Source: Paenibacillus sp. FSL R7-0273
GTDB taxonomy: Bacteria > Bacillota > Bacilli > Paenibacillales > Paenibacillaceae
Reading direction: 5' to 3'
DNA: 64,000 nucleotides
Assembly (NCBI RefSeq): GCF_000758625.1
Contig: NZ_CP009283.1
Coordinates: 2,739,501-2,803,500, forward strand
Shown here: positions 1-64,000 of the stretch, in pieces
Position numbering within the stretch: position 1 is the first letter of the stretch
How the letters are laid out: each line of letters opens with the position of its first letter
The notes under the pieces: generated by a model
Databases searched by the model: none
What the model was told of the DNA's origin: nothing
What the model saw: only the letters and a program-made list of their open reading frames with translations
Position numbers and translations under genes: made by a program

Positions 1-1
1 A

Positions 2-1135
2 AAGGTATACATTACAGGTACAGGAAGCCATACAGATGCTGTTCCAGGGGTTTATCAGGCGGAAATGGATCTGTCTACAGGTGAGATTCTGACAGAACGG
101 CAGCTGATCTGGGAAGGGACCGGAGGCAGCTTTCCGGAGGGACCGCACCTGTACCGCATTAATAACCTGTATTATCTGCTCATTGCCGAAGGCGGTACAG
201 AGTACGGCCATATGGTGACGGTTGCCAGAAGCCGCCAGCCTTACGGGCCTTTTGAGACCTGTCCATACAATCCCATTCTGACTCACAGAAGCATCAGTCA
301 TCCGGTCCAGGCTACCGGTCATGCTGATTTTGTTCAGGCCCATGACGGCACATGGTGGACCGTACTGCTCGGCATCCGGCCGGTCGGGTATCCTTTTCAC
401 CACCACCTGGGCAGGGAAACGTACCTTGCACCTGTGACCTGGACGGAAGACGGCTGGCCGCTGATTGGTGAGAGTGGCAGGATCGGCTTGGAGATGGAGG
501 GCCCTGGCTTTTTCAGAGGCTATGACCCGGCGTTTTCCCGTTTTGGCAGGGATGATTTCGATGGCGGGGCTCTGGGCCTGCAGTGGAACTTTTATAAGAA
601 TCCGCCTGAACAGAGCTACTCGCTTTCCGACCGGAAAGGCTGTCTTACGCTATATGGGACAAAATATACGCTGGACGACTCACAGCAGCTGGCCTTTGTC
701 GGCCGCAGACAGCAGGATTTCGATTGCGCGGTTTCAGCTCTGCTGCTGTTTGATCCTGGTAATGAGGGTGAAGAAGCTGGATTGACCGTCTATATGAACG
801 AAAGAGCCCATTACGAGATTGGGCTGAGAAAATATAACGGCCGTAGAACACTGTTTCTGCGACGGCGTATCGGATCGCTGTGGAAGGTGGAATGGGAGGA
901 GGCGCAGGCGGCAGCCGGGGTGATTCTGAGCATCCAGGCGGATTCCCGGCAGTATATCTTCAGCTATTCCTTAGCCGGACAAGAGCCGGTTATCATCGGC
1001 TGCGGGGAATGCTCCTACGTGGCGACCGAGGTAGCGGGAGGTTTTACCGGGGTATTCTTTGGAATGTATGCGACTGGAAACGGCAGGATCAGCCGCTCTC
1101 CTGCGCATTTTGAATATTTTGATTATTTAGAATAA
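2..1135 (+). CDS. GH43 family glycosidase (beta-xylosidase/arabinofuranosidase type), 5' truncated by the window
   Basis: The frame is open from base 2 (KVYITGTGSHTDAVPGVYQ), upstream of the first ATG at 65, so the gene starts outside the window. The visible part holds the second half of a five-bladed GH43 propeller: the SFPEGPHLY motif carries the probable general-acid Glu, followed by YYLLIAEGGT and HADFVQAHDGTWW. From about DDFDGG onward a C-terminal beta-sandwich of roughly 190 residues resembles the concanavalin-like domain of GH43 xylosidases. The family removes xylose or arabinose from short oligosaccharides; the exact substrate cannot be read from sequence. No membrane segment is visible, but the N-terminus is missing. 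A strong terminator follows. Confident on family, less on specificity. Confidence 0.9.
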   Translation, partial: KVYITGTGSHTDAVPGVYQAEMDLSTGEILTERQLIWEGTGGSFPEGPHLYRINNLYYLLIAEGGTEYGHMVTVARSRQPYGPFETCPYNPILTHRSISHPVQATGHADFVQAHDGTWWTVLLGIRPVGYPFHHHLGRETYLAPVTWTEDGWPLIGESGRIGLEMEGPGFFRGYDPAFSRFGRDDFDGGALGLQWNFYKNPPEQSYSLSDRKGCLTLYGTKYTLDDSQQLAFVGRRQQDFDCAVSALLLFDPGNEGEEAGLTVYMNERAHYEIGLRKYNGRRTLFLRRRIGSLWKVEWEEAQAAAGVILSIQADSRQYIFSYSLAGQEPVIIGCGECSYVATEVAGGFTGVFFGMYATGNGRISRSPAHFEYFDYLE

Positions 1136-1150
1136 TTACCGTAAAAAGGT

Positions 1151-1182
1151 ACGGCCACTGAATGAATAGTGGCCGTTTTTTT
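1151..1182 (+). terminator. Rho-independent terminator of the GH43 gene
   Basis: Perfect 9-bp stem ACGGCCACT/AGTGGCCGT, 8-base loop, then a run of T residues. It lies 15 bases after the GH43 stop. A second weaker dyad (about 1185-1222, ending in TTTTAT) may act as backup. Confidence 0.9.
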
Positions 1183-1317
1183 AATGAAAGCGTCTCTGAG
1201 CTGCTCCGATTCTCTCAGCTTCATTTTATATTCTGACAAGCAATGAATAGATTATTCGAAGCCGGTTTACCGAGTCATGCATTGCCCGCCTGAATATGAC
1301 AAAATATATATCTTAGC

Positions 1318-1346
1318 TTGACAATTGCTGCTTACCCCTGTATTCT
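1318..1346 (+). promoter_or_regulatory. Sigma-A promoter of the zinc operon
   Basis: TTGACA at 1318-1323, a 17-base spacer and TATTCT at 1341-1346. The Zur box begins four bases after the -10, so bound Zur would cover the transcription start. Confidence 0.8.
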
Positions 1347-1349
1347 TTA

Positions 1350-1368
1350 AAACGTAATAATTACGATT
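1350..1368 (+). promoter_or_regulatory. Zur box upstream of zinT
   Basis: Dyad CGTAAT-A-ATTACG centred on 1359 with A/T-rich flanks, matching the Bacillus Zur 7-1-7 pattern (TCGTAATNATTACGA). A near copy stands before zur at 6893-6913. It predicts repression of zinT-znuACB by zinc-loaded Zur. Confidence 0.88.
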
Positions 1369-1393
1369 AAGAGAGAAGAAGGGGAGAGCACAC

Positions 1394-2359
1394 TTGAAAA
1401 AAATATCTTTATTTATTTGTTTATTGGCTTTTAGCGTGATGTTAGCAGCATGTCAAAGCACAGAAGAAGGATCAGCTGCTAATACTAATGCAACAGCAGA
1501 AGTAGAGGAGACAAATGTACAAGAGGCAGGAAAAATTACAGTAGAAGGTTTAGGTGACCATTATCACACAGGGGATAAAATCGAATTAACTGCTGTACTT
1601 AGTGAAGAGGTTGATTATGATCACTGGCATTGGTACACAAAAGATAGTGGACAGTCTGAGTGGAAGGCGGCTTCTGGTCAAGAGGCTGAAACCTTTACCG
1701 GGGAAGCAACTGCGGACGGCATTGAAATTAAAGCTACACTTTACGATAACAATCATGAAGTATACGCAGAATCCGAGCCAGTGACCATCGTTATCGACGA
1801 TCACCATGGTCATGACGAAGCGAGTCGAAATATTAATAAAGGTATCTTTACCGATGAACAAGTACAAGATCGTGAACTGTCTGACTGGGAAGGAGACTGG
1901 CAGTCTGTATATCCTTACCTTTTAGCTGGTGACTTGGACGAGGTTTATGAACATAAAGCCCAAGATGGCAAAATGACAGCGGAAGAATACAAAGAATACT
2001 ACAACACCGGGTATGAAACAGATGTAGAGCGCATCACTATTGATAACGGCCATGTCACGTTTTTCAAAAATGGACAAAAATCCGAGGGCGACTACGAGTA
2101 TGATGGACACGAGATCCTTACTTATGAAGCCGGTAATCGGGGCGTACGCTTTATTTATAAGCTAGTTGATGATAATAGTGATATGCCGCAATATATTCAA
2201 TTCAGTGACCACCTCATATATCCAACGGATTCTCATCATTACCATTTATACTGGGGAGATAACCGTGAAGAACTCTTAAAAGAGGTTACAAATTGGCCAA
2301 CATATTATCCTTCAAGTTATGATTCAAAAGCTATCGTTCGCGACCTATTAGCGCATTAA
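1394..2359 (+). CDS. zinT: ZinT-family zinc-binding lipoprotein with an extra N-terminal HYHTGD module
   Basis: Residues 1-20 form a lipoprotein signal ending in the lipobox LAAC, so the mature 302-residue protein should be anchored outside the membrane. Residues 50-140 are a module (DHYHTGD, DHWHW, EIKATLYD, YAESEPV, DDHHGHD) that occurs twice more in the ZnuA encoded next. Residues about 148-321 are a ZinT/YodA domain, with WEGDWQSVYPYL, MTAEEYKEYY and the His cluster DSHHYHLYWG. ZinT proteins bind zinc outside the cytoplasm and pass it to ZnuA; in many Firmicutes ZinT is fused to the C-terminus of AdcA, whereas here it is separate. The gene sits behind a sigma-A promoter and Zur box. Codons are A/T-rich compared with flanking genes. 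Confidence 0.93.
   Translation: MKKISLFICLLAFSVMLAACQSTEEGSAANTNATAEVEETNVQEAGKITVEGLGDHYHTGDKIELTAVLSEEVDYDHWHWYTKDSGQSEWKAASGQEAETFTGEATADGIEIKATLYDNNHEVYAESEPVTIVIDDHHGHDEASRNINKGIFTDEQVQDRELSDWEGDWQSVYPYLLAGDLDEVYEHKAQDGKMTAEEYKEYYNTGYETDVERITIDNGHVTFFKNGQKSEGDYEYDGHEILTYEAGNRGVRFIYKLVDDNSDMPQYIQFSDHLIYPTDSHHYHLYWGDNREELLKEVTNWPTYYPSSYDSKAIVRDLLAH
1541..1815 (+). repeat. HYHTGD/HWHW module, copy 1 (in zinT)
   Basis: About 90 codons encoding the consensus GL-DHYHTGD-IELTA ... DYDHWHWY ... FEVKAV-YD ... VYAESEPV ... IDNH. The spacing of hydrophobic and aromatic residues suggests an Ig-like beta-sandwich, and six to eight His suggest metal binding. Fold and function are inferred. Confidence 0.8.
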
Positions 2360-2366
2360 TCATAGA

Positions 2367-2408
2367 GGAGAAGAGAAGCAATAAGCTTTTCTTCTCCCTG
2401 CTTTTTTT
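2367..2408 (+). terminator. Terminator-like hairpin between zinT and znuA
   Basis: GGAGAAGAGAAGC pairs with GCTTTTCTTCTCC around a short AATA-type loop (one G-U pair), then CTGC and seven T. No separate promoter or Zur box is seen before znuA, so partial readthrough is likely, giving more zinT than znuACB transcript. Confidence 0.75.
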
Positions 2409-2439
2409 AACTACATATTTCAAAGGAGAACCTTTATAG

Positions 2440-3972
2440 ATGAAATTTAAAATGCTCCAAACGCTAGCCGTTCTTTTAACTGTGACATTAGTTCTTTTCG
2501 GGTGTCAGTCGCAAAAGCTAGAGGAGGGTTCCACTGGCAACAATGAAACGACCATTTCTGTTGTAGCTTCTTTTTTACCTATGTATGAATTTACTAAAAA
2601 GGTTGCAGGAGATCGGGCGGATGTGCAACTAATGGTCTCCGAAGGGCAGGATGCACATCACTATGAACCTAGTGCACAAGATGTAGCGGTTGTAAACAAA
2701 GCAGATGTGTTTGTGTATAGTAGCGATGAGATGGAATTTTGGACGAAAAGCCTTTTTAAAACGATAGAGAATGACAATCTCATCATTGTGCGTGCAGCAG
2801 ATGGCCCTGGTAGACCGGAAACAGAAAAGGTACAGGTTGAAGGCGCAGCTAATCATTATCATACAGGAGATGAGATTGAGCTAACGGCGAAATTAACAGG
2901 AGATGCAGATTATGATCATTGGCATTGGTATCAGCGAGCAGATGCTAATGAAGAATGGGCAGCGATTTCGGGACAAGGAACGGACACCTTTATTTTAGAA
3001 GCACCGGGAAAAAGTTTCGAAGTTAAAGCGGTTATTTATGATCACAACCACAGTGTATATGCTGAATCTGAACCAGTAGAGCTTCATATAGACAATCATG
3101 ATAATCATGTGCACATAGATGAAAAGCATGAAGAAAATGACCATGAAGATCACAGCCATACACAAGCAGGAGAAGGCGTGTCGATTGTCGGTTTAGCAGA
3201 TCACTATCACACAGGAGATGTTGTTACGCTTAATGCCAATATAATAGAAGAGAAAAATTATGAGCATTGGAATTGGTTCGTAAGAGAGGATTCAGAGCAA
3301 GATTGGGAGGCTGTACCAGATCAAGAGACTGAGCGTTTTGAATATAAGACATCTGGAGATAGCTTTGAAGTGAAGGCTGTACTTTATGATAATGATCATA
3401 ATGTCTATGCAGAATCAAGTGCCATTTCTGTAAAGATTGATAACCATGAAGGTAAAGACCCTCATATCTGGCTTGATCCGGTATTGGCGCAAGATCAGGT
3501 TCTGGCTATTCGCAATGCTTTAATAGAGGCAGATCCAAATGGAAAGCAGATTTATGAGGAAAACGCAGAAGCTTTTGTGAAGGAGCTTAAGGCGTTGGAT
3601 AACGATTATCAGGCTGCGCTGAAGGATGCTGAGCACAGAACCTTTGTTGTACAGCACCAAGCCTTCGGCTATCTTGCAGATCGATACAATTTAGAACAAA
3701 TTGCAATTGGCGGACTATCAACTGAAGTGGAACCAAGCCCTTCCAGAATTGCTGAGATTTCTGAGTTAGTTCATAAACACAACGTTCCGGTTATTTATTA
3801 TCAACAAGGGGCCAGCTCCTCTATTGCTCAAACTGTTGCTACAGAAACAGGGACAGAAACGGCTGTCTTGTATGATTTAGAGGTACTCTCTGAAGAATTA
3901 CTGGCAAATGATTTAGGATATTTGGAAGCCATGCGTCATAACCTTGAAGCACTGCAAGCCAGTATACATTGA
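2440..3972 (+). CDS. znuA: Zinc ABC transporter substrate-binding lipoprotein ZnuA/AdcA with two inserted modules
   Basis: A lipoprotein signal ends in LFGC (Cys about 22). Residues 30-130 and 337-510 are the two lobes of a cluster A-I metal-binding protein. Expected zinc ligands are present: H73 in QDAHHYEP, H341 in DPHIWLDP, H406 in VVQHQAFGY and E481 in DLEVLS. At 510 residues it is about 200 longer than a usual ZnuA. The surplus lies where ZnuA normally has a short His-rich loop: residues 131-219 and 247-336 are two copies of the HYHTGD/HWHW module found in ZinT, joined by a linker rich in His, Asp and Glu. It should deliver zinc to ZnuBC. The ligand set shows that this is a functional binding protein despite the insertion. 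Confidence 0.93.
   Translation: MKFKMLQTLAVLLTVTLVLFGCQSQKLEEGSTGNNETTISVVASFLPMYEFTKKVAGDRADVQLMVSEGQDAHHYEPSAQDVAVVNKADVFVYSSDEMEFWTKSLFKTIENDNLIIVRAADGPGRPETEKVQVEGAANHYHTGDEIELTAKLTGDADYDHWHWYQRADANEEWAAISGQGTDTFILEAPGKSFEVKAVIYDHNHSVYAESEPVELHIDNHDNHVHIDEKHEENDHEDHSHTQAGEGVSIVGLADHYHTGDVVTLNANIIEEKNYEHWNWFVREDSEQDWEAVPDQETERFEYKTSGDSFEVKAVLYDNDHNVYAESSAISVKIDNHEGKDPHIWLDPVLAQDQVLAIRNALIEADPNGKQIYEENAEAFVKELKALDNDYQAALKDAEHRTFVVQHQAFGYLADRYNLEQIAIGGLSTEVEPSPSRIAEISELVHKHNVPVIYYQQGASSSIAQTVATETGTETAVLYDLEVLSEELLANDLGYLEAMRHNLEALQASIH
2830..3096 (+). repeat. HYHTGD/HWHW module, copy 2 (first copy inside znuA)
   Basis: Codons 131-219 of znuA: NHYHTGDEIELTA, DYDHWHWYQ, SFEVKAVIYD, VYAESEPVELHIDNH. 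It is very close to the zinT copy. The following 27 codons form a linker rich in His, Asp and Glu. Confidence 0.85.
3178..3447 (+). repeat. HYHTGD/HWHW module, copy 3 (second copy inside znuA)
   Basis: Codons 247-336 of znuA: DHYHTGDVVTLNA, NYEHWNWFV, SFEVKAVLYD, VYAESSAISVKIDNH. It is the most diverged copy (HWHW has become HWNW). The ZnuA core resumes within five residues at DPHIWLDP. Confidence 0.85.
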
Positions 3973-4016
3973 GCTTGATCCCTCCTTCATGGAATGAATA
4001 GAGAGGTAATATCATT

Positions 4017-4721
4017 ATGTACTATGTAAAGGTAGATGGACTTGCTTTTCATTATGAGAATGAACCTGTTTTAACCGATATATCGTTTGAATTAAGGCCA
4101 GGGGACTTTATTATGCTGACAGGAGAAAATGGAGCTGCTAAAACCACATTGTTACGGAATATCTTGGGTTTGCTTAAGCCTGCCACCGGACAAGTTAACT
4201 TATCACCAGTAAATACTAATGGAGATAAGTTAATCATAGGATACGTTCCTCAACAAGTGGCTTCGTTTAATGTTGGTTTTCCTAGTACTGTATTGGAACT
4301 GGTCCAGTCTGGTCGTTATCAAAGAGGTAAATGGATAAGAAAATTAAACAATGATGACAACGAACAAGTCAGACGAGCACTTGAATCAGTTGCAATGTGG
4401 GACATGCGCTTTAAAAAAATCGGTGAGTTATCGGGAGGGCAAAAGCAAAGGATTTCTATAGCACGTGTTTTTGCTACAGATCCGGATTTATTTGTTTTGG
4501 ACGAACCTACCACAGGTATGGATACCAAGTCACGCGAGGAGTTTTACAGGCTGTTAAAGCATCACAGTGAGTCCCATGGAAAAGGAATAATGATGGTCAC
4601 ACATGATCACGATGAACTGAAAAATTATTGTAACAAGCATATTGAACTTATACGAAAGGTGGGCTCACCTTGGAGATGTTTCTCTATGGATTCATGCAAA
4701 GAGCTTTCCAAGCCTCACTGA
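4017..4721 (+). CDS. znuC: Zinc ABC transporter ATP-binding protein (ZnuC/AdcC)
   Basis: This 234-residue nucleotide-binding protein energises zinc import with ZnuB. It has the signature LSGGQKQR, Walker B LFVLDEP and the switch His in MVTHDHDE, and ends in the SPWRCF tail typical of AdcC. The Walker A reads GENGAAKT (residues 36-43), with Ala in place of the third Gly of GxxGxGK[ST]. As far as I recall, streptococcal AdcC proteins share this, so I read it as a subfamily trait rather than damage. The 3' end overlaps znuB by 52 bases, which implies translational coupling. A+T-rich codon use matches the rest of the island. Confidence 0.93.
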   Translation: MYYVKVDGLAFHYENEPVLTDISFELRPGDFIMLTGENGAAKTTLLRNILGLLKPATGQVNLSPVNTNGDKLIIGYVPQQVASFNVGFPSTVLELVQSGRYQRGKWIRKLNNDDNEQVRRALESVAMWDMRFKKIGELSGGQKQRISIARVFATDPDLFVLDEPTTGMDTKSREEFYRLLKHHSESHGKGIMMVTHDHDELKNYCNKHIELIRKVGSPWRCFSMDSCKELSKPH

Positions 4722-5509
4722 TCATCTCATTAATTGCACCATTGTTAGGATTGTTTCTTATATTGCGCAGGCAATCACTTATGGCAGATACCTTATCCCA
4801 CGTTTCATTAGCTGGAGTGGCATTAGGATTAATAACCAGCATCAATCCAACCTGGACAAATATTCTAATGGTAGTCGTTATAGCAGTGTTACTAGAGTAT
4901 ATGCGTATGTTGTATCGGACCTATTCTGAAGTTTCAATTGCCATATTAATGTCGGCCGGGATGGCTATGGCATTGCTTCTTATTAGTTTAAGTAAGGGTG
5001 GCAAAACGGTAAGCATTAATCAATTCTTATTTGGATCTATCGTCACAATTAGTACGGAACAAATTTGGATACTCCTTATATTGGCAGTTATTATTTCGAG
5101 TCTATATTTAATATATCGTAAAGCAATGTACGTAATGGTTTTTGATGAAGAAACAGCTTTCACTGCCGGGCTGCCTATAAAAATGATGTCAATTCTGTTC
5201 AATATGTTAACTGGGGTAACCATTGCTATCATTATGCCCATTGTTGGTGCATTATTAGTGTCAGCTATTTTGATTTTGCCTGCGGCTATTTCTATGCGTT
5301 TGGGGAAAAGTTTTTCAAGCACGATTTTGATAGGGATACCTATTACACTAACAAGTATGCTTAGCGGATTAGTAACTTCTTACGAGTATGGTACTCCACC
5401 CGGTGCAACAATCACCTTAATTCTTGTCGCAATCTTAATGCTTGTAACTATCATTGGTAAAATTATACGGAGGGTCAAAACAGACAAGAAATGGTATAGC
5501 ACCAGATAA
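4670..5509 (+). CDS. znuB: Zinc ABC transporter permease (ZnuB/AdcB)
   Basis: This 279-residue integral membrane protein of the ABC-3 family has about eight hydrophobic segments and the family signature LRRQSLMADTLSHVSLAGVALG near the N-terminus (residues about 32-53). It forms the zinc channel with ZnuC. The start is TTG at 4670, preceded by AAAGGTGG; an in-frame ATG at 4676 is the alternative. It begins inside znuC. A short dyad at about 5522-5540 lies in the 80-base gap before the COG0523 gene, with no terminator, so the operon probably continues. Confidence 0.92.
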   Translation: MEMFLYGFMQRAFQASLIISLIAPLLGLFLILRRQSLMADTLSHVSLAGVALGLITSINPTWTNILMVVVIAVLLEYMRMLYRTYSEVSIAILMSAGMAMALLLISLSKGGKTVSINQFLFGSIVTISTEQIWILLILAVIISSLYLIYRKAMYVMVFDEETAFTAGLPIKMMSILFNMLTGVTIAIIMPIVGALLVSAILILPAAISMRLGKSFSSTILIGIPITLTSMLSGLVTSYEYGTPPGATITLILVAILMLVTIIGKIIRRVKTDKKWYSTR

Positions 5510-5589
5510 GGATAAAATTAAACTTCAAAAGACAGTTGAAGCATATGTGAGAAAATCAAATTGGGATTCTACGAGGAGGCGGATTATAC

Positions 5590-6735
5590 ATGAGCCGTGT
5601 ACCTGTCACAGTGATATCCGGATATTTAGGATCTGGAAAGACTACGTTGTTACTGCATCTATTACTGTGCAAAGAACAATTGCGAATCGGATTGATCGTC
5701 AATGATTTGGCCGAAGTGAATGTAGATGCAAAAACAATTGAGAAAAGCGAATTTTTTACTGAAAAAGACCGCTTGGTAGTCATGTCGTCGGGCAGTATCA
5801 GCTCAGATTTGAAAACTGAACTTATTGAAGCTGTATATTATCTGGCTGCCTCAGGTGAAGTGGATCTGATCATTGTTGAAGCATCTGGTGTTGCGCTCCC
5901 GCAATTAATTGCTAATACCATCATAAATGGAGTGACGCATGATGGTGTGCCGCTTAATACAGTTTCCCGTCTGGATACGAATGTAACGGTTGTAGATGGC
6001 TACAGGATTTTGGGGCAGTTCACCTCTGAGGATGGTATGTATAACGATGAATATGTAGACAGCAATCAGTTGATTATCAATCAAATCGAATTTTGCGATG
6101 TGCTGGTATTTAATAAAATTGACTTGTTAACTCCTAATGAGAAGGACTATTTGACTTCATTTGTTAGGAAAATTCAGCCTAAGGCATCATTTATCGAGAC
6201 CTCCTTTAGCCGTGTCCTTGTAAAAGATGTTTTAAATACCGGGTTATTTGATGAAATGGCCGGTATCCAGGACGTTCTGGATACAGAAGATCTGAATGAA
6301 TTTATAGAGAACGAAGCAGACCAGCTTGGTATTCAGTCCTTTGTTTATCGCAGAAGAGAACCTTTCCATCCTGTACGGCTTGATCAGTGGCTCGACCGTT
6401 GGCCGCGGGAGGTTACAAGGTGTAAAGGTGTGATGTGGCTGATTACACAGGCAGAAACGGTGTTCAAAATCTCGCAATCCGGCCGAGCTATGGATATTAT
6501 TCCGGCGGGCTACTGGATCGCTTCCCTAAATTCAGATGAAATCAGACAGTTGTTTGCTGCTAGAGAAGGTCTGAAGGAAATTTGGGATGCCCGTTTTGGA
6601 GACCGGATGATTGAGCTTGTCTTTATAGGGAAAGACATGGACAAAGAGCAAATTATACAGGATTTAGATGCCTGTCTGGTTCAAGAGGACGAGGTCGTGA
6701 ATAGTAGTGAAGATCCATTTAAGCTGCCGGGGTAG
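5590..6735 (+). CDS. COG0523 (CobW/ZagA-type) GTPase lacking the CxCC motif
   Basis: This 381-residue G3E GTPase has P-loop GYLGSGKTT at residues 11-19, Walker B-like LIIVEASG, base-specificity motif FNKIDLL and a CobW C-terminal domain (about 300-370). COG0523 proteins under Zur control, such as YciC/ZagA, act as zinc metallochaperones. The hallmark GCxCC zinc site after the P-loop is replaced here by G-S-I-S-S (S69, S71, S72; bases 5794-5805), so all three metal-ligating cysteines are serine. The surrounding fold motifs are intact, which suggests a functional cysteine-free variant rather than decay. A good ribosome site (GAGGAGGCGG) precedes ATG 5590. It closes the znu operon. Family certain, function uncertain. 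Confidence 0.9.
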   Translation: MSRVPVTVISGYLGSGKTTLLLHLLLCKEQLRIGLIVNDLAEVNVDAKTIEKSEFFTEKDRLVVMSSGSISSDLKTELIEAVYYLAASGEVDLIIVEASGVALPQLIANTIINGVTHDGVPLNTVSRLDTNVTVVDGYRILGQFTSEDGMYNDEYVDSNQLIINQIEFCDVLVFNKIDLLTPNEKDYLTSFVRKIQPKASFIETSFSRVLVKDVLNTGLFDEMAGIQDVLDTEDLNEFIENEADQLGIQSFVYRRREPFHPVRLDQWLDRWPREVTRCKGVMWLITQAETVFKISQSGRAMDIIPAGYWIASLNSDEIRQLFAAREGLKEIWDARFGDRMIELVFIGKDMDKEQIIQDLDACLVQEDEVVNSSEDPFKLPG

Positions 6736-6858
6736 GAACTGCGCGGTTGTTCTTACAGATCTGCCCGGAATCCGAATACAGGAGGACAGTGCAGCTACCC
6801 AACTGGCACTTGGTGCAGTAACAGATGCCGATCTTGTCATCCTTGTAATTCGTGCAAG
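6736..6858 (+). pseudogene. Fragment of a P-loop GTPase gene
   Basis: Directly after the COG0523 stop, another frame reads AVVLTDLPGI, then ALGAVTDADLVILVI. This has the shape of a GTPase G3 region (DxPG) followed by the ADLVxxV strand. P-loop and later motifs are absent and the similarity stops right at the next promoter (TTGACA at 6860). I read it as about 40 codons left from a deleted or interrupted GTPase gene. The exact family is unknown. Confidence 0.5.
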
Positions 6859-6859
6859 G

Positions 6860-6888
6860 TTGACACATAAATGGGTAAGTTGTAAAAT
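6860..6888 (+). promoter_or_regulatory. Sigma-A promoter of zur-rpmE2
   Basis: TTGACA at 6860-6865, a 17-base spacer and TAAAAT at 6883-6888, followed after four bases by a Zur box. The arrangement copies that of zinT. Confidence 0.8.
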
Positions 6889-6892
6889 AAAT

Positions 6893-6913
6893 AAATCGTA
6901 ATAATTACGAATA
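6893..6913 (+). promoter_or_regulatory. Zur box upstream of zur
   Basis: Perfect dyad TCGTAAT-A-ATTACGA at 6896-6910 inside A/T-rich flanks. It predicts autoregulation of zur and zinc control of L31. A ribosome-site-like AAGAGGAGAG just after it (about 6916-6925) has no start codon, leaving about 120 bases of leader before zur. Confidence 0.88.
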
Positions 6914-7032
6914 AGTAAGAGGAGAGTATTTTAGAGCTATTTTACACTTTTTTGAAAAGAAATCGTTGAAGCTTGGGACATTTAAGAATAAATAATTCTT
7001 GTTTCCGGTTTTTGGCAAAAAGGGGACGGTAA

Positions 7033-7458
7033 ATGGGAAGCAAATGGTTAGAATTAGTTGAAGCGATGGAGGAAAAGGGGCTTCGGGTAACTTTTCAACG
7101 TAAACTTATTGCTGAAGTTTTCTCATCTACGAATGGGTTCGTGCTGCCCCGTCAAATTCATTCTTATATTGCTAAAGATATACCAGGGGTCAGCTACGAT
7201 ACCGTTTATCGCAATCTGAGAGTTATGGTGGAAATTGGATTAATTGAACAATTTGATTTTAAAGAAGGCTTCCGCTACAAATTACGGTGTGGTCCCGACC
7301 ACCACCATCATCATTTCATCTGCTTGGCGTGCCACAAAACATATCCACTTGAATTCTGTCCCATTGATATGGGAATTAAGACCCCGGAAGCATTCGAAGT
7401 AATATCTCATAAATTTGAAATTTACGGCTATTGTGAAGAATGTGCGCATGGGAAGTAG
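7033..7458 (+). CDS. zur: Fur-family transcriptional regulator, probably Zur
   Basis: This 141-residue protein has an N-terminal winged helix ([27 protein letters not shown]) and a C-terminal metal and dimer domain with CLAC and CEEC zinc-structural pairs and a His-rich DHHHHHF sensor region. The Fur family includes Fur, PerR and Zur. Assignment to Zur rests on the Zur boxes upstream of this gene and of zinT, and on the zinc genes around it. When zinc-replete it should repress both operons. It is followed after 53 bases by the L31 gene, so the two are probably co-transcribed. ATG 7033 has GGGGACGG ahead of it. Confidence 0.9.
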
Positions 7459-7511
7459 TGGAAGTCCGCATTACTAATAAACTTGAGATACAAAGAAAGA
7501 GAGTGATTGTT

Positions 7512-7781
7512 ATGAGAGAAGGCATCCATCCAAAGTTTAAACAGGTGATTTTCTTAGATGCAAGCGTTGGTTTTTCATTCCTTAGCGCATCAACCAGAAG
7601 CTCCTCGGAATTAATGGAGTGGGAGGATGGACAAACTTATCCTGTGATTCGTGTAGATTCAAGCTCAGCTTCGCATCCATTTTACACCGGCAGACAAAAG
7701 CATACTGAAACAGGCGGACGCGTTGACAAGTTCAACCAGCGTTTAAGTGCCCAAAAGGAACGGAAAAACGCTCATCAATAA
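7512..7781 (+). CDS. rpmE2: 50S ribosomal protein L31 type B (zinc-independent)
   Basis: Eighty-nine residues starting [12 protein letters not shown], with [20 protein letters not shown] and [10 protein letters not shown], all typical of L31 type B. It contains no cysteine, unlike the zinc-binding CxxC form RpmE. In Bacillus the C-minus L31 is made under zinc limitation and displaces the zinc form, freeing zinc. A longer reading from 7440 would overlap zur and adds residues unlike L31; ATG 7512 with an AAGAGAGTG ribosome site is preferred. Its place behind a Zur box fits this role. Confidence 0.95.
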
Positions 7782-7866
7782 CTGAACAACAGGAAATGAA
7801 AAAAATTCACCACGACTGAAACGAGTAACTTTGCACTGCGAAACACGTTAATAATGCAATTCGAAG

Positions 7867-7910
7867 GCTTTCCCTGTACCTAACCCAGGTATCAGCAGGA
7901 AAGCTTTTTT
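7867..7910 (+). terminator. Terminator of the zur-rpmE2 unit
   Basis: GCTTTCCCTG pairs with CAGGAAAGC (one bulged base) around a 17-base apical region, followed by TTTTTT. Confidence 0.8.
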
Positions 7911-8014
7911 ATATATTAGGAACTTTTCCGGCAGCAAATTTTGATGAAGAATTCGGGGACAATCGCCGGGCTCAGCTTTGAGAAAAAGATTCGGACAGCT
8001 CAATAACGCTAATA

Positions 8015-8045
8015 TTGTTAAAGTGGTAGCAGCATGGAATAATAT
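8015..8045 (+). promoter_or_regulatory. Possible sigma-A promoter of the 8075 gene
   Basis: TTGTTA at 8015 and AATAAT/TAATAT at 8038-8045, spacing 17 to 19. The match is moderate only. Confidence 0.35.
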
Positions 8046-8074
8046 GATAATAATGAGTTAGAGGAGGGCGCTAA

Positions 8075-8449
8075 ATGAGTCTGATTGTTAGTATTATCAA
8101 AAAGAGAGGTGTATCGATAGATACGGAAGAACTTGAAGCACAGGTACCAGAACCTCATAATAATTTGTTCGGTTATGAATCTTACAGGAAATCATTCTGG
8201 GGGAGTGATGCAGTTAAAGAGCTTGGATGTGAGTTAATATATTCTTTGAGGGAAACAAACGTATATGTTTTTGATGAGGAAATAGAAAAGCTGCAAAGAG
8301 AATTCCATATTATGCTGGAAAATTTAGAATTTCTGATCCTGCGAACAACCCTTGATAAAGAATTTATAGAATTTGCAGCAGGTAATGCCTTAGAGATGAT
8401 AAAGATAGCACTCCGAGAAAAGGATAAGGTTGGAATTGCGCTTTGGTAA
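8075..8449 (+). CDS. Hypothetical protein, 124 residues
   Basis: I do not recognise this family. The protein is acidic and soluble, with no signal or membrane segment, and has a likely helical C-terminal half (EEIEKLQREFHIMLENLEFLILRTTL). A strong ribosome site (GAGGAGGG) precedes ATG 8075. It stands alone between the zinc island and a deacetylase gene. Codon use is A/T-rich like the island. Single small genes of this kind are often immunity or stress proteins, but nothing here shows that. Confidence 0.65.
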   Translation: MSLIVSIIKKRGVSIDTEELEAQVPEPHNNLFGYESYRKSFWGSDAVKELGCELIYSLRETNVYVFDEEIEKLQREFHIMLENLEFLILRTTLDKEFIEFAAGNALEMIKIALREKDKVGIALW

Positions 8450-8487
8450 GCGCATATTAATATCTAATATAATAAAAGGAGCCACCA

Positions 8488-9318
8488 ATGAAACGGATAA
8501 CCAAGCTATGGCCCGGCGGTAAAACGAAAGCCTTTACATTAAGCTATGACGATGGTGTGGAGCAGGACAGAAGGCTGCTAGAAATCTTTAATACCTACAA
8601 CCTGAAAGCAACGTTTAACTTAAATTCCGGAATCCAGCATGAAGGCAGCTTCTGGGTGGATAAAGGGATTACGATCAGACGGATGAACCCGGAAGGACTT
8701 AAGGGCTTGTATGAAGGCCACGAAATTGCTGTTCATAGCCTGACTCATCCTGTGCTGCCAGAGCTTCCGCGTGAGAATGTACTGACTGAGCTGCTGGACG
8801 ACAAGCGGAATCTGGAACGGCAGTTCGGTTATCTTGTAACGGGTATGGCTTATCCCTATGGAGCTTATAATGCTGCGACTATCGAGGTGCTGAAAGCATG
8901 CGGGCTGGAATATGCCAGAACGGTTAACTCGCATTTGAAGTTTAATCTGCCGTATAATCCGTATGAGTGGCACCCGACCTGTCATCATAACCATCCTGAG
9001 CTGATGAATCTGACAGAGTCTTTTCTTGCTGATGCTTCCGGTTCCTTATCTTTGTTCTACGTATGGGGACACAGCTATGAGTTTGATGTGCAGGATAACT
9101 GGGAGCTGATAGAGGCATTCAGTCAAAGCATCAGCAATCATCCTGAGGTCTGGTATGCAACCAACATTGAAATCATCCGTTACATAGAAGCTCACGGCAA
9201 GCTGAAATTTTCAGCAGACTGTACTATGGTCTATAACCCGTGTGCCTTGGCTATATGGATTTCGGTTGACGGTCAAGCTGTTGAGGTTCCGCCTGGCAAG
9301 ACACTGCAGTTTCTATAG
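8488..9318 (+). CDS. Polysaccharide deacetylase family protein (NodB-like)
   Basis: This 276-residue protein has the NodB-homology order of motifs: TLSYDDG (residues about 17-23, catalytic base and metal Asp), HSLTHP (metal His pair, about 87-92) and YPYGAYN (about 127-133), then a distal WGHSYEF strand. CE4 enzymes remove N- or O-acetyl groups from chitooligosaccharides, peptidoglycan or xylan. No signal peptide is visible, so a cytoplasmic role on imported oligosaccharides is likely. A ribosome site AAAGGAG precedes ATG 8488. It ends at a bidirectional terminator shared with a convergent AraC gene. Substrate unknown. Confidence 0.87.
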   Translation: MKRITKLWPGGKTKAFTLSYDDGVEQDRRLLEIFNTYNLKATFNLNSGIQHEGSFWVDKGITIRRMNPEGLKGLYEGHEIAVHSLTHPVLPELPRENVLTELLDDKRNLERQFGYLVTGMAYPYGAYNAATIEVLKACGLEYARTVNSHLKFNLPYNPYEWHPTCHHNHPELMNLTESFLADASGSLSLFYVWGHSYEFDVQDNWELIEAFSQSISNHPEVWYATNIEIIRYIEAHGKLKFSADCTMVYNPCALAIWISVDGQAVEVPPGKTLQFL

Positions 9319-9340
9319 TAAAAGCAAAATACCATCATCC

Positions 9341-9373
9341 AAACAACCGGCAGCTCTCCGCCGGTTGTTTTTA
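9341..9373. terminator. Bidirectional terminator between convergent genes
   Basis: AACAACCGGC pairs with GCCGGTTGTT around AGCTCTCC, with an A run on the left and a T run on the right. It serves the deacetylase gene (+) and the AraC gene (-). Confidence 0.88.
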
Positions 9374-10252
9374 TGTTCTGAGCTTTTTTCTATAGCCCAG
9401 CGGTGTTAAGCCAATCTCGTTGCGAAAAACGTAAGAGAAGTAGCTTGAGCTTTGAAATCCGCAGCGCATCGCAATTTCGCTGATCGATCTGTTCGTTTCA
9501 GTCAGCATTTCACGGCTCTTCTGAATGCGGTGACGCACCAGATACGAGTTAGGACTTATCCCGGTATATCTGTCGAATAATTCGCAGCATTTGCTCCGGC
9601 AGACAGAGCCGGCGGCAGCAATTTCATCGAGTGTTATTTTAGCATCATATTGATGATGAATGAAGCCGGTCATATTCCGGAGAATCATCCAGGACTGGTC
9701 ATCGTTAACCTGCCCGGGGACCTGCTGCAGATGATCGCTGATATCCGCACAAAGTCCGGCAGCCAAAGCAAGAAGCCGCAACGGCTTAAAGGAGGCATTG
9801 TTCATTTCGTTAAAAGTTTGCTCGATTGCCCGCAGGAGGTCTTTTTCCCAGCCGCTTTGCTGTGTAATTAAAAGATAGTCCTGTGTATTAGAACCGAAGG
9901 TCTCATCGAAATAGGCTTTGTCCAAATAGCTGCCGTCTCCGAACAATGCGGGATGAATGGCAACGACAATAAAGGAACAATTGAGCCTCTTGGAAGAGAA
10001 GCCGTAGTGCAGGCGTCTGCTGTTAACAAAAATACCATTCCCCTGTCCGATTGTAATAATTTCGCCGTTAACAAAATACTCCATCTCGCCTTCCAGCACC
10101 AGTATAAACTCCAGATCCGGATGCCAGTGGCATGCCGCAGCATATTTATCAAATTGGTTCAGCAATCCCTTTTTTGCGTAGAGCGGGAAATCAGGAAAAT
10201 TATAATGTATTTGTTCCGACAGATCTGAGAATACTTCCAGCTTGGCCATCAT
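9371..10252 (-). CDS. AraC-family transcriptional regulator with N-terminal cupin domain
   Basis: This 293-residue regulator has a cupin-like sensing domain at residues about 30-110 (CHWHPDLEFILVLEGEMEYFVNG) and two AraC helix-turn-helix motifs at about 190-290 (ITLDEIAAAGSVCRSKCCELF; SISEIAMRCGFQSSSYFSYVF). Such proteins usually sense a sugar and activate neighbouring genes. It is divergent from the acetyltransferase-HAD-MATE cluster. The 119-base space between them holds a pair of near-identical 15-base direct repeats that could be its operator. The start ATG at 10252 has AGGAGAGG before it. Confidence 0.92.
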   Translation of the reverse strand: MMAKLEVFSDLSEQIHYNFPDFPLYAKKGLLNQFDKYAAACHWHPDLEFILVLEGEMEYFVNGEIITIGQGNGIFVNSRRLHYGFSSKRLNCSFIVVAIHPALFGDGSYLDKAYFDETFGSNTQDYLLITQQSGWEKDLLRAIEQTFNEMNNASFKPLRLLALAAGLCADISDHLQQVPGQVNDDQSWMILRNMTGFIHHQYDAKITLDEIAAAGSVCRSKCCELFDRYTGISPNSYLVRHRIQKSREMLTETNRSISEIAMRCGFQSSSYFSYVFRNEIGLTPLGYRKKLRT

Positions 10253-10272
10253 AGGTGCCTCTCCTTAAGAAA

Positions 10273-10342
10273 ATACGATTTTGATAAAATGGCATTCAAT
10301 TTGGATAGATAGAACGTTAATATAATAATACAATTTTGATAA
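10273..10342. promoter_or_regulatory. Pair of 15-base direct repeats in the divergent promoter region (candidate AraC operator)
   Basis: ATACGATTTTGATAA at 10273-10287 and ATACAATTTTGATAA at 10328-10342, 14 of 15 identical and 55 bases apart. Direct-repeat half-sites are typical of AraC-family binding. A TATAAT-like box lies at 10321-10326. Confidence 0.55.
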
Positions 10343-10371
10343 CTTTAATGAAAGCTTAAGGAGAGAAAAAG

Positions 10372-10992
10372 ATGACAATGCGAGAGCGGATTGCTTCCGG
10401 AAAGTTATTTACGGATTACTGCGAAGGACTGCCAGAAGACAGACTGCAGGCCAAAAAAAGAATGCTTGCCTTCAACGCCGCAGCACCGGATGCCTTGGAT
10501 CAACGGTCCAGCCTAATGAATGAAATATTCGGGAAGGAAACAAAAGCGTGGATTGAACCGCCGTTCTATTTCTGCTATGGGACAAACATCGAAATCGGGG
10601 AGGGCTCTTACCTTAATTTTAATTGCAATTTTGTTGACGATACTAAGATTATCATCGGTAAAAAGGTGATGTTCGGCCCTGCTGTAACCATCGCTACCGT
10701 AGGACATCCGCTCCACCCGGACTATCGGGGCTACATGTATGCGGACCCTGTAACCATCCTCGACAATTGCTGGATTGGTGCGAATGTAACGATCTGTCCC
10801 GGGGTCACCATCGGTGAAAATACGGTTATTGGTGCCGGAAGCGTAGTAACCAGAGATATTCCGGCTAACTCCGTTGCCGTTGGCAACCCGTGCCGGGTAA
10901 TACGCACGATTGATGAGCATGACCGGAAATACTATTACAAGGACCGTGAGATAACACCAGAGGATCTGGATGAAGAAGCCGGATTGAGATAA
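10372..10992 (+). CDS. maa: Maltose/galactoside O-acetyltransferase family protein
   Basis: Its 206 residues have the N-terminal cap typical of maltose acetyltransferases (MRERIASGKLFTDYCEGLPEDR) and a left-handed beta-helix from about residue 60. The helix contains the catalytic-His segment TVGHPLHPDYR and the turns GVTIGENTVIGAGSVVTRDIP. These enzymes acetylate sugars using acetyl-CoA, thought to detoxify non-metabolisable sugars. It is first in a three-gene run with the HAD phosphatase (24-base gap) and a MATE exporter, divergent from an AraC gene. The exact acceptor is not deducible. Confidence 0.92.
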   Translation: MTMRERIASGKLFTDYCEGLPEDRLQAKKRMLAFNAAAPDALDQRSSLMNEIFGKETKAWIEPPFYFCYGTNIEIGEGSYLNFNCNFVDDTKIIIGKKVMFGPAVTIATVGHPLHPDYRGYMYADPVTILDNCWIGANVTICPGVTIGENTVIGAGSVVTRDIPANSVAVGNPCRVIRTIDEHDRKYYYKDREITPEDLDEEAGLR

Positions 10993-11016
10993 ACCAACAG
11001 ATGAAGGAGCATACAC

Positions 11017-11811
11017 ATGATTAAGTTAATACTCACTGATATGGACGGAACCTTTTTGAACAGCAGCGGTGATTTTAATAGAACGCTATTTAAAGAAGTA
11101 AAAGAGATGATGCAGGAGCAGGGCGTTATTTTTGCTCCGGTTACTGGTAAGCAGTGTGAGAGGGTTGAAGAACTGTTTGGCGATGATGCCAAGGATCTCT
11201 GGATTCTGGGGGACAGCGCCACCCGGATTAAGCACAACGGGGAATTTGTATATGAAAGCCTGCTGAGCAACAAGCTTGGCCTTGAGATTATACAGCTGCT
11301 GGAAGAGATCAGCCTGGATCATGTAATCATCGCCTGTACAAGAAGCGGTGCAGTGATAAAGAATACGGTCCCCGCCGACCTCGTCAGAAGATCCTACGCC
11401 CAGGTCAGACAAGTTGCTGATTTCCGGGAAATTACAGACGATTTTGTTAAAATAACCGTTTATGATGCGGCGCTGCAATGCTTTGAAACACGGGAAAGGT
11501 TATCGCGTTTTTTTGAATCCGCTTATATTGTAGCGTCTGAAGCAGCCTGGATCGATATTGCCAATGTTAATGTCCATAAAGGCACGACTGTAGAACATCT
11601 ACAGCAGTTATTGAATGTAACACCGGAAGAAACAATGGCGTTTGGCGACGGGTATAACGATCTGGAGCTGCTAGTCCGTGCTGATTTCAGCTTTGCTGTG
11701 CGCAATGCCTTCCCTGAGCTTAAGGATGCTGCAAGATATATTACAGGCTCCAATGACGAGGATGCCGTAATGAAAACGATCCTTCAAATGCTGTCCCTGC
11801 AGAAGGCTTGA
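11017..11811 (+). CDS. Cof-type HAD-superfamily hydrolase
   Basis: This 264-residue phosphatase has motif I TDMDGTFLN (residues 7-15, nucleophile Asp), a C2-type cap domain and the C-terminal motif FGDGYNDLELL (residues about 209-219, metal Asp). The family dephosphorylates sugar phosphates and cofactors in the cytoplasm. It lies between an acetyltransferase and a MATE exporter, which suggests a carbohydrate-related clean-up function, but the substrate is unknown. A good ribosome site (GAAGGAG) precedes ATG 11017. Confidence 0.92.
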   Translation: MIKLILTDMDGTFLNSSGDFNRTLFKEVKEMMQEQGVIFAPVTGKQCERVEELFGDDAKDLWILGDSATRIKHNGEFVYESLLSNKLGLEIIQLLEEISLDHVIIACTRSGAVIKNTVPADLVRRSYAQVRQVADFREITDDFVKITVYDAALQCFETRERLSRFFESAYIVASEAAWIDIANVNVHKGTTVEHLQQLLNVTPEETMAFGDGYNDLELLVRADFSFAVRNAFPELKDAARYITGSNDEDAVMKTILQMLSLQKA

Positions 11812-11824
11812 AAAGAGGGAAGAG

Positions 11825-13213
11825 ATGCTTAGCAACTTTATAATCTCAGCTGTTAAGGATAAGCATTTTAACCGTCAGCTGCTTCAGCTGGTTATCCCGA
11901 TTGCCTCTCAGAATCTCATTTCAGCGCTGGCGGTAACTGTAGATGTGGTCATGCTGGGTTTTATCAGCCAGTCGGCGATGTCCTCCGTATCCCTGGCCGG
12001 GCAAATCACCTTCGTGCTAACCTTGTTTTACATAGGGATGGCTGCCGGAGTTGGAATACTTGCTGCACAGTACTGGGGAAAAAAAGACCTCATTACCATT
12101 GAGCGGGTACTGAGTATCGGATGTGTGTTTACACTGATGATCTCTGCGGCCTTTTTTATCCTGTCGCTGTCAATGCCGGAACAGCTGATGAGTCTCTTTA
12201 CAAATGATGATGAATTGATCATGTACGGGGCAAAGTTTCTGCAGACCGTCTCCTTCTCCTATCTGGCCGCAGGCCTTTCTCAAATGTACTTCAGTGTGAT
12301 CCGGAGCATGGAGAATGCACGGGCAAGCGCCTGGATCAGCTCCTCCTGCCTTTTGTTAAATATCCTGCTTAATGCAGTGAGCATATTTGCGCTTTATCCG
12401 GAGGATGCTGAAAAAGCTATCATGGCTGTGGCTTTATCAACGGTAATTGCGCGGTTTGTTGAATTAGCCTGCTGTATTCTTCATTCCTTTAAAGGACCTA
12501 TAAAGTTTAAGTACCCTTTGCGTGATGCTGTCCGGCGTCGTTTACTGGGCGATTTTCTAAAGTACACCTTGCCTGTCCAGGGTAATTATATCGTCTGGGG
12601 CGGTGCTATAACGGCAACGTCGGCCATCATCGGACATGTCAATGCGGATATGGTAGCTGCAAATTCGGTCGCTTCGGTTGTTAAAAATCTGGCAATTGTG
12701 TTATGCGGAGGTATAGCAAGCGGAGGCGCTGTATTAGTCGGTAAATACCTGGGCAACGGGGAAATCCTGCAGGCAAAAGCTGCCGGTAAAAGGCTGACGG
12801 CTTATGCTGTTTTGTTCGGTATCCTGGCCGGGCTGACCACACTGCTGCTAATGCCTGCAGTGCTCCGGGTGGTGAATCTGAATGAGCAGGCTGAGCAGTA
12901 CCTCAGCGGTATGCTGCTGATCTGCGCTTATTATTGCATCCCGAAATCCATCAACTCCACAATAATCGGCGGCATCTTTGTAGCAGGAGGAGACTCCAGG
13001 TTTGGATTGTGGTGTGACACCCTCGTGATGTGGGGAATCATTCTGCCGCTTGGATTTTTGAGCGCATTTGTATGGCAGCTCCCGCCGCTTATGATTTATT
13101 TTGTCATCAATTTGGATGAGGTCATTAAGGCTCCGGTTGCGATAGTGCGCTATTTCAGATATAAATGGCTGAACAATATTACAAGGGAGCATTCTCAACT
13201 ATATGATTGTTGA
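11825..13213 (+). CDS. MATE-family efflux transporter
   Basis: A 462-residue membrane protein with about 12 hydrophobic segments arranged as two MatE repeats (QLVIPIASQNLISALAVTVDVVMLG in the first; FLKYTLPVQGNYIVWGG in the second). The family exports drugs or metabolites using a proton or sodium gradient. It starts 14 bases after the HAD gene with ribosome site GAGGGAAGAG and closes the cluster before a terminator. Partnership with the acetyltransferase suggests export of an acetylated product, which is inference only. Confidence 0.92.
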   Translation: MLSNFIISAVKDKHFNRQLLQLVIPIASQNLISALAVTVDVVMLGFISQSAMSSVSLAGQITFVLTLFYIGMAAGVGILAAQYWGKKDLITIERVLSIGCVFTLMISAAFFILSLSMPEQLMSLFTNDDELIMYGAKFLQTVSFSYLAAGLSQMYFSVIRSMENARASAWISSSCLLLNILLNAVSIFALYPEDAEKAIMAVALSTVIARFVELACCILHSFKGPIKFKYPLRDAVRRRLLGDFLKYTLPVQGNYIVWGGAITATSAIIGHVNADMVAANSVASVVKNLAIVLCGGIASGGAVLVGKYLGNGEILQAKAAGKRLTAYAVLFGILAGLTTLLLMPAVLRVVNLNEQAEQYLSGMLLICAYYCIPKSINSTIIGGIFVAGGDSRFGLWCDTLVMWGIILPLGFLSAFVWQLPPLMIYFVINLDEVIKAPVAIVRYFRYKWLNNITREHSQLYDC

Positions 13214-13277
13214 TCATACAGAAGCTCATAATATTAGGCATCAACGCACAACCAAAATTTAAAGATTTATAAGCCAC

Positions 13278-13307
13278 GGGAGCCTGCAGAGGGCTCCTGT
13301 TCTTTTT
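13278..13307 (+). terminator. Terminator after the MATE gene
   Basis: GGAGCC/GGCTCC stem around TGCAGAG, then TGTTCTTTTT. Confidence 0.75.
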
Positions 13308-13347
13308 CGAGTATAAAAAGTATACTAGGTATTAAATATAATAGTAC

Positions 13348-13375
13348 TTGTTAATTTATACATACAAAATATAAT
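13348..13375 (+). promoter_or_regulatory. Probable sigma-A promoter of the DsbA/SpxH-like gene
   Basis: TTGTTA at 13348-13353, a 16-base spacer and a perfect TATAAT at 13370-13375. A short palindrome GTATA-AAAAG-TATAC at 13311-13325 lies upstream. Confidence 0.6.
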
Positions 13376-13435
13376 TGATCTATAAGAAAGAAGATATTAA
13401 TAACAAACCGCTTTTTCGAAAGGACTGAATTTCTT

Positions 13436-14356
13436 ATGGATAATTCCAATATGATGTGTGATCTGGAAAGTGGAGTATGCGGTGCTGCGGAGGAAGATGC
13501 CGTGCAGGAAATAGATCTGAATCTGGCCCCGAAGACAATAACCCTGTATTATGTCACGGATCCGATATGCTCTCATTGCTGGGCATTGGAGCCTGTCTTT
13601 AACCGCTTTATTCAGGAGTATGGACAGTATTTCCACCTGAAAATCCTGATGGGGGGACTGCTGCCCAGCTGGAAAGGCTTTTCGGACGGGGGGAATGGCA
13701 TCCAGAAGCCGTCTGATGTTGCAGAGCATTGGAAAGAGGTGGGGGAGCACTCCCGTATGCCGATTGACGGCTCGCTGTGGCATACCGATCCGGTTCTGTC
13801 CTCCTATCCGCCATCCCGGGTGTTCAAGGTGATCCAGAATAAGTTTCCGGGCAGGGCGGCCGACTTTCTAAGACGTGCCCGTGAGGCCGTATTTGTATCA
13901 AATCTGAATATCGGCGCTGACGAGGTGCTGATCAGAATGGTTGACCGGCTGGGATTGGATGGAGAACAAATTGTCGGGGAAGCTGCGCTGGGTGCTGCCC
14001 AGGAGCTGCTGGATGAAGATTTTGAGATGGTATCACGCTTAGGGGTACGCGGCTTCCCGACTATTATTATGGTAAATGAAGATAATAAAGGTGTGAAAAT
14101 AGTCGGAGCAAGACCTCTGGAGGCTTATGTCCAGGCGCTTAGCCAAATAAGTACACAAGGCGTTACTCCGGGCAGAGCCCCCCGTTTGGCACAATGGATA
14201 AAGGGGGAGCATAAGCTTTTTTCCAAAGAAATTGAAGTCATGTATGAGATCCCCGCGGATGCCGTGGAAGCCTACATTAAATCGGAACTGCCGGAGAATT
14301 CCTATCAGGTTGAGCGCATTATGAATGAGCTGTACGTAGAGCAATTAAGCAGTTAA
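13436..14356 (+). CDS. DsbA-family thioredoxin-fold protein, SpxH (YjbH)-like
   Basis: 306 residues. After an acidic N-terminal tail with Cys residues (MCDLESGVCG) comes a thioredoxin fold with redox motif CSHC (C45, C48) inside DPICSHCWALEPVF, a helical insertion and the cis-Pro loop RGFPTIIMV (about residue 205). There is no signal peptide, so it is cytoplasmic. SpxH-family proteins share this layout and bring the regulator Spx to ClpXP under non-stress conditions; FrnE-type DsbA proteins are the alternative. The C-terminal 70 residues (EVMYEIPADAVEAYI) look like a DNA- or protein-binding add-on. It is monocistronic with its own promoter and a weak downstream hairpin (about 14388-14412). 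Confidence 0.8.
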   Translation: MDNSNMMCDLESGVCGAAEEDAVQEIDLNLAPKTITLYYVTDPICSHCWALEPVFNRFIQEYGQYFHLKILMGGLLPSWKGFSDGGNGIQKPSDVAEHWKEVGEHSRMPIDGSLWHTDPVLSSYPPSRVFKVIQNKFPGRAADFLRRAREAVFVSNLNIGADEVLIRMVDRLGLDGEQIVGEAALGAAQELLDEDFEMVSRLGVRGFPTIIMVNEDNKGVKIVGARPLEAYVQALSQISTQGVTPGRAPRLAQWIKGEHKLFSKEIEVMYEIPADAVEAYIKSELPENSYQVERIMNELYVEQLSS

Positions 14357-14529
14357 TGTAGAATGTATAGTTTTATTTTTGCAGGAGGATGAGCCGGTCC
14401 AGTCGGTTCATTCTCTTTTCTCTGAAATGCATGTTCATTTTGTGCTATTCAATAATAGGATTGTCCTAACCGGAGTTCGCGTTTCTCCTCTACAATGAGA
14501 GTATTATTTCACCGGGAGGTATTCACAGA

Positions 14530-16917
14530 ATGAATAATGGCACAGGCAGAAGCAAAGTACAGTTTGACGGGGAGTGGAGCTTTTATAAAGGGGATATCCG
14601 GATTCCCTATGCAGTTAAGGCCGGGATGACAGGCGGAATAACAGATGCAAGTACCCGCAAGGATGGGGAATGGCTGGATATTGCATTCAACGATAAAGGA
14701 ATGGGCGAGCAGCAGCTGGACTGGTCTTCTGTCAGCATCCCGCATGACTGGTGTGTGGAGCAGCAGTATGTCCAGGATGAGCATCTGGGAGCCAGAGACG
14801 GGAGCCACGGGTATTTGCCGGGCGGGATCGGTTTTTACCGCAAGGGGTTTGAGCTGCCGGCCGAGGCTGCGGGAAGCAAATGGCTGATCCGTTTTGACGG
14901 GGTATCCGGCACCAGCACGGTATGGGTGAATGGACATCTGATCGGCAGTCACCATGGGGGATACATCGGCTTCAGCTATGACCTGTCGGACGTGCTCCGT
15001 TACGGGGATGAGGGCAGTAATGTCATTGTTGTCAAAGTGGATGCGACGGAATGTGAAGGCTGGTGGTACGAGGGCTGCGGCATTTACCGGCATGTCTGGC
15101 TGGAGAATATGGATCTGCTGCATGTGGCGGAATACGGTACGTACATAACCACACCCGAGGTTGCCAAAGAACAGGCAACGGTTAACATCCGCACACGGAT
15201 CCGCAATCAATATACAGAAGGTCTTCAGGTCTCCCTGCAGACCGTAATTTATGACGGCTCCGGGCAGCAGGTCTGTGCATGGTCGGCAGATACCTATGCT
15301 GAGTGGTACGCCGAGACGGAGCTTGCGCAGAGCTTCGTGGTCCAGCAGCCTAACCTTTGGGGACCTGATTCACCGTATTTGTACAGAGCAGAATCGGTAA
15401 TAATCCATGAAGGAAAAGAGCTGGACCGGTACGAGACGGTGTTCGGCATCCGCAGCATCCGTTTTGATGCGGAGGAGGGCTTTTTCCTGAACGGTGAGCC
15501 GCTGGTTATTAAAGGAACATGCAATCATCAGGATTTTGCCGGAGTCGGCGTGGCCTTGCCAGATAGCCTGATTGAATATAAGCTTAAGCTTCTGCAGGAG
15601 ATGGGCTCCAATGCTTACCGGAGCGCACATCATCCGCCAACCCCGGAGCTGCTGGATATCTGCGACCGGATCGGAATGCTGGTGATGGATGAGAACCGCA
15701 AGCTGGACAGCAGCCCGAACGGGATTAGCCAGCTGGAACGGCTGCTCTACCGTGACCGCAACCATCCGAGCGTCATTATCTGGAGCATGGAGAATGAAGA
15801 GGTGCTGGAAGGCACCATCACAGGCGCCCGGATACTGAAAACACTGGCGGACACCACCCGCCGCATTGATCCGACACGCCCGACCTGTGCTGCAATGAAC
15901 CACGGCTGGAACGAGAACGGCTATAATGATGCGGTTGAAATTACCGGCTATAATTATGGGCACCGGGACCATCTCGATATCCGTGACCATGAGCAATACC
16001 CGGGACGCCTGATGATTGGCAGTGAATGTGCCAGCTTTACAGCAACCAGAGGCGTGTATGAGGATGATCCGGTTAGAGGCTACTGCTCCGAATACGGCAC
16101 GAACATTCCTTCATGGGGCTGCACGCCGCAGCAGGCCTGGAGAGATTTGGTGGACAACCGCTTTTTGACCGGTGTCTTCATGTGGACCGGATTTGATTAC
16201 CGGGGAGAGCCGACTCCGTACCTGTGGCCGTGCATCAATTCCCATTTCGGTCTGATGGATACTTGCGGTTTCCCGAAAGACAGCTATTATTATATGCAGG
16301 CTGTGTGGACAGAGAAGCCGATGGTTCATCTGCTGCCGCACTGGAATTGGCCGGGCTCGGAGGGTAAGCCTGTTGAGGTTCGCGTGTTCTCTAATACCGG
16401 GACTGTGGAGCTATATCTGAACGGCAGAAGCCTGGGAGAACAGCAGGTGGACAGAAACGGATATTTGACCTGGAACGTGATCTACGAGCCGGGACAGCTG
16501 GAGGCTGTCGGAAAGCACGGCGGACAGGAGGTAGCCCGGAAGTCTGTTGTGACAGCCGGCCAGCCTCATCAGATTCAACTAATTCCTGACCGGCACGAAG
16601 CACGGGCGGACGGAATGGATACGATTCCTGTCCGCGTTGCTGTACTGGACAAGGATGGCAATATTGTGCCTACAGCCGATAACGAAATCCGTTTTGAGGT
16701 TACCGGTGCAGGCTCCTTGCTGGGCGTAGGCAACGGTAACCCAAGCAGCCATGAGCCGGACAAGTCGTCCCTGCGCCGTGCCTTTAACGGATGGTGCCTG
16801 GCGCTGGTTCAGGCCTCCGGCGATGCAGGCTCTGTTACGCTGCGGGCCGAATCCTTAGGACTTGCTCCTGCAGAGCTGATGCTGCAGACGGTACCGGGAG
16901 ATCATATAGAAGTATAA
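14530..16917 (+). CDS. GH2 beta-galactosidase
   Basis: This 795-residue cytoplasmic enzyme (no signal peptide) has a jelly-roll sugar-binding domain (about 10-200; VSIPHDWCVE, GVSGTSTVWVNGHLIGSHHGGY), an Ig-like domain and a TIM barrel. The acid/base Glu is E423 in WSMENEE and the nucleophile is E499 in IGSECASF. C-terminal Ig-like domains (about 600-795) include ADGMDTIPVRVAVLDKDG. It should cleave terminal beta-galactose from imported oligosaccharides. Its place ahead of a sensor kinase, response regulator, permeases and an endo-galactanase points to beta-1,4-galactooligosaccharides. A ribosome site GGGAGG precedes ATG 14530. Other GH2 activities (glucuronidase, mannosidase) are less likely given the context. 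Confidence 0.9.
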   Translation: MNNGTGRSKVQFDGEWSFYKGDIRIPYAVKAGMTGGITDASTRKDGEWLDIAFNDKGMGEQQLDWSSVSIPHDWCVEQQYVQDEHLGARDGSHGYLPGGIGFYRKGFELPAEAAGSKWLIRFDGVSGTSTVWVNGHLIGSHHGGYIGFSYDLSDVLRYGDEGSNVIVVKVDATECEGWWYEGCGIYRHVWLENMDLLHVAEYGTYITTPEVAKEQATVNIRTRIRNQYTEGLQVSLQTVIYDGSGQQVCAWSADTYAEWYAETELAQSFVVQQPNLWGPDSPYLYRAESVIIHEGKELDRYETVFGIRSIRFDAEEGFFLNGEPLVIKGTCNHQDFAGVGVALPDSLIEYKLKLLQEMGSNAYRSAHHPPTPELLDICDRIGMLVMDENRKLDSSPNGISQLERLLYRDRNHPSVIIWSMENEEVLEGTITGARILKTLADTTRRIDPTRPTCAAMNHGWNENGYNDAVEITGYNYGHRDHLDIRDHEQYPGRLMIGSECASFTATRGVYEDDPVRGYCSEYGTNIPSWGCTPQQAWRDLVDNRFLTGVFMWTGFDYRGEPTPYLWPCINSHFGLMDTCGFPKDSYYYMQAVWTEKPMVHLLPHWNWPGSEGKPVEVRVFSNTGTVELYLNGRSLGEQQVDRNGYLTWNVIYEPGQLEAVGKHGGQEVARKSVVTAGQPHQIQLIPDRHEARADGMDTIPVRVAVLDKDGNIVPTADNEIRFEVTGAGSLLGVGNGNPSSHEPDKSSLRRAFNGWCLALVQASGDAGSVTLRAESLGLAPAELMLQTVPGDHIEV

Positions 16918-16947
16918 AGAATTTCACATAGAGGATGGCCCCTAACA

Positions 16948-18681
16948 ATGCGCAGGTTAACGAAATACATGCCCTTTACCTACAAAATGATGATTCCCTA
17001 TTTGCTTCTGGTTCTAATGACGGATGTATTCATTGGTTATATCTCTTATTCCATGCTGACCGATTCACGGACAGAGATGGCAGAGACCAATGTCAGAACC
17101 GGGATGGAGCAGGCCAGAAACAACATAAGGTATCAGATGGATGAGATACAGAGGATGTCCGATAACCTGTTCGCGAGCCAGCCCTTTCAGCGCGCCATTG
17201 AGCTGAAGGGGACTCCGTTCGAGAATTACCTGACGCTGATCGATGATATTCTCCCCCAGCTGACTGCACCACTGCAGCTGTTCGGGAATAAGATCCGCTT
17301 CATGCTCTATACACCGGACAATATTTATAATGTTGTACCCGGAGATAACCTCGATGAGCCGATAGTGGACAGTGATTACTACATCCTTCCCTTGGAGGAT
17401 ATCACCGGCCAGGATTGGTTTAAGTCTCTTCAGGACTCCAAGCGGGATAATATATGGCTGCAGATTGATACAGATCAGAAGCTCAACAATATCTCGCATG
17501 TCCGCAGGCTGATCAGCTTCAGTGACAACAAAACGATGGTTGGCTTTATCCGCATCACTGTTCCGCTGGAGGATTTGTTCGGCGGCTTTGAGACCTTCCC
17601 CGTTGAAGAGGGGATTACCCTGCGGCTGGTGGACAGGGCTGCCGGAACGGCTATATTTCAGCGCGGAACAGCCGGTTATGACTCCGGACGCGAGGAATTC
17701 CTGAGTCTGCATGAGCAGATACCGGGCAGTGATCTGTTCATTGAAACCCTTGTTCCGCAAAAGTATCTGACACAGGATGCCGGCAGGCTGCGCATGGTCA
17801 TTCTGGCTGCCTGTACGCTAAGCTTTCTGGTCATGACCCTGATCGGGTTTGTCGTAGCGCGTATTTCAGGGCGCAAGATGAGCCGGATTGTTGGACTGGT
17901 GCGCTCCTTCCAGGAGGGGAATTTTCAGAAACGGATCCGGTTCTCGGGCAATGATGAATTTGTGCAGATTGCCGATTCCTTTAACGATATGGCGGCTAAC
18001 ATCCAGGAGCTTATAAACAGGGTTTATGTGCAGGAGGTTTCGAAAAAACAGGCTGAGCTGGAGGCCCTGCAGGCACAAATCAATCCGCATTTCCTGTACA
18101 ACACACTTTCGACTATAGGCAGCCTGGCGAATCTCGGGGAGATTGAAAAGGTTACGCGGATGGTTGAAGGCTTATCGCATTTCTACCGGCTGACGCTGAA
18201 CCAGGGCAATGTGTACATTGAGCTGAAGAAGGAAATGGAGCAGGTGGAGACGTACCTGGACATCCAGCGGGTCAAATATGCGGATACCTTCAATCTGTAT
18301 GTCGATGTTGACGAGGAAATTATGCATATGCAGGTCATTAAGCTGCTGCTGCAGCCGTTTGTAGAGAATGTATTCAAGCATGCCTGGTTTGGCAAAACCA
18401 TTTCGATTCGTCTGACCGGCCGGAGAGTTGGCGATAATATTGAGCTGAAGGTTATCGACAATGGCGTTGGCATGCGGCCAGAAGACATCCGGAAAATGAT
18501 GGACGGGCAGGGCCAGACAGGCGGCTACGGGGTCAAAAATGTGAACGAGCGGATTAAGCTCAGGTACGGGGACGAATATGGCGTGACCATTGCAAGCATC
18601 TACGGGGCGGGAACCACCGTTCAGCTCCTGCTTCCGGCCGGGCTTACAGACCGTGCAGAGATGGAGGAGCAGTCCGGCTGA
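16948..18681 (+). CDS. YesM-type sensor histidine kinase
   Basis: 577 residues: a transmembrane helix near residues 13-35, an extracellular sensor region of about 240 residues, a second helix near 278-300, HAMP, then a His_kinase domain with phospho-acceptor H381 in NPHFLYNTL, and HATPase motifs (LLLQPFVENVFKHA, DNGVGM). It should sense an extracellular sugar or a loaded binding protein and phosphorylate the regulator encoded 41 bases downstream. It lies 30 bases after the GH2 gene in the same direction, so the galactosidase and the sensor probably form one transcript. Confidence 0.93.
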   Translation: MRRLTKYMPFTYKMMIPYLLLVLMTDVFIGYISYSMLTDSRTEMAETNVRTGMEQARNNIRYQMDEIQRMSDNLFASQPFQRAIELKGTPFENYLTLIDDILPQLTAPLQLFGNKIRFMLYTPDNIYNVVPGDNLDEPIVDSDYYILPLEDITGQDWFKSLQDSKRDNIWLQIDTDQKLNNISHVRRLISFSDNKTMVGFIRITVPLEDLFGGFETFPVEEGITLRLVDRAAGTAIFQRGTAGYDSGREEFLSLHEQIPGSDLFIETLVPQKYLTQDAGRLRMVILAACTLSFLVMTLIGFVVARISGRKMSRIVGLVRSFQEGNFQKRIRFSGNDEFVQIADSFNDMAANIQELINRVYVQEVSKKQAELEALQAQINPHFLYNTLSTIGSLANLGEIEKVTRMVEGLSHFYRLTLNQGNVYIELKKEMEQVETYLDIQRVKYADTFNLYVDVDEEIMHMQVIKLLLQPFVENVFKHAWFGKTISIRLTGRRVGDNIELKVIDNGVGMRPEDIRKMMDGQGQTGGYGVKNVNERIKLRYGDEYGVTIASIYGAGTTVQLLLPAGLTDRAEMEEQSG

Positions 18682-18722
18682 TGATAAGCAGGCTGCATTA
18701 AACGCAACAGGAGGAATTCACA

Positions 18723-20285
18723 GTGAGGACGATCAGTGTACTGCTGGTTGACGATGAAGCCGTTGATCTGGAATGGCTGCGGCGCAGAGTGTTGTCCAGC
18801 GGTTTTGATATTGAAGTGGCAGGTACAGCAAATAACGGCTTTGATGCACTTGAAATGCTGGAGCAGGAGCGTGTAGACATCATTCTGTCTGATATCCGGA
18901 TGCCGATTATGACCGGAACGGAGTTTGCCAGAAGAGCCAAAGCAATCCATCCTAAAGTGAAAATCGTATTTATCAGCGGCCACGAGGATTTCAGCTATGC
19001 CAAGGAAGCTATCCAGATCAGTGCCTCGGGATATCTGCTAAAGCCTGTTAAGGATAAGGATCTGTACGAAATGCTGGGGAATCTGTGCCATTCCATTGAA
19101 CAGGAGCGGGAGCAGAACCGGTCCTTTAACGAAGCCCTGTCTCTTATGAACAAGGAGCTTATCCTGCGCTGGTTCGATGAGGATACACCCGAGCCTGCTG
19201 AGCCGCAGCTGCATGCTGCCCTGATTCCGCTGTTAGTAAGCGGGGCAACGGCAGCCGTTATAGAAATCGATGATCTGGAATGGAAAATGCAGGATGTCTC
19301 CGAAGAAAATGCGCGCATGATGATACGGCAGACCCAGCAATTGATTAGAGGCCTGCTTGAGGAGAACAAGAGCGGAACGATGATTATCGGGTCCGGTCAC
19401 AGATTCATTATTCTGTGCAGCCTTCCCCAAGAGGCGTTTCTGCAATTAATGGAGGTGCTGATCCGGAGAACTGCTGAGTCCTCGATCTGTACAATAACGG
19501 TTGGCGCCGGCCGGTATGCCCGGAGTGAAGCGGAGCTGCATGCATCCTACAAGCAGGCTCAAGCTGCACTCAGCGCCAAATGGCTGCTGGGCAAGAACCG
19601 GCTGATCCGCGATACAATGGAGCCGGTGCCGAGCGGTACGCCCGGTGCCGATATGGATCAGACTCTGGACCTTCTGCTTGAAGCTATTATCCAGTACGAT
19701 CTGGTGGCTATCGATGATCATTTATTACAGCTCATGATGAATGCCGGCAAAAAGGATGTCTATGACCTGATTATCCGGATCACCTCAAAGCTCCATGCGG
19801 ATCTGCAGCAGCAGAACGAGAATCTGTACGAGCTGCTGCAATGGGAATCCCATCAGCCGGAGATTCTGTTCCAGTTTGAGACGATCCATGACATTTTGTC
19901 CTGGATGAGACGGAGATTCTTCGAGCTGTCCGAGCTGCTGTATGTAAAACGCCAGCGCCAGAAGCGCAAGCTGATTGATGAGATTATTAAGTATGTGGAA
20001 GATAATCTGGAGCAGAAGATTACCCTGAAGGAAGCGGCGGTCCAGTTTAACTTTACACCGAATTATTTAGGATATCTGTTCAAGGAAGACTATGGGATTC
20101 CATTTATAGACTATGTTAAGGAACGTAAAATGAGCCGGGTGTTCGAGCTGCTCAAGGATCCTACCCTTATGATCTATGAGATTGCCGAGCGGATGGGCTA
20201 CAAAAACCTGATTTATTTTAACAGGCAATTTAAGCAGATAACCGGAATGACGCCGGGAGAATACCGCAAAAAGCATAAAGTATAG
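18723..20285 (+). CDS. AraC-type response regulator (YesN-like)
   Basis: 520 residues: receiver domain 1-120 with phospho-acceptor D57 in LSDIRMP, a middle region of unknown role, and a C-terminal AraC DNA-binding domain (about 420-520: ITLKEAAVQFNFTPNYLGYLF; MIYEIAERMGYKNLIYFNRQF). The start is GTG at 18723 with ribosome site AGGAGG. It pairs with the preceding kinase and should activate the permease, binding-protein and galactanase genes that follow its terminator. Confidence 0.93.
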   Translation: MRTISVLLVDDEAVDLEWLRRRVLSSGFDIEVAGTANNGFDALEMLEQERVDIILSDIRMPIMTGTEFARRAKAIHPKVKIVFISGHEDFSYAKEAIQISASGYLLKPVKDKDLYEMLGNLCHSIEQEREQNRSFNEALSLMNKELILRWFDEDTPEPAEPQLHAALIPLLVSGATAAVIEIDDLEWKMQDVSEENARMMIRQTQQLIRGLLEENKSGTMIIGSGHRFIILCSLPQEAFLQLMEVLIRRTAESSICTITVGAGRYARSEAELHASYKQAQAALSAKWLLGKNRLIRDTMEPVPSGTPGADMDQTLDLLLEAIIQYDLVAIDDHLLQLMMNAGKKDVYDLIIRITSKLHADLQQQNENLYELLQWESHQPEILFQFETIHDILSWMRRRFFELSELLYVKRQRQKRKLIDEIIKYVEDNLEQKITLKEAAVQFNFTPNYLGYLFKEDYGIPFIDYVKERKMSRVFELLKDPTLMIYEIAERMGYKNLIYFNRQFKQITGMTPGEYRKKHKV

Positions 20286-20290
20286 CCAAT

Positions 20291-20334
20291 AAAACGCTGT
20301 CTTGGGCCGATTATCGTCCGGGGCAGCGTTTTTT
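20291..20334 (+). terminator. Terminator after the response regulator gene
   Basis: AAAACGCTG pairs with CAGCGTTTT around a long apical region, followed by TTTT. It separates the regulator unit from the transporter unit, which must have its own promoter in the 118 bases that follow; no convincing -35/-10 pair was found there. Confidence 0.85.
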
Positions 20335-20469
20335 GTCTATCGGGGCATACTTTTTATTAATTATCGTTGGAAAAGTATTAGTATTTGTTGGCGCGCTCAA
20401 TCCACAAGCAATGTTTGCTTATCTATAATCAATACATAGAGATATTGAGTAGTGGAAAGGGGATTGGAG

Positions 20470-21396
20470 ATGAAACAGAACAAATATGGATTCTGGCATA
20501 AGGTTAAAAAGAATAGAACCTTGCTGCTTATGCTAACTCCGGCAGTCTTGTTCTTCCTGGTATTCGCTTACGTGCCTATGGCCGGGATCGTACTTGCGTT
20601 CAAGCAGTACAACTATAGCGGAGGTATTTTTAACAGTCCGTGGAACGGGCTGGATAACTTTAAATTCTTCTTTGGCTCCGGTGACGCCTGGCGTGTAACC
20701 CGGAACACAGCACTGTATAATATTGCTTTTATTATCATCAATAATGTGCTGCAGATCTTTGCCGGTATTCTGTTATTTGAGGTTGCGGGGAAATGGTTCC
20801 GGAAAATTACACAAACCATACTCTTCCTGCCATACTTCATTTCCTGGGTAGTTGTTGGAGCGATTGCCTATAACTTGTTTAACTTTGATGTAGGTACGCT
20901 CAATGTACTGCTCAAAGGGCTTGGCATGCAGCCTATTGATATTTATAACACTGCCTCCTACTGGCCGCTTATCCTGATTGTGGTTTCTGCCTGGAAGGCG
21001 CTGGGCTATGGTACGATTATGTATCTTGCCGCCATTACAAGCATTGATACAGAAATGTACGAAGCAGCACAGATTGACGGTGCGAACATCTTCCAGCGTA
21101 TTATGAAAATCACTGTTCCGAATCTGATTCCTACGGTGATCATTCTGGTGCTTCTGGCAATCGGGAACATCTTCCGCGGAGACTTCGGCATGTTCTATAA
21201 CATGGTAGGGAACAACGGTCTGCTCTTCTCTAATACCGATGTTATCGATACGTTCGTATTCCGCTCCCTGACCACATCCAATGAGATCGGGATGTCAGCT
21301 GCAGCCGGCTTCTATCAATCCCTGCTGGGCTTTGCGACTATCATGCTCGCCAACTACGCTGTGCGTAAATACGATAAAGACCGTGCTCTATTCTAA
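20470..21396 (+). CDS. Sugar ABC transporter permease (LplB/MalF type)
   Basis: This 308-residue CUT1 permease has six hydrophobic segments, the opening LTPAVLFFLVFAYVPMAGIVLAF and the EAA loop EMYEAAQIDGANIFQRI. ATG 20470 is preferred over an in-frame GTG at 20452, because the ribosome site AAAGGGGATTGGAG lies between them. It pairs with the next gene. No ATPase is encoded here; in Bacilli such systems use the shared MsmX ATPase. The likely cargo is galactooligosaccharide, judged by the GH53 and GH2 neighbours. Confidence 0.93.
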   Translation: MKQNKYGFWHKVKKNRTLLLMLTPAVLFFLVFAYVPMAGIVLAFKQYNYSGGIFNSPWNGLDNFKFFFGSGDAWRVTRNTALYNIAFIIINNVLQIFAGILLFEVAGKWFRKITQTILFLPYFISWVVVGAIAYNLFNFDVGTLNVLLKGLGMQPIDIYNTASYWPLILIVVSAWKALGYGTIMYLAAITSIDTEMYEAAQIDGANIFQRIMKITVPNLIPTVIILVLLAIGNIFRGDFGMFYNMVGNNGLLFSNTDVIDTFVFRSLTTSNEIGMSAAAGFYQSLLGFATIMLANYAVRKYDKDRALF

Positions 21397-21413
21397 ACAA
21401 AGGAGGCAGCTTA

Positions 21414-22340
21414 ATGAGTTCAACTACTGTAAACGGCGATATGAAAAAAGTACGCAAGCGTGCTGATATCGATAAAATAACCTTGTCCCTCATTGGATAT
21501 GTTACACTTACAATCCTGGCCATATTCTGTATCGTGCCGTTCCTGCTGGTCATCTCCGCTTCTTTGAGTGATGAGAGCTCTATTATCGAGAAGGGCTTCC
21601 AGATTATTCCGTCCACCTTCTCCACGGAAGCTTACAGACTGCTCTTCGAGTATCCGGGTGAAATGCTCCGGGCCTATGGAGTGACCATTTCCGTCACTTT
21701 GATCGGTACGGTTGTCGGCTTGTTCCTGACTTCCATGACTGCCTATGTGCTCTCCCGGAGAGACTTTGAATGGCGTAACCGTTTCTCCTTCTATTTCTTC
21801 TTCACCACCCTGTTCAGCGGCGGCCTGGTGCCTTCTTACCTGCTGATCATTAACTTCCTGCAGCTGAAGGACACGCTGTTAGTCCTGATTCTGCCGATGC
21901 TGATGAATGTATTCTATATTATCGTCATGAAATCGTTCATGAGCAGCATCCCAGACGCAATCACGGAATCTGCCAAAATCGACGGAGCCGGCGACTTCCG
22001 CATCTTCATGCAGCTGATTATTCCTTTATCTAAGCCTGCACTTGCTACGATTGGTCTGTTCATAGCTCTTGCCTACTGGAACGACTGGTACAATGCGCTG
22101 CTGTATATTTCCAAGTCTGATCTGATGCCGCTGCAATACTATCTTTATAAAATGCTGGGCAATATGGACGGGATGCGCAAAGCCATGATGGCTTCAGGAG
22201 CGGTTGTGAATTCGGATCTGCCGACAGAAAGCCTGAAGATGGCGATGACAATTGTAGCAACAGGCCCGATCCTGCTCGCTTATCCGTTCATCCAGAAATA
22301 TTTTGTACAAGGCCTCACAATTGGTGCTGTTAAAGGATAA
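21414..22340 (+). CDS. Sugar ABC transporter permease (LplC/YtcP type)
   Basis: A 308-residue second CUT1 permease with six membrane segments and EAA loop DAITESAKIDGAGDFRIF, ending in YFVQGLTIGAVKG as is typical of this subfamily. It lies 17 bases after its partner with ribosome site AAAGGAGG. The two form the membrane channel. Confidence 0.93.
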   Translation: MSSTTVNGDMKKVRKRADIDKITLSLIGYVTLTILAIFCIVPFLLVISASLSDESSIIEKGFQIIPSTFSTEAYRLLFEYPGEMLRAYGVTISVTLIGTVVGLFLTSMTAYVLSRRDFEWRNRFSFYFFFTTLFSGGLVPSYLLIINFLQLKDTLLVLILPMLMNVFYIIVMKSFMSSIPDAITESAKIDGAGDFRIFMQLIIPLSKPALATIGLFIALAYWNDWYNALLYISKSDLMPLQYYLYKMLGNMDGMRKAMMASGAVVNSDLPTESLKMAMTIVATGPILLAYPFIQKYFVQGLTIGAVKG

Positions 22341-22405
22341 TTCCGGGGCAACCCGGTTATCAATATACTTTTCAAAACACTACTTCCTTAGGGGGAATAC
22401 ATGTC

Positions 22406-23989
22406 ATGATGAACAAGAAAAAGAAACTCACGGTCACATTGGCAACAATGATGACACTTGGAACAATCCTCAGTGCATGTGGAGGCGGCAATAATGCCGC
22501 TAACACAGCTGGAGAGGCAACGAATGGCGGCACTAATGCTGCTAATTCGGCTGCAAACTCCGGTGCTCCAGATACTTCCGAAGAAGTTAAGCTCAAAATG
22601 ATTCTGGTCGGCGGCCAGCCTGGTGATTACGATAAGGTATTCGGTGAGCTGAATACGAAGCTGAAAGAGAAAATCAATGCTACTGTTGAAACGGAGTTTC
22701 TTGACTGGTCCGACTGGACACAGAAATATCCGCTGAAATTTGCTGCCAATGAGGATTTCGACCTCGTGTATACGGCTAACTGGGCTTTCTATAACGATCA
22801 GGCACTCAAAGGCGGCTTCCTGGAGCTGACAGAAGACATGCTGTCCAAGTATATGCCGCAGACCTGGGCAAACATGCCGAAGGTAAACTGGGAGCAGGCT
22901 AAAGTAGACGGTAAAATCTTTATGGTTCCGAACAACAATGTTGAAGTAACAGATAAAGTGGTCTTGTACCGCGAAGATCTGCGCAAAAAGTACAATCTTC
23001 CGGAAATCAACAGTCCTGAAACCTATGCTAATTACTTGAAAACGGTTGCTAAAGATGAGCAGGGTGTAACTGCCTTCGGAGCAAAGCCTGCTGATGGCTG
23101 GAAGTTCCATGAGCTGGACCAGCTGCTGCTGGAGCAGAACAACGACTTCAACCTGGTGGATGCCAACCTGATGCCGCTGGCCTACAAGCTGGATGATGCA
23201 AGCGGCCAGATCTTTAACATCTATGATACGCCTGAATTCACTGAACTGCTTAAGTACTATAAAGATCTCGCGGACAATGGCGCCTGGTCGAAGAACGTAG
23301 TCAGCAACAAAAATGACGTGTGGCAGGATGTTAAGGCAGGCAAGGTTTCCTCCTATGCCCACAACCTGGGTACTGTTGCTGCCAACCTTACCGAAATGCG
23401 CCGTGATAAACCCGATGTTGAGCTGGCCATTGCCGACCTGACACCGGACAAGAAGAAAATTGCTGCAATCGCTACACAGAACGGTATGTCTATCCATGCA
23501 ACCTCTAAGAATCCGGAACGTGCCCTGATGCTGATCGATCTGCTGCAGAACGATAAAGAAATTCATGACCTGACCATGTATGGTATCGCTGGTACCCACT
23601 ACAATCCGGAAGGCGACGATAAGTTCAGTGCAGGACCGGCAGCAGCTAACTACACAGGCTTCTCGAACTGGGGCTGGAATTCCCCGCTGAACCGTCAGGA
23701 TGCAGCTTACCCTAAAGAAGCGGACGACATGTTCAATGAATGGCAGGCTAATGTCTTCCACTTCCCGCTTGAAACCTTTGTCTTCGATACAGCTAATGTG
23801 AAGAATGAAGTGGCTAATATCGGTAATGTAATGCTGCGTTACGCTATTCCATTGGAATACGGCTTGATCGATGATCTTGAAAAAGGTCAGGCAGACCTGA
23901 TCAAACAGCTGAAATCAGCTGGTATTGATAAGGTGCAGGCTGAAGTGCAGACTCAGGTAGATGCCTTCCTGGCTGCTCAAGGACAATAA
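22406..23989 (+). CDS. Extracellular solute-binding lipoprotein of the sugar ABC transporter
   Basis: 527 residues. A signal sequence ends in the lipobox LSAC (Cys about 25), followed by a low-complexity Asn/Ala/Gly linker and a family 1 binding protein resembling LipO/YtcQ (DFDLVYTANWAFYNDQ, NNNVEVTDKVVLYREDLRKKY, YPKEADDMFNEWQ). It captures the sugar and delivers it to the two permeases encoded upstream. It is followed by a strong hairpin and then the galactanase gene. The ligand is inferred from context only. Confidence 0.93.
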   Translation: MMNKKKKLTVTLATMMTLGTILSACGGGNNAANTAGEATNGGTNAANSAANSGAPDTSEEVKLKMILVGGQPGDYDKVFGELNTKLKEKINATVETEFLDWSDWTQKYPLKFAANEDFDLVYTANWAFYNDQALKGGFLELTEDMLSKYMPQTWANMPKVNWEQAKVDGKIFMVPNNNVEVTDKVVLYREDLRKKYNLPEINSPETYANYLKTVAKDEQGVTAFGAKPADGWKFHELDQLLLEQNNDFNLVDANLMPLAYKLDDASGQIFNIYDTPEFTELLKYYKDLADNGAWSKNVVSNKNDVWQDVKAGKVSSYAHNLGTVAANLTEMRRDKPDVELAIADLTPDKKKIAAIATQNGMSIHATSKNPERALMLIDLLQNDKEIHDLTMYGIAGTHYNPEGDDKFSAGPAAANYTGFSNWGWNSPLNRQDAAYPKEADDMFNEWQANVFHFPLETFVFDTANVKNEVANIGNVMLRYAIPLEYGLIDDLEKGQADLIKQLKSAGIDKVQAEVQTQVDAFLAAQGQ

Positions 23990-24003
23990 TCAGACTAATG
24001 TTA

Positions 24004-24040
24004 AAGGGCTGCTCCAAAGCTTGGCTTTGGGACAGCCCTT
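24004..24040 (+). terminator. Strong hairpin without T-run between the binding-protein and galactanase genes
   Basis: AAGGGCTG-TCCAAAGC pairs with GCTTTGGA-AGCCCTT across a two-base loop, with one mismatch. It is followed by ACATATAAG rather than T. It may stabilise the upstream transcript or limit readthrough, so the binding protein would be made in excess. Confidence 0.6.
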
Positions 24041-24107
24041 ACATATAAGCAGGATCAGGCCGCCAGTCTGATTCATGTGGCTAATCTAATTACCGGGAGG
24101 TTATTAT

Positions 24108-27100
24108 GTGAAGAACAGTAAAAGAATGCTGGCTATTATTCTACTCATCTCAATGGCACTGTCGAGTATTTTTACCGGCTTACCGGCAAAAGCAGAGGCT
24201 TCAGCTGCTCCGGGTTCCTTCTCCAAAGGCGCTGATATCAGCTGGCTGCCGCAATTAGAGGCACTTGGGCATAAATTCTATAACGACAACGGGGAAGAAC
24301 AGGATCTTCTGCTTATTTTAAAGGATCATGGAATCGATTCCATCCGGATCAGAGCCTGGGTTAATCCTTCGGATGATCCGTCCAACGGGCATAACAGTAC
24401 AGAAGAGGTTGTTGCTTTAGCTTCGCGTGTAAGCGCTCTCGGTTTTCGGGTGATGATTGATTTCCACTACAGCGACAGCTGGGCGGACCCGGGGAAGCAG
24501 GTCACCCCTGCGGCATGGGCCGATGCTGATCTGGAGCAATTAAAGGTCCATGTGTCAGAATATACTACTGACGTTATGAAAGCGCTGCAAGCTGCAGGTG
24601 TTACCCCGGAGTGGGTACAGATCGGCAACGAGATCAATAACGGTATGCTGCATCCGCTGGGCGCCTACAGTAATACAACCAACCTGATTCAGCTGATTCA
24701 GGCCGGATCAAGTGCAGCCAAAGCGATTTTTCCGGAGATCAAGGTGATTATTCACCGGGCAAATGGAGCAGAGGCAGGCGTTGATCCCTACTATGCCGGT
24801 CTTGTAGCTGCCGGTCTGAAGGATAGCGATTACGATATCATCGGGTTATCTTATTATCCGGAGGCTACCTTTACCTCCTCCATTGATGAATTAAGCGAGA
24901 ATATGAATAAGCTTGAGCAGAATTACGGAAAGGAAGTGATGATTGTCGAAGTTGGAGGGAACGTCTCCGAGGATGTTGACAGCGTTCACAATATGCTTGT
25001 AGCCGTGCAGGATAAACTGCATAATGTTCCGAACCAGAGGGGCACCGGGATCTTCTACTGGGAACCGACCGGTATTATGTTTGATTATCCGTTATCCGCA
25101 TGGAATAAAGACGGCAGCCCGACCATTGCTATGGATGCTTTTATTGATGGTGCCGCCCCAATTAACCGTTATCCCGTTCAAGCCCTCACCCTTGATCAGC
25201 CTGAAACGGTGATTGAGGTCGGCGGGAATGGTGCTTTAACGCCAATCTTCACTCCGGAGAATGCAACCTACAAGGGCGTTAAATTCACCAGCTCCCAGCC
25301 TGACATTGTTAAAGTCGATCTTTACAAGGGAACGCTCTCCGGGATTTCTGCCGGAACAGCAACAGTAACTGCGGTTACCTATGACGGCAGATTTACCGCT
25401 GCCAGCGAGGTTACGGTTATTCCAAGCACAAGCCTGATTCAGAATCCCGGGTTTGAGGACGGTCTGAACTCGTGGACCCTTACCGGAGATCAGAGCGCGG
25501 TAACCATCGAAAATGATGTGTATACCGGTTCTTCGGCCTTACACTATTACAGTCCAACACCGGCTGAATTCAAGGTTTCCCAGACCCTCACCGGGCTGGA
25601 AAACGGAACATATACTTTATCAGCCTGGGTTTCCGGCGGCGGCGGTGAAGAGGTTTCGGAGATTTTTGCCGGAGATGCTGTGCAGAGCTTCACTAATACC
25701 GGATGGAAAGAATGGAGCAACCCCGCTATTACGGATATTGAGGTTACAGATGGGACGCTGACTGTCGGAGCCCATTATAAGCTCTCCGATGGGCAATGGG
25801 GTAATCTTGATCATTTTGAGCTGAAAGAGAAGGATAATACCGAGTATATTACAATTACTAATCCCGGCTTTGAAAAGGTTAAGGAAGACGGCACACCTGA
25901 AGGCTGGACCCTTCCTGACACCACACCGATGAGTGAAGGCACTGGTTATACGGGTGAAAGGTCGCTTGGCTTCTGGAAGGAAACCGCGTTTACCTTTGAG
26001 GCTTATCAGGAGCTCACAGGCTTGGCGAACGGAACCTACAAGCTGTCGGCCTGGTCGCAGGGCGCCGGGGATGAAGTGAAAAATGAGCTGTATGCAGTGG
26101 CGGGCGGTCAGACGCCTTTAACAGCCGGCTTCAAGAATAAGGGCTGGAATAAGTGGAACCAGGCGGTTGTAGACAACATTAAAGTCACCGATGGAACACT
26201 GAAGATTGGCTTCTCATTGGATGCAAAAGCCGGGAATTGGGGCTCCTATGACGACTTCGTTCTGATCAAAATCAGTGACGAGCCGGGTACGAACCCAGGC
26301 ACAGATCCAGGAACGGATCCAGGCACACAGCCGGGAACCGATCCGGGGACGCAGGTTCCGCCAGCCAGCGGTGAGACCGGAACTCCTTCTCCGGGCGGCA
26401 TTCCGGGAACAATCAGTACTCCGGCACCCGAGCCTGTTGTTACTGTTGCCGGCAATACTAATGTCTACAGTCTCACTATCAAAGCGGAAGCAAACGCTGG
26501 AAAAGAAGGATATACAGCCAAGCTGGACTCTAATGTAATAAACGGTCTGCTGCAAAAGGTTAAAGAGTCTCAGGCAGCGGGCCGAAAAGCGGTAATTGAG
26601 CTCAAGCTTGATGGGGCAGCGAATGAGCAGACTGTCCAATTAACGGTTCCGAAGGAAGCGATCAAGCTGCTGGCGGATCATACGGAAACAGCATTCAGGC
26701 TGAATACCGGTGGTGCTGCAATTACCTTTGATCATACATCAGTTGCAGCTATAGGCAGTGCAGCAGCAGATACCGAAATCAGTGTTAATAGACTTGCTGC
26801 TTCCGGCTTCCCGGATAATGTCCGGAGCGTAATCGGGGACAATTCCGTATACGACTTCACTGTAAAGGCAGCCAATACTGAAATCACACAATTTAACGGG
26901 GGCAAGGTGACAATCAGTCTGCCATATGCTCCGCGTGCGGGTGAACAGACTAACGCAATTGTTGCCTACTATATGGATCAGGCAGGAAGCCTGACCCCTG
27001 TCAAAGGCGGTTATGAGGCTTCAACAGGAACGGTGAAGCTTCAGACAAGCCATTTATCGCAATATGCTGCGGGATACAATGCAGTGACCTTCAGCGATGT

Positions 27101-27626
27101 CAGCTCCGGGCACTGGTACAATGATGCAGTGGGTTACTTGGCAGCAAGAGAAATCGCAAAGGGTGTAGGCGGCAATGCATTTGCCCCTGAGAGCATGGTA
27201 ATACGGGCTGATTTCCTCATGATGATTATGAAGGCTTACGGGATCGAAGCAGATGCCGGAGCAACGGATCATTTTGCGGATACAGAGAATAAATACTACT
27301 CCGGCTATGTAAGCACTGCACGGAAGCTGGGCTTGGTGTCCGGTACAGGGGACAACAAGTTCAACCCGGAAGCAGTCATTACCCGGCAGGATATGTCCGT
27401 TATTTTCTACAATGCCCTGAAGCATCTGGGTGAACTGCCTGCGGGCCAGAATAGCGTAAGCCTGGACGGCTTTGCAGATGCAGCCGCAGTAGCCGGCTAT
27501 GCCAAAGAGGCGATGAAGGCACTGGTGGATGCCGGTATCATGACAGGAGACAACAATAAGCTTACACCTGCGGCCCAAGCTACCCGGGCACAGGCAGCAC
27601 AGCTTTTATACAAAGCTATCAAGTAA
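24108..27626 (+). CDS. SLH-anchored arabinogalactan endo-beta-1,4-galactanase (GH53)
   Basis: 1,172 residues from GTG 24108 (ribosome site GGGAGG). A signal peptide (about 1-32, ending AKAEA) leads to a GH53 TIM barrel (about 38-350) with acid/base E175 in IGNEINNG and nucleophile E281 in MIVEVGG. Then follow a Big2 Ig domain (about 355-440), two homologous beta-sandwich modules (about 443-580 and 583-720, each starting NPGFE and probably carbohydrate-binding), a PGTDPGT-rich linker (723-755), a domain of unknown role (about 785-985) and three S-layer homology domains (about 993-1172). It should cut galactan at the cell surface while anchored to the wall. It is the entry enzyme of the locus. 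Confidence 0.93.
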   Translation: MKNSKRMLAIILLISMALSSIFTGLPAKAEASAAPGSFSKGADISWLPQLEALGHKFYNDNGEEQDLLLILKDHGIDSIRIRAWVNPSDDPSNGHNSTEEVVALASRVSALGFRVMIDFHYSDSWADPGKQVTPAAWADADLEQLKVHVSEYTTDVMKALQAAGVTPEWVQIGNEINNGMLHPLGAYSNTTNLIQLIQAGSSAAKAIFPEIKVIIHRANGAEAGVDPYYAGLVAAGLKDSDYDIIGLSYYPEATFTSSIDELSENMNKLEQNYGKEVMIVEVGGNVSEDVDSVHNMLVAVQDKLHNVPNQRGTGIFYWEPTGIMFDYPLSAWNKDGSPTIAMDAFIDGAAPINRYPVQALTLDQPETVIEVGGNGALTPIFTPENATYKGVKFTSSQPDIVKVDLYKGTLSGISAGTATVTAVTYDGRFTAASEVTVIPSTSLIQNPGFEDGLNSWTLTGDQSAVTIENDVYTGSSALHYYSPTPAEFKVSQTLTGLENGTYTLSAWVSGGGGEEVSEIFAGDAVQSFTNTGWKEWSNPAITDIEVTDGTLTVGAHYKLSDGQWGNLDHFELKEKDNTEYITITNPGFEKVKEDGTPEGWTLPDTTPMSEGTGYTGERSLGFWKETAFTFEAYQELTGLANGTYKLSAWSQGAGDEVKNELYAVAGGQTPLTAGFKNKGWNKWNQAVVDNIKVTDGTLKIGFSLDAKAGNWGSYDDFVLIKISDEPGTNPGTDPGTDPGTQPGTDPGTQVPPASGETGTPSPGGIPGTISTPAPEPVVTVAGNTNVYSLTIKAEANAGKEGYTAKLDSNVINGLLQKVKESQAAGRKAVIELKLDGAANEQTVQLTVPKEAIKLLADHTETAFRLNTGGAAITFDHTSVAAIGSAAADTEISVNRLAASGFPDNVRSVIGDNSVYDFTVKAANTEITQFNGGKVTISLPYAPRAGEQTNAIVAYYMDQAGSLTPVKGGYEASTGTVKLQTSHLSQYAAGYNAVTFSDVSSGHWYNDAVGYLAAREIAKGVGGNAFAPESMVIRADFLMMIMKAYGIEADAGATDHFADTENKYYSGYVSTARKLGLVSGTGDNKFNPEAVITRQDMSVIFYNALKHLGELPAGQNSVSLDGFADAAAVAGYAKEAMKALVDAGIMTGDNNKLTPAAQATRAQAAQLLYKAIK

Positions 27627-27637
27627 TGATTACTGCA

Positions 27638-27673
27638 AAGCCCAGCGCCGGACGGAATTCCGGCGCTGGGCTT
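27638..27673 (+). terminator. Strong hairpin after the galactanase gene
   Basis: A perfect 14-bp stem AAGCCCAGCGCCGG/CCGGCGCTGGGCTT with an 8-base loop. No T-run follows, so termination may be incomplete or need a factor. Confidence 0.7.
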
Positions 27674-27766
27674 AGGCCGGTTACGGACAATCAGAGCCTG
27701 TATCCTCAACAGCAATATTGACTTTCGGCCAAGGCATCATGCATTGTATTAAGCGGAGGATGAACT

Positions 27767-29575
27767 ATGACTAACAAGGGGAAACGGCCGTTTTGGGGAA
27801 CGTTCAAATTTAGCACGAAGCTGATCATTGCCTTATCGGCGGCCAATATTCTGATTTCCAGTATTACAGGCATCATTACGTACCGTATCCATCTGTCGCT
27901 GTTCAATGAGGAAATCAGCCGCCAGTATTCCATGACAACTGAGCAAATATTGGCCCAGCTGGATTCAAGAGTCAACGATATGTACAGGGTCACCGATTAT
28001 ATCACCCTGAATCCTTCGGTAAGTGAGGCAGTCACTGAGCAGGCGGAAGGGGCCAATTCCTTTGAGCGGATGAAGCTTGAGCAGCTGCTGGATAAAGAGG
28101 TGTATCAGATCCGCCTGGATGCGCCGGAAATTATGGGAATCCGCATATATGACCTAAAAGGCAACATTCTCAACCTGGGCTCCTTTTCAGGACGGTTCAA
28201 TAACTTTACCAGCTCCTTTATGGAGGATATGCTGGCGAGACTGGAGCCGACGGGCGGAGAGTACGTATGGAGCCGGTCTGTTGAAAGCGATTTCGTTCAG
28301 GGGGCGGCCACCAATGTGCTGCTGGCCGGCCGGCTCATGCGTACCATTGATCTGGAGACCTACGGCGTTATGCTGATATTATTCAACAATTCTTTATTTG
28401 AATCGCACATCAAGGATCTGCGCATCCATGAGGATGCGGAAGCTTATTTATTCGATGCGGAGGGCCGGCTGGTCTATTCTCTCAATGGCTCGGACAATCC
28501 GCAGGCACCCGCTCTTGCCGACATGCCCGCAGCCGGCAGCATGGTGCGCAAAGAGCATGGAGTCTCCTACATGTACACCAGACAGGTGTCCGAGAAGGTT
28601 GGCTTCACACTGGTAAGCAAGGTATCTCTGGCACAGATTCAGAGCGGCAGCAGTGTGATTTTGCAGGTGGCGGTTGCTTCGGCACTGGCCAGCTTTGTCA
28701 GTCTGTGCATTATTATTTCAGTAATCAGCCGCATGCTGCTGCGCCCGCTGGGCAGTCTGGTCCGGGGAATGCGGCATGTGCGGGAGGGCAAGTTCGAGAC
28801 CCGGATCCAAATCCGCAGCAGGGATGAGCTGGGCTTTCTCGGAGAAAGCTTCAACAATATGACGGCCCATATCGAAAATCTGGTCTATGAAATATACGAA
28901 CGCAAAATTAATGAAAAGGAGGCAGAGCTGAAGGCGATACAGGCTCAGCTTAACCCTCATTTTCTGTATAACACGCTGGGAATGTTCTTCTGGAAGTTTT
29001 ATATGCTGGGTGATGAGCGCTCTGCCCGTCTGATTAACGGGTTGTCGGAAATGCTGCAGTATACGCTCGAGCCGGTCAGCCAGATGACCACACTGCGGGA
29101 TGAGCTCAGGCAGATTAACAATTATCTGGAGATTCAAAAGGAACGCTATCCGGATGCACTTGCCGCAGAAATCAATATTCCTGAAGAAATGATGGACTGC
29201 CGTGTGTTCCGCCTGCTGATTCAGCCGATTGTTGAGAATGCCTTCGTGCATGCCTTCAACAACAAAAAGTCGGACCGGCGTCTGCTGATTACCGGCCGTA
29301 TTCAGTCTGACGGGGGAGGAGCAGAGCCGGTGCTTGTCCTGGAAATCAGCGACAACGGCAGCGGGATGAGCCAGGGGACCATCGGGCGGATTCTGAATCC
29401 TTCACCTGAGCATGTAAACGATAAAAGAAAACGTATAGGTACGGGGAGCGTCATCCGGCGGATCGAACTGGCTTACGGTGCACCGTACGGAGTCGAATTC
29501 GAGTCGGTGCCCGGTGAGGGCACGCTGGTACGGATGAAGCTGCCATACCGGCTGGGGGAGAGTGAGGAAGCTTGA
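27767..29575 (+). CDS. YesM-type sensor histidine kinase (second cassette)
   Basis: 602 residues: membrane helices near 20-40 and 298-320 bracket an extracellular sensor domain, followed by HAMP, a His_kinase domain with H398 in LNPHFLYNTLG, and HATPase motifs (LLIQPIVENAFVHA, SDNGSGM). It has the same architecture as the kinase of the galactan locus but differs greatly in the sensor region. The stop overlaps the regulator start by four bases. It should sense the substrate imported by the following transporter. Confidence 0.93.
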   Translation: MTNKGKRPFWGTFKFSTKLIIALSAANILISSITGIITYRIHLSLFNEEISRQYSMTTEQILAQLDSRVNDMYRVTDYITLNPSVSEAVTEQAEGANSFERMKLEQLLDKEVYQIRLDAPEIMGIRIYDLKGNILNLGSFSGRFNNFTSSFMEDMLARLEPTGGEYVWSRSVESDFVQGAATNVLLAGRLMRTIDLETYGVMLILFNNSLFESHIKDLRIHEDAEAYLFDAEGRLVYSLNGSDNPQAPALADMPAAGSMVRKEHGVSYMYTRQVSEKVGFTLVSKVSLAQIQSGSSVILQVAVASALASFVSLCIIISVISRMLLRPLGSLVRGMRHVREGKFETRIQIRSRDELGFLGESFNNMTAHIENLVYEIYERKINEKEAELKAIQAQLNPHFLYNTLGMFFWKFYMLGDERSARLINGLSEMLQYTLEPVSQMTTLRDELRQINNYLEIQKERYPDALAAEINIPEEMMDCRVFRLLIQPIVENAFVHAFNNKKSDRRLLITGRIQSDGGGAEPVLVLEISDNGSGMSQGTIGRILNPSPEHVNDKRKRIGTGSVIRRIELAYGAPYGVEFESVPGEGTLVRMKLPYRLGESEEA

Positions 29576-31071
29576 TTGGTAAACTGCTTGTCGTAGATGA
29601 TGAAATCTGGTTCCGTGAGGGCCTGGTGCAGCTGATCTCCAGCAACCAGCTCGGCTGGGAGGTTGTCGGAGAGGCAGCTGACGGGGAAGAGGCCATGCAG
29701 GCGGTCGCGCTGTGCAAGCCGGACCTGATTATAACGGATATTAATATGCCGGTTATGGACGGGCTGCAGTTCATGGAATGGCTGTCACACACCCATCCCG
29801 AGATTAAGGTGATCATTCTGACCGGCTACCGTGATTTCGAGTATGCCCAGCGCGCGCTGCGCTACGGAGCCGTAGAGTTTCTGCTCAAGCCCTTCTCGCT
29901 GGATGAAGCCTATCTCGTGTTCCGCAAAGCCTATGAGGCGCTGCGTTTGAAGCAGCTGAAGGCAAGAATCGCCAGACAGGAGCAGCAGACCGAGCTGTTC
30001 CGGGCTGCGATATTCGGCTTGCCCTGTGAGCGTACGCTCAGAGAGGGCTGGGAACGGCAATGGCAGGAAGCGGAGTTCTGTATCCTGCAGGTGGATACCT
30101 ACGAGCAGCCGGGCAAAACTTATTCTGCAGGTGACATTGGCCTCCTCCATTACGCGGTAACGAATATTTTGCAGGAGCTGCTGCAGAGGGAGCCTGTGGA
30201 AGGCCTTTATTTCCCTTTGCGTAAGGATACCTTTGCTTTCTTGCTGAAGCCCGGTTCCATGGGGGAAGCTTACCGTCTGCATGTGCAGGAGGCTTTGCAC
30301 GACTTTATTGAGCTCAAGACAAGCTGGCTGAAGCTTGGAGTGGTGCAGAGGTTTGCCGATCTTGCGAAGCAATACGGTATTCATTCGGGAGCAGGAGCCG
30401 GCAGCATAGCTGATCTCGATACGATGGACGGGTTTGCACTGCTTAAAGAGGAGCTGCTGGTACTGCTGGATACCGGTGAATTGCCGGCGGCGGAGCGCAG
30501 GCTGGAGGAATACGTGAACCAGGCGGCAGCACTCGGGCTTCAGGCAGGCAAGACGAGAATCTATACGCTGATCACTGTCTTTTCAAGTATCCTGCTGACA
30601 GAGTTCAAGCATGTCCGGGCAACAGTGGCCGGGGAAGAGCTCAATCCTGCCCGTATTCTCAAATTTCAGACTGTGCAGGAGCTGGCGGGCTGGGCCAAAG
30701 AGAAATGCGCAGAATTTACAGGCATTTTCCATGACTGGCTGAGCAGGCAGCAGGACAATGCCGTGCTTCAGGCCAAGCAATACATTGAAAGCCACTACCA
30801 GGAGGACTGCTCCCTGCAGACTGTGGCTGCGCATGTGCATGTAACGCCTAATTACTTAAGCAATCTGTTCAAAAAAGAGACTGGGACCGGTCTTACAAAT
30901 TACGTTGCCCAGCTGCGGATCGAGGAGGCCAAGCTGCTGCTGCAGCGGAGCCGCCTGCGGATGACGGAGATTGCGGAGCGGGTCGGATTCGATAACTCCA
31001 GTTATTTTACGGTCGTCTTCAAGCAGCTGACCGGGGAATCGCCGCGTGAGTTCCGGAAACGGTTTGAGTAA
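29572..31071 (+). CDS. AraC-type response regulator (second cassette)
   Basis: 499 residues: receiver domain with D56 in IITDINMPVMDG, a middle region of unknown role and a C-terminal AraC domain (CSLQTVAAHVHVTPNYLSNLF; RMTEIAERVGFDNSSYFTVVF). The start is TTG at 29572, overlapping the kinase stop as TTGA, with AGTGAGGA as ribosome site. Translational coupling with its kinase is likely. The transporter genes that follow its terminator are the probable targets. Confidence 0.93.
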   Translation: MIGKLLVVDDEIWFREGLVQLISSNQLGWEVVGEAADGEEAMQAVALCKPDLIITDINMPVMDGLQFMEWLSHTHPEIKVIILTGYRDFEYAQRALRYGAVEFLLKPFSLDEAYLVFRKAYEALRLKQLKARIARQEQQTELFRAAIFGLPCERTLREGWERQWQEAEFCILQVDTYEQPGKTYSAGDIGLLHYAVTNILQELLQREPVEGLYFPLRKDTFAFLLKPGSMGEAYRLHVQEALHDFIELKTSWLKLGVVQRFADLAKQYGIHSGAGAGSIADLDTMDGFALLKEELLVLLDTGELPAAERRLEEYVNQAAALGLQAGKTRIYTLITVFSSILLTEFKHVRATVAGEELNPARILKFQTVQELAGWAKEKCAEFTGIFHDWLSRQQDNAVLQAKQYIESHYQEDCSLQTVAAHVHVTPNYLSNLFKKETGTGLTNYVAQLRIEEAKLLLQRSRLRMTEIAERVGFDNSSYFTVVFKQLTGESPREFRKRFE

Positions 31072-31092
31072 TCCAAAGTTCATACCGGGCTT

Positions 31093-31127
31093 GAGCCATC
31101 CGGCGTTTACGCGCGGATGGCTCTTTT
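31093..31127 (+). terminator. Terminator after the second response regulator
   Basis: A perfect 10-bp stem GAGCCATCCG/CGGATGGCTC with an 11-base loop, then TTTT. Confidence 0.88.
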
Positions 31128-31242
31128 GTGTGTAGAATTTTAAAAAAACATCGTAGGATTTTGAATGTTCCTGCCGTCCCGGCCCGGTACAATCTATGTA
31201 TAACCAATAAACAAAGAGCAACACGATAGGAGAGGAGTCTTG

Positions 31243-32208
31243 ATGGAGATTACAAATGCAGCTCCGGCTGCAAGCCCTGCCGGACCAGAAGTAAAGGGAA
31301 GATTCAGCGGGCCGAAATGGAAACGCTTCAAAACAAATCTGCCCCTGTTGCTGATGTTCACGCCAGTTATCCTGTTTTACCTGATATTCCGGTATGCGCC
31401 GATTGGCGGGCTGGTCATTGCCTTTAAGGATTACAACTTTTATGACGGGATAATGAACAGTCCCTGGGTCGGCCTGCATTACTTTGAGGTGTTGTTTCAG
31501 GACCCCCGGACGCTGGAGATTATCCGCAACACACTGGTGCTCAGCCTGCTGAGTCTGGCCGTGGGCTTTCCGATTCCGATTATACTGGCGATCATGCTCA
31601 ATGAAGTCCGCAGCATGGGCTTTAAGCGGACGGTCCAGACCATTGTCTATATGCCGCATTTCCTGTCATGGGTCATCATTGCCATGCTGGTATCGACAGC
31701 CTTTGCCATGGAGAACGGACTGGTCAACCGGGTCGTTGAGCAGCTCACCGGTGCAGCGTATCCGTTTATGTATGAGAAGCTCTCCTGGGTTTCCATTTTT
31801 ATCGGATCTGGTATTTGGAAGGATATGGGCTTTAACGCGATTATCTTTTTGGCGGCCCTGTCTGCTATAGATCCCAGCCTGTATGAAGCATCGGCCATGG
31901 ACGGCGGGGGGAAGCTGCGGCAAATCTGGCATATTACGCTCCCGGGGATTCGTCCTACGATCATCCTGCTGCTGATTTTATCCATGGGCCGGGTGATGGA
32001 GGTAGGCTTTGATCAGGTGTTCATGCTTCAAAATGCGAATGTGAATCAGATTGCCGATGTAATCAGCACCTATATTTACCGGATCGGTCTACAGGGTGCA
32101 CAGTTCAGTCTGACGACAGCAATGGGATTATTTGAATCATTAGTGGCGTTTATCCTGGTATTCACAGCCAATACGATCGCCCGCAAATTTGATCAAGGTC
32201 TATGGTAA
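31243..32208 (+). CDS. Sugar ABC transporter permease (LplB type, second cassette)
   Basis: A 321-residue CUT1 permease. The opening LMFTPVILFYLIFRYAPIGG and the EAA loop SLYEASAMDGGGKLRQI are visible. ATG 31243 is chosen over an adjacent TTG at 31240; the ribosome site AGGAGAGGAG lies five bases upstream. It is clearly paralogous to the permease at 20470 (both carry an NSPW-GL stretch after the first helix). The substrate is unknown. The ATPase is not encoded nearby. Confidence 0.93.
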   Translation: MEITNAAPAASPAGPEVKGRFSGPKWKRFKTNLPLLLMFTPVILFYLIFRYAPIGGLVIAFKDYNFYDGIMNSPWVGLHYFEVLFQDPRTLEIIRNTLVLSLLSLAVGFPIPIILAIMLNEVRSMGFKRTVQTIVYMPHFLSWVIIAMLVSTAFAMENGLVNRVVEQLTGAAYPFMYEKLSWVSIFIGSGIWKDMGFNAIIFLAALSAIDPSLYEASAMDGGGKLRQIWHITLPGIRPTIILLLILSMGRVMEVGFDQVFMLQNANVNQIADVISTYIYRIGLQGAQFSLTTAMGLFESLVAFILVFTANTIARKFDQGLW

Positions 32209-32221
32209 GGAGGAGCTACTT

Positions 32222-33091
32222 ATGCGGGACAGCAGAAGTGAGAAAATATTCTATGCACTGAATTATATAGTATTGACCATTGTAGCAATAAGCTGCATAG
32301 CTCCTTTATTGAACGTAATCGCTTTATCGCTCAGCGGAGCGGATGCGGTGGCAAGCGGCAGAGTGACGCTCTGGCCGGTGGAGTTTAGCCTTTCGTCCTT
32401 TAACAGCCTGTTTACAGGGACACCCATCATGCGTTCCTTCTGGAACAGTGTGCAAATTACATTAGTCGGTACCGGGCTTAGTATGCTGGTTACCATTATG
32501 GCTGCCTATCCCTTATCCCGTAAGCAATTTTACAGCCGCCGCTTCTTTACACTGGCGATGGTATTCACAATGATCTTTAACGGCGGTCTGATTCCCAGCT
32601 ATCTGGTCGTGTCCAATCTTGGCCTTGTGAACAGCTACGCTGCACTTTGGCTGCCCGGACTGGTCAGCACTTACAATATGCTGCTTATGCGCTCTGCCTT
32701 TGAACAGCTGCCGGGTGAGGTGGATGAAGCGGCAAAAATCGACGGCTGCGGTGAAACGGGCATTCTGCTGCGGATTGTTCTGCCGCTGTCCAAGCCGATG
32801 CTGGCAACACTAGCGTTATTTTACGGAGTCGCATACTGGAATTCCTTCATGAGTGTCATGATTTATATCAACGATACGGCCAAGTACAATATGACCGTGC
32901 TCGTGCAGAATATGATCAAATCCACCTCGATGATTCAGGATTTTGCGGACCCGACCATGCTGGCCACGATGACACCGGAAGGGATACGCTCTGCCGCCGT
33001 CATTGTCATGATTGTCCCGATTCTGGCGGTGTATCCGCTGCTGCAGAAGTATTTTGTAAAGGGTGTTATGCTTGGCTCAATCAAAGGGTAA
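32222..33091 (+). CDS. Sugar ABC transporter permease (LplC type, second cassette)
   Basis: A 289-residue CUT1 permease with EAA loop EVDEAAKIDGCGETGIL and C-terminus YFVKGVMLGSIKG. A longer frame from 32189 overlaps the previous gene; ATG 32222 with AAGGAGGAG just upstream is much better. It is the second half of the channel. Confidence 0.93.
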   Translation: MRDSRSEKIFYALNYIVLTIVAISCIAPLLNVIALSLSGADAVASGRVTLWPVEFSLSSFNSLFTGTPIMRSFWNSVQITLVGTGLSMLVTIMAAYPLSRKQFYSRRFFTLAMVFTMIFNGGLIPSYLVVSNLGLVNSYAALWLPGLVSTYNMLLMRSAFEQLPGEVDEAAKIDGCGETGILLRIVLPLSKPMLATLALFYGVAYWNSFMSVMIYINDTAKYNMTVLVQNMIKSTSMIQDFADPTMLATMTPEGIRSAAVIVMIVPILAVYPLLQKYFVKGVMLGSIKG

Positions 33092-33139
33092 AGGGCCGGC
33101 GTTCTCCATATTTATACTACATGAAAGTGGGGTTTCATC

Positions 33140-34813
33140 ATGAGTTTAATCAATAAACTGCCTAAGCTTCTGTTCGTTGCAGGCCTGGGTGCCAGCCTGC
33201 TGGCAGGATGTTCAAGCAACAACGCTGATAAAGAGCCGGCGGCTGGAAACACAGCCACTAACGCACCTAAGGAGCGGGGGAATATCTCCTCTACCATCTA
33301 TGACCGGGGATCGGTTCCGAACGGGATGGGCACGATTGAAGACAATATGTGGACCAAGTGGATCAATGAGAACGGACCGGCCAATCTGAAATTTGTGGCG
33401 ATTCCGCGCTGGGAGTCACAGTCCAAGCTGAACGTGCTTCTGGCTTCGGGCAGTGCACCGGATCTGATCTTTGAATTCGGCACCAGCATCCGCAACCAGA
33501 TGTTTGACCAGAAGCAGCTCATGCCGCTGGATGATCTCATCGACCAGCATAGTGTGGAGTATAAGGCGCTGCTGGAGAAATATCCTCAGCTGCGGCAGGC
33601 CGGGATCAAATCGGATGGCAAGCTGTATGAATTCGGCCGCATGAATGAGGTGTACCCGCTGGTGAGCGTGTTCATCCGCCAGGATTGGCTGGATAAGCTG
33701 GGACTTCAGGTTCCTACCACGGAGGAAGAGTTCCTGGCTGTAGCCAAAGCATTCACCGAGCAGGACCCGGACGGCAACGGCGTGGATGACACTTACGGGA
33801 TCGGCGGGTTTGAATTCGGGGACAATGCCGGATTGTTCCGGTATATCTTTAATGCAAACTGGGTTAATCTCGGTGAGAACGGTGAAATTGAGGTCGGACC
33901 TGAACGCCTGAAGGCTGAGGCCGAATTCAAGCGGGAGCTGTACGAAGCAGGGGTTGTCGACAAGGACTTCCTGAGCGATAAGGACGGGTCCAAATCGAAG
34001 CAGGACTTCCTGAACGGTAAAATCGGAATCTACGCTTTTATGACCAATGATTATATGGGCTTTGCCTCACGTGAGCTGGATACATTGATGAAAAATGTAC
34101 CGGATTCCAAGCTGAAGATTATGCCTCTGCCTAAGACTTCCGCAGGACAGTTCACTACAGTCTGGAACAATCCGGTGCAGATGACTGCTATTGTGAATGC
34201 CCGGGCCAAGAACCCTGAAGCTATTATGGAATATATTGATTTCCTGGTTAAGCCGGAGACCGGACGCACCTTCCGCTACGGTATTGAGGGAGAGCATTAT
34301 AAGCTGGAGGCTGACGGCAGACCGGTCATTCTGGACCAGGAGAAATACAAGAATGAAGTAAGCTGGGCCAGCGACTTCGGTATGGTGTACAGCCGTCTGG
34401 AGGAAGGCAAATACGGTTATGCCGAAACCCAGTTCGACGAAGCCATTCCTGCCCAGAAGGAAGCGCTGCGCCTGTTCAAGGAAGCGGTGGATATGTATAT
34501 GACCGATCTGCCGGTGGGCGAAGGCCTAACCCACTCCGAGCATATGCCGCAATTGCCGAAGGAGCTGCAGGTTAAATTCAGCAACGTGACAGCCGCTGTA
34601 CATGATATCTACACAAGAGCGATTATCAGCGGAGGCAAATATACAGTAGAACAAGCTTCACAGGACGCGCAAAAGCAATGGGAAACCGGCGGCGGTGCGG
34701 AGATTGTAGACTGGTATAAGCAATGGTGGGATAAGGAAAAGGACAATGTGCTGATCTGGAGTGACTTCTATGAAATTTTTGAACAGCAGCAGGCAGCATT
34801 AAAAGCAGAATAA
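33140..34813 (+). CDS. Extracellular solute-binding lipoprotein (second cassette)
   Basis: 557 residues with lipobox LLAGC (Cys about 25) and a family 1 binding-protein body (LNVLLASGSAPDLIFEFG, FIRQDWLDKLGLQVPTTEEEF, DPDGNGVDDTYGIGG). The DPDGNGVDD loop is a calcium-type motif common in oligosaccharide-binding proteins of this subgroup. It serves the two upstream permeases. It is followed by a 16-bp hairpin (34823-34859) and the DUF2264 gene. The ligand is unknown. Confidence 0.93.
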   Translation: MSLINKLPKLLFVAGLGASLLAGCSSNNADKEPAAGNTATNAPKERGNISSTIYDRGSVPNGMGTIEDNMWTKWINENGPANLKFVAIPRWESQSKLNVLLASGSAPDLIFEFGTSIRNQMFDQKQLMPLDDLIDQHSVEYKALLEKYPQLRQAGIKSDGKLYEFGRMNEVYPLVSVFIRQDWLDKLGLQVPTTEEEFLAVAKAFTEQDPDGNGVDDTYGIGGFEFGDNAGLFRYIFNANWVNLGENGEIEVGPERLKAEAEFKRELYEAGVVDKDFLSDKDGSKSKQDFLNGKIGIYAFMTNDYMGFASRELDTLMKNVPDSKLKIMPLPKTSAGQFTTVWNNPVQMTAIVNARAKNPEAIMEYIDFLVKPETGRTFRYGIEGEHYKLEADGRPVILDQEKYKNEVSWASDFGMVYSRLEEGKYGYAETQFDEAIPAQKEALRLFKEAVDMYMTDLPVGEGLTHSEHMPQLPKELQVKFSNVTAAVHDIYTRAIISGGKYTVEQASQDAQKQWETGGGAEIVDWYKQWWDKEKDNVLIWSDFYEIFEQQQAALKAE

Positions 34814-34822
34814 TAGTAAACT

Positions 34823-34859
34823 GGAATAACCGCCACAGGAAAGCTGTGGCGGCTATTCC
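34823..34859 (+). terminator. Hairpin without T-run after the binding-protein gene
   Basis: GGAATAACCGCCACAG pairs with CTGTGGCGGCTATTCC at 15 of 16 positions. No T-run follows. The position is equivalent to the hairpin at 24004-24040 in the first cassette. Confidence 0.6.
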
Positions 34860-34897
34860 GTTAGTCTTGCCCATCAGGGGAAAGGGAGAACAAAGCA

Positions 34898-36751
34898 ATG
34901 GCTATTAAGCAACCGGTCAGTGAAAATGCGTTACGGACAAAAGAGGATTTGATGGCGGCCTTCAGGCAGTTGACTGCTCCGCTGACACAGCTGTACAGCA
35001 CCGGCGGAGCCCGCCTTGAAATCAGAGGCGCCGGTGCCGGGCATACGCAGGAGATCGCAGATATGGAGGGATTTTCCCGGATATCATGGGGACTGGTTCC
35101 GTATCTGGCAGGCGGCGGAGAAGAAACGGAGCTGAAGGAGATTTACCTGCGGGGTCTGATCAACGGAACGGACCCGGGGCATGAGGAATATTGGGGAGAG
35201 GTGGGCGATTACGACCAGCGTCTTGTGGAAATGGCGGCGATGGGTCTGGCGCTGTGCCTTGCCCCTGAGACAGTCTGGTACCCGCTTGATGCAGGGCAGC
35301 GCCGCAATCTGTACAACTGGCTGAATCAGATCAATGTACATCCCTGTCATGACTGTAACTGGCTGTTCTTTCAGATAATGGTCAATCTCGGCTTCCGGCA
35401 GATCGGTGAGCCTTACGACGCACCGCAGATGGAGCGGAATTTACAGCGCATCGACGAGTTCTATCTCGGAAACGGCTGGTACAGTGACGGCATCGGCGGA
35501 CACAGTGATTATTATGGCCCGTTTGCCATTCACTTTTACTCGCTGGTTTATGTAAAGCTGATGGAGAACGAAGATCCGCAGCGCTGCTCTATCTATAAGG
35601 AACGTGCTCTGCTGTTTGCAGAGGATTTTGCGGGCTGGTTCGATGCAGACGGGTCTGCGCTGCCTTACGGGAGAAGCTTGTCTTACCGTTTTGCCCAGTC
35701 TGCCTTCTGGAGTGCCTTCGCCTATGCCGGCTTGAGCTCAGAGGCACTTACACCCGGTGTGGTGAAAGGTATGATCCTGCGCAATCTCCGCTGGTGGTTC
35801 AGCCAGCCTATCTTTGACAGCGCAGGTGTGCTAACCGTGGGCTATGCCTATCCCAACCTCGTTATGGCAGAGAATTATAATGCACCAGGCTCGCCGTATT
35901 GGGCCTTCAAAACCTTCCTTGTGCTGGCGCTTGAGACGAATTCCGGCTTCTGGATGTCCGCTGAGGAAGATATGCCGCAGCTGCCTGCCCTGTCAGTACA
36001 AGCTGAGCCGCACCTTGTCGTGTGCAGGGATTTGGATTCAGGTCATGTGGCAGCGTTCAACAGCGGACATCTTGGAACCAATGCCCATACGCACACTCCG
36101 GCCAAATATGAAAAATTTGTCTACTCGACCCGGTTTGGCTTCAGTGTGCCCAGAGCGGAATGGGGGCTTGAGCAGGCATCGGCAGACTCCATGCTGGCAC
36201 TGAGCGAGCGGGATCAGCTGTTCCGGGTGCGGCGGGTCAATGAGGAAACCTGGATTTCCGGCAATGTGCTGTACGCCAAATGGCGCCCGTGGGGTGATGT
36301 AGAGGTTCAGACCTGGATCGTGGCCGGTCTTCCCTGGCATGTACGCATTCACAAGATCAAGACAGGACGGCCGCTGACTGCTGCGGAAGGCGGATATTCA
36401 CTGGCTGCGAAGCAGGAGCAGCAGATTGAGAAGGCGGGAAATCCGGGCTTGTCGGTCCAAAATACCTTTGGCGAAAGCGGTGTTTGCAGCCTGAGAGGAT
36501 ACACCAAGGCACAGCTGGTCTATTCCAATGTAAATACCAATGTGCTGTATCCCCGCACGTCATTGCCGTCACTGCTGGCTGAGCTGGAGCCGGGAAGCCA
36601 TCTGCTGATCTCCGCGGTCTGCGGAGCCCCAGCTGGCAGCCGCTCAGCTCCTCCGCTGGAAGAAGCCTTGGTCAGCCTTGGTATCACGCGGACTGCACAG
36701 GGGGTCACCATTTCCCGTGAGGGTCTGACGGACATTACGGTAGAAATGTAA
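34898..36751 (+). CDS. DUF2264 domain-containing protein, probable carbohydrate-active enzyme
   Basis: 617 residues without signal peptide. Residues about 15-360 match the DUF2264 pattern (MEGFSRISWGLVPYLAGG, HDCNWLFFQIMVNLGFRQIG, GWYSDGIGGHSDYYGPFAIHFYSL), with the aromatic and Asp-rich repeats of an alpha/alpha-toroid. The C-terminal half is beta-rich (YEKFVYSTRFGFSVPRAEWG). I recall proteins of this type being tied to glycoside hydrolase activity (family GH154, uronic-acid removal) but cannot verify it here. It ends the second sugar cassette, so it probably acts on the imported oligosaccharide. Confidence 0.85.
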   Translation: MAIKQPVSENALRTKEDLMAAFRQLTAPLTQLYSTGGARLEIRGAGAGHTQEIADMEGFSRISWGLVPYLAGGGEETELKEIYLRGLINGTDPGHEEYWGEVGDYDQRLVEMAAMGLALCLAPETVWYPLDAGQRRNLYNWLNQINVHPCHDCNWLFFQIMVNLGFRQIGEPYDAPQMERNLQRIDEFYLGNGWYSDGIGGHSDYYGPFAIHFYSLVYVKLMENEDPQRCSIYKERALLFAEDFAGWFDADGSALPYGRSLSYRFAQSAFWSAFAYAGLSSEALTPGVVKGMILRNLRWWFSQPIFDSAGVLTVGYAYPNLVMAENYNAPGSPYWAFKTFLVLALETNSGFWMSAEEDMPQLPALSVQAEPHLVVCRDLDSGHVAAFNSGHLGTNAHTHTPAKYEKFVYSTRFGFSVPRAEWGLEQASADSMLALSERDQLFRVRRVNEETWISGNVLYAKWRPWGDVEVQTWIVAGLPWHVRIHKIKTGRPLTAAEGGYSLAAKQEQQIEKAGNPGLSVQNTFGESGVCSLRGYTKAQLVYSNVNTNVLYPRTSLPSLLAELEPGSHLLISAVCGAPAGSRSAPPLEEALVSLGITRTAQGVTISREGLTDITVEM

Positions 36752-36770
36752 TATTGGTGAATGCAATACG

Positions 36771-36869
36771 TATGAAGGTCAAATTGACAATCCGCTGAGT
36801 TCAAATCTGTATACGTATGTAGAAAATAATTTTCTGATTTATGTTGATCCTAGTGGGCATAAGCGTTGA
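36771..36869 (+). pseudogene. Rhs/YD-repeat protein C-terminal core remnant
   Basis: An open stretch of 32 codons reads YEGQIDNPLSSNLYTY, then VENNFLIYVDPSGHKR and a stop. This is the conserved end of Rhs repeat-associated core domains (NPL..NLYTYV.NNP..Y.DPSGH). The rest of the Rhs gene is absent: the DUF2264 stop lies only about 20 bases upstream. A 38-codon frame (36886-37002, Gly/Ser-rich) follows and could be a leftover of the variable tip. A broken polymorphic-toxin gene is the best reading. Confidence 0.75.
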
Positions 36870-37073
36870 AAATGAAATTAGAAGTATGGAATCAGGTTCA
36901 GGATCATTTCCACCATCCCGAGGAGTAACGGGAGGAGCTGGCGGTGGCTCTAGTCCAAGTTCAAAAAGTTCTGTGACTAATAGTAAATCGAAAGCTATTT
37001 AGATTGAACTAATAATATTGCTGTTTTGGGATTGCATGTGACTCCAGAGAATGTTTGGACTTCCAGCCGCTGT

Positions 37074-37126
37074 TGTCTGCAGATTTCTTGATTTATACCG
37101 TTTTTAACGGTTGAAATCCGCAGACA
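37074..37126. repeat. Long inverted repeat (hairpin element)
   Basis: Arms TGTCTGCAGATTTC (37074-37087) and GAAATCCGCAGACA (37113-37126) pair at 13 of 14 positions. An inner dyad ACCGTT/AACGGT lies in the loop. There is no T-run, so a terminator is unlikely. It resembles a small dispersed palindromic repeat. Confidence 0.6.
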
Positions 37127-37346
37127 AAGGCGGTCGCTACCGCTCCTCCAGTTCCAAAATTCCCCTCCGCCACTTTTCCCTTAACTTAAATTCTTAAGTT
37201 CAATCTATATAGTGCTATATAAACCGCAATTACGTTTATAACCTCAAGCAGAGACAATCTATCGCCTCTTTCCTTCTACTCGGTGCGCACTTGTCCTGTT
37301 TCGTAGTTAATTGCATGGCATAATGAATGCGACGGGCTGAAATAAC

Positions 37347-37523
37347 TGTACTTTCTGCAATTAGACCTGGCTAATTAGCTACGCTGCAGGTTTTAACTGC
37401 ACTCTATACATTTATATTTGCCAAAAACGCCCGAAACCGGCTTTTTTGAGGGAAATAGATGTACATAATACAGTTATCTCCTTAAAATGACTAAATTCCC
37501 CTGTTTTAATTGTACAAAGTACA
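37347..37523. repeat. Element of about 177 bp bounded by imperfect terminal inverted repeats
   Basis: TGTACTTTCTGCAATTA (37347-37363) is the inverse of TAATTGTACAAAGTACA (37507-37523) at 15 of 17 positions. A second pair, ATAACTGTA (37342-37350) and TACAGTTAT (37469-37477), is partly nested. No ORF lies inside. The size and ends resemble a MITE or a repeated intergenic element. Confidence 0.5.
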
Positions 37524-37759
37524 CTTAAAACTGATTTGACTGTGAACCGACTGACCGAGGTTAGCGTTTGGGAGGGGGGATCTATCCGCTGCCCAACGCT
37601 TTACCTAAGGCGGGAACAGGAGCCCTTTTGTTAGTCTCTTAATGATGTTCTATATAGTTCTGTAATATCTGACTCCACAAATTCAGCAGGTAAATTACAA
37701 GCACAGTTTAAAGATGTACCTCTGACTAAACATCGACATCGTATTTATTATTCTTAGTC

Positions 37760-37808
37760 GTACATAAAGGCTCAAACCGACCACGGTTTGAGCCTTTATG
37801 TACCTTTT
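37760..37808. terminator. Strong terminator at the 3' end of the permease gene
   Basis: A perfect 19-bp stem GTACATAAAGGCTCAAACC and its inverse around GACCAC. It abuts the stop of the minus-strand permease and faces the gene-poor region. Confidence 0.8.
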
Positions 37809-39153
37809 ATACCACTAGATCCTCAGCTGGAGGCTCCGATAGTATACGAGCCGGATTGTCCTTCGCATTGTATAATCTGCGGATTCCGTAATATACAAGA
37901 CCCGCTGCCAACCAGCCGGCTCCGAGCATTAACGAAGCGGAATCCAGCAGGGCAATCAGATAGAGGACAAAGCCTGCACCGGACAGCGGGCAGATAAACC
38001 GGAAGAGGATGTCACGGGGCGAGCGCTGCTTCTGGCGGATCATGTAATGGGCGATGACGGACAGGTTGACGAACAGGAAGGCTGTCAGAGCGCCGAAGCT
38101 GACAAACTTGATGGCGGTCTCCAGGCTGATAAAGAGCGCAGATAAGGACACGATGCTCATAAGCACGATGTTAAAAACAGGAGTGCGGAATTTGGGGTGG
38201 ACGGAGGCGAACCTTTGCGGCAGCAGCGAGGTCCGGCCCATGACGAACAGCAGCCGTGTGACGGTGGTCATGGAGGAGAGCCCTTGCGACAGAATCGAGA
38301 AAATAATAACAAAGGTGAATATGCCGGCCAGCAGGCTGCCTCCGATATTCTGCATCAGCTCATATCCGGCGGAGTCTACATTCACATAGGAGAAGCCGGG
38401 AGCGGTAAGCTGGATCAGGTACGCTGTAGCAAAATACATCACGCCAGCAGACAGGACAATTAACAGGATGGCCCGGGGGATCGTTTTCCTCGGGTCTTTT
38501 GTTTCCTCTGCCATGGTCGTAATAGAATCAAAGCCGAGAAACGAGAAGCATACGAGTGAGGCTCCGGCCAAAATAGCTGAGAAGGAGACGCCTTCCCGGG
38601 CAGCCAGAGGATTCAAATCTGCAGTAACACCGCCCTCCAGCGCTTTGTAGACAAGCAGTGCACAAAAGCCGGCGATAAACAGGATTTGCATAAATACGAA
38701 AAGCTTGCTGATATTCGCCAGCGGCTTAATGCCGATCACATTGATAATCATTACAATAAACGTCAGCAGAATGATCCATATCGAAGAAGGAACGGCGGGG
38801 AATTGGGCATTCAGGTTAACGCCGAACATGAGGACAGCTACGATGCAGGAAAATAAATAATCGAGCAGGATCGCCCAGCCAACCAGGAAGCCGAGAAACG
38901 GATTCATTGCTTTGGAGACGTACGTGTAAGCAGAGCCTGATACCGGAAAAGCCCGGGCCATCTGGCCGTAGCTGGCTGCCGTGAACAGAATGGCGATAAA
39001 GGCGAGAGCGTAGGCTGCAAGGAGCATGCCTCCTGAACTATCATGCAGCACCCCGAAGCTGGTGAAGAAAATCATCGGCGACATCCACGCAAGTCCCATA
39101 GTAACGACATGTGACAGGGATAAATCCCTCTTAAGCGTTATTGTATTTTTCAT
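37807..39153 (-). CDS. APC-superfamily amino acid/amine permease
   Basis: A 448-residue membrane protein with about 12 hydrophobic segments. It has the APC opening SLSHVVTMGLAWMSPMIFFTSFGVLHDSSGG and a conserved segment GFDSITTMAEETKDPRKTIPRAI (residues about 210-232). It runs divergently from the guanidine-catabolism genes, and a GlnR/TnrA-type box lies 41-57 bases upstream of its start. That makes import of a nitrogen compound likely, possibly guanidine or a guanidino compound such as arginine or agmatine. No riboswitch precedes it. Family certain, substrate inferred. Confidence 0.9.
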   Translation of the reverse strand: MKNTITLKRDLSLSHVVTMGLAWMSPMIFFTSFGVLHDSSGGMLLAAYALAFIAILFTAASYGQMARAFPVSGSAYTYVSKAMNPFLGFLVGWAILLDYLFSCIVAVLMFGVNLNAQFPAVPSSIWIILLTFIVMIINVIGIKPLANISKLFVFMQILFIAGFCALLVYKALEGGVTADLNPLAAREGVSFSAILAGASLVCFSFLGFDSITTMAEETKDPRKTIPRAILLIVLSAGVMYFATAYLIQLTAPGFSYVNVDSAGYELMQNIGGSLLAGIFTFVIIFSILSQGLSSMTTVTRLLFVMGRTSLLPQRFASVHPKFRTPVFNIVLMSIVSLSALFISLETAIKFVSFGALTAFLFVNLSVIAHYMIRQKQRSPRDILFRFICPLSGAGFVLYLIALLDSASLMLGAGWLAAGLVYYGIRRLYNAKDNPARILSEPPAEDLVV

Positions 39154-39193
39154 ATGCTCTCCAGCTCCCTCTAATTCCCGATTGTAGACCGAA

Positions 39194-39210
39194 TGTCATT
39201 ACAGCTGACA
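39194..39210 (-). promoter_or_regulatory. GlnR/TnrA-type box before the permease gene
   Basis: TGTCATTACAGCTGACA fits TGTNA-N7-TNACA exactly and is dyad-symmetric in its arms. On the minus strand it overlaps the -35 region of a possible promoter with TACAAT at 39186-39181, which suggests repression under nitrogen-rich conditions. Confidence 0.65.
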
Positions 39211-39362
39211 TGATTTTGAATGAGATGACTATAACAAGCTTTTTTTAAAGCTGTAAATAGGAACTTGTGTTCTGTTTTAATTAAAAACCTGACATCTACA
39301 ATAAGTAAATCACAAAAAAATCTGCAATTTTTAATTTTCTTGTTGCCTATAGCTTTTTATTG

Positions 39363-39379
39363 TGTTAGACTTTGTAACA
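39363..39379 (+). promoter_or_regulatory. GlnR/TnrA-type box before the guanidine riboswitch
   Basis: TGTTAGACTTTGTAACA fits TGTNA-N7-TNACA exactly, with perfect TGTTA/TAACA arms. It overlaps a candidate -10 (TAGACT, 39366-39371; -35 TTGCCT, 39343-39348). It predicts nitrogen control of the carboxylase operon on top of riboswitch control. Confidence 0.7.
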
Positions 39380-39397
39380 TCAAAACCGAATACACAA

Positions 39398-39499
39398 TGT
39401 CTTCTAGGGTTCCGGGATGTTCACATCCGGCTGGTCCGAGAGAAGACGCACCGGAGCCTGCAGGGCCGGTGTCCACGGCGGGATAAAAGCCCGGGAGAA
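39398..39499 (+). promoter_or_regulatory. Guanidine-I (ykkC) riboswitch
   Basis: The conserved ykkC blocks occur in order: CTAGGGTTCCG (39404-39414), CTGGTCCGAGAG (39431-39442) and ACGGCGGGATAAAAGCCCGGG (39475-39495), with a variable GC-rich stem between (about 39449-39473). The last block, GCCCGGGAGA, is also the left arm of the following terminator, so guanidine binding should block termination. Ligand identity agrees with the downstream guanidine carboxylase genes. Confidence 0.95.
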
Positions 39500-39541
39500 C
39501 TTTCAAAGCAATTGCTTTGAAGCTTCTCCCGGGCTTTTTTA
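39488..39541 (+). terminator. Riboswitch-controlled terminator
   Basis: AGCCCGGGAGAA pairs with TTCTCCCGGGCT; the loop contains a second stem CAAAGCAATTGCTTTG. TTTTTT follows. It overlaps the 3' part of the aptamer. Confidence 0.92.
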
Positions 39542-39568
39542 TATTTTCATAATCAAGGAGGAATCATC

Positions 39569-40285
39569 ATGCTTACATTCACCATTCAAGCCGGAGGTAA
39601 ATGGTCCGGACGCATTGCCAGAGGGAAATTAATCACGCTGACTGCCCATAATGACCGCGCCAATCTGTCCACACTCCTGTTCGATGCGTGGCAGCCTGCG
39701 GAACGGTACAACATGCCGGATACGCTCAAGGCGCAGCATACCGCTTTTTTGACAGCAGGCAATGTGCTGATGAGTGATCAGGGCAAGGTGCTTGCCTCTA
39801 TCATTGAGGATTCGGTCGGCTGGCATGATCCTTTAGGCGGGTACTCAACCAGGCAGGCTACCGACGGAAAATACGGGCTGACCCGCTATCAGAACCAGCG
39901 GAATGAATGGTACCGCAGCGGTGAGGAAAATTTGATCGTCGAGCTCTACCGCAACCAATTGCTGGCGCGTGACTTGCTGCCGCCGGTTAACTTTTTCTCG
40001 AAGGTGATTTGTGAGCTTGACGGCTCTATGCACTATGTTCAGCAGCAGGCCGCCGGGCGGTCAGTGACGCTCCGTACAGAAAGTGATGTCCTGCTGGTAT
40101 GCTCCAATACGCCTAACCCGCTGGACCCGGGCTCTGAATATCCGGATTCGTCCATCCTCGTTCAGGTAACAGATGCGGAAGCTGTTACGGAGGATGATGT
40201 CTGTGTTACACATTGTCCCGAGAACCGGAGAGCCTTTGAGAACACTTGGAATGTACATACCTTACTGAAAGGGGCGAATCTGTAA
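39569..40285 (+). CDS. Urea carboxylase-associated protein 1 (DUF1989), carboxyguanidine deiminase-type subunit
   Basis: A 238-residue DUF1989 protein with the family pattern [28 protein letters not shown] (potential metal His) and [11 protein letters not shown]. Paired DUF1989 proteins next to biotin-dependent guanidine carboxylases (CgdA/CgdB) convert carboxyguanidine to allophanate and ammonia. It lies directly behind the guanidine riboswitch with ribosome site AAGGAGG. Its stop overlaps the next start by one base, which fits a two-subunit enzyme. Which Cgd subunit this is cannot be assigned from sequence alone. Confidence 0.9.
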
Positions 40286-40959
40286 TGACAACCTATTCTT
40301 TCGAACCGGCGTTAAGCGTACTTAATCCAGACGATGCTGTTTATAACAAGACGATTCCTGCAGGAGAAGGCTGGCTGCATGATCTGCTGCCGGGACAGAT
40401 TTTAAGAATAGTGGATCTGGAGGGCAATCAGGCAGTGGATACCCTGTTTTATTCGGCAGATGAACCGGGCGACCATTACAGCGCAATCAGGACCATTTCC
40501 AGCCAGCAGAATCTGTACCTGACAACGGGCTCTGTCTTGCTGGCAGAATCGGGACGCGGGCTGTTGAAAATTACGGCAGATACCTGCGGCCGCCACGATA
40601 CGATCGGAGGAGCCTGCTCTGCCCAGAGCAACACGGTACGTTATTCCCATGATACGCTGCCGATGCATAACTGCCGGGATACGTTCATGCTGATGCTGTC
40701 AGGCCGCCCGGAATACTCCAAGCGTGATCTTGCTCCTAACGTGAACTTCTTCATGAACGTGCCGGTTACCCCTGAGGGGGCGCTGACTTTTGCCGACGGT
40801 ATTTCAGGCCCGGGACGTTATGTGGAGCTGACCGCCCTGGCTCCGGTTACGGTGCTCATCAGCAATTGTCCGCAGCTTAACAATCCGTGCAATGCCTATA
40901 ATCCGACTCCGGCACAGGTGCTGATCTGGGATGGCAAAGGAGGGAATGACCATGTTTAA
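40285..40959 (+). CDS. Urea carboxylase-associated protein 2 (DUF1989), carboxyguanidine deiminase-type subunit
   Basis: A 224-residue DUF1989 paralogue with [19 protein letters not shown], the His/Cys motif [15 protein letters not shown] (residues about 98-112) and [19 protein letters not shown] near the end. The His and Cys residues are the probable metal or catalytic site. The longer frame from 40246 overlaps the previous gene; ATG 40285 with GAAAGGGG upstream is preferred. It acts with the preceding subunit on carboxyguanidine and overlaps the carboxylase gene by eight bases. Confidence 0.9.
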
Positions 40960-43900
40960 AAAGGTGCTGATTGCTAACCGCGGTGTCATTGCCGTACGCA
41001 TCATCCGGACGCTCCGAAAAATGGGGATCGCTTCTGTAGCCGTCTATACGGAGACGGACCGCGACAGCCTGCATGTGGAGCAGGCAGATGAAGCCCTGCT
41101 TATTGGTGAAGGTCCGGCGAAAACGAGCTATCTTAATGCGGAGCTCATTCTTAGCAAAGCTCTGGAAGCCGGCGTGGATGCGATTCATCCCGGTTACGGC
41201 TTCCTCAGCGAAAATGTTGCTTTTGCCGAAGCGTGCAGTGAGAACGGGATTGCCTTTATTGGCCCTGACCCGGAGAACATCAGGCTGTTCGGCTTAAAGC
41301 ATACGGCCAGAGCGATCGCAGAGCAGGCGGGTGTCCCGCTGCTTCCCGGAACCGGACTGATCAGCAATCTGGAGGAAGCTGTTATGAAGGCAGGGGAGAT
41401 TGGTTACCCGGTTATGCTTAAGAGTACAGCCGGCGGGGGCGGAATAGGAATGCGGATCTGTTCCGGTGAAGAGGCATTAGTAGAAGCCTTTAATTCCGTG
41501 ACCAGGCTTGCAGCGGCAAATTTCAATGACGGCGGTGTTTTCCTGGAAAAATATATCGCCCGTGCCCGTCATATCGAGGTGCAGATTTTCGGAGACGGGG
41601 CCGGTAATGCGGTCGCTCTCGGAGAGCGGGATTGCTCGGTCCAGCGCCGGAACCAGAAGATCATTGAGGAGACGCCTGCCCCGCTGCTGGCGGAGGAGAC
41701 CCGCCGTTCGATGCATGAGAGTGCCAGGAAGCTGGCAGCAGAAGCGAATTACCGCAACGCCGGAACCGTAGAGTTTCTTTATGATTCCGCCACAGGCCAG
41801 TATTATTTCCTCGAGGTCAATACCCGGCTGCAGGTGGAGCATGGGATAACTGAAGAGGTATTCGGAGCTGACCTTGTGGAATGGATGGTGCTTGAGGCTT
41901 CCGGCGGGATTGGGCAGCTGCAGGAAAGAGTGAACAAGCCGCAGGGCCATAGCCTGCAGGTGCGGCTGTATGCGGAGGATTGCCATCATGATTTCAGGCC
42001 CAGTGACGGCCGGATCGACGGAGTTATATGGCCGGAAGGCACGCGGGTAGAGACCTGGATCCAGCCGGGACTGCAGGTAACAACCTTGTATGATCCGATG
42101 CTGGCGAAATTGATCGTACATGCGGATACCCGGGGCGAGGCCATTCAAGCGATGATTACCAGCCTGGAGCAGCTGCGTGTGTATGGGATTACTACCAATC
42201 AGGCGTATATTGCAGCCTTTCTCGGGACAGAAGATTTCTGCGCCGGCCGGGTCTTTACGAATATGCTGGGCGGCTATAGTCCTGCTGAACATGCAATAGA
42301 GGTTCTGGACGGCGGCGTTCAGACCACGGTGCAGGATTATCCCGGACGGACCGGCTACTGGGACATCGGGGTTCCTCCGTCCGGCCCGATGGATACGCTG
42401 GCGTTCCGGATGGGAAACCGGCTGCTCGGGAACAGTGAGCAGGCAGCCGGGCTTGAGATGACGCTCCGCGGCGGAAGCTACCGGTTCCGCGGAGACATCC
42501 GGTTCGTCCTGGCCGGGGCGGATATGGATGCCCGTCTGGACGACAGGCCGGTTGCGCCGTACACGCCGGTGCAAGCCTCAGCCGGAGCTGTACTGACACT
42601 CGGCGAGTCTGCACTCGGTATGCGCAGCTACCTGCTCGTCGCCGGCGGCTTCGATCTGCCGCTGACGCTCGGCAGCGCCTCGACCTTTACGCTGGGCGGC
42701 TTCGGAGGTTACGGCGGCGGAGCCCTGCGTCCGGGCTGCGTCCTCAGGGTTAACCCGGCCGCACCGCTGAACCGTCCGGTACCGGTGCGTCCGCTTCCTG
42801 AAGTGTCGCAGCCGGATATTTGCCGGGAATGGGCTATCGGTGTTATCCCAGGACCGCACTGCACGGAGGAGTATCTGCTGCCGGCCTACCTGGAGCAGCT
42901 GACCGGAACCGTCTGGGAGGTGCATTTCAACAGCTCCCGCACCGGAGTGCGGCTCATCGGACCGGCACCGCTCTGGGCCAGGGAGGACGGAGGGGACGCG
43001 GGGCTGCATCCCTCCAATATCCACGACAATGCTTATGCAATCGGGGCGCTGGATTTAACCGGCGATATGCCGATATTGCTCGGTCCCGACGGCCCGAGTC
43101 TGGGCGGCTTTGTCTGCCCGGTGACCACGGCTTCCGCGGAGCTATGGAAGATCGGCCAGCTGCGTCCGGGAGATAAAGTCTGCTTTAAGCTGATCACTGT
43201 TGAGGAGGCCGAGCAGCTTAGGCTGGCACAGGAGCTCTTTTTAAATGAAATCGGTGAAGAACATAGCGTGACAGAAGAGCTTAAGATTCCAGCACTGCCC
43301 GAACAGTCAAGCGGGCAATATATGCCGCTGCTTGCCTTTGAGGAACAGGGACGCCGCTTCAAAATCGCCATTCGCTGCTCCGGCGACGAGAATATCCTCG
43401 TAGAATACGGGGACCGCGAGCTGGATCTGCTGTACCGGTTCCAGGTCTACGTGCTGATGCAGGCCGTTAAGGACAATGGCAGAATTCCGTATATCGAGAT
43501 GACACCGGGCATCCGCTCCCTGCAGATTCATCTGGACCGGACGAAGATTACAGTAAAGGAAGCAGCGGCAATTGTCCTCGATATCGACCTGAGTCTGCCG
43601 CCGCTGGATACGATCGAGGTGCCTTCGCGCAAAGTGAAGCTTCCTTTGTCCTGGGATGATCCGGCCACGCAGCTTGCCATTGAGCGCTACCAGCAGAACG
43701 TCAGACCGGATGCTCCCTGGTGTCCGAGCAATCTGGAATTCATCCGCCGGATGAACGGACTCGAATCCATCGACGAGGTCGCGGAGGTTGTGTTCAATGC
43801 TTCCTATCTTGTTATGGGCCTTGGAGATGTGTACCTGGGTGCGCCTGTAGCTGTCCCGCTTGATCCGCGTCATCGTCTGGTCACAACTAAATACAACCCC

Positions 43901-44593
43901 GCCCGCACATGGACTCCCGAGAACTCGGTCGGGATCGGCGGTGCTTACCTCTGTGTGTACGGCATGGAAGGGCCTGGCGGATATCAGTTCGTCGGCCGGA
44001 CAGTGCAAATGTGGAACAAGTTCAGGGAGACCGCGAATTTTGAATCCGGCAAGCCATGGCTGCTGCGCTTCTTCGATCAGATTTCCTTCTATCCCGTGTC
44101 AGAGGCTGAGCTGCTGCAGATGAGGGAAGACTTCCCGCGCGGAGCCTATACAGTTCAAGTGGAAGAGACTACTTTTAATCTGGGCCAATATCTCGCCTGG
44201 CTTGATTCCTTTGAACAGGAAGCTGCGGAGTTCCGCAGCTCGCAGCAGTCTGCCTTCCAGCAGGAGCGGGAGCTGTGGAAGGAGCTGGGGATCGCCGAGC
44301 ATCTGGCTGAAACGGAAGCAGCGGCTGGTCAGGCTGTTAATGTGCTTCCTGAAGGCAGCTCAGGTATTAACAGCCTGATGCCGGGAAGCGTGTGGAAGGT
44401 GATCGCCGGGCCGGGCCAGCGGGTGCAGAAGGGCGAGACTATTATAATAGAAGAAAGTATGAAAATGGAGTTCCCTCAGACGGCACCGTTCGCCGGTATT
44501 ATTGCAAATGTGTTTGTATCACCGGGGGACCAGGTCCGGGCAGGCGACCTTATCGCGGCCATCTATCCGGAACAAGAGGAGGCGGCATCATGA
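40952..44593 (+). CDS. Biotin-dependent guanidine (urea-type) carboxylase
   Basis: 1,213 residues. Biotin carboxylase domain (about 1-445; [33 protein letters not shown]), KipA-like carboxyltransferase (about 450-760; [18 protein letters not shown]), KipI-like carboxyltransferase (about 800-1080; [30 protein letters not shown]) and a C-terminal biotinyl domain with K1171 in ESMKMEF (Ser replaces the common Ala). It carboxylates guanidine or urea with ATP and bicarbonate. The guanidine-I riboswitch and DUF1989 partners favour guanidine. ATG 40952 is chosen because AAAGGAGGG lies 7 bases upstream; frames from 40931 or 40946 are alternatives. It should need biotinylation by BirA, not encoded here. 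Confidence 0.93.
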
Positions 44594-46341
44594 GCGTAAT
44601 GAATGTACCGTCAAAGCTAACCATCGGTGCTCTACAAAAGGGCTACCGGAACGGCCGGTTCACTTTATCAGAGGTGATGTCCGTAATCGTTGAGCGTTCG
44701 ATAAGGGATAAGGATAAGGCCGTCTGGATTGTGCCGCCTGCGCTGGACCGGCTCGTGCCGTACCTGGAGCGCCTGCAGGAGATGGACCCGCAGCAATTCC
44801 CTCTATGGGGAATCCCCTTTGCCGTTAAGGATAATATTGAGGTCGCGGGCTGGCCGGTGACGGCCGGGTGCCCGGAGTATGCCTATGAGCCGGAGGGACA
44901 CGCGGCTGTGGTAGAGCGGCTCGTTGCGGCAGGAGCCATCCCGGTGGGAAAAACCAATCTGGACCAGTTTGCTACAGGGCTCGTTGGCACGAGAAGCCCT
45001 TACGGAGCAACACATAATGCGCTCAGGCCCGAGCTGATCAGCGGCGGCTCCAGCTCAGGCTCGGCAGTGGCTGTTGCGCTTGGCCAGGCTGCGTTCGCAC
45101 TCGGCACCGATACAGCCGGATCAGGCAGAGTTCCGGCCGCGTTGAACGGGCTGGTCGGCTATAAGCCGGCAGTCGGCGCCTGGCCTTCAGCGGGCGTAAT
45201 CCCGGCCTGCCGCAGTCTGGATTGTGTTACCGTGTTTGCCCAAACGATAGAGGATGCAGAGGCCGTTGACCGGCAGGTGCGCGGACTCCTTCCGTCAGAC
45301 CCTTATTCTGCTGATCGTCCGCTTGGGCGTGCGGTAACTCCTGAGATATGGCTTGTCCCGTCCGGGCCGCTGGAATTCTTTGGCCCATACGCAGCTGCTT
45401 ATCAGCAAGCCTGGGAGCTTACGAAGCAAAATCTGCGGGACTCCGGGATGAACGTACAGGAAACGGATGTCAGTCTCCTGCAGGAAGCGGCAGCTCAACT
45501 GTATGAAGGACCATGGGTTGCAGAGCGGTGGGCAGATTTGGCGGATTTTATTGAAAGCCATCCGGGTGCTGCCCTGCCTGTCACGGAGAGCATTCTCCGG
45601 TCCGGTGCGAAGCCGGACTTTACCGCAGCTTCGCTGTTCCGCTCACAGCACCGGATTGCCGGGATCCGCAGACTGGTCCACGGCATGCTTAGAGGCGCTG
45701 TACTGGTGCTGCCGACAGCAGGCGGAACCTGGACACGCGGGCAGGTGACTGCCGATCCGGTTATAACCAACAGCAAGATGGGACTCTACACTAATCATTG
45801 CAACCTGCTTGATCTGAGCGCCGTTTCCGTTCCCGCAGGTGAGGCTGAGGAGAAGCTGCCTTTCGGCATTACTTTGTTTACAGTGCCTGAGGAAGAGGCG
45901 AATCTTGGAGCGGCGGCCCGTCTGTTCTCCAGCCAGCCGGATGACATCACAGTCGCGGTCTGCGGCCTTCATATGCGCGGCATGCCGCTGGAACGGCAAA
46001 TGCTTGGCCTGGGAGCTGAGTTCCTGGAGGAAGCACAAACAGCCCCCATGTATCAGCTATATAAGCTCCCGACTACACCCGCCAAGCCCGGTCTTATCCG
46101 TGTGCCTCAAGCCGGAGCTTCGATTGAACTCGAGCTATGGAGCATGCCTGCAGCATCCTTTGGAGCATTCACAGCCATGATCCCGGCCCCGCTGGGCATC
46201 GGCAAAATTGAGCTGGCGGACGGGCGGCATGTATCCGGATTTCTGTGCGAAGCGTATGCCGTAGAGCATGCATCGAACATTACAGCAAGCGGAGGCTGGA
46301 GAGCGGCGGCAGCAGCCTCAAATGCTCAGGCTCTTTGCTGA
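44590..46341 (+). CDS. atzF: Allophanate hydrolase
   Basis: A 583-residue amidase-signature enzyme. The Ser-cisSer-Lys triad reads K80 (FAVKDNIE), S154 (GGSSSGS) and S178 (GTDTAGSGRVPAALNGLVGYKP); the spacing equals that of AtzF (K91, S165, S189). A C-terminal domain (about 440-583) typical of full-length allophanate hydrolases is present. It splits allophanate into two ammonia and two CO2, the last step of the guanidine route. The frame extends upstream to 44392, but ATG 44590 overlaps the carboxylase stop as ATGA and has GAGGAGG before it, so I use that start. Confidence 0.94.
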   Translation: MSVMNVPSKLTIGALQKGYRNGRFTLSEVMSVIVERSIRDKDKAVWIVPPALDRLVPYLERLQEMDPQQFPLWGIPFAVKDNIEVAGWPVTAGCPEYAYEPEGHAAVVERLVAAGAIPVGKTNLDQFATGLVGTRSPYGATHNALRPELISGGSSSGSAVAVALGQAAFALGTDTAGSGRVPAALNGLVGYKPAVGAWPSAGVIPACRSLDCVTVFAQTIEDAEAVDRQVRGLLPSDPYSADRPLGRAVTPEIWLVPSGPLEFFGPYAAAYQQAWELTKQNLRDSGMNVQETDVSLLQEAAAQLYEGPWVAERWADLADFIESHPGAALPVTESILRSGAKPDFTAASLFRSQHRIAGIRRLVHGMLRGAVLVLPTAGGTWTRGQVTADPVITNSKMGLYTNHCNLLDLSAVSVPAGEAEEKLPFGITLFTVPEEEANLGAAARLFSSQPDDITVAVCGLHMRGMPLERQMLGLGAEFLEEAQTAPMYQLYKLPTTPAKPGLIRVPQAGASIELELWSMPAASFGAFTAMIPAPLGIGKIELADGRHVSGFLCEAYAVEHASNITASGGWRAAAAASNAQALC

Positions 46342-46434
46342 ACATATACGCATAGTTCCTAAGGTTGAGGCACACACTATCAGGGTGATTTACCAAAAAA
46401 TGATTCGTGTACAGGATTAGGAGGCCCGGTGTGA

Positions 46435-46614
46435 ATGTCCAAGAAAAAAAGCTACTATGCATTTGAGGATCCGCGCGGCACTACCATTGAATTTCAGGCT
46501 ACCAGCCTGCAGCAAGCCATGGTGATCAAGAAGAAGAGGGCGCAAGAGATGGGGATTCCCAAAGAGGCCTTTGAACTTACAAGCATCCGCAAGAAACCAG
46601 TCCAGAGCGCCTAG
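46435..46614 (+). CDS. Small basic protein, 59 residues, unknown function
   Basis: ATG 46435 opens MSKKKSYYAFEDPRGTTIEF and continues through QATSLQQAMVIKKKRAQEMG to a TAG stop. An AGGAGG-like ribosome site (GGAGG, about 46420) lies about ten bases upstream. It is Lys-rich with a probable beta-hairpin and then a helix. It follows allophanate hydrolase in the same direction and ends before a strong terminator, so it may be the last gene of the guanidine operon or a solo gene. I do not recognise the family. Confidence 0.6.
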   Translation: MSKKKSYYAFEDPRGTTIEFQATSLQQAMVIKKKRAQEMGIPKEAFELTSIRKKPVQSA

Positions 46615-46675
46615 GGTTGTATCAAGGCTTCCTCATAACTAAGATTGTTAAAGGACAATAGCATAGCTCCTTAAG

Positions 46676-46708
46676 AACCCGCGCATAGCGCGGGTTTTCT
46701 ATTTTTAG
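46676..46708 (+). terminator. Terminator after the 59-residue gene
   Basis: A perfect stem AACCCGCGC/GCGCGGGTT with a three-base loop, followed by TTCTATTTTT. Confidence 0.88.
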
Positions 46709-46719
46709 GAAGCTGGCTA

Positions 46720-46764
46720 TTGACATCAACACTACTTAGTGATACTTTATAGTAGTACTAAGTA
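46720..46764 (+). promoter_or_regulatory. Promoter and probable PadR operator
   Basis: TTGACA at 46720-46725, a 17-base spacer and TACTTT at 46743-46748. The dyad TACTTAGT (46733-46740) and ACTAAGTA (46757-46764) flanks the -10, with further internal TAGTA repeats. The position suits autorepression by the PadR protein encoded next. Confidence 0.65.
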
Positions 46765-46797
46765 ATACTGCATACCAGTCATACAGAATAGTAAAGG

Positions 46798-47133
46798 ATG
46801 ATTACATTGGATAACCTGACAGAAATGCTCAAAGGCGTGCTTGAGGGCTGTGTCCTGGAAATTATAAGCCGCAAGGATACCTATGGCTACGAAATCACAC
46901 GGCAGCTGAATGCCCTCGGCTTCGCGGATGTTGTGGAGGGAACGGTTTATACGATCCTGGTCCGGCTTGAAAAAAACAAGCTGGTTGAGACCACCAAGAA
47001 GCCCTCCGAGCTGGGGCCGCCGCGGAAGTTTTTCGCCATCAATGCTGCAGGGCGTGAGGAGCTGCAGAGGTTCTGGGACAAATGGGCCTTCGTATCATCA
47101 AAAATGAGCGAGTTAAAGGAGAGAGCGGAATGA
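46798..47133 (+). CDS. PadR-family transcriptional regulator
   Basis: A 111-residue winged-helix regulator: LEGCVLEIISRKDTYGYEITRQL, then VVEGTVYTILVRLEKNKLVE and PRKFFAINAAGREEL, the standard PadR order. PadR proteins repress neighbouring efflux genes and release DNA on binding a drug. The ATG at 46798 lies directly against the AAAGG ribosome site; TTG 46807, nine bases on, is better spaced and may be the true start. It overlaps the next gene as ATGA and controls the operon through the dyad at 46733-46764. Confidence 0.92.
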   Translation: MITLDNLTEMLKGVLEGCVLEIISRKDTYGYEITRQLNALGFADVVEGTVYTILVRLEKNKLVETTKKPSELGPPRKFFAINAAGREELQRFWDKWAFVSSKMSELKERAE

Positions 47134-47477
47134 ATTTGTGGGAAAAGGTAACCGGCAGGGACATGACAAAAGAATTCAAAGCTTATGAAATTCGGGTAAA
47201 GGAGCTCCCTGCGGATTATCAGGCGGCATGGGCAGCTATCCAGCAAAATCTTTGGGCACATTCCGATTTCACCGGCCGTAATCTCATGCCGATCTTTGAC
47301 GGAGTAGTTGGCCTGCTGGAGGTGTCGGCAGCGGATGGCCAGAGTGTCCAGGAGGTTTTGGGTGACGACATCAGAGGCTTCTGTGCAGCGCTGGCCGGCG
47401 AAGAAGGGGCAAAATCTCAACGCGACAAGTGGCGCGAGCAGCTTAACAATAGCATAGCCAAAAAATTAGGCAAATAG
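47130..47477 (+). CDS. DUF1048 protein (first of two)
   Basis: A 115-residue soluble, mostly helical protein (MNLWEKVTGRDMTKEFKAYE, LPADYQAAWAAIQ, GDDIRGFCAAL). DUF1048 proteins are regularly found between PadR and ABC-2 genes in Firmicutes; their biochemical role is not known to me. It is related to the next gene, sharing the LP-DYQ and D-FC motifs. Confidence 0.88.
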   Translation: MNLWEKVTGRDMTKEFKAYEIRVKELPADYQAAWAAIQQNLWAHSDFTGRNLMPIFDGVVGLLEVSAADGQSVQEVLGDDIRGFCAALAGEEGAKSQRDKWREQLNNSIAKKLGK

Positions 47478-47488
47478 GAGGAAATAAC

Positions 47489-47839
47489 ATGAGCATACGG
47501 GATATGATCGAGGGCAGAAAAGAGTGGAAGGCGCATATGGCGCGTGTTAAGGCACTCCCGCAGGATTACCAGTTTGTCTATAAGGAGCTGCAAAAGTATC
47601 TCATGAAGGTCAGTCCGGTGGTGCTTGGTGAAGGGATGGAGCTGCTCTCGGGAATTGTTGATCTGTTTGAAGAGGGCGCTGCCTCAGGAAAAGGCGTGCT
47701 TGAAGTGACCGGCAAAGATGTTGCGGCCTTCTGTGACGAGCTAATTAAGGATTCCAAAACCTACGCTGACCTTTACCAGGAGGCGGTTGACCAAAGGACA
47801 GCCAAAGCAATGAAAGAGGCAACGGATAAACTGAAGTGA
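47489..47839 (+). CDS. DUF1048 protein (second of two)
   Basis: 116 residues: MSIRDMIEGRKEWKAHMARV, LPQDYQFVYKELQKYL and GKDVAAFCDELI. It aligns with the previous gene over its length, with the same LP-DYQ and DV/I--FC positions, so a tandem duplication followed by divergence is likely. It lies 11 bases after the first copy with ribosome site TAGGAGG. The pair might form a heterodimer that works with the exporter or PadR (inference). Confidence 0.88.
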   Translation: MSIRDMIEGRKEWKAHMARVKALPQDYQFVYKELQKYLMKVSPVVLGEGMELLSGIVDLFEEGAASGKGVLEVTGKDVAAFCDELIKDSKTYADLYQEAVDQRTAKAMKEATDKLK

Positions 47840-47854
47840 AGGGTGGATACCGTA

Positions 47855-48613
47855 ATGGGAAAAGCAATTCAAGTGCAGGGCCTGCGCAAAGCCTTCAAGC
47901 ATACAGAAGTGTTAAAAGGGGTCGATTTTGAAGTGGAGCGGGGTGAGATTTTCGCCCTGCTGGGCAGTAACGGCGCAGGTAAGACGACGATAGTCAGAAT
48001 TCTCGCCACACTGCTCAGACCGGACGGGGGCACTGCGGCCGTTAACGGCTTTGACGTTATGTCAGAGCCCGGGAAGGTGCGGCAGGCAATCAGTCTGACC
48101 GGCCAATTTGCCGCCGTAGACGAGATGCTCACCGGCCGGGAAAATCTGATTATGATCGCTAGGCTGCGGCATCTGGACCAGCCGCGGCAAGTGGCTGAAG
48201 CTTTGCTGAACCGTTTCGGCTTATCAGATGCTGCTGACCGCAAGCCGTCTACGTATTCAGGCGGCATGCGCCGCAGACTGGATATTGTCCTCAGCCTTGT
48301 CGGGAAGCCGCAGATCATTTTTCTCGATGAGCCAACCACCGGTCTTGATCCGGAGGCCCGGATAGAGGTCTGGAAGATCGTGAGGGAGCTTGCTGCAGGC
48401 GGCACGACAGTATTCCTGACCACCCAGTATCTTGAAGAAGCAGAGCAGCTGGCTGACAGAATTTCCATTTTGCATGAGGGGCGGATTATTGCGGGCGGAA
48501 CACTGGCAGAGCTGAAAAAGCGTTTTCCGGCTGCAAAGGTAGAATATGTTGAGAAGCAGCCGACCTTAGAGGAAATCTTCCTCGCAATTACCGGTAACAA
48601 GGAGGCTATCTGA
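47855..48613 (+). CDS. ABC transporter ATP-binding protein (DrrA-like drug exporter)
   Basis: A 252-residue NBD: Walker A GSNGAGKTT, signature YSGGMRRRL, Walker B IIFLDEP, switch TTQYLEEA. The C-terminal YVEKQPTLEEIFLAITG tail is of the daunorubicin-resistance type. ATG 47855 has GAAGGGTGG before it; a GTG at 47843 is also in frame. It drives the permease encoded next, whose start overlaps its stop. Confidence 0.92.
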   Translation: MGKAIQVQGLRKAFKHTEVLKGVDFEVERGEIFALLGSNGAGKTTIVRILATLLRPDGGTAAVNGFDVMSEPGKVRQAISLTGQFAAVDEMLTGRENLIMIARLRHLDQPRQVAEALLNRFGLSDAADRKPSTYSGGMRRRLDIVLSLVGKPQIIFLDEPTTGLDPEARIEVWKIVRELAAGGTTVFLTTQYLEEAEQLADRISILHEGRIIAGGTLAELKKRFPAAKVEYVEKQPTLEEIFLAITGNKEAI

Positions 48614-49380
48614 TGGAGACGGCAAAAAACCATTTTTTCAGCGACATGAGTGTGATGCTCGGCCGTTCGATGCGCCATATTGTCCGCAGTATGGACACTA
48701 TTCTCACCGTTTGTATCACTCCAATCGCCATGATGCTGCTGTTCGTCTATGTGTTTGGCGGTGCTATAGAAACAGGTGCAGCTAATTATGTTAACTACCT
48801 GCTGCCCGGCATCCTGCTTATGGCGATAGCCAGCGGTGTGGCATACGTGGCTTACCGGCTGTTCCTAGATAAGCAGCGCGGCATTATCGAACGGTTCAAC
48901 TCTATGCCGATTGCCCGTTCCGCTGTGCTGTGGGGGCATGTGCTGACCTCAGTGGTGTCCAATATCCTTTCAGTTGCCCTTATTATTCTCGTTGCCCTTC
49001 TTATGGGCTTTCGCTCTCCGGCGGGGATTCTGGCTTGGCTGGCTGTAGCAGGTATACTTGTGCTGTTTACATTGGCCTTGACCTGGATCGCAGCCATCGC
49101 CGGATTATCCGCCAAAACCCTGGAAGGCGCAAGCGCCTTTTCCTATCCGCTAATCTTCCTGCCCTTCATCAGCTCGGCCTTTGTGCCGACAGACTCGATG
49201 CCCAAAGCTGTGCGTGTATTTGCCGAAAATCAGCCGGTGACCCCTATTGTCGAAGCCATCCGCAACCTGCTGTCTGACCAGCCGGTAGGCACTGACATAT
49301 GGGCCGCTCTGGCGTGGTGTACGGGAATCCTGGTTGTTGCTTATCTGTTCGCGGTTCGTGCATACAGACGGAATGCATAA
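48613..49380 (+). CDS. ABC-2 type permease (DrrB-like)
   Basis: A 255-residue membrane protein with six hydrophobic segments and the ABC-2 signature region (LSAKTLEGASAFSYPLIFLPFISSAFVPTDSMP, about residues 166-198). It forms the export channel with the preceding ATPase, probably for a hydrophobic drug or antibiotic. Overlapping TGATG links it to the ATPase gene. Two terminators follow. Confidence 0.92.
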   Translation: METAKNHFFSDMSVMLGRSMRHIVRSMDTILTVCITPIAMMLLFVYVFGGAIETGAANYVNYLLPGILLMAIASGVAYVAYRLFLDKQRGIIERFNSMPIARSAVLWGHVLTSVVSNILSVALIILVALLMGFRSPAGILAWLAVAGILVLFTLALTWIAAIAGLSAKTLEGASAFSYPLIFLPFISSAFVPTDSMPKAVRVFAENQPVTPIVEAIRNLLSDQPVGTDIWAALAWCTGILVVAYLFAVRAYRRNA

Positions 49381-49392
49381 TTGGATAAGAAT

Positions 49393-49430
49393 AAGACCCT
49401 GCCGGAATCCAAAGGACAGGGTCTTGTTTA
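49393..49430 (+). terminator. Terminator of the PadR-ABC operon
   Basis: AAGACCCTG/CAGGGTCTT stem with a 15-base apical region, then GTTTA. Confidence 0.75.
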
Positions 49431-49522
49431 ATTGAATCCTGCTTTGATTAATAATCAAAGCAAACCTACGGATAACCTGTGCGCTGGACAATATGATGAA
49501 GCTTTATAAGTAACGCTGCTGT

Positions 49523-49560
49523 AAAGTCCCGGCCGGAGCCTTCCGGTCCGGGACTTTTTT
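49523..49560 (+). terminator. Second terminator downstream of the exporter operon
   Basis: AAAGTCCCGG/CCGGGACTTT stem with an inner CCGGA/TCCGG stem, then TTTTTT. The 92 bases between the two terminators hold another dyad (TGCTTTGATTA/AATCAAAGCA, about 49439-49461) and no gene. Confidence 0.85.
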
Positions 49561-49568
49561 GTGGAATA

Positions 49569-49584
49569 ACGCAAGCGCTTACGT
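49569..49584 (+). promoter_or_regulatory. Cre-like palindrome before the AraC gene
   Basis: ACGCAAGCGCTTACGT is a near-perfect palindrome close to the CcpA cre consensus WTGNAANCGNWNNCW; the second position is C instead of T. It would fit carbon catabolite control of a pectin-degradation regulator. Confidence 0.45.
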
Positions 49585-49643
49585 TAAGCTATATAGAAGT
49601 TATATCATCTCTAATCCGAGCTCTGCCAGAGGGGGAATCAAGC

Positions 49644-50480
49644 GTGAGTGAGCTGAAATTCAGCAGTTTGGACGGAGCCTTTGAGCTGACCCACCGTCAG
49701 GCGGAGTCTCATAATATGCCGGTCTTCCACCTCCATTCTACCTATGAAATATACTATTTGCTGTCCGGCAAAAGAGAGTTCTTCATCCGTGACCGGACAA
49801 TGGAGATTCAGGAGGGGGAGGTGATGATCGTGTCTCCCCATGTGCTTCACCGCACGACGAATGCAGCAGAGCCCCAGCATGAACGGCTGATCGTTAACAT
49901 CCGCAGGGATCTGATGTTGCCTGGCGGGGAGGGCGGCAGGGAAGTATTTGCTCCGCTGCTGGGGACGGACTACCGGATTGTCCGGTGCAGCATGCAGGAG
50001 CGGCTGTATACCGATGAGCTGGCCAGAAGAATCATCGGCGAGGTTCAGCGGGGGGAGCCGGGATTTGAGCTGTTTGTGCTTACGCTTATTCAGCAGCTGA
50101 TCTTGTTCAGCTGCCGCAGAATGACAGGAGACGATGAGGAGCCGGCTGAATACCCCAGCCCGATGCATGAACGGATGTCCGGCGTGGTCCGGTACATCAA
50201 TGAGAATTACATGGAGAAGCTGTCGCTGCAGCTGCTTGCGGAACGCTTTTTCATCAGCCCGTATTATTTGAGCGTGTGCTTCAAGAAGGCTACGGGCTTT
50301 ACTTTTGTGGAATACGTTAATAGTGTACGGGTAAAGGAGTCCATCAGGCTTTTGGCAGAAACCGGTTTGCCTGCTCATTTAATTGCGCGCAAGGTCGGAT
50401 TCGGCAGTGTGAGCCACTTCGGCAGAGTCTTCCGGCAGGTGACCGGTCAGCCGCCGTTATTTTACCGGAAGCTGCCTTGA
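49644..50480 (+). CDS. AraC-family transcriptional regulator
   Basis: 278 residues from GTG 49644 (ribosome site AGGGGGAA). N-terminal cupin (MPVFHLHSTYEIYYLLSGKREFFI) and C-terminal AraC domain (LSLQLLAERFFISPYYLSVCF; LIARKVGFGSVSHFGRVFRQV). It lies 125 bases upstream of a GH105 gene in the same direction, so it is a likely activator of rhamnogalacturonan use, sensing an unsaturated uronide or galactoside. A cre-like site lies upstream. Confidence 0.92.
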   Translation: MSELKFSSLDGAFELTHRQAESHNMPVFHLHSTYEIYYLLSGKREFFIRDRTMEIQEGEVMIVSPHVLHRTTNAAEPQHERLIVNIRRDLMLPGGEGGREVFAPLLGTDYRIVRCSMQERLYTDELARRIIGEVQRGEPGFELFVLTLIQQLILFSCRRMTGDDEEPAEYPSPMHERMSGVVRYINENYMEKLSLQLLAERFFISPYYLSVCFKKATGFTFVEYVNSVRVKESIRLLAETGLPAHLIARKVGFGSVSHFGRVFRQVTGQPPLFYRKLP

Positions 50481-50605
50481 ACGGGTAAGCGTGTTAATAA
50501 CATCGCAAGATATAAGAAGGATTACGCCTTTTCCGCAAAAAATGAGCAGATTGCTGTGTTACTATCGGGTTGAAAAGGAATTGAATCCGAGGAGGAGCAC
50601 CGCTC

Positions 50606-51706
50606 ATGACCGAAAAAACAGCACTAACCCCTATAGGCTGGGGAGAAAAAGCCTGTGAGGCGCTGATGCACGAATTTGAACCGGAGCAACTGCCGCCGAA
50701 CTATTTTCACTATCATCAGGGCGTATTTCTGTCAGGTATGGAGAAGGTGTGGCAGCAGACCGGCGAACGTAAGTATTTTGACTATATCAAGCGTTGGGTA
50801 GATTCCCAGGTGCAGCCGGACGGCAGCATTAAGGAGTTCCACCGTGAGCAGCTGGATGATATCCAGCCGGGTGTGCTGCTGTTCAATCTGTATAAGGAAA
50901 CGGGAGACGAACGCTACAAAAAGGCGCTGTTCACTCTGGTCCCGCTGCTGAAAAGCTGGGAGGTTAACGAGGAGGGCGGCTTTTGGCATAAAGGCCATTA
51001 TCCTAACCAGATGTGGCTGGACGGGCTTTATATGGCAGGTCCGATTGCTGCCATGTTTGCAAAGACCTTCGACCAGCCGGAGTACACCGACATGATGACG
51101 TTCCAGGCGCTGCTTGTGCATGAGCATACCTATGATGAAGCAACGGGCCTGCTGTTTCACGGCTGGGACGCCAGCAAAAAGGCCGCATGGGCTGATCCCG
51201 TGACAGGCCGTGCACCGGAGTTCTGGGGACGGGCCATCGGCTGGTATCCTGTCGCGCTGCTGGAAATGTTCGAATATATGCCTGAGGACCATAAGGACAA
51301 GACACGGCTGGCGGAGATTACGAAGGACCTGCTGATTGCCCTGACCAAATTCCAGGACCCGGCCACAGGACTGTGGTATCAGGTGACGGATAAGACTGAC
51401 CGTCCGGACAACTGGCTGGAAAATTCCTGCACCGCCCTTTATGTACATGCAATTGCCAAGGCTGTCCGCTTCGGCTACCTCGATGAAAGCTACATGGAGT
51501 ATGCGTGGAAAGGGTATCAGGGGGTAATCGACACCCTGAAGTTTGATGATGAGGGTTATGTGCGTATTGGCAACATCTGCATCGGAACCGGCATCGGCGG
51601 CTATGAGCACTACATCGCCCGCCCGACCAGCGAAAATGATCTGCACGGCGTAGGTGGCTTCCTGCTGATGTGCGCGGAGATGAATCTGGCTGAAGCAAAG
51701 AGCTAA
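50606..51706 (+). CDS. GH105 unsaturated rhamnogalacturonyl hydrolase
   Basis: A 366-residue alpha/alpha-barrel enzyme (YteR/YesR family): YHQGVFLSGMEKVW, catalytic Asp D139 in NQMWLDGLYMAGP, FHGWDASKKAAWADP, EFWGRAIGWYPVALLEM. It removes the unsaturated galacturonyl residue left by rhamnogalacturonan lyases, in the cytoplasm (no signal peptide). It fits with the galactan and GH43 genes as part of pectin hairy-region degradation. A ribosome site GGAGGAG precedes ATG 50606. Confidence 0.94.
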   Translation: MTEKTALTPIGWGEKACEALMHEFEPEQLPPNYFHYHQGVFLSGMEKVWQQTGERKYFDYIKRWVDSQVQPDGSIKEFHREQLDDIQPGVLLFNLYKETGDERYKKALFTLVPLLKSWEVNEEGGFWHKGHYPNQMWLDGLYMAGPIAAMFAKTFDQPEYTDMMTFQALLVHEHTYDEATGLLFHGWDASKKAAWADPVTGRAPEFWGRAIGWYPVALLEMFEYMPEDHKDKTRLAEITKDLLIALTKFQDPATGLWYQVTDKTDRPDNWLENSCTALYVHAIAKAVRFGYLDESYMEYAWKGYQGVIDTLKFDDEGYVRIGNICIGTGIGGYEHYIARPTSENDLHGVGGFLLMCAEMNLAEAKS

Positions 51707-51717
51707 CCGGTTATTGC

Positions 51718-51746
51718 TTTACATTCCCCGCGGAGAACTATATAAT
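51718..51746 (+). promoter_or_regulatory. Sigma-A promoter of the USP-mrp operon
   Basis: TTTACA at 51718-51723, exactly 17 bases, then a perfect TATAAT at 51741-51746. The expected start is near 51753, about 95 bases before the first ORF. Confidence 0.75.
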
Positions 51747-51776
51747 AGCTTTAATTGTATACGCAGTAAACCGGAG

Positions 51777-51802
51777 GAGCCTGCCAACAGCGGGCTCTTT
51801 TT
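51777..51802 (+). terminator. Terminator-like hairpin in the leader of the USP-mrp operon
   Basis: GAGCCTG pairs with CGGGCTC (one G-U) around a short loop, followed by TTTTT. It lies between the promoter at 51718-51746 and the first ORF, so it could attenuate the operon; alternatively it ends the GH105 transcript. Confidence 0.6.
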
Positions 51803-51846
51803 GTGTTGCTTTTCTGGTAAAAATTTACTTTAAGGGAGGCCGTGCG

Positions 51847-52485
51847 GTGGAAATAAGCAAGGAGAGCATTATGGTCTGTGTACATTATGGTCCCCACGGG
51901 CAAAGGCTGATTCAGCGGGGCAGCCAATTGGCAGGGCTGCTTCAGGCGCCGTTAATTGTACTTACAGTGGGCGCACTGGGAGACAATGAATACAACCGGG
52001 AGAAGCAGCAATATCTTTCAGGCTGGAAGAGCCTTACAGAAGCTGCCGGTGGACAGTTTGTTATCCGTGACGGCAACGGCAAGAGCGTGTCTGAGGTCAT
52101 TGCGGATACGGCGCGCGAGAACCGCATTACGCAGATTATAATCGGGCAATCAGGTCAGACCTTTTGGGAAGGACTTACCCGGGGGAATTTTATCAATGAC
52201 CTGCTGGAGCTGCTGGGCCCGATTGATCTTCATATTGTGGCTGTGCAGCGTTATCCTGAATTGCTTGAGCAAACGCATGAGAGAGGGGTTAAGGCTTATC
52301 TTGCATTAAGCAAAGACCGTTATGTCCTCGCAGAAAGTGCTGAAGACAGCAATGTCAATGTTTTGAAGGGTGTCTTCTTCCGCGAGCTTCACACCGACTT
52401 TAACACCGGATTGTTTAAAATCGTCACAGACGGTGAGGCGCAGTATTTGCGGATTGTGCAAAATGAATGGGTGAAGCCGCACTAA
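51847..52485 (+). CDS. Universal-stress-protein-like protein with a novel C-terminal region
   Basis: 212 residues from GTG 51847 (ribosome site AAGGGAGG). Residues about 8-135 resemble the USP domain of KdpD sensors (IMVCVHYGPHGQRLIQRGSQLAGLLQAPLIVLTV; IIIGQSGQTFWEGLTRGNFINDLL). The last 70 residues are not recognisable. No membrane segment is visible. It lies 33 bases before mrpA and behind the operon promoter, so it is probably made together with the antiporter. A nucleotide-sensing role controlling Mrp is an attractive inference, as KdpD USP domains bind c-di-AMP in some Firmicutes. Confidence 0.75.
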   Translation: MEISKESIMVCVHYGPHGQRLIQRGSQLAGLLQAPLIVLTVGALGDNEYNREKQQYLSGWKSLTEAAGGQFVIRDGNGKSVSEVIADTARENRITQIIIGQSGQTFWEGLTRGNFINDLLELLGPIDLHIVAVQRYPELLEQTHERGVKAYLALSKDRYVLAESAEDSNVNVLKGVFFRELHTDFNTGLFKIVTDGEAQYLRIVQNEWVKPH

Positions 52486-52518
52486 GCTAAACTATCACAA
52501 AAGGAGGGCTGCTGAGCC

Positions 52519-55383
52519 GTGTTGTTCACTATTATTTTGCTTCCGTTTTTATTGGCGTTACTGCTGCTGCTGATTAACAAGAGCTCCCGCTTTCATTTAG
52601 GCTGGCTCGTTCTGCCACTGCCGGCGGCTCTTTTTATCTATTTCCTGACGAAGATTCCACCTGTTCAGGCAGGGCAGCTTCTAAAGGACAGCTATTCATG
52701 GATGCCTTCCTTCGGGGTGGATTTAACCATGATTCTGGATGGACTCAGTCTGCTCTTTGTCCTGCTGATTACCGGGATGGGTACACTGGTTATTCTGTAT
52801 TCCATCTATTATCTGAATAAGCAGACGGAGGGTATCCGCCAGTTCTATGTTTATCTGCTGCTGTTCATGGGGGCAATGCTGGGTGTCGTGCTGTCGGATA
52901 ATCTGATTGTCCTTTACGGATTCTGGGAGCTTACCAGCATATCCTCATTCCTGCTGATCGCGTTCTGGCACCGCCGGGAAAAATCCTCCTACGGGGCGCT
53001 CAAGTCAATGCTGATTACCGTATTCGGCGGACTGGCGATGTTTGCCGGCTTCAATCTGCTGTATGTAATGACCGGCACTTACAGCATCCGTGAAATTATA
53101 GCCCAGGCCGGCGGATTGGCAGACCATGCTATGTTTATCCCGGCTATGCTGCTTATTCTGCTGGGTGCTTTCACGAAATCTGCCCAGTTTCCTTTCCATA
53201 TCTGGCTGCCTGACGCGATGGAAGCGCCGACTCCGGTCAGTGCCTATCTTCACTCAGCTACTATGGTTAAAGCCGGGATCTATCTGGTGGCCAGGCTCAC
53301 TCCGTTATTTGCAGGGCAAGCCGAATGGTTCTGGATTGTCTCGCTGACGGGTCTGGTCACTCTGATCTACGGATCATTTAAAGCTATCCGCCAAACCGAT
53401 CTCAAGGCTTTGCTGGCTTACTCGACTATCAGTCAATTGGGACTGATTATGTCTCTCCTGGGGCTCGGCTCTGCTGCAGCCTTCTTTACCGGAACTGGAG
53501 AAGCTGCCTTCTATACTATGGCTACGACAGCTGCAGTCTTCCACCTTATCAACCATGCCGTTTTCAAAGGCAGTCTGTTTATGGTTGTAGGCATAATTGA
53601 CCATGAGACAGGAACCCGTGATCTCCGCAAGCTGGGAGGACTGATGTCGCTGATGCCGGTTACCTTTTCCATTGCGGTTATCGGGACCTTCTCCATGGCG
53701 GGCCTGCCGCCGTTCAGCGGATTCCTTAGTAAAGAAATGTTTTTTACATCCGTTCTGAATATCCGCGGGTTTGATATCCTCAGTTCGGCTTACTGGATAC
53801 AGCTCTTTCCCGTTATCGCCTGGATTGCCAGTGTTTTTACCTTTGTATACAGCATGATTTTCGTCTTCAAAGCTTTTGGCGGCAAGCTCCGGCAGGAGAA
53901 GCTGGATAAAGTTCCGCACGAGGCCCCGCTTGGGCTTTTACTGTCCCCGGTGATTTTAATTTCACTGGCTGTCGTGTTTGCCTTCTTCCCGGGGCTCGTA
54001 TCAGATCCGCTGATTAAACCGGCGCTTGCTTCAATCCATACCGGGCTGCTTGGTTCAGGCGAAGCCTTTAAAGTATCCATTCATTTCTGGCATGGCTTTA
54101 CTCCGGAAATTTTTATGACTTTAGGCGTAATTGCTGCCGGAATCCTGTTATTTATAGGCTACAGCCGCCTTAAGGTGCAGGATCGTGAAGCACCTGGACG
54201 CAACATTCTCAACAGGGTCTATGATGGATCCCTGCTACTGCTTGAACGTGGTTCAAAACGTATGACTGATGCTTACATGACAGGCTCCAACCGTCATTAT
54301 CTGCTGTACATTTTCAGCTTTTTGGTAGTCTCTCTGCTGGCTGTTCTGCTGTCGGAGCAGGGAGTACACTTCGGAATGGGGCAATATGCCGATTTATCCT
54401 TTTATGAAACAGCCGTAGTAGCGGTGATGCTTCTGGCGGCATTTGCCGTGCCTTTTGCCAAGTCGCGCGTTAATGCCATTCTGTTCACCGGCGGGACCGG
54501 TTATATGGTCACACTTCTGTTTGTACTCTTCCGGGCACCCGACCTTGCGCTTACACAGATGATCATAGAGACCGTATCTGTCATACTGTTCCTGCTCTGC
54601 TTCCGGTATCTGCCGAAGCTGAAGCAGCAAAAGGAGCCTTTGCGCTTCAAGCTGCCTAATCTGATTATTGCGCTGGGAGGCGGTATTACAGTAACGCTGA
54701 TAGCCCTTGCTGCTATGGGCAGCAGCCCCTTTGAGCCGATCTCGGAATATTTTCTGAAGGAGAGCTACAGCTCGGCCGGAGGAAAAAATGTCGTCAACGT
54801 CATCCTGGTGGATTTCCGCGGATTTGATACCTTGTTCGAGATTATGGTACTTGGTATTGCTTCACTGTCCATCTTTGGTCTGATCCAGCTGAAAATGGAC
54901 CCTGTTGCTCTTCGGCAGCCGGACATTAAAAACGCCTCTGCGCGGCAGCTGCGGAGTAATGATGTGATTTTGCAGACGATGTCCAAGGGGATTGTCCTTA
55001 TTATTATTGTTTTCTCATTCTATTTGTTCTTTGCAGGCCACAATCATCCGGGAGGCGGCTTTATCGGTGCGCTCATGACTTCTGCGGCGCTTGTCCTGAT
55101 GACGATCGCTTTCGGAATGGATCAGGTCCGCAAGGCTCTTCCTGTAAATTACCGTCTTCTTACAGCAACCGGCTTGCTGCTGGCCATTCTTACCGCATCG
55201 GGCTCCTTTCTGTTTGGAGCACCTTTTCTGAGCCATGCCTTCGGGCACTTTGATTTGCCTCTGCTCGGAGATACGGAGCTTGCAACAGCGGTCCTCTTTG
55301 ACCTGGGAGTGTACCTGGCTGTGGTCGGTGTCACCATGAATATTATTTTATCGATCGGAGGGGATAAGCAATGGAGCTCCTGA
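52519..55383 (+). CDS. mrpA: Na+/H+ antiporter subunit A fused to subunit B (MrpAB)
   Basis: 954 residues from GTG 52519 (TTG 52522 is possible). Residues 1-about 650 form the proton-translocating NuoL-like part (YGFWELTSISSFLLIAFWHRR, FPFHIWLPDAMEAPTPVSAYLHSATMVKAG, LLAYSTISQLG). The middle carries the MrpA-specific region (AVPFAKSRVNAILFTGGTGY, RAPDLALTQMIIETVSV). Residues about 810-950 are a complete MnhB domain (FYLFFAGHNHPGGGFIGALM). In Bacillus and Staphylococcus A is about 800 residues and B is separate; here they are one protein and no mrpB follows. It is part of the multi-subunit Mrp Na+(K+)/H+ antiporter. Confidence 0.93.
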   Translation: MLFTIILLPFLLALLLLLINKSSRFHLGWLVLPLPAALFIYFLTKIPPVQAGQLLKDSYSWMPSFGVDLTMILDGLSLLFVLLITGMGTLVILYSIYYLNKQTEGIRQFYVYLLLFMGAMLGVVLSDNLIVLYGFWELTSISSFLLIAFWHRREKSSYGALKSMLITVFGGLAMFAGFNLLYVMTGTYSIREIIAQAGGLADHAMFIPAMLLILLGAFTKSAQFPFHIWLPDAMEAPTPVSAYLHSATMVKAGIYLVARLTPLFAGQAEWFWIVSLTGLVTLIYGSFKAIRQTDLKALLAYSTISQLGLIMSLLGLGSAAAFFTGTGEAAFYTMATTAAVFHLINHAVFKGSLFMVVGIIDHETGTRDLRKLGGLMSLMPVTFSIAVIGTFSMAGLPPFSGFLSKEMFFTSVLNIRGFDILSSAYWIQLFPVIAWIASVFTFVYSMIFVFKAFGGKLRQEKLDKVPHEAPLGLLLSPVILISLAVVFAFFPGLVSDPLIKPALASIHTGLLGSGEAFKVSIHFWHGFTPEIFMTLGVIAAGILLFIGYSRLKVQDREAPGRNILNRVYDGSLLLLERGSKRMTDAYMTGSNRHYLLYIFSFLVVSLLAVLLSEQGVHFGMGQYADLSFYETAVVAVMLLAAFAVPFAKSRVNAILFTGGTGYMVTLLFVLFRAPDLALTQMIIETVSVILFLLCFRYLPKLKQQKEPLRFKLPNLIIALGGGITVTLIALAAMGSSPFEPISEYFLKESYSSAGGKNVVNVILVDFRGFDTLFEIMVLGIASLSIFGLIQLKMDPVALRQPDIKNASARQLRSNDVILQTMSKGIVLIIIVFSFYLFFAGHNHPGGGFIGALMTSAALVLMTIAFGMDQVRKALPVNYRLLTATGLLLAILTASGSFLFGAPFLSHAFGHFDLPLLGDTELATAVLFDLGVYLAVVGVTMNIILSIGGDKQWSS

Positions 55384-55706
55384 TGGCTGTGGCGGTAGGC
55401 ATTTTATTCACTATAGGCATCTATCTTATCCTGTCAAAGAGTCTGCTGCGCATTGTGCTGGGAACATCCCTGCTGACACATGGTGTTCATTTGCTGCTTC
55501 TCACCATGGCTGGACTTAAGAGAGGCGCGGCGCCTGTATTGGGCGGTACAGCAGATACTTACGTAGATCCGCTGCCTCAGGCATTGATCCTGACCTCGAT
55601 TGTAATCAGCTTTGGCGTTACGGCATTCTTCTTTGTGCTTGCGTACCGGTCTTATCAGACTTTAGGTACGGATGAAATAGACAGCATCAAGGAGGAGAAG
55701 GAATGA
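55371..55706 (+). CDS. mrpC: Na+/H+ antiporter subunit C (MrpC, NuoK-like)
   Basis: A 111-residue three-helix NuoK-like subunit (LLRIVLGTSLLTHGVHLLLLTMAG, DPLPQALILTSIVISFGVTAF). Its start lies 13 bases inside mrpA and its end overlaps mrpD by four bases. It forms part of the proton path between subunits A and D. Confidence 0.93.
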   Translation: MELLMAVAVGILFTIGIYLILSKSLLRIVLGTSLLTHGVHLLLLTMAGLKRGAAPVLGGTADTYVDPLPQALILTSIVISFGVTAFFFVLAYRSYQTLGTDEIDSIKEEKE

Positions 55707-57184
55707 GTAATTTACTGGTGCTGCCTGTACTGATTCCTCTGGCTACTGCAGTTATTCTGATTTTCTTTAAGGAGAAGATCCGGCTGCAGCGCGGAATCAG
55801 TACTGCCAGCGGCTTACTGAATCTTTTTATATCCGTATTTTTAGTGCAACGCGTACATTCTGACGGCATACAGACCTTGCAGATGGGGGGCTGGGCTCCG
55901 CCCTACGGAATTGTGTTTGTAGGTGATATGTTTGCCGTGCTGCTGGTCATGATGGCATCACTTGTCAGCTTTGCCATCCTGTTGTATTCCTTCTCCAGTA
56001 TTGGAGCAGAGCGTGAGCGGTTTTATTATTATTCTTTTTTTCATTTTCTGCTGGTAGGGGTATACGGCTCGTTCCTGACCGGTGACATTTTCAATTTGTT
56101 CGTGTTCTTTGAGGTTATGCTGATCTCGTCATACGCCTTGATTTCACTGGGAGGGACCCGGCTTCAGCTGCGCGAAACCTCTAAATATCTGCTGATTAAC
56201 ATTGTTTCGTCAACACTGTTCGTTGCTGCAGTTGCATATCTCTATGCTGCGGTCGGAACGCTCAATATGGCCCATCTGTCCCTGCGGATTGCGGAAGCGG
56301 GCCAGAACGGCGTGCTGAACGTAATTGCCATTTTGTTTCTCATTGTCTTTTCCCTGAAGGCGGGACTATTCCTGTTCTTTTGGCTTCCGGGCTCATACAG
56401 CGCGCCTCCGTCTGCAGTCAGGGCGTTGTTCGGAGCGCTGCTGACCAAGGTGGGATTGTATGCTATTATCCGTACCTTTACCCTGCTGTTTGTGAACGAC
56501 CCGGGCTTTACGGGAGACTGGATTGCCTGGATGGCCGCAGCAACAATGATCCTGGGCGGAATCGGAGCGGTGGCCTACAAGGATATTCCGCGGATTCTGA
56601 ACTACAATGTCATTATCAGTGTGGGGTTTGTGGCCTTCGGTTTGGCTGCGGGGACCGCCGATTCCCTGAATGGTGCAGTGTTCTATCTGCTGCACGATAT
56701 GCTGGCGAAAGCACTCATGTTTATTCTCGGAGGAATGATTATTACGGCTGCGGGAACCGACCGGCTGGCCGGCATGGGCGGAATGATCAGAAGGTATCCG
56801 CTGCTCGGCTGGATGTTCTTTATACTTGCACTGGCTTTGGTCGGGATTCCCCCGCTGAGCGGCTTCGCCGGTAAGCTGCTTATTATCCGGGGCGCCCTGG
56901 ATGCCGGTATGCTTATGCTTTCGCTTATCGCGCTCGGCTCAAGCTTTCTCGTGCTGTACTCGTTGATCAAAGTATTCAGGCTGGCCTTTTGGGGTGATGA
57001 TCCTGAGATCGTAGTGCCAAAGGCAAGGGCAGGCATGAAAGGAACTTCAGCCGTGGCGGCCGTACTGCTGCTGCTCGTGATAATGATGGGCCTTAAATCA
57101 GAGGCCGTATATACCTATGTATCGCAAGCCGGTGAAGTTCTGGCCACCCCGGCACTTTATATTGAATCCGTGATGAAGGAGTAG
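55703..57184 (+). CDS. mrpD: Na+/H+ antiporter subunit D (MrpD)
   Basis: 493 residues with about 14 helices, NuoN/NuoM-like (GDIFNLFVFFEVMLISSYALI, SLKAGLFLFFWLPGSYSAPPSAVRALFGALLTKVG, FYLLHDMLAKALMFILGG). The Glu in FEVML and Lys in LTKVG are the expected proton-path residues. Ribosome site GGAGGAGAAGG. It is the second antiporter-like core subunit of the complex. Confidence 0.94.
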   Translation: MSNLLVLPVLIPLATAVILIFFKEKIRLQRGISTASGLLNLFISVFLVQRVHSDGIQTLQMGGWAPPYGIVFVGDMFAVLLVMMASLVSFAILLYSFSSIGAERERFYYYSFFHFLLVGVYGSFLTGDIFNLFVFFEVMLISSYALISLGGTRLQLRETSKYLLINIVSSTLFVAAVAYLYAAVGTLNMAHLSLRIAEAGQNGVLNVIAILFLIVFSLKAGLFLFFWLPGSYSAPPSAVRALFGALLTKVGLYAIIRTFTLLFVNDPGFTGDWIAWMAAATMILGGIGAVAYKDIPRILNYNVIISVGFVAFGLAAGTADSLNGAVFYLLHDMLAKALMFILGGMIITAAGTDRLAGMGGMIRRYPLLGWMFFILALALVGIPPLSGFAGKLLIIRGALDAGMLMLSLIALGSSFLVLYSLIKVFRLAFWGDDPEIVVPKARAGMKGTSAVAAVLLLLVIMMGLKSEAVYTYVSQAGEVLATPALYIESVMKE

Positions 57185-57189
57185 AGGGA

Positions 57190-57669
57190 ATGTTCCTGCA
57201 AATCCTGCTTAACCTGTTGATTGCCTTCTTGTGGATGTTCATTAATAATGATCTTTCTGTCTCAAGCTTCATCATCGGCTATTTGCTGGGTGTCGTTATC
57301 TTGCTGTTCCTGAGGAGATTGCGGAACCGCCCGTTTTATCTCAGGCGCTTATGGGCGGTGCTGAAGCTGATGCTTATTTTTATCCGGGAGCTGACGGTTT
57401 CGAACTTTGTAGTCATCGGCCACATAATCCGGCCAAAACTGGCTATACGCCCCGGGATATTTGCTTACGAGACCAAGCTGTCCTCAGCGTGGGAGGTCAC
57501 CCTGCTGTCCTGTCTGATCTGTCTGACACCGGGAACCTTAACACTCGATGTTTCGGCAAATAACAAAATCCTCTATATCCACGCCATTGATATTAAGGAT
57601 GCCGAGGAGATGGCACTGCAAATCAGAAGAAGCTTTGAGCAAACGATCATGGAGGTGACCCGCGGATGA
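57190..57669 (+). CDS. mrpE: Na+/H+ antiporter subunit E (MrpE)
   Basis: A 159-residue MNHE-family protein: N-terminal membrane helices and a cytoplasmic C-terminus with LLSCLICLTPGTLTLDVSANNKILYIHAID. It lies five bases after mrpD with ribosome site AGAGGGA and overlaps mrpF by four bases. It is needed for stable Mrp complex activity. Confidence 0.93.
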   Translation: MFLQILLNLLIAFLWMFINNDLSVSSFIIGYLLGVVILLFLRRLRNRPFYLRRLWAVLKLMLIFIRELTVSNFVVIGHIIRPKLAIRPGIFAYETKLSSAWEVTLLSCLICLTPGTLTLDVSANNKILYIHAIDIKDAEEMALQIRRSFEQTIMEVTRG

Positions 57670-57962
57670 ACCAGCCGATATTAATGGCTGCCCTGGTCAT
57701 TCTGGCCCTCGCACTGCTTGCCTGCCTGTTCCGGCTGCTGAAAGGGCCTACCCGCTCTGACCGGATTGCTGCACTGGATACGATCGGCATTCATGTACTG
57801 GCCATAATCGCAGTGGTATGCATGCTGCTGGATACACAGGATTTCCTGGAGATAATTTTGGTTATTGGAATTCTAACATTCATTGGAACCACTGCCCTGG
57901 CAAGATATATTGAGCGCGGCGTTGTGATAGAAGAGGAAGCGGGTGAGCAGAATGATCGTTGA
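57666..57962 (+). CDS. mrpF: Na+/H+ antiporter subunit F (MrpF)
   Basis: A 98-residue three-helix protein with the family core KGPTRSDRIAALDTIGIHVLA and IGILTFIGTTALARYIERG. ATG 57666 overlaps the mrpE stop. Subunit of the same complex. Confidence 0.93.
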   Translation: MNQPILMAALVILALALLACLFRLLKGPTRSDRIAALDTIGIHVLAIIAVVCMLLDTQDFLEIILVIGILTFIGTTALARYIERGVVIEEEAGEQNDR

Positions 57963-58308
57963 AGTGCTTGGTAAAATTCTCGTGCTGATGGGCGCGGTTT
58001 TCTGCGGACTCAGTGCGTTCGGCTTAGTCCGGCTGCCTGATGTCTACCTGCGTTCACATGCGGCTACCAAAAGTGCAACGTTCGGGGTGTTGTGTGTACT
58101 GGGGGGAGCGTTTGTTTACTTTCTGTTCGCAGACGGGACATTCAGCATTAAGCTGCTGCTGGCAATAGTATTCGTATTCATTACCTCTCCGGTTGCAGGA
58201 CACCTCAACGGCAGGGCAGCCTACCGTTCAGGAGTGCCTTTATGGACGGGGAGTGTCAGGGATGACCTGAAAGCCCGGCAGCAAAACCGGAGTGAAGATA
58301 ACCTGTAG
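57943..58308 (+). CDS. mrpG: Na+/H+ antiporter subunit G (MrpG)
   Basis: A 121-residue three-helix protein with the PhaG/MnhG motif GLVRLPDVYLRSHAATKSATFGVLC and SPVAGHLNGRAAYRSG. GTG 57943 overlaps mrpF; ATG 57952 is an in-frame alternative. It is the last subunit of the antiporter. Confidence 0.93.
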   Translation: MSRMIVEVLGKILVLMGAVFCGLSAFGLVRLPDVYLRSHAATKSATFGVLCVLGGAFVYFLFADGTFSIKLLLAIVFVFITSPVAGHLNGRAAYRSGVPLWTGSVRDDLKARQQNRSEDNL

Positions 58309-58386
58309 ATAAAAAGTACACGCTGAATTCCATCAGGGAGGCGAGGGAACCAGAAATTCCGTATCCGGACATTAGGAGGAGTATTT

Positions 58387-58665
58387 ATGATCATCGCCAC
58401 TCAGCCTTACTATAAAGTTGAACGGATTGTAGCTGCTGATAGCATTGAGACCATTATTCATCAACGCTCACTCTGCTTGTACTCTGACCGGATAGAAACG
58501 GCCTACCGGGAATTTCAGCTGGCCGAAATCTTTGATATTTCCTTCCGGGATCTTGGACAAGGGCAAGGCGTTCTTTATCTGCATACTAAGCAGGGGGTCT
58601 ATGCCTATCCTGTAGAAACGGCTGCGGAGCCGTTTATCACTGAGGTAAAGAGACTGCTTCCTTAA
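58387..58665 (+). CDS. Hypothetical protein, 92 residues, possible PH-like fold
   Basis: A small beta-rich protein (YYKVERIVAADSIETI, LCLYSDRIETAYREFQLAEIFDISFR, GVLYLHTKQGVYAYPVETAAEPFITEVKRLL). Seven short strands followed by a C-terminal helix suggest a PH/GRAM-like domain. No membrane segment. Ribosome site AGGAGG. It lies 78 bases after mrpG and just before a terminator, so it may be the last gene of the operon. I do not recognise a named family. Confidence 0.75.
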   Translation: MIIATQPYYKVERIVAADSIETIIHQRSLCLYSDRIETAYREFQLAEIFDISFRDLGQGQGVLYLHTKQGVYAYPVETAAEPFITEVKRLLP

Positions 58666-58692
58666 AAGACATATTTTTTAGTTTGCATCCGC

Positions 58693-58724
58693 TCCCGTCA
58701 GCTTTCGGCTGACGGGATTTTTTT
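58693..58724 (+). terminator. Terminator before the germinant-receptor operon
   Basis: A perfect 10-bp stem TCCCGTCAGC/GCTGACGGGA with a 5-base loop, then TTTTTTT. Confidence 0.92.
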
Positions 58725-58795
58725 GCGCATGAAATGAGCGGTTCGGGCAACACTACTTACCAGAATCAGGAGAGCTGTGCAAGGAGTGGTTAAGC

Positions 58796-60316
58796 TTGAG
58801 AAACAATGATCAGAAAAGCAGCAGGGATGATGAGCAGAATGGGGAGAGCCGGCCGCTGGGATCAGATTCATCGTCGAATACATCGATTATCAAAGAAATC
58901 CTGGGGGCAAGCTCGGATCTGACGATCCGTTCTCTTTGGATAGGCAGAATACATGCTGACAGTAAGCTCGTCCGCAGTCAAATCCAGCTGATCTACCTGG
59001 ACGGAATGATTGATAATCAGCTCCTGCAGGAAAGCATTATTCCTGCTATTCAGAACACGGGCAATATTCCGTTTGAGACGGATCTGCCCGATCTGCTTTC
59101 CGGACAAATTCTGCCTGTCGGACAAGTAAGCACGGTAAAAGATTTTCCTCACGCAGTCCGGACTATTCTGACAGGATGCCTGTTGTTGATGATAGACGGG
59201 TATACCCGAAGCTTGTCTCTGTCTATCCAAGGCTATGAAAAACGCAGCATTGAGGAAACCAAAACCCAGGCGGTCATTAGAGGACCCCAGGAGGCATTCA
59301 CCGAGGATCTGCGCACCAATATTACGATGATCCGACGCAAAATGAAGAACGAACGGCTGCGCATTGAAACACATACCGCAGGACAGATGACCCAGACTGA
59401 TATTTCCGTGATGTACATCGACGGCATGGCTGAGCAGCAGCTGCTGGATCAGATCTGGAAGCTTATTGATCATTTGACATTAAAGACGGTGCTGGAGGGA
59501 GAGTATATCGAGGAATATCTGCAGAGTAATAAAGGGACTATTTTCCCTACTGTGCTGAACACAGAACGGCCGGATTCGGTGACCGCAGCCCTTTCAGAGG
59601 GACGGATTGCCCTGTTTGTCGACGGCTCGCCTTTTGCAATTGTGTTGCCCTCTATGTTTCTGGACTTTATTCAATCTGCTGAAGACAGCTACCAGCCTTA
59701 TCTGTTCGCCAGCTTTATCCGGATATTGCGTATGGTTGCGGGCGGGATCAGCCTTATAGCACCAGCTATCTATATCGCAATCACTACCTTCCATCAGGAC
59801 CTGCTGCCCACTCAATTGCTGCTTAGCCTGATGTTCCAGCGCGAGGGTGTCCCGTTTCCGGCATTCGTAGAGGCAATCCTGATGGAAATTACTTTTGAAA
59901 TTATCCGGGAAGCGGGCATCCGGATGCCGCGTAATATCGGACAGGCAGTCTCAATTGTAGGAACCATCGTTGTTGGACAAGCGGCTGTGGATGCCGGATT
60001 TGTATCGGCGGCAATGGTCATTGTAGTTGCCATTACCGGCATTTCTAGCTTTGTCATTCCCGCATATAATATGTCGATTGCTTTCCGGCTGGTGCGCTTT
60101 CTATTTATGGGGGTAGCGGCCTCTTTCGGTATTTTTGGACTGACCATTTGCTTTTGTGCGCTGGCAGTGCATCTGTGCAGCCTCGATTCCATGGGTATCC
60201 CTTATATGCGGCCTTACGCGCCTTACTTAAAGAATGAACAGGTTGACGGTCTAATCAGGGCGCCTTACTGGCTTCGCGACAAGCACAAAAAAACCAAGGG
60301 CAGACAACCGGTATGA
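58796..60316 (+). CDS. Spore germinant receptor subunit A (GerA family)
   Basis: 506 residues from TTG 58796 (ribosome site AAGGAGTGG). A large hydrophilic N-terminal domain (about 40-290; SDLTIRSLWIGR, GPQEAFTEDLRTNITMIRRKM, LFVDGSPFAIVLPSMF) precedes about five membrane helices (IRILRMVAGGISLIAPAIYIA, AFVEAILMEITFEIIREAGIRMP). It is the A subunit of a nutrient-sensing receptor in the spore inner membrane. A weak sigma-G-like pair (TGAAAT near 58730, CTACTTA near 58753) lies upstream. It overlaps the C-subunit gene by four bases. Confidence 0.93.
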   Translation: MRNNDQKSSRDDEQNGESRPLGSDSSSNTSIIKEILGASSDLTIRSLWIGRIHADSKLVRSQIQLIYLDGMIDNQLLQESIIPAIQNTGNIPFETDLPDLLSGQILPVGQVSTVKDFPHAVRTILTGCLLLMIDGYTRSLSLSIQGYEKRSIEETKTQAVIRGPQEAFTEDLRTNITMIRRKMKNERLRIETHTAGQMTQTDISVMYIDGMAEQQLLDQIWKLIDHLTLKTVLEGEYIEEYLQSNKGTIFPTVLNTERPDSVTAALSEGRIALFVDGSPFAIVLPSMFLDFIQSAEDSYQPYLFASFIRILRMVAGGISLIAPAIYIAITTFHQDLLPTQLLLSLMFQREGVPFPAFVEAILMEITFEIIREAGIRMPRNIGQAVSIVGTIVVGQAAVDAGFVSAAMVIVVAITGISSFVIPAYNMSIAFRLVRFLFMGVAASFGIFGLTICFCALAVHLCSLDSMGIPYMRPYAPYLKNEQVDGLIRAPYWLRDKHKKTKGRQPV

Positions 60317-61515
60317 AAAGAACTGTGCTGGTTGTATGGACAGCCGTACTCATGACACTGGTGCTGTCCGGCTGCTGGAGCCGCAAAGAGTTGAATGAGC
60401 TGGCGGTGTCAATCGGTCTGGGCATCGACCGGACGGAGCACGGGTACCGCGTCACCACGCAGATTGTTGCTCCCCGCCAGGCTGCTTCGGGTGCAAGCGG
60501 AGCAAACGGCCCGCCCGCCCTGGTTATGGCTACTGAGGAGAGCACAGTGATGGAGGCGCTGCGCAAGCTGACAACTAAGCTGCCGCGTAAAATATATCTT
60601 TCCCATTTAAGCATTCTGCTTATTGATGAGTCCATTGCCAGGGAGGGAGTGCTGGATTCACTTGATTTTCTGTTCCGGGATCATGAGGTGCGGCCCAACT
60701 TCAATGTGGTTATCGTCCGCAACGGCACTGCACATGATGCCCTTTCAATACTGACCCCGCTGGAGCAGATGCCTGCCCGGGACATGTTTGATTCCCTGAA
60801 TGAATCGGAAAAGGTGTGGGCGCCGACAGCGGCGGTCCGGCTGCTTGATCTAATGAAGTGGTTTAATACAGAAGGGCAGCAGGCGGTATTGACCGGTCTT
60901 AAGATGGTGGGGGATATAGAAAAGGGAATGAGTAAAGACAATATCTCCGTTCTGGACAGCCCTGCCAAATTTGAATATTCAGGCATAGGGGTCATGAAGG
61001 ATGATGTGCTGCTGGGCTGGCTGAATGAGAGTGACAGCAAGGCTTATAACTATGTAACAGGAAAAGTCAAATCAACGGTAGGCAAAGTAGAGTGTCCGAA
61101 TCAAAAAGGGGAGTTTGTTATGGAGCTGATCAATTCCCGTACCAAAATCATTCCCGGACTGAAAGAGGGAGGACCTTCGGCAACCGTTGAGGTTTCGATT
61201 GAAGGCAATATCGCTGAAGTGGAATGTAAGCTGGATCTTAATGACCGTAAGGTGCTTAAAGAGGTGGGGGAATTGGCCGGCAGGAAGACCAGGGAACTCA
61301 TTGAGCATGGCATTAGGGAAGTGCAGACCCGCTATGCATCCGACATTTTCGGCTTCGGACAGAAATTTCATCATAAATACCCGAAGCAATGGAGGGTGTG
61401 GAAAGAAGACTGGGACCGTATGTTCAGCAGGATGGAGGTTGAAGTCGTCGTTAAATATGAGGTTAAGGGCCGGGGCAGAATTGTTAACCCGATCCAGAAA
61501 GGGATTTTGGAATGA
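60313..61515 (+). CDS. Spore germinant receptor subunit C (Ger(x)C lipoprotein)
   Basis: 400 residues. The signal sequence ends in LSGC (Cys about 21), followed by WSRKELNELAVSIGLGIDRT, typical of GerC proteins. Central (IYLSHLSILLIDESIAREG) and C-terminal domains (KVGELAG-like, HHKYPKQWRVWKEDW) follow. It is a diacylglycerol-anchored subunit on the outer face of the inner spore membrane. It overlaps both neighbours by four bases. Confidence 0.93.
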   Translation: MKRTVLVVWTAVLMTLVLSGCWSRKELNELAVSIGLGIDRTEHGYRVTTQIVAPRQAASGASGANGPPALVMATEESTVMEALRKLTTKLPRKIYLSHLSILLIDESIAREGVLDSLDFLFRDHEVRPNFNVVIVRNGTAHDALSILTPLEQMPARDMFDSLNESEKVWAPTAAVRLLDLMKWFNTEGQQAVLTGLKMVGDIEKGMSKDNISVLDSPAKFEYSGIGVMKDDVLLGWLNESDSKAYNYVTGKVKSTVGKVECPNQKGEFVMELINSRTKIIPGLKEGGPSATVEVSIEGNIAEVECKLDLNDRKVLKEVGELAGRKTRELIEHGIREVQTRYASDIFGFGQKFHHKYPKQWRVWKEDWDRMFSRMEVEVVVKYEVKGRGRIVNPIQKGILE

Positions 61516-61736
61516 ACCTTTTATTGATTGTAGTCACATCTTTGCTGTGGATCTGGCAGTGGCTGCCCGTTCATAAGGCTGGAAGGGCGTGGCAGGAAAA
61601 GCTCGTCCTTCACGGATTGTACGGAAGTGCACTGGCGATGAATATCATTTATGCTCAAAAGTGGATCGAGCCTGTACTGATGCGGCCCTACATAACGCTG
61701 CTCCAAATGGTGAATAGGGCTCTTGGAATGGGATAG
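61512..61736 (+). CDS. Small membrane protein of the germinant-receptor operon (possible D subunit)
   Basis: 74 residues with two hydrophobic stretches (LLLIVVTSLLWIWQWLPV; LYGSALAMNIIYAQKWIEPVLM). It overlaps the C-subunit stop and lies 26 bases before the B-subunit gene. Small two-helix D proteins accompany some Bacillus receptors (for example GerKD) and change germination rate. Size, topology and position fit, though sequence similarity cannot be judged here. Confidence 0.75.
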   Translation: MNLLLIVVTSLLWIWQWLPVHKAGRAWQEKLVLHGLYGSALAMNIIYAQKWIEPVLMRPYITLLQMVNRALGMG

Positions 61737-61762
61737 CAAGCCGGGGAAGAGAGAGGAGGCCC

Positions 61763-62842
61763 ATGTTGACCGCTCGTGAATTGACACTGCTGCTGACGTT
61801 AAATTATTGGGGAAGCGCCCTTTTGGGACTCCCTTCTTCACTAATCGGCGTATCCGGAAAGGATGCATGGCTGTCCATATTGCTCGGGGTCTGTCTGCAA
61901 ATGCTTCTAATTCCGCTATTTACGGGGATTTTCAAGCAGATGAACGGAGATTCGGTAGGCAAGTACTTAAACCGGACTTTCGGAAAAGGGTTCGGAAAAG
62001 CGCTGCTTGCTCTTTGTCTTTTCTTCGTGCCTTTTCAGATCTTTGTGCTGACCCTGCGCAGCCTGGGTGACTTTACAAGCACCGATCTCTATATTGAAAC
62101 ACCGCCTTCAGCGATCTATATCCTTATTTTGGCAGCCATGATGTACTGCCTGTTTAAGGGAATAAAAGCGGTGGCCAAATCGGCCGAGCTGACCTTTCCC
62201 ATTGCCGGCTTTCTGCTGGCGGTGCTGCTGCTGTCCCTGCTTCATGGTGCGGAATGGGACAACTTCCTGCCTGTAATGGAGGACGGAATCCGTCCTGTCC
62301 TGCATGGGTCAGTAATGTTTCTGGCTTATCCGAACAGTGAAATTGCGTTAAGCCTTTTTCTGGCACCTTATATAAAAAATAAGAAGACCTACAGTAAAGC
62401 CCTTTGGCACAGCACCTGGCTGACTGGTCTGGGTCTGCTGCTGTTGACTGTTATGGTTATAGCCGTACTCGGTGAGAATCTGCCGCCGAATATCCCTTAT
62501 GCCAGCCAGTTTGCAGCCAAGACCGTTACCGTAGGCGGTTTCTATGAACGGATTGAAACTGCAGTAACGGTGATCTGGTTCATCGTGATGTTCTACCGTA
62601 TGATTTTTACCTACTACATATGCACACAGGGTGTTGCTGAATTATTTGAGCTCAAAAATCACCAGCGGCTGCTGCCCCCGTTGGCGCTTCTGAGCATCCC
62701 GCTGGCTATGCTGGTCTGGGACAATCCATCTGTCACTGCTGAGATTACTGCGGTATGGCCGACAGGTGTGATCTTCTTCAACATCCTGCTGCCTTTAGTC
62801 TGGTTTATTACCTTTAAGGCCAAAGGGAGGATAAAGCAATGA
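61763..62842 (+). CDS. Spore germinant receptor subunit B (GerB-type permease)
   Basis: A 359-residue membrane protein with about ten helices of the APC-like spore-germination permease family (ELTLLLTLNYWGSALLGLPSSLIGVSGKDAWLSILLG; VMFLAYPNSEIALSLFLAPYI). The B subunit is thought to bind the germinant. Ribosome site GAGAGGAGG. It ends 36 bases from a convergent gene, with no clear hairpin between. The germinant cannot be predicted. Confidence 0.93.
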   Translation: MLTARELTLLLTLNYWGSALLGLPSSLIGVSGKDAWLSILLGVCLQMLLIPLFTGIFKQMNGDSVGKYLNRTFGKGFGKALLALCLFFVPFQIFVLTLRSLGDFTSTDLYIETPPSAIYILILAAMMYCLFKGIKAVAKSAELTFPIAGFLLAVLLLSLLHGAEWDNFLPVMEDGIRPVLHGSVMFLAYPNSEIALSLFLAPYIKNKKTYSKALWHSTWLTGLGLLLLTVMVIAVLGENLPPNIPYASQFAAKTVTVGGFYERIETAVTVIWFIVMFYRMIFTYYICTQGVAELFELKNHQRLLPPLALLSIPLAMLVWDNPSVTAEITAVWPTGVIFFNILLPLVWFITFKAKGRIKQ

Positions 62843-62878
62843 TCTCCCCCTTAGGCACTCCAAAGATATAGCCGCCTT

Positions 62879-64000
62879 TTAGATAAACAGATTATGGTTA
62901 GCCGAAGCCGCCTCACCCAAATAGTAACCGACTCCGCCGATTTTGATCCCGTCCATCAGCTCCTCCTGCTTAATGCCCATAACATCCATCGACATCTGGC
63001 AGGCCACCATTTCTACTCCCTGTGCAGCTGCGCTCTCAATGAGCTCCTCCAGTGAGGCAACATTGTTACCCGACATAATGCTGCGGATCAGCTTCGGACC
63101 TGCACCGAGCATGTTCATTTTGGATAAGCCGAGCTTGCGGCTGCTCCCCGGCAGCATCATGTCAAACATCCGTCCGAGCATGGTTTTCGAAACAGACGGG
63201 GGCTGAGGCTTGCGTAATATGCTTAGTCCCCAGAAGGTGAAGAACATCGTTACTTTGCGGCCGCTGGCAGCTGCTCCGTTGGCAATGATAAAAGAGGCGA
63301 TGGCTTTATCCAGGTCACCGCTGAAGATAACCATGGTACTTGCAGGCGCTGCGGCAGAAGCAACTTCTGCTTGAGGTATAGTGGACGGCGTCTGCTTCGC
63401 AATTACAGCCTCAATAATGCCGCCCTTTCCCCGGTTTAGCTGAAGAAGCCGGGAGCCGGACATAGCCGACCACGCCTTCACATCCTCATAGAAGCCCGGA
63501 TCAGATGCCTGTACACGGAGAGTCTGGCCTGCAGCAAGCTGATCCATGGCCTGCTTGACCTGAATTAACGGGCCGGGGCAGCTTAATCCGCATACATTTA
63601 AATCGCTGTCTATCTTAAGGGCAGGCTCGCTTTCGGCTGAAGAACGCCCGTTAACCTTAGGAGCTGTCCCGCTGCTGCCGTCCGTTTCAGAGAATGGAGC
63701 TGGTTTATACTGCGACTCCCGGTACGTTTTATATCCGCCGCTGAGATTTTTCACCTGATAGCCATGCTGCCGCAGAATTTGCGCAGCTGTATATCCGCGC
63801 AGGCCAACCTGACAGTAGACCCAGATCTCTTTGGAGGCATCCAGCTCATGCATGCGCTCACGGAGCTCATCTACCGGAATGGACAATGAGTCCGGGATAT
63901 GTCCGTTCTGATGCTCCAGAGCACTTCGTACGTCAAGAAGAAGTGTTTGATCCCGCTCACGCAAATCAAGCTGGTCATACGTGAAAAGCTGCACACGTCC
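62879..64000 (-). CDS. Rhodanese-TusA-DsrE multidomain sulfur-transfer protein, N-terminal part outside the window
   Basis: The minus-strand frame is open to the window edge (GRVQLFTYDQ...), so the GTG at 63994 is probably not the true start. Visible domains in order: rhodanese (LLLDVRSALEHQNGHIPD, active Cys in VYCQVGLRGYTA), TusA (CGLSCPGPLIQVKQAM, with CPxP-type motif) and DsrE-like (MVIFSGDLDKAIASFIIANG, Cys in MVACQMSMDVMGI). This trio usually forms the C-terminal half of FAD/NAD-dependent CoA-disulfide-reductase-like proteins in Bacilli, so I expect a reductase domain beyond base 64000. Role: persulfide relay. It is convergent with the germination operon. Confidence 0.92.
   Translation of the reverse strand, partial: GRVQLFTYDQLDLRERDQTLLLDVRSALEHQNGHIPDSLSIPVDELRERMHELDASKEIWVYCQVGLRGYTAAQILRQHGYQVKNLSGGYKTYRESQYKPAPFSETDGSSGTAPKVNGRSSAESEPALKIDSDLNVCGLSCPGPLIQVKQAMDQLAAGQTLRVQASDPGFYEDVKAWSAMSGSRLLQLNRGKGGIIEAVIAKQTPSTIPQAEVASAAAPASTMVIFSGDLDKAIASFIIANGAAASGRKVTMFFTFWGLSILRKPQPPSVSKTMLGRMFDMMLPGSSRKLGLSKMNMLGAGPKLIRSIMSGNNVASLEELIESAAAQGVEMVACQMSMDVMGIKQEELMDGIKIGGVGYYLGEAASANHNLFI

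Follow-up and report, generated by a model that had tools for sequence, protein, structure and literature searches.

A predicted Ig-like domain with two putative three-histidine metal sites is shared by ZinT and ZnuA in a Paenibacillus zinc-uptake locus

Introduction

Several extracellular zinc proteins of bacteria are thought to feed ABC importers and, on our reading of the papers cited here, the route by which zinc would travel from the wall or a chaperone to the binding protein of the importer is largely unsettled. The closest parallel to the locus described below is that of Corynebacterium diphtheriae, for which a zinc motif common to the binding protein and its neighbours is already published: ZnuE, ZnuF and ZnuG are reported to share an HxD/HxH motif that ZnuA has in the reverse order, and deletion of znuE to reduce growth in low zinc (PMC12445094). 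The znu cluster of this species is described as zinc- and Zur-regulated (PMC6711530); for the Corynebacterium motif, the authors state that a role of the conserved His in binding zinc could not be firmly established in vitro (PMC12445094). An anchored-repeat zinc transporter of actinobacteria combines a TIGR03772 binding protein with surface proteins of the TIGR03773, choice-of-anchor M (NF038134) and TIGR03769 families. In AdcA of Streptococcus pneumoniae, a His-rich loop and a ZinT domain are reported to aid zinc recruitment, with transfer via the loop suggested (PMC7858048). The surface zinc-binding repeats of PhtD have been proposed to release zinc to AdcAII (PMC3842936), AztD is described as a two-site zinc chaperone that delivers to AztC, whose loop has His-Tyr-His (PMC6689063), and the cyanobacterial protein ZepA as a secreted mediator of zinc uptake that has an Ig-like domain and, putatively, a zinc pocket made of His (PMC10957091).

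Here we analyse a window of 64,000 nucleotides from Paenibacillus sp. FSL R7-0273 (contig NZ_CP009283.1, positions 2,739,501 to 2,803,500) in which ZinT and a ZnuA-type binding protein share a repeated module. As in the anchored-repeat transporter, the insert of the binding protein holds a domain common to a neighbouring surface protein, and three Streptomyces binding proteins have their insert where the ZnuA modules are found here. The domain inserted in that transporter is, however, another one, whereas ZinT is the partner here, and one or two HYHTGD modules make up the insert. The locus resembles AdcA in combining a ZnuA core with a ZinT core, but AdcA is a ZnuA-ZinT fusion with a flexible loop, and here two folded modules are predicted and ZinT is a separate protein. 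PhtD differs in having HxxHxH in short three-strand units instead of six His of a predicted Ig-like sandwich, and AztD in being a separate beta-propeller protein of which only site 2 donates. ZepA, whose likeness to the module we draw from its description, differs in having a second domain of new fold. The proposed donor and acceptor of the present locus share one small, excisable and titratable domain, apparently with two sites.

Results

The zinc-uptake genes of the window and the elements around them are collected in Table 1. Both ZinT and ZnuA carry lipoprotein signals, as read from the sequence. The core of ZinT belongs to PF09223, and ZnuA has the domain as well as the ligands of a cluster A-I metal-binding protein (PF01297); its predicted ligands H73, H342, H406 and E481 align, in a comparison with AdcA and Bacillus subtilis YcdH, with the ligand positions given for AdcA (PMC7858048). 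Across 90 proteins, H73, H342 and H406 are invariant and E481 is nearly so. Judging from the gene spacing, the zinc-uptake genes would form one transcript. The Fur-family regulator matches the FUR domain only, all its NCBIfam matches being under cutoff and none of them a Zur model; its context makes it probably Zur. A second zinc-response unit lies at 6896-7781, where an exact Zur-like box is followed by the Fur-family gene and then by type B L31.

Table 1. Genes and elements of the zinc-uptake locus, in positions of the window
Feature	Position	Strand	Description
Candidate Zur-like box	1352..1366	+	1 mismatch to TCGTAATNATTACGA; zinT start codon 27 bases further on
zinT, lipoprotein, module at N-terminus	1394..2359	+	321 aa; PF09223 E 1.4e-80, residues 144-321; lipobox read from sequence
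ZinT module copy	1532..1804	+	residues 47-137; site A H56, H58, H137; site B H77, H79, H121
znuA, ZnuA-type binding lipoprotein, two inserted modules	2440..3972	+	510 aa; PF01297 E 5.6e-71
ZnuA module 1	2827..3102	+	residues 130-221; site A H139, H141, H220; site B H160, H162, H204
ZnuA His/Asp/Glu-rich linker	3103..3177	+	residues 222-246; model confidence low
ZnuA module 2	3178..3450	+	residues 247-337; site A H255, H257, H336; site B incomplete (H276, N278, H320)
ABC ATPase, ZnuC-like	4017..4721	+	PF00005; NCBIfam matches, e.g. AztA, ZnuC, under cutoff
Metal ABC permease, ZnuB-like	4670..5509	+	PF00950 E 3.7e-72; AztB, ZnuB models under cutoff
CobW/COG0523-type GTPase, ZigA-like	5590..6735	+	NF038288 E 1.1e-94, 317.5 bits, under its cutoff of 600; PF02492, PF07683
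Candidate Zur-like box, exact	6896..6910	+	upstream of Fur-family gene
Fur-family regulator, probably Zur by context	7033..7458	+	PF01475
Type B ribosomal protein L31	7512..7781	+	NF002462, 118 bits against a cutoff of 86

The original prediction described three copies of a module of about 90 residues, one in ZinT and two in ZnuA. The open reading frames are as claimed, and a profile search recovered the module, about 92 residues long, at the residues given in Table 1. The copies are identical at 52/91, 40/90 and 43/93 aligned positions, with pairwise alignment scores (301, 260 and 264) far above the best of 1000 shuffles of each (67, 65 and 60). They are old, since local DNA identity between them is only about two thirds. 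Aligned with YcdH and AdcA, the ZnuA modules occupy the place of the His-rich stretch of these proteins, directly before ligand H342. The predicted position, at the site of the His-rich loop of other ZnuA proteins and between the first two ligands, is thereby borne out, save that the second ligand is H342 and not H341. The linker rich in His, Asp and Glu that was said to join the ZnuA pair is present, its exact span now corrected to residues 222-246. The sequence blocks named as common to the copies are also present, with HWNW in the second ZnuA copy, except that FEVKAV is restricted to the two copies of ZnuA.

Full-length scans of ZnuA and ZinT gave no Pfam or NCBIfam match above cutoff over the module, in line with the original prediction, which could name no family for it. 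When 18 module sequences were scanned singly, no family matched more than 1/18, the best E values being 0.0068 for Pfam and 0.018 for NCBIfam; against the sequences of the PDB, the best match of the module profile had an E value of 0.34, and the matches were mostly Ig-like chains. DUF4369 was considered as a family for the module and rejected, its match to ZnuA residues 298-337 scoring 19.7 bits against a cutoff of 25 and its match among the single modules being one of the 18 (E 0.01). Against the TIGR03772 model of the anchored-repeat binding protein, ZnuA scores 103.4 bits, under the curated cutoff of 350.45. Homology to choice-of-anchor M or TIGR03769 domains was not found either: the module scans gave no match to them, and hhalign returned a probability of 0.3% in a comparison with 10 TIGR03769-bearing segments from four loci, an alignment small enough to miss a distant relation. 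On the predicted model the module is a beta sandwich of about seven strands that qualifies as Ig/fibronectin III-like, as the Ig-like domain of the original prediction would be. The 50 Foldseek matches listed for the ZnuA model are all metal-binding proteins of the ZnuA fold, so the assignment of the module fold rests on the ZinT model. With pTM of 0.66 and 0.58 for the predicted models, domain orientation was left unused. A search of the open-licence literature found no description of an HYHTGD domain with two sites or of its use with ZinT, though one may exist elsewhere. We therefore describe the module as an apparently Ig/Fn3-like domain for which the databases and literature searched gave no family name.

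The module also occurs outside the ZinT/ZnuA pair. Homologues were gathered by the 5-residue words they have in common, so that copies containing the HYHTGD block are favoured, and three protein searches (best 120 of 154, best 120 of 122, and 104 of 104) yielded at least 277 distinct module proteins. The best 120 of 154 proteins from the first search, together with the ZinT of the window, comprise 95 ZnuA, of which 87 have two modules and 8 have one, and 26 ZinT with a single module. A further 78 proteins, mostly surface proteins with a few ZnuA among them (P0234, P0239, P0246, P0270), carry one module in 40 cases and six in 5. In the six-module surface proteins (P0206, P0207, P0208, P0214, P0216), some modules have site A alone or site B alone. 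Surface proteins with the module contain up to 6 copies, and the named ones among them are actinobacterial. SLH domains occur in four module proteins of the search for which 104 of 104 matches were listed.

A genome scan by an HYH-based pattern gave 111 coding stretches, of which the best 80 were used; more divergent loci and those that lack HYH are consequently missing from the resulting 77 named loci, which belong mostly to genera of the Bacillales and Lactobacillales. These genera are known for salt or alkali tolerance. The loci combine a one-module ZinT with a two-module ZnuA (37) or a one-module ZnuA (6), or a one-module ZnuA with a stand-alone module protein (7); the rest have ZnuA only (10), ZinT but no module-bearing ZnuA in the stretch (13, one of them interrupted) or actinobacterial surface proteins (4). 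A second module protein is hence found beside the module-bearing ZnuA, within the fetched stretch, in 50 of 60 loci (43 ZinT, 7 stand-alone). The interrupted gene is that of Alkalibacterium olivapovliticus (L082, 5848-6834), in which the module of ZinT spans two ORFs of the same frame. Of the stand-alone proteins, all of them beside ZnuA, six are from Alkalibacterium and one is from Desemzia. Those of Alkalibacterium (L038, L039, L040, L048, L053, L054) are lipoproteins encoded upstream of znuA, with no ZinT in the fetched stretch, and end exactly at the conserved final His, which the Desemzia protein does not.

In four actinobacterial loci, three of Streptomyces and one of Actinophytocola, surface proteins that bear choice-of-anchor M domains also contain the module, both domain types being present in one protein. 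A sortase-signal model scored above cutoff in one Streptomyces surface protein and below it in two others. In the three Streptomyces loci, the module surface protein adjoins a binding protein with a different insert; these binding proteins (L065 7487-9139, L078 7100-8989, L083 7953-9620) match TIGR03772 above cutoff, and their insert is a choice-of-anchor M domain.

Co-variation was analysed on extended segments: of 449 matches, 13 partial ones were dropped, and the remaining 436 were reduced to 192 by removing those at least 70% identical. Rather than being dispersed, the six conserved histidines of the module vary together in two trios. Among the 192 non-redundant modules, phi is 0.92-0.97 within trio A (His 139, 141 and 220, in the numbering of the first ZnuA module) and 0.75-0.85 within trio B (His 160, 162 and 204); between the trios it is -0.08 to -0.11, significant in none of nine pairs. 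The four strongest of 1198 column pairs at least 10 apart are H139-H220, H141-H220, H162-H204 and H160-H204, where the 95th percentile of all pairs is 0.44. The fifth strongest, T142-P154, reaches phi -0.73, which means that lineage or subfamily structure alone also makes strong correlations. Both trios are complete in 89 modules, A only in 37 and B only in 28, with 30 mixed; the 8/192 that have neither speak against the two-trio reading. Site A is invariant in the first 206 modules gathered; in that set, ordered by corrected mutual information, H162-H204 and H160-H204 come no higher than 7th and 8th among 4278 pairs.

Changes at the trios were also placed on a single tree of 88 columns, made without the six His and five neighbours. 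For trio A, 10-11 of 11-13 branches with changes are shared against about 0.4 expected, and for trio B 11-14 of 19-23 against 1.1-1.3 expected; the count of zero shared branches between the trios is uninformative, as only 0.5-0.8 were expected. In the Ig topology, one end of the sandwich carries the A-B turn and the close of strand G, and the opposite end carries the F-G loop and the beginning of strand C. Co-variation divides the histidines in the same way, which in our view argues well for a pair of three-His metal sites in each module, the spatial grouping of each trio being deduced from the strand order. The zinc-collecting role first proposed for the module finds a zinc context in the Zur-like boxes, the ABC transporter, the ZigA-like GTPase and type B L31, and is sharpened here to two putative metal sites.

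The two sites are unequally kept in the transporter proteins. Site A is complete in 285/285 ZnuA and ZinT modules (92/92 first, 92/92 last and 13/13 single ZnuA modules, and 88/88 of ZinT). Site B is complete in 83/92 first, 52/92 last and 7/13 single modules of ZnuA and in 68/88 of ZinT, partial trios being common in last ZnuA modules (23/92) and in ZinT (19/88). The 151 modules of other proteins, meaning those that match neither the ZnuA nor the ZinT motif and so may include fragments of either, have complete B without A in 46 cases, complete A without B in 26, both in 59 and neither in 10. The last site A His stands six residues ahead of the ZnuA ligand in 93/101 binding proteins, and in ZinT this His is continued by another His motif, which reads HGHDE in 46/72 proteins. 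Together, the completeness of site A, the six-residue spacing and the His motif of ZinT suggest that site A may be the outlet to the acceptor.

Zur-like boxes were scored against TCGTAATNATTACGA, which we take to be the consensus letters of the Zur box. The 64 kb of the window contain 2 matches with at most 2 mismatches against 0.13 expected, and 2 matches occurred in 1/100 shuffles. Among the 77 loci, searched from 300 bases upstream of the first module gene to 30 bases inside it, a box is found in 63, 60 and 48 at up to 3, 2 and 1 mismatches, against 2.4, 0.2 and 0.0 in shuffles of the same stretches that keep base content only. No box was found in 14/77 loci, four actinobacterial and ten not; in the actinobacterial loci a different Zur consensus would be expected. 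The Zur box has been described as an inverted repeat (PMC4324032), and in B. subtilis zinT and znuA are reported as Zur targets and ZinT as a surface lipoprotein (PMC5007448).

Discussion

We explain the observed repeat, its position and distribution, the co-variation of its histidine trios and the Zur-like boxes by an Ig/Fn3-like domain with two His3 sites, most likely for zinc, that collects the metal and in which site A acts as a local donor to the ZnuA site. We consider this explanation probable; the identity of the metal, the geometry of the sites and the direction of transfer are what we infer in it. One three-His metal site would lie at each end of the sandwich. Under zinc shortage, derepression by Zur would lead ZinT and ZnuA to capture zinc on the outside of the membrane. 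Site A in the last ZnuA module would serve as the local donor to the ZnuA site, H342 following its third His by six residues, and site B as an extra collecting or relay site. Against this explanation stand the partial site B trios, the loci without a Zur-like box and, for AdcA, reported growth experiments at low zinc that gave no significant effect of deleting either the loop or the ZinT domain alone (PMC7858048). A more ambitious version, which we hold to be doubtful, is a relay in which site B takes up zinc and passes it to site A at the other end, after which it goes from module to module (from ZinT or a surface protein to ZnuA) and reaches H342, in two phyla; if true, a chain of Ig-like units would conduct zinc from the wall to the importer.

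A hand-over to ZnuA is the point at which a passive store parts from the donor reading, since modules could bind zinc at the cell surface as a sponge and stop there. The six modules of some surface proteins (5/78) would suit such a store, and so would C. diphtheriae, where wall proteins with a different zinc motif are reported to limit growth when the transporter is missing, perhaps, according to the authors, by sequestration (PMC12445094). A store would not, however, account for site A being complete in every ZnuA and ZinT module and yet absent from many modules elsewhere, nor for the prevailing spacing of 6 to the ZnuA ligand (93/101), and we think it unlikely. Somewhat less unlikely, and compatible with the donor reading, is that the modules are docking domains, those of ZinT and ZnuA touching like with like and zinc perhaps bridging them. 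The frequent presence of a second module protein beside the module-bearing ZnuA (50/60) is what such contacts would lead one to expect, but the other 10/60 loci have none in the stretch, and the three Streptomyces loci pair a module surface protein with a binding protein of different insert.

The identity of the metal is not readable from sequence, and the histidines might bind copper or nickel instead, or be structural. We regard this as very improbable, given that the same stretch has Zur-like boxes, a metal ABC transporter, type B L31 and a ZigA-like GTPase, and because joint loss of a trio is not expected of structural residues.

The preferred reading, a two-site domain with site A as donor, would supply a name for a domain that has 449 matches in the gathered proteins, and of which Pfam and NCBIfam cover none in the proteins that were scanned. 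Modules of surface proteins that retain one trio amount to natural single-site versions; as both site-A-only and site-B-only forms exist, the roles of the two sites are directly testable.

The zinc stretch was likely gained laterally, mainly because of its distribution. The module is present in 1/100 genomes of the genus, that of the window only, and in 3/398 genomes of a sample of the class, the window's genome among them. A sample of the phylum (398 genomes) gave the window's genome and two weak matches in other genomes, an SLH protein (L010, E 2.2e-4) and L011 (E 8.7e-4); these are probably due to chance and were set aside, their E values being near chance for 398 genomes. The closest relatives among the matches listed bear the names Paenibacillus, Terribacillus and Neobacillus. 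G+C content is 55% in the first kilobase of the window and 38-42% from about 1.0 to 9.0 kb; to the right of the zinc stretch the step is gradual, with 44-49% over the next 5 kb and 51-55% regained near 15 kb. The low-G+C stretch also contains a 124-aa ORF at 8075-8449, for which neither Pfam nor NCBIfam gave a match at the thresholds applied.
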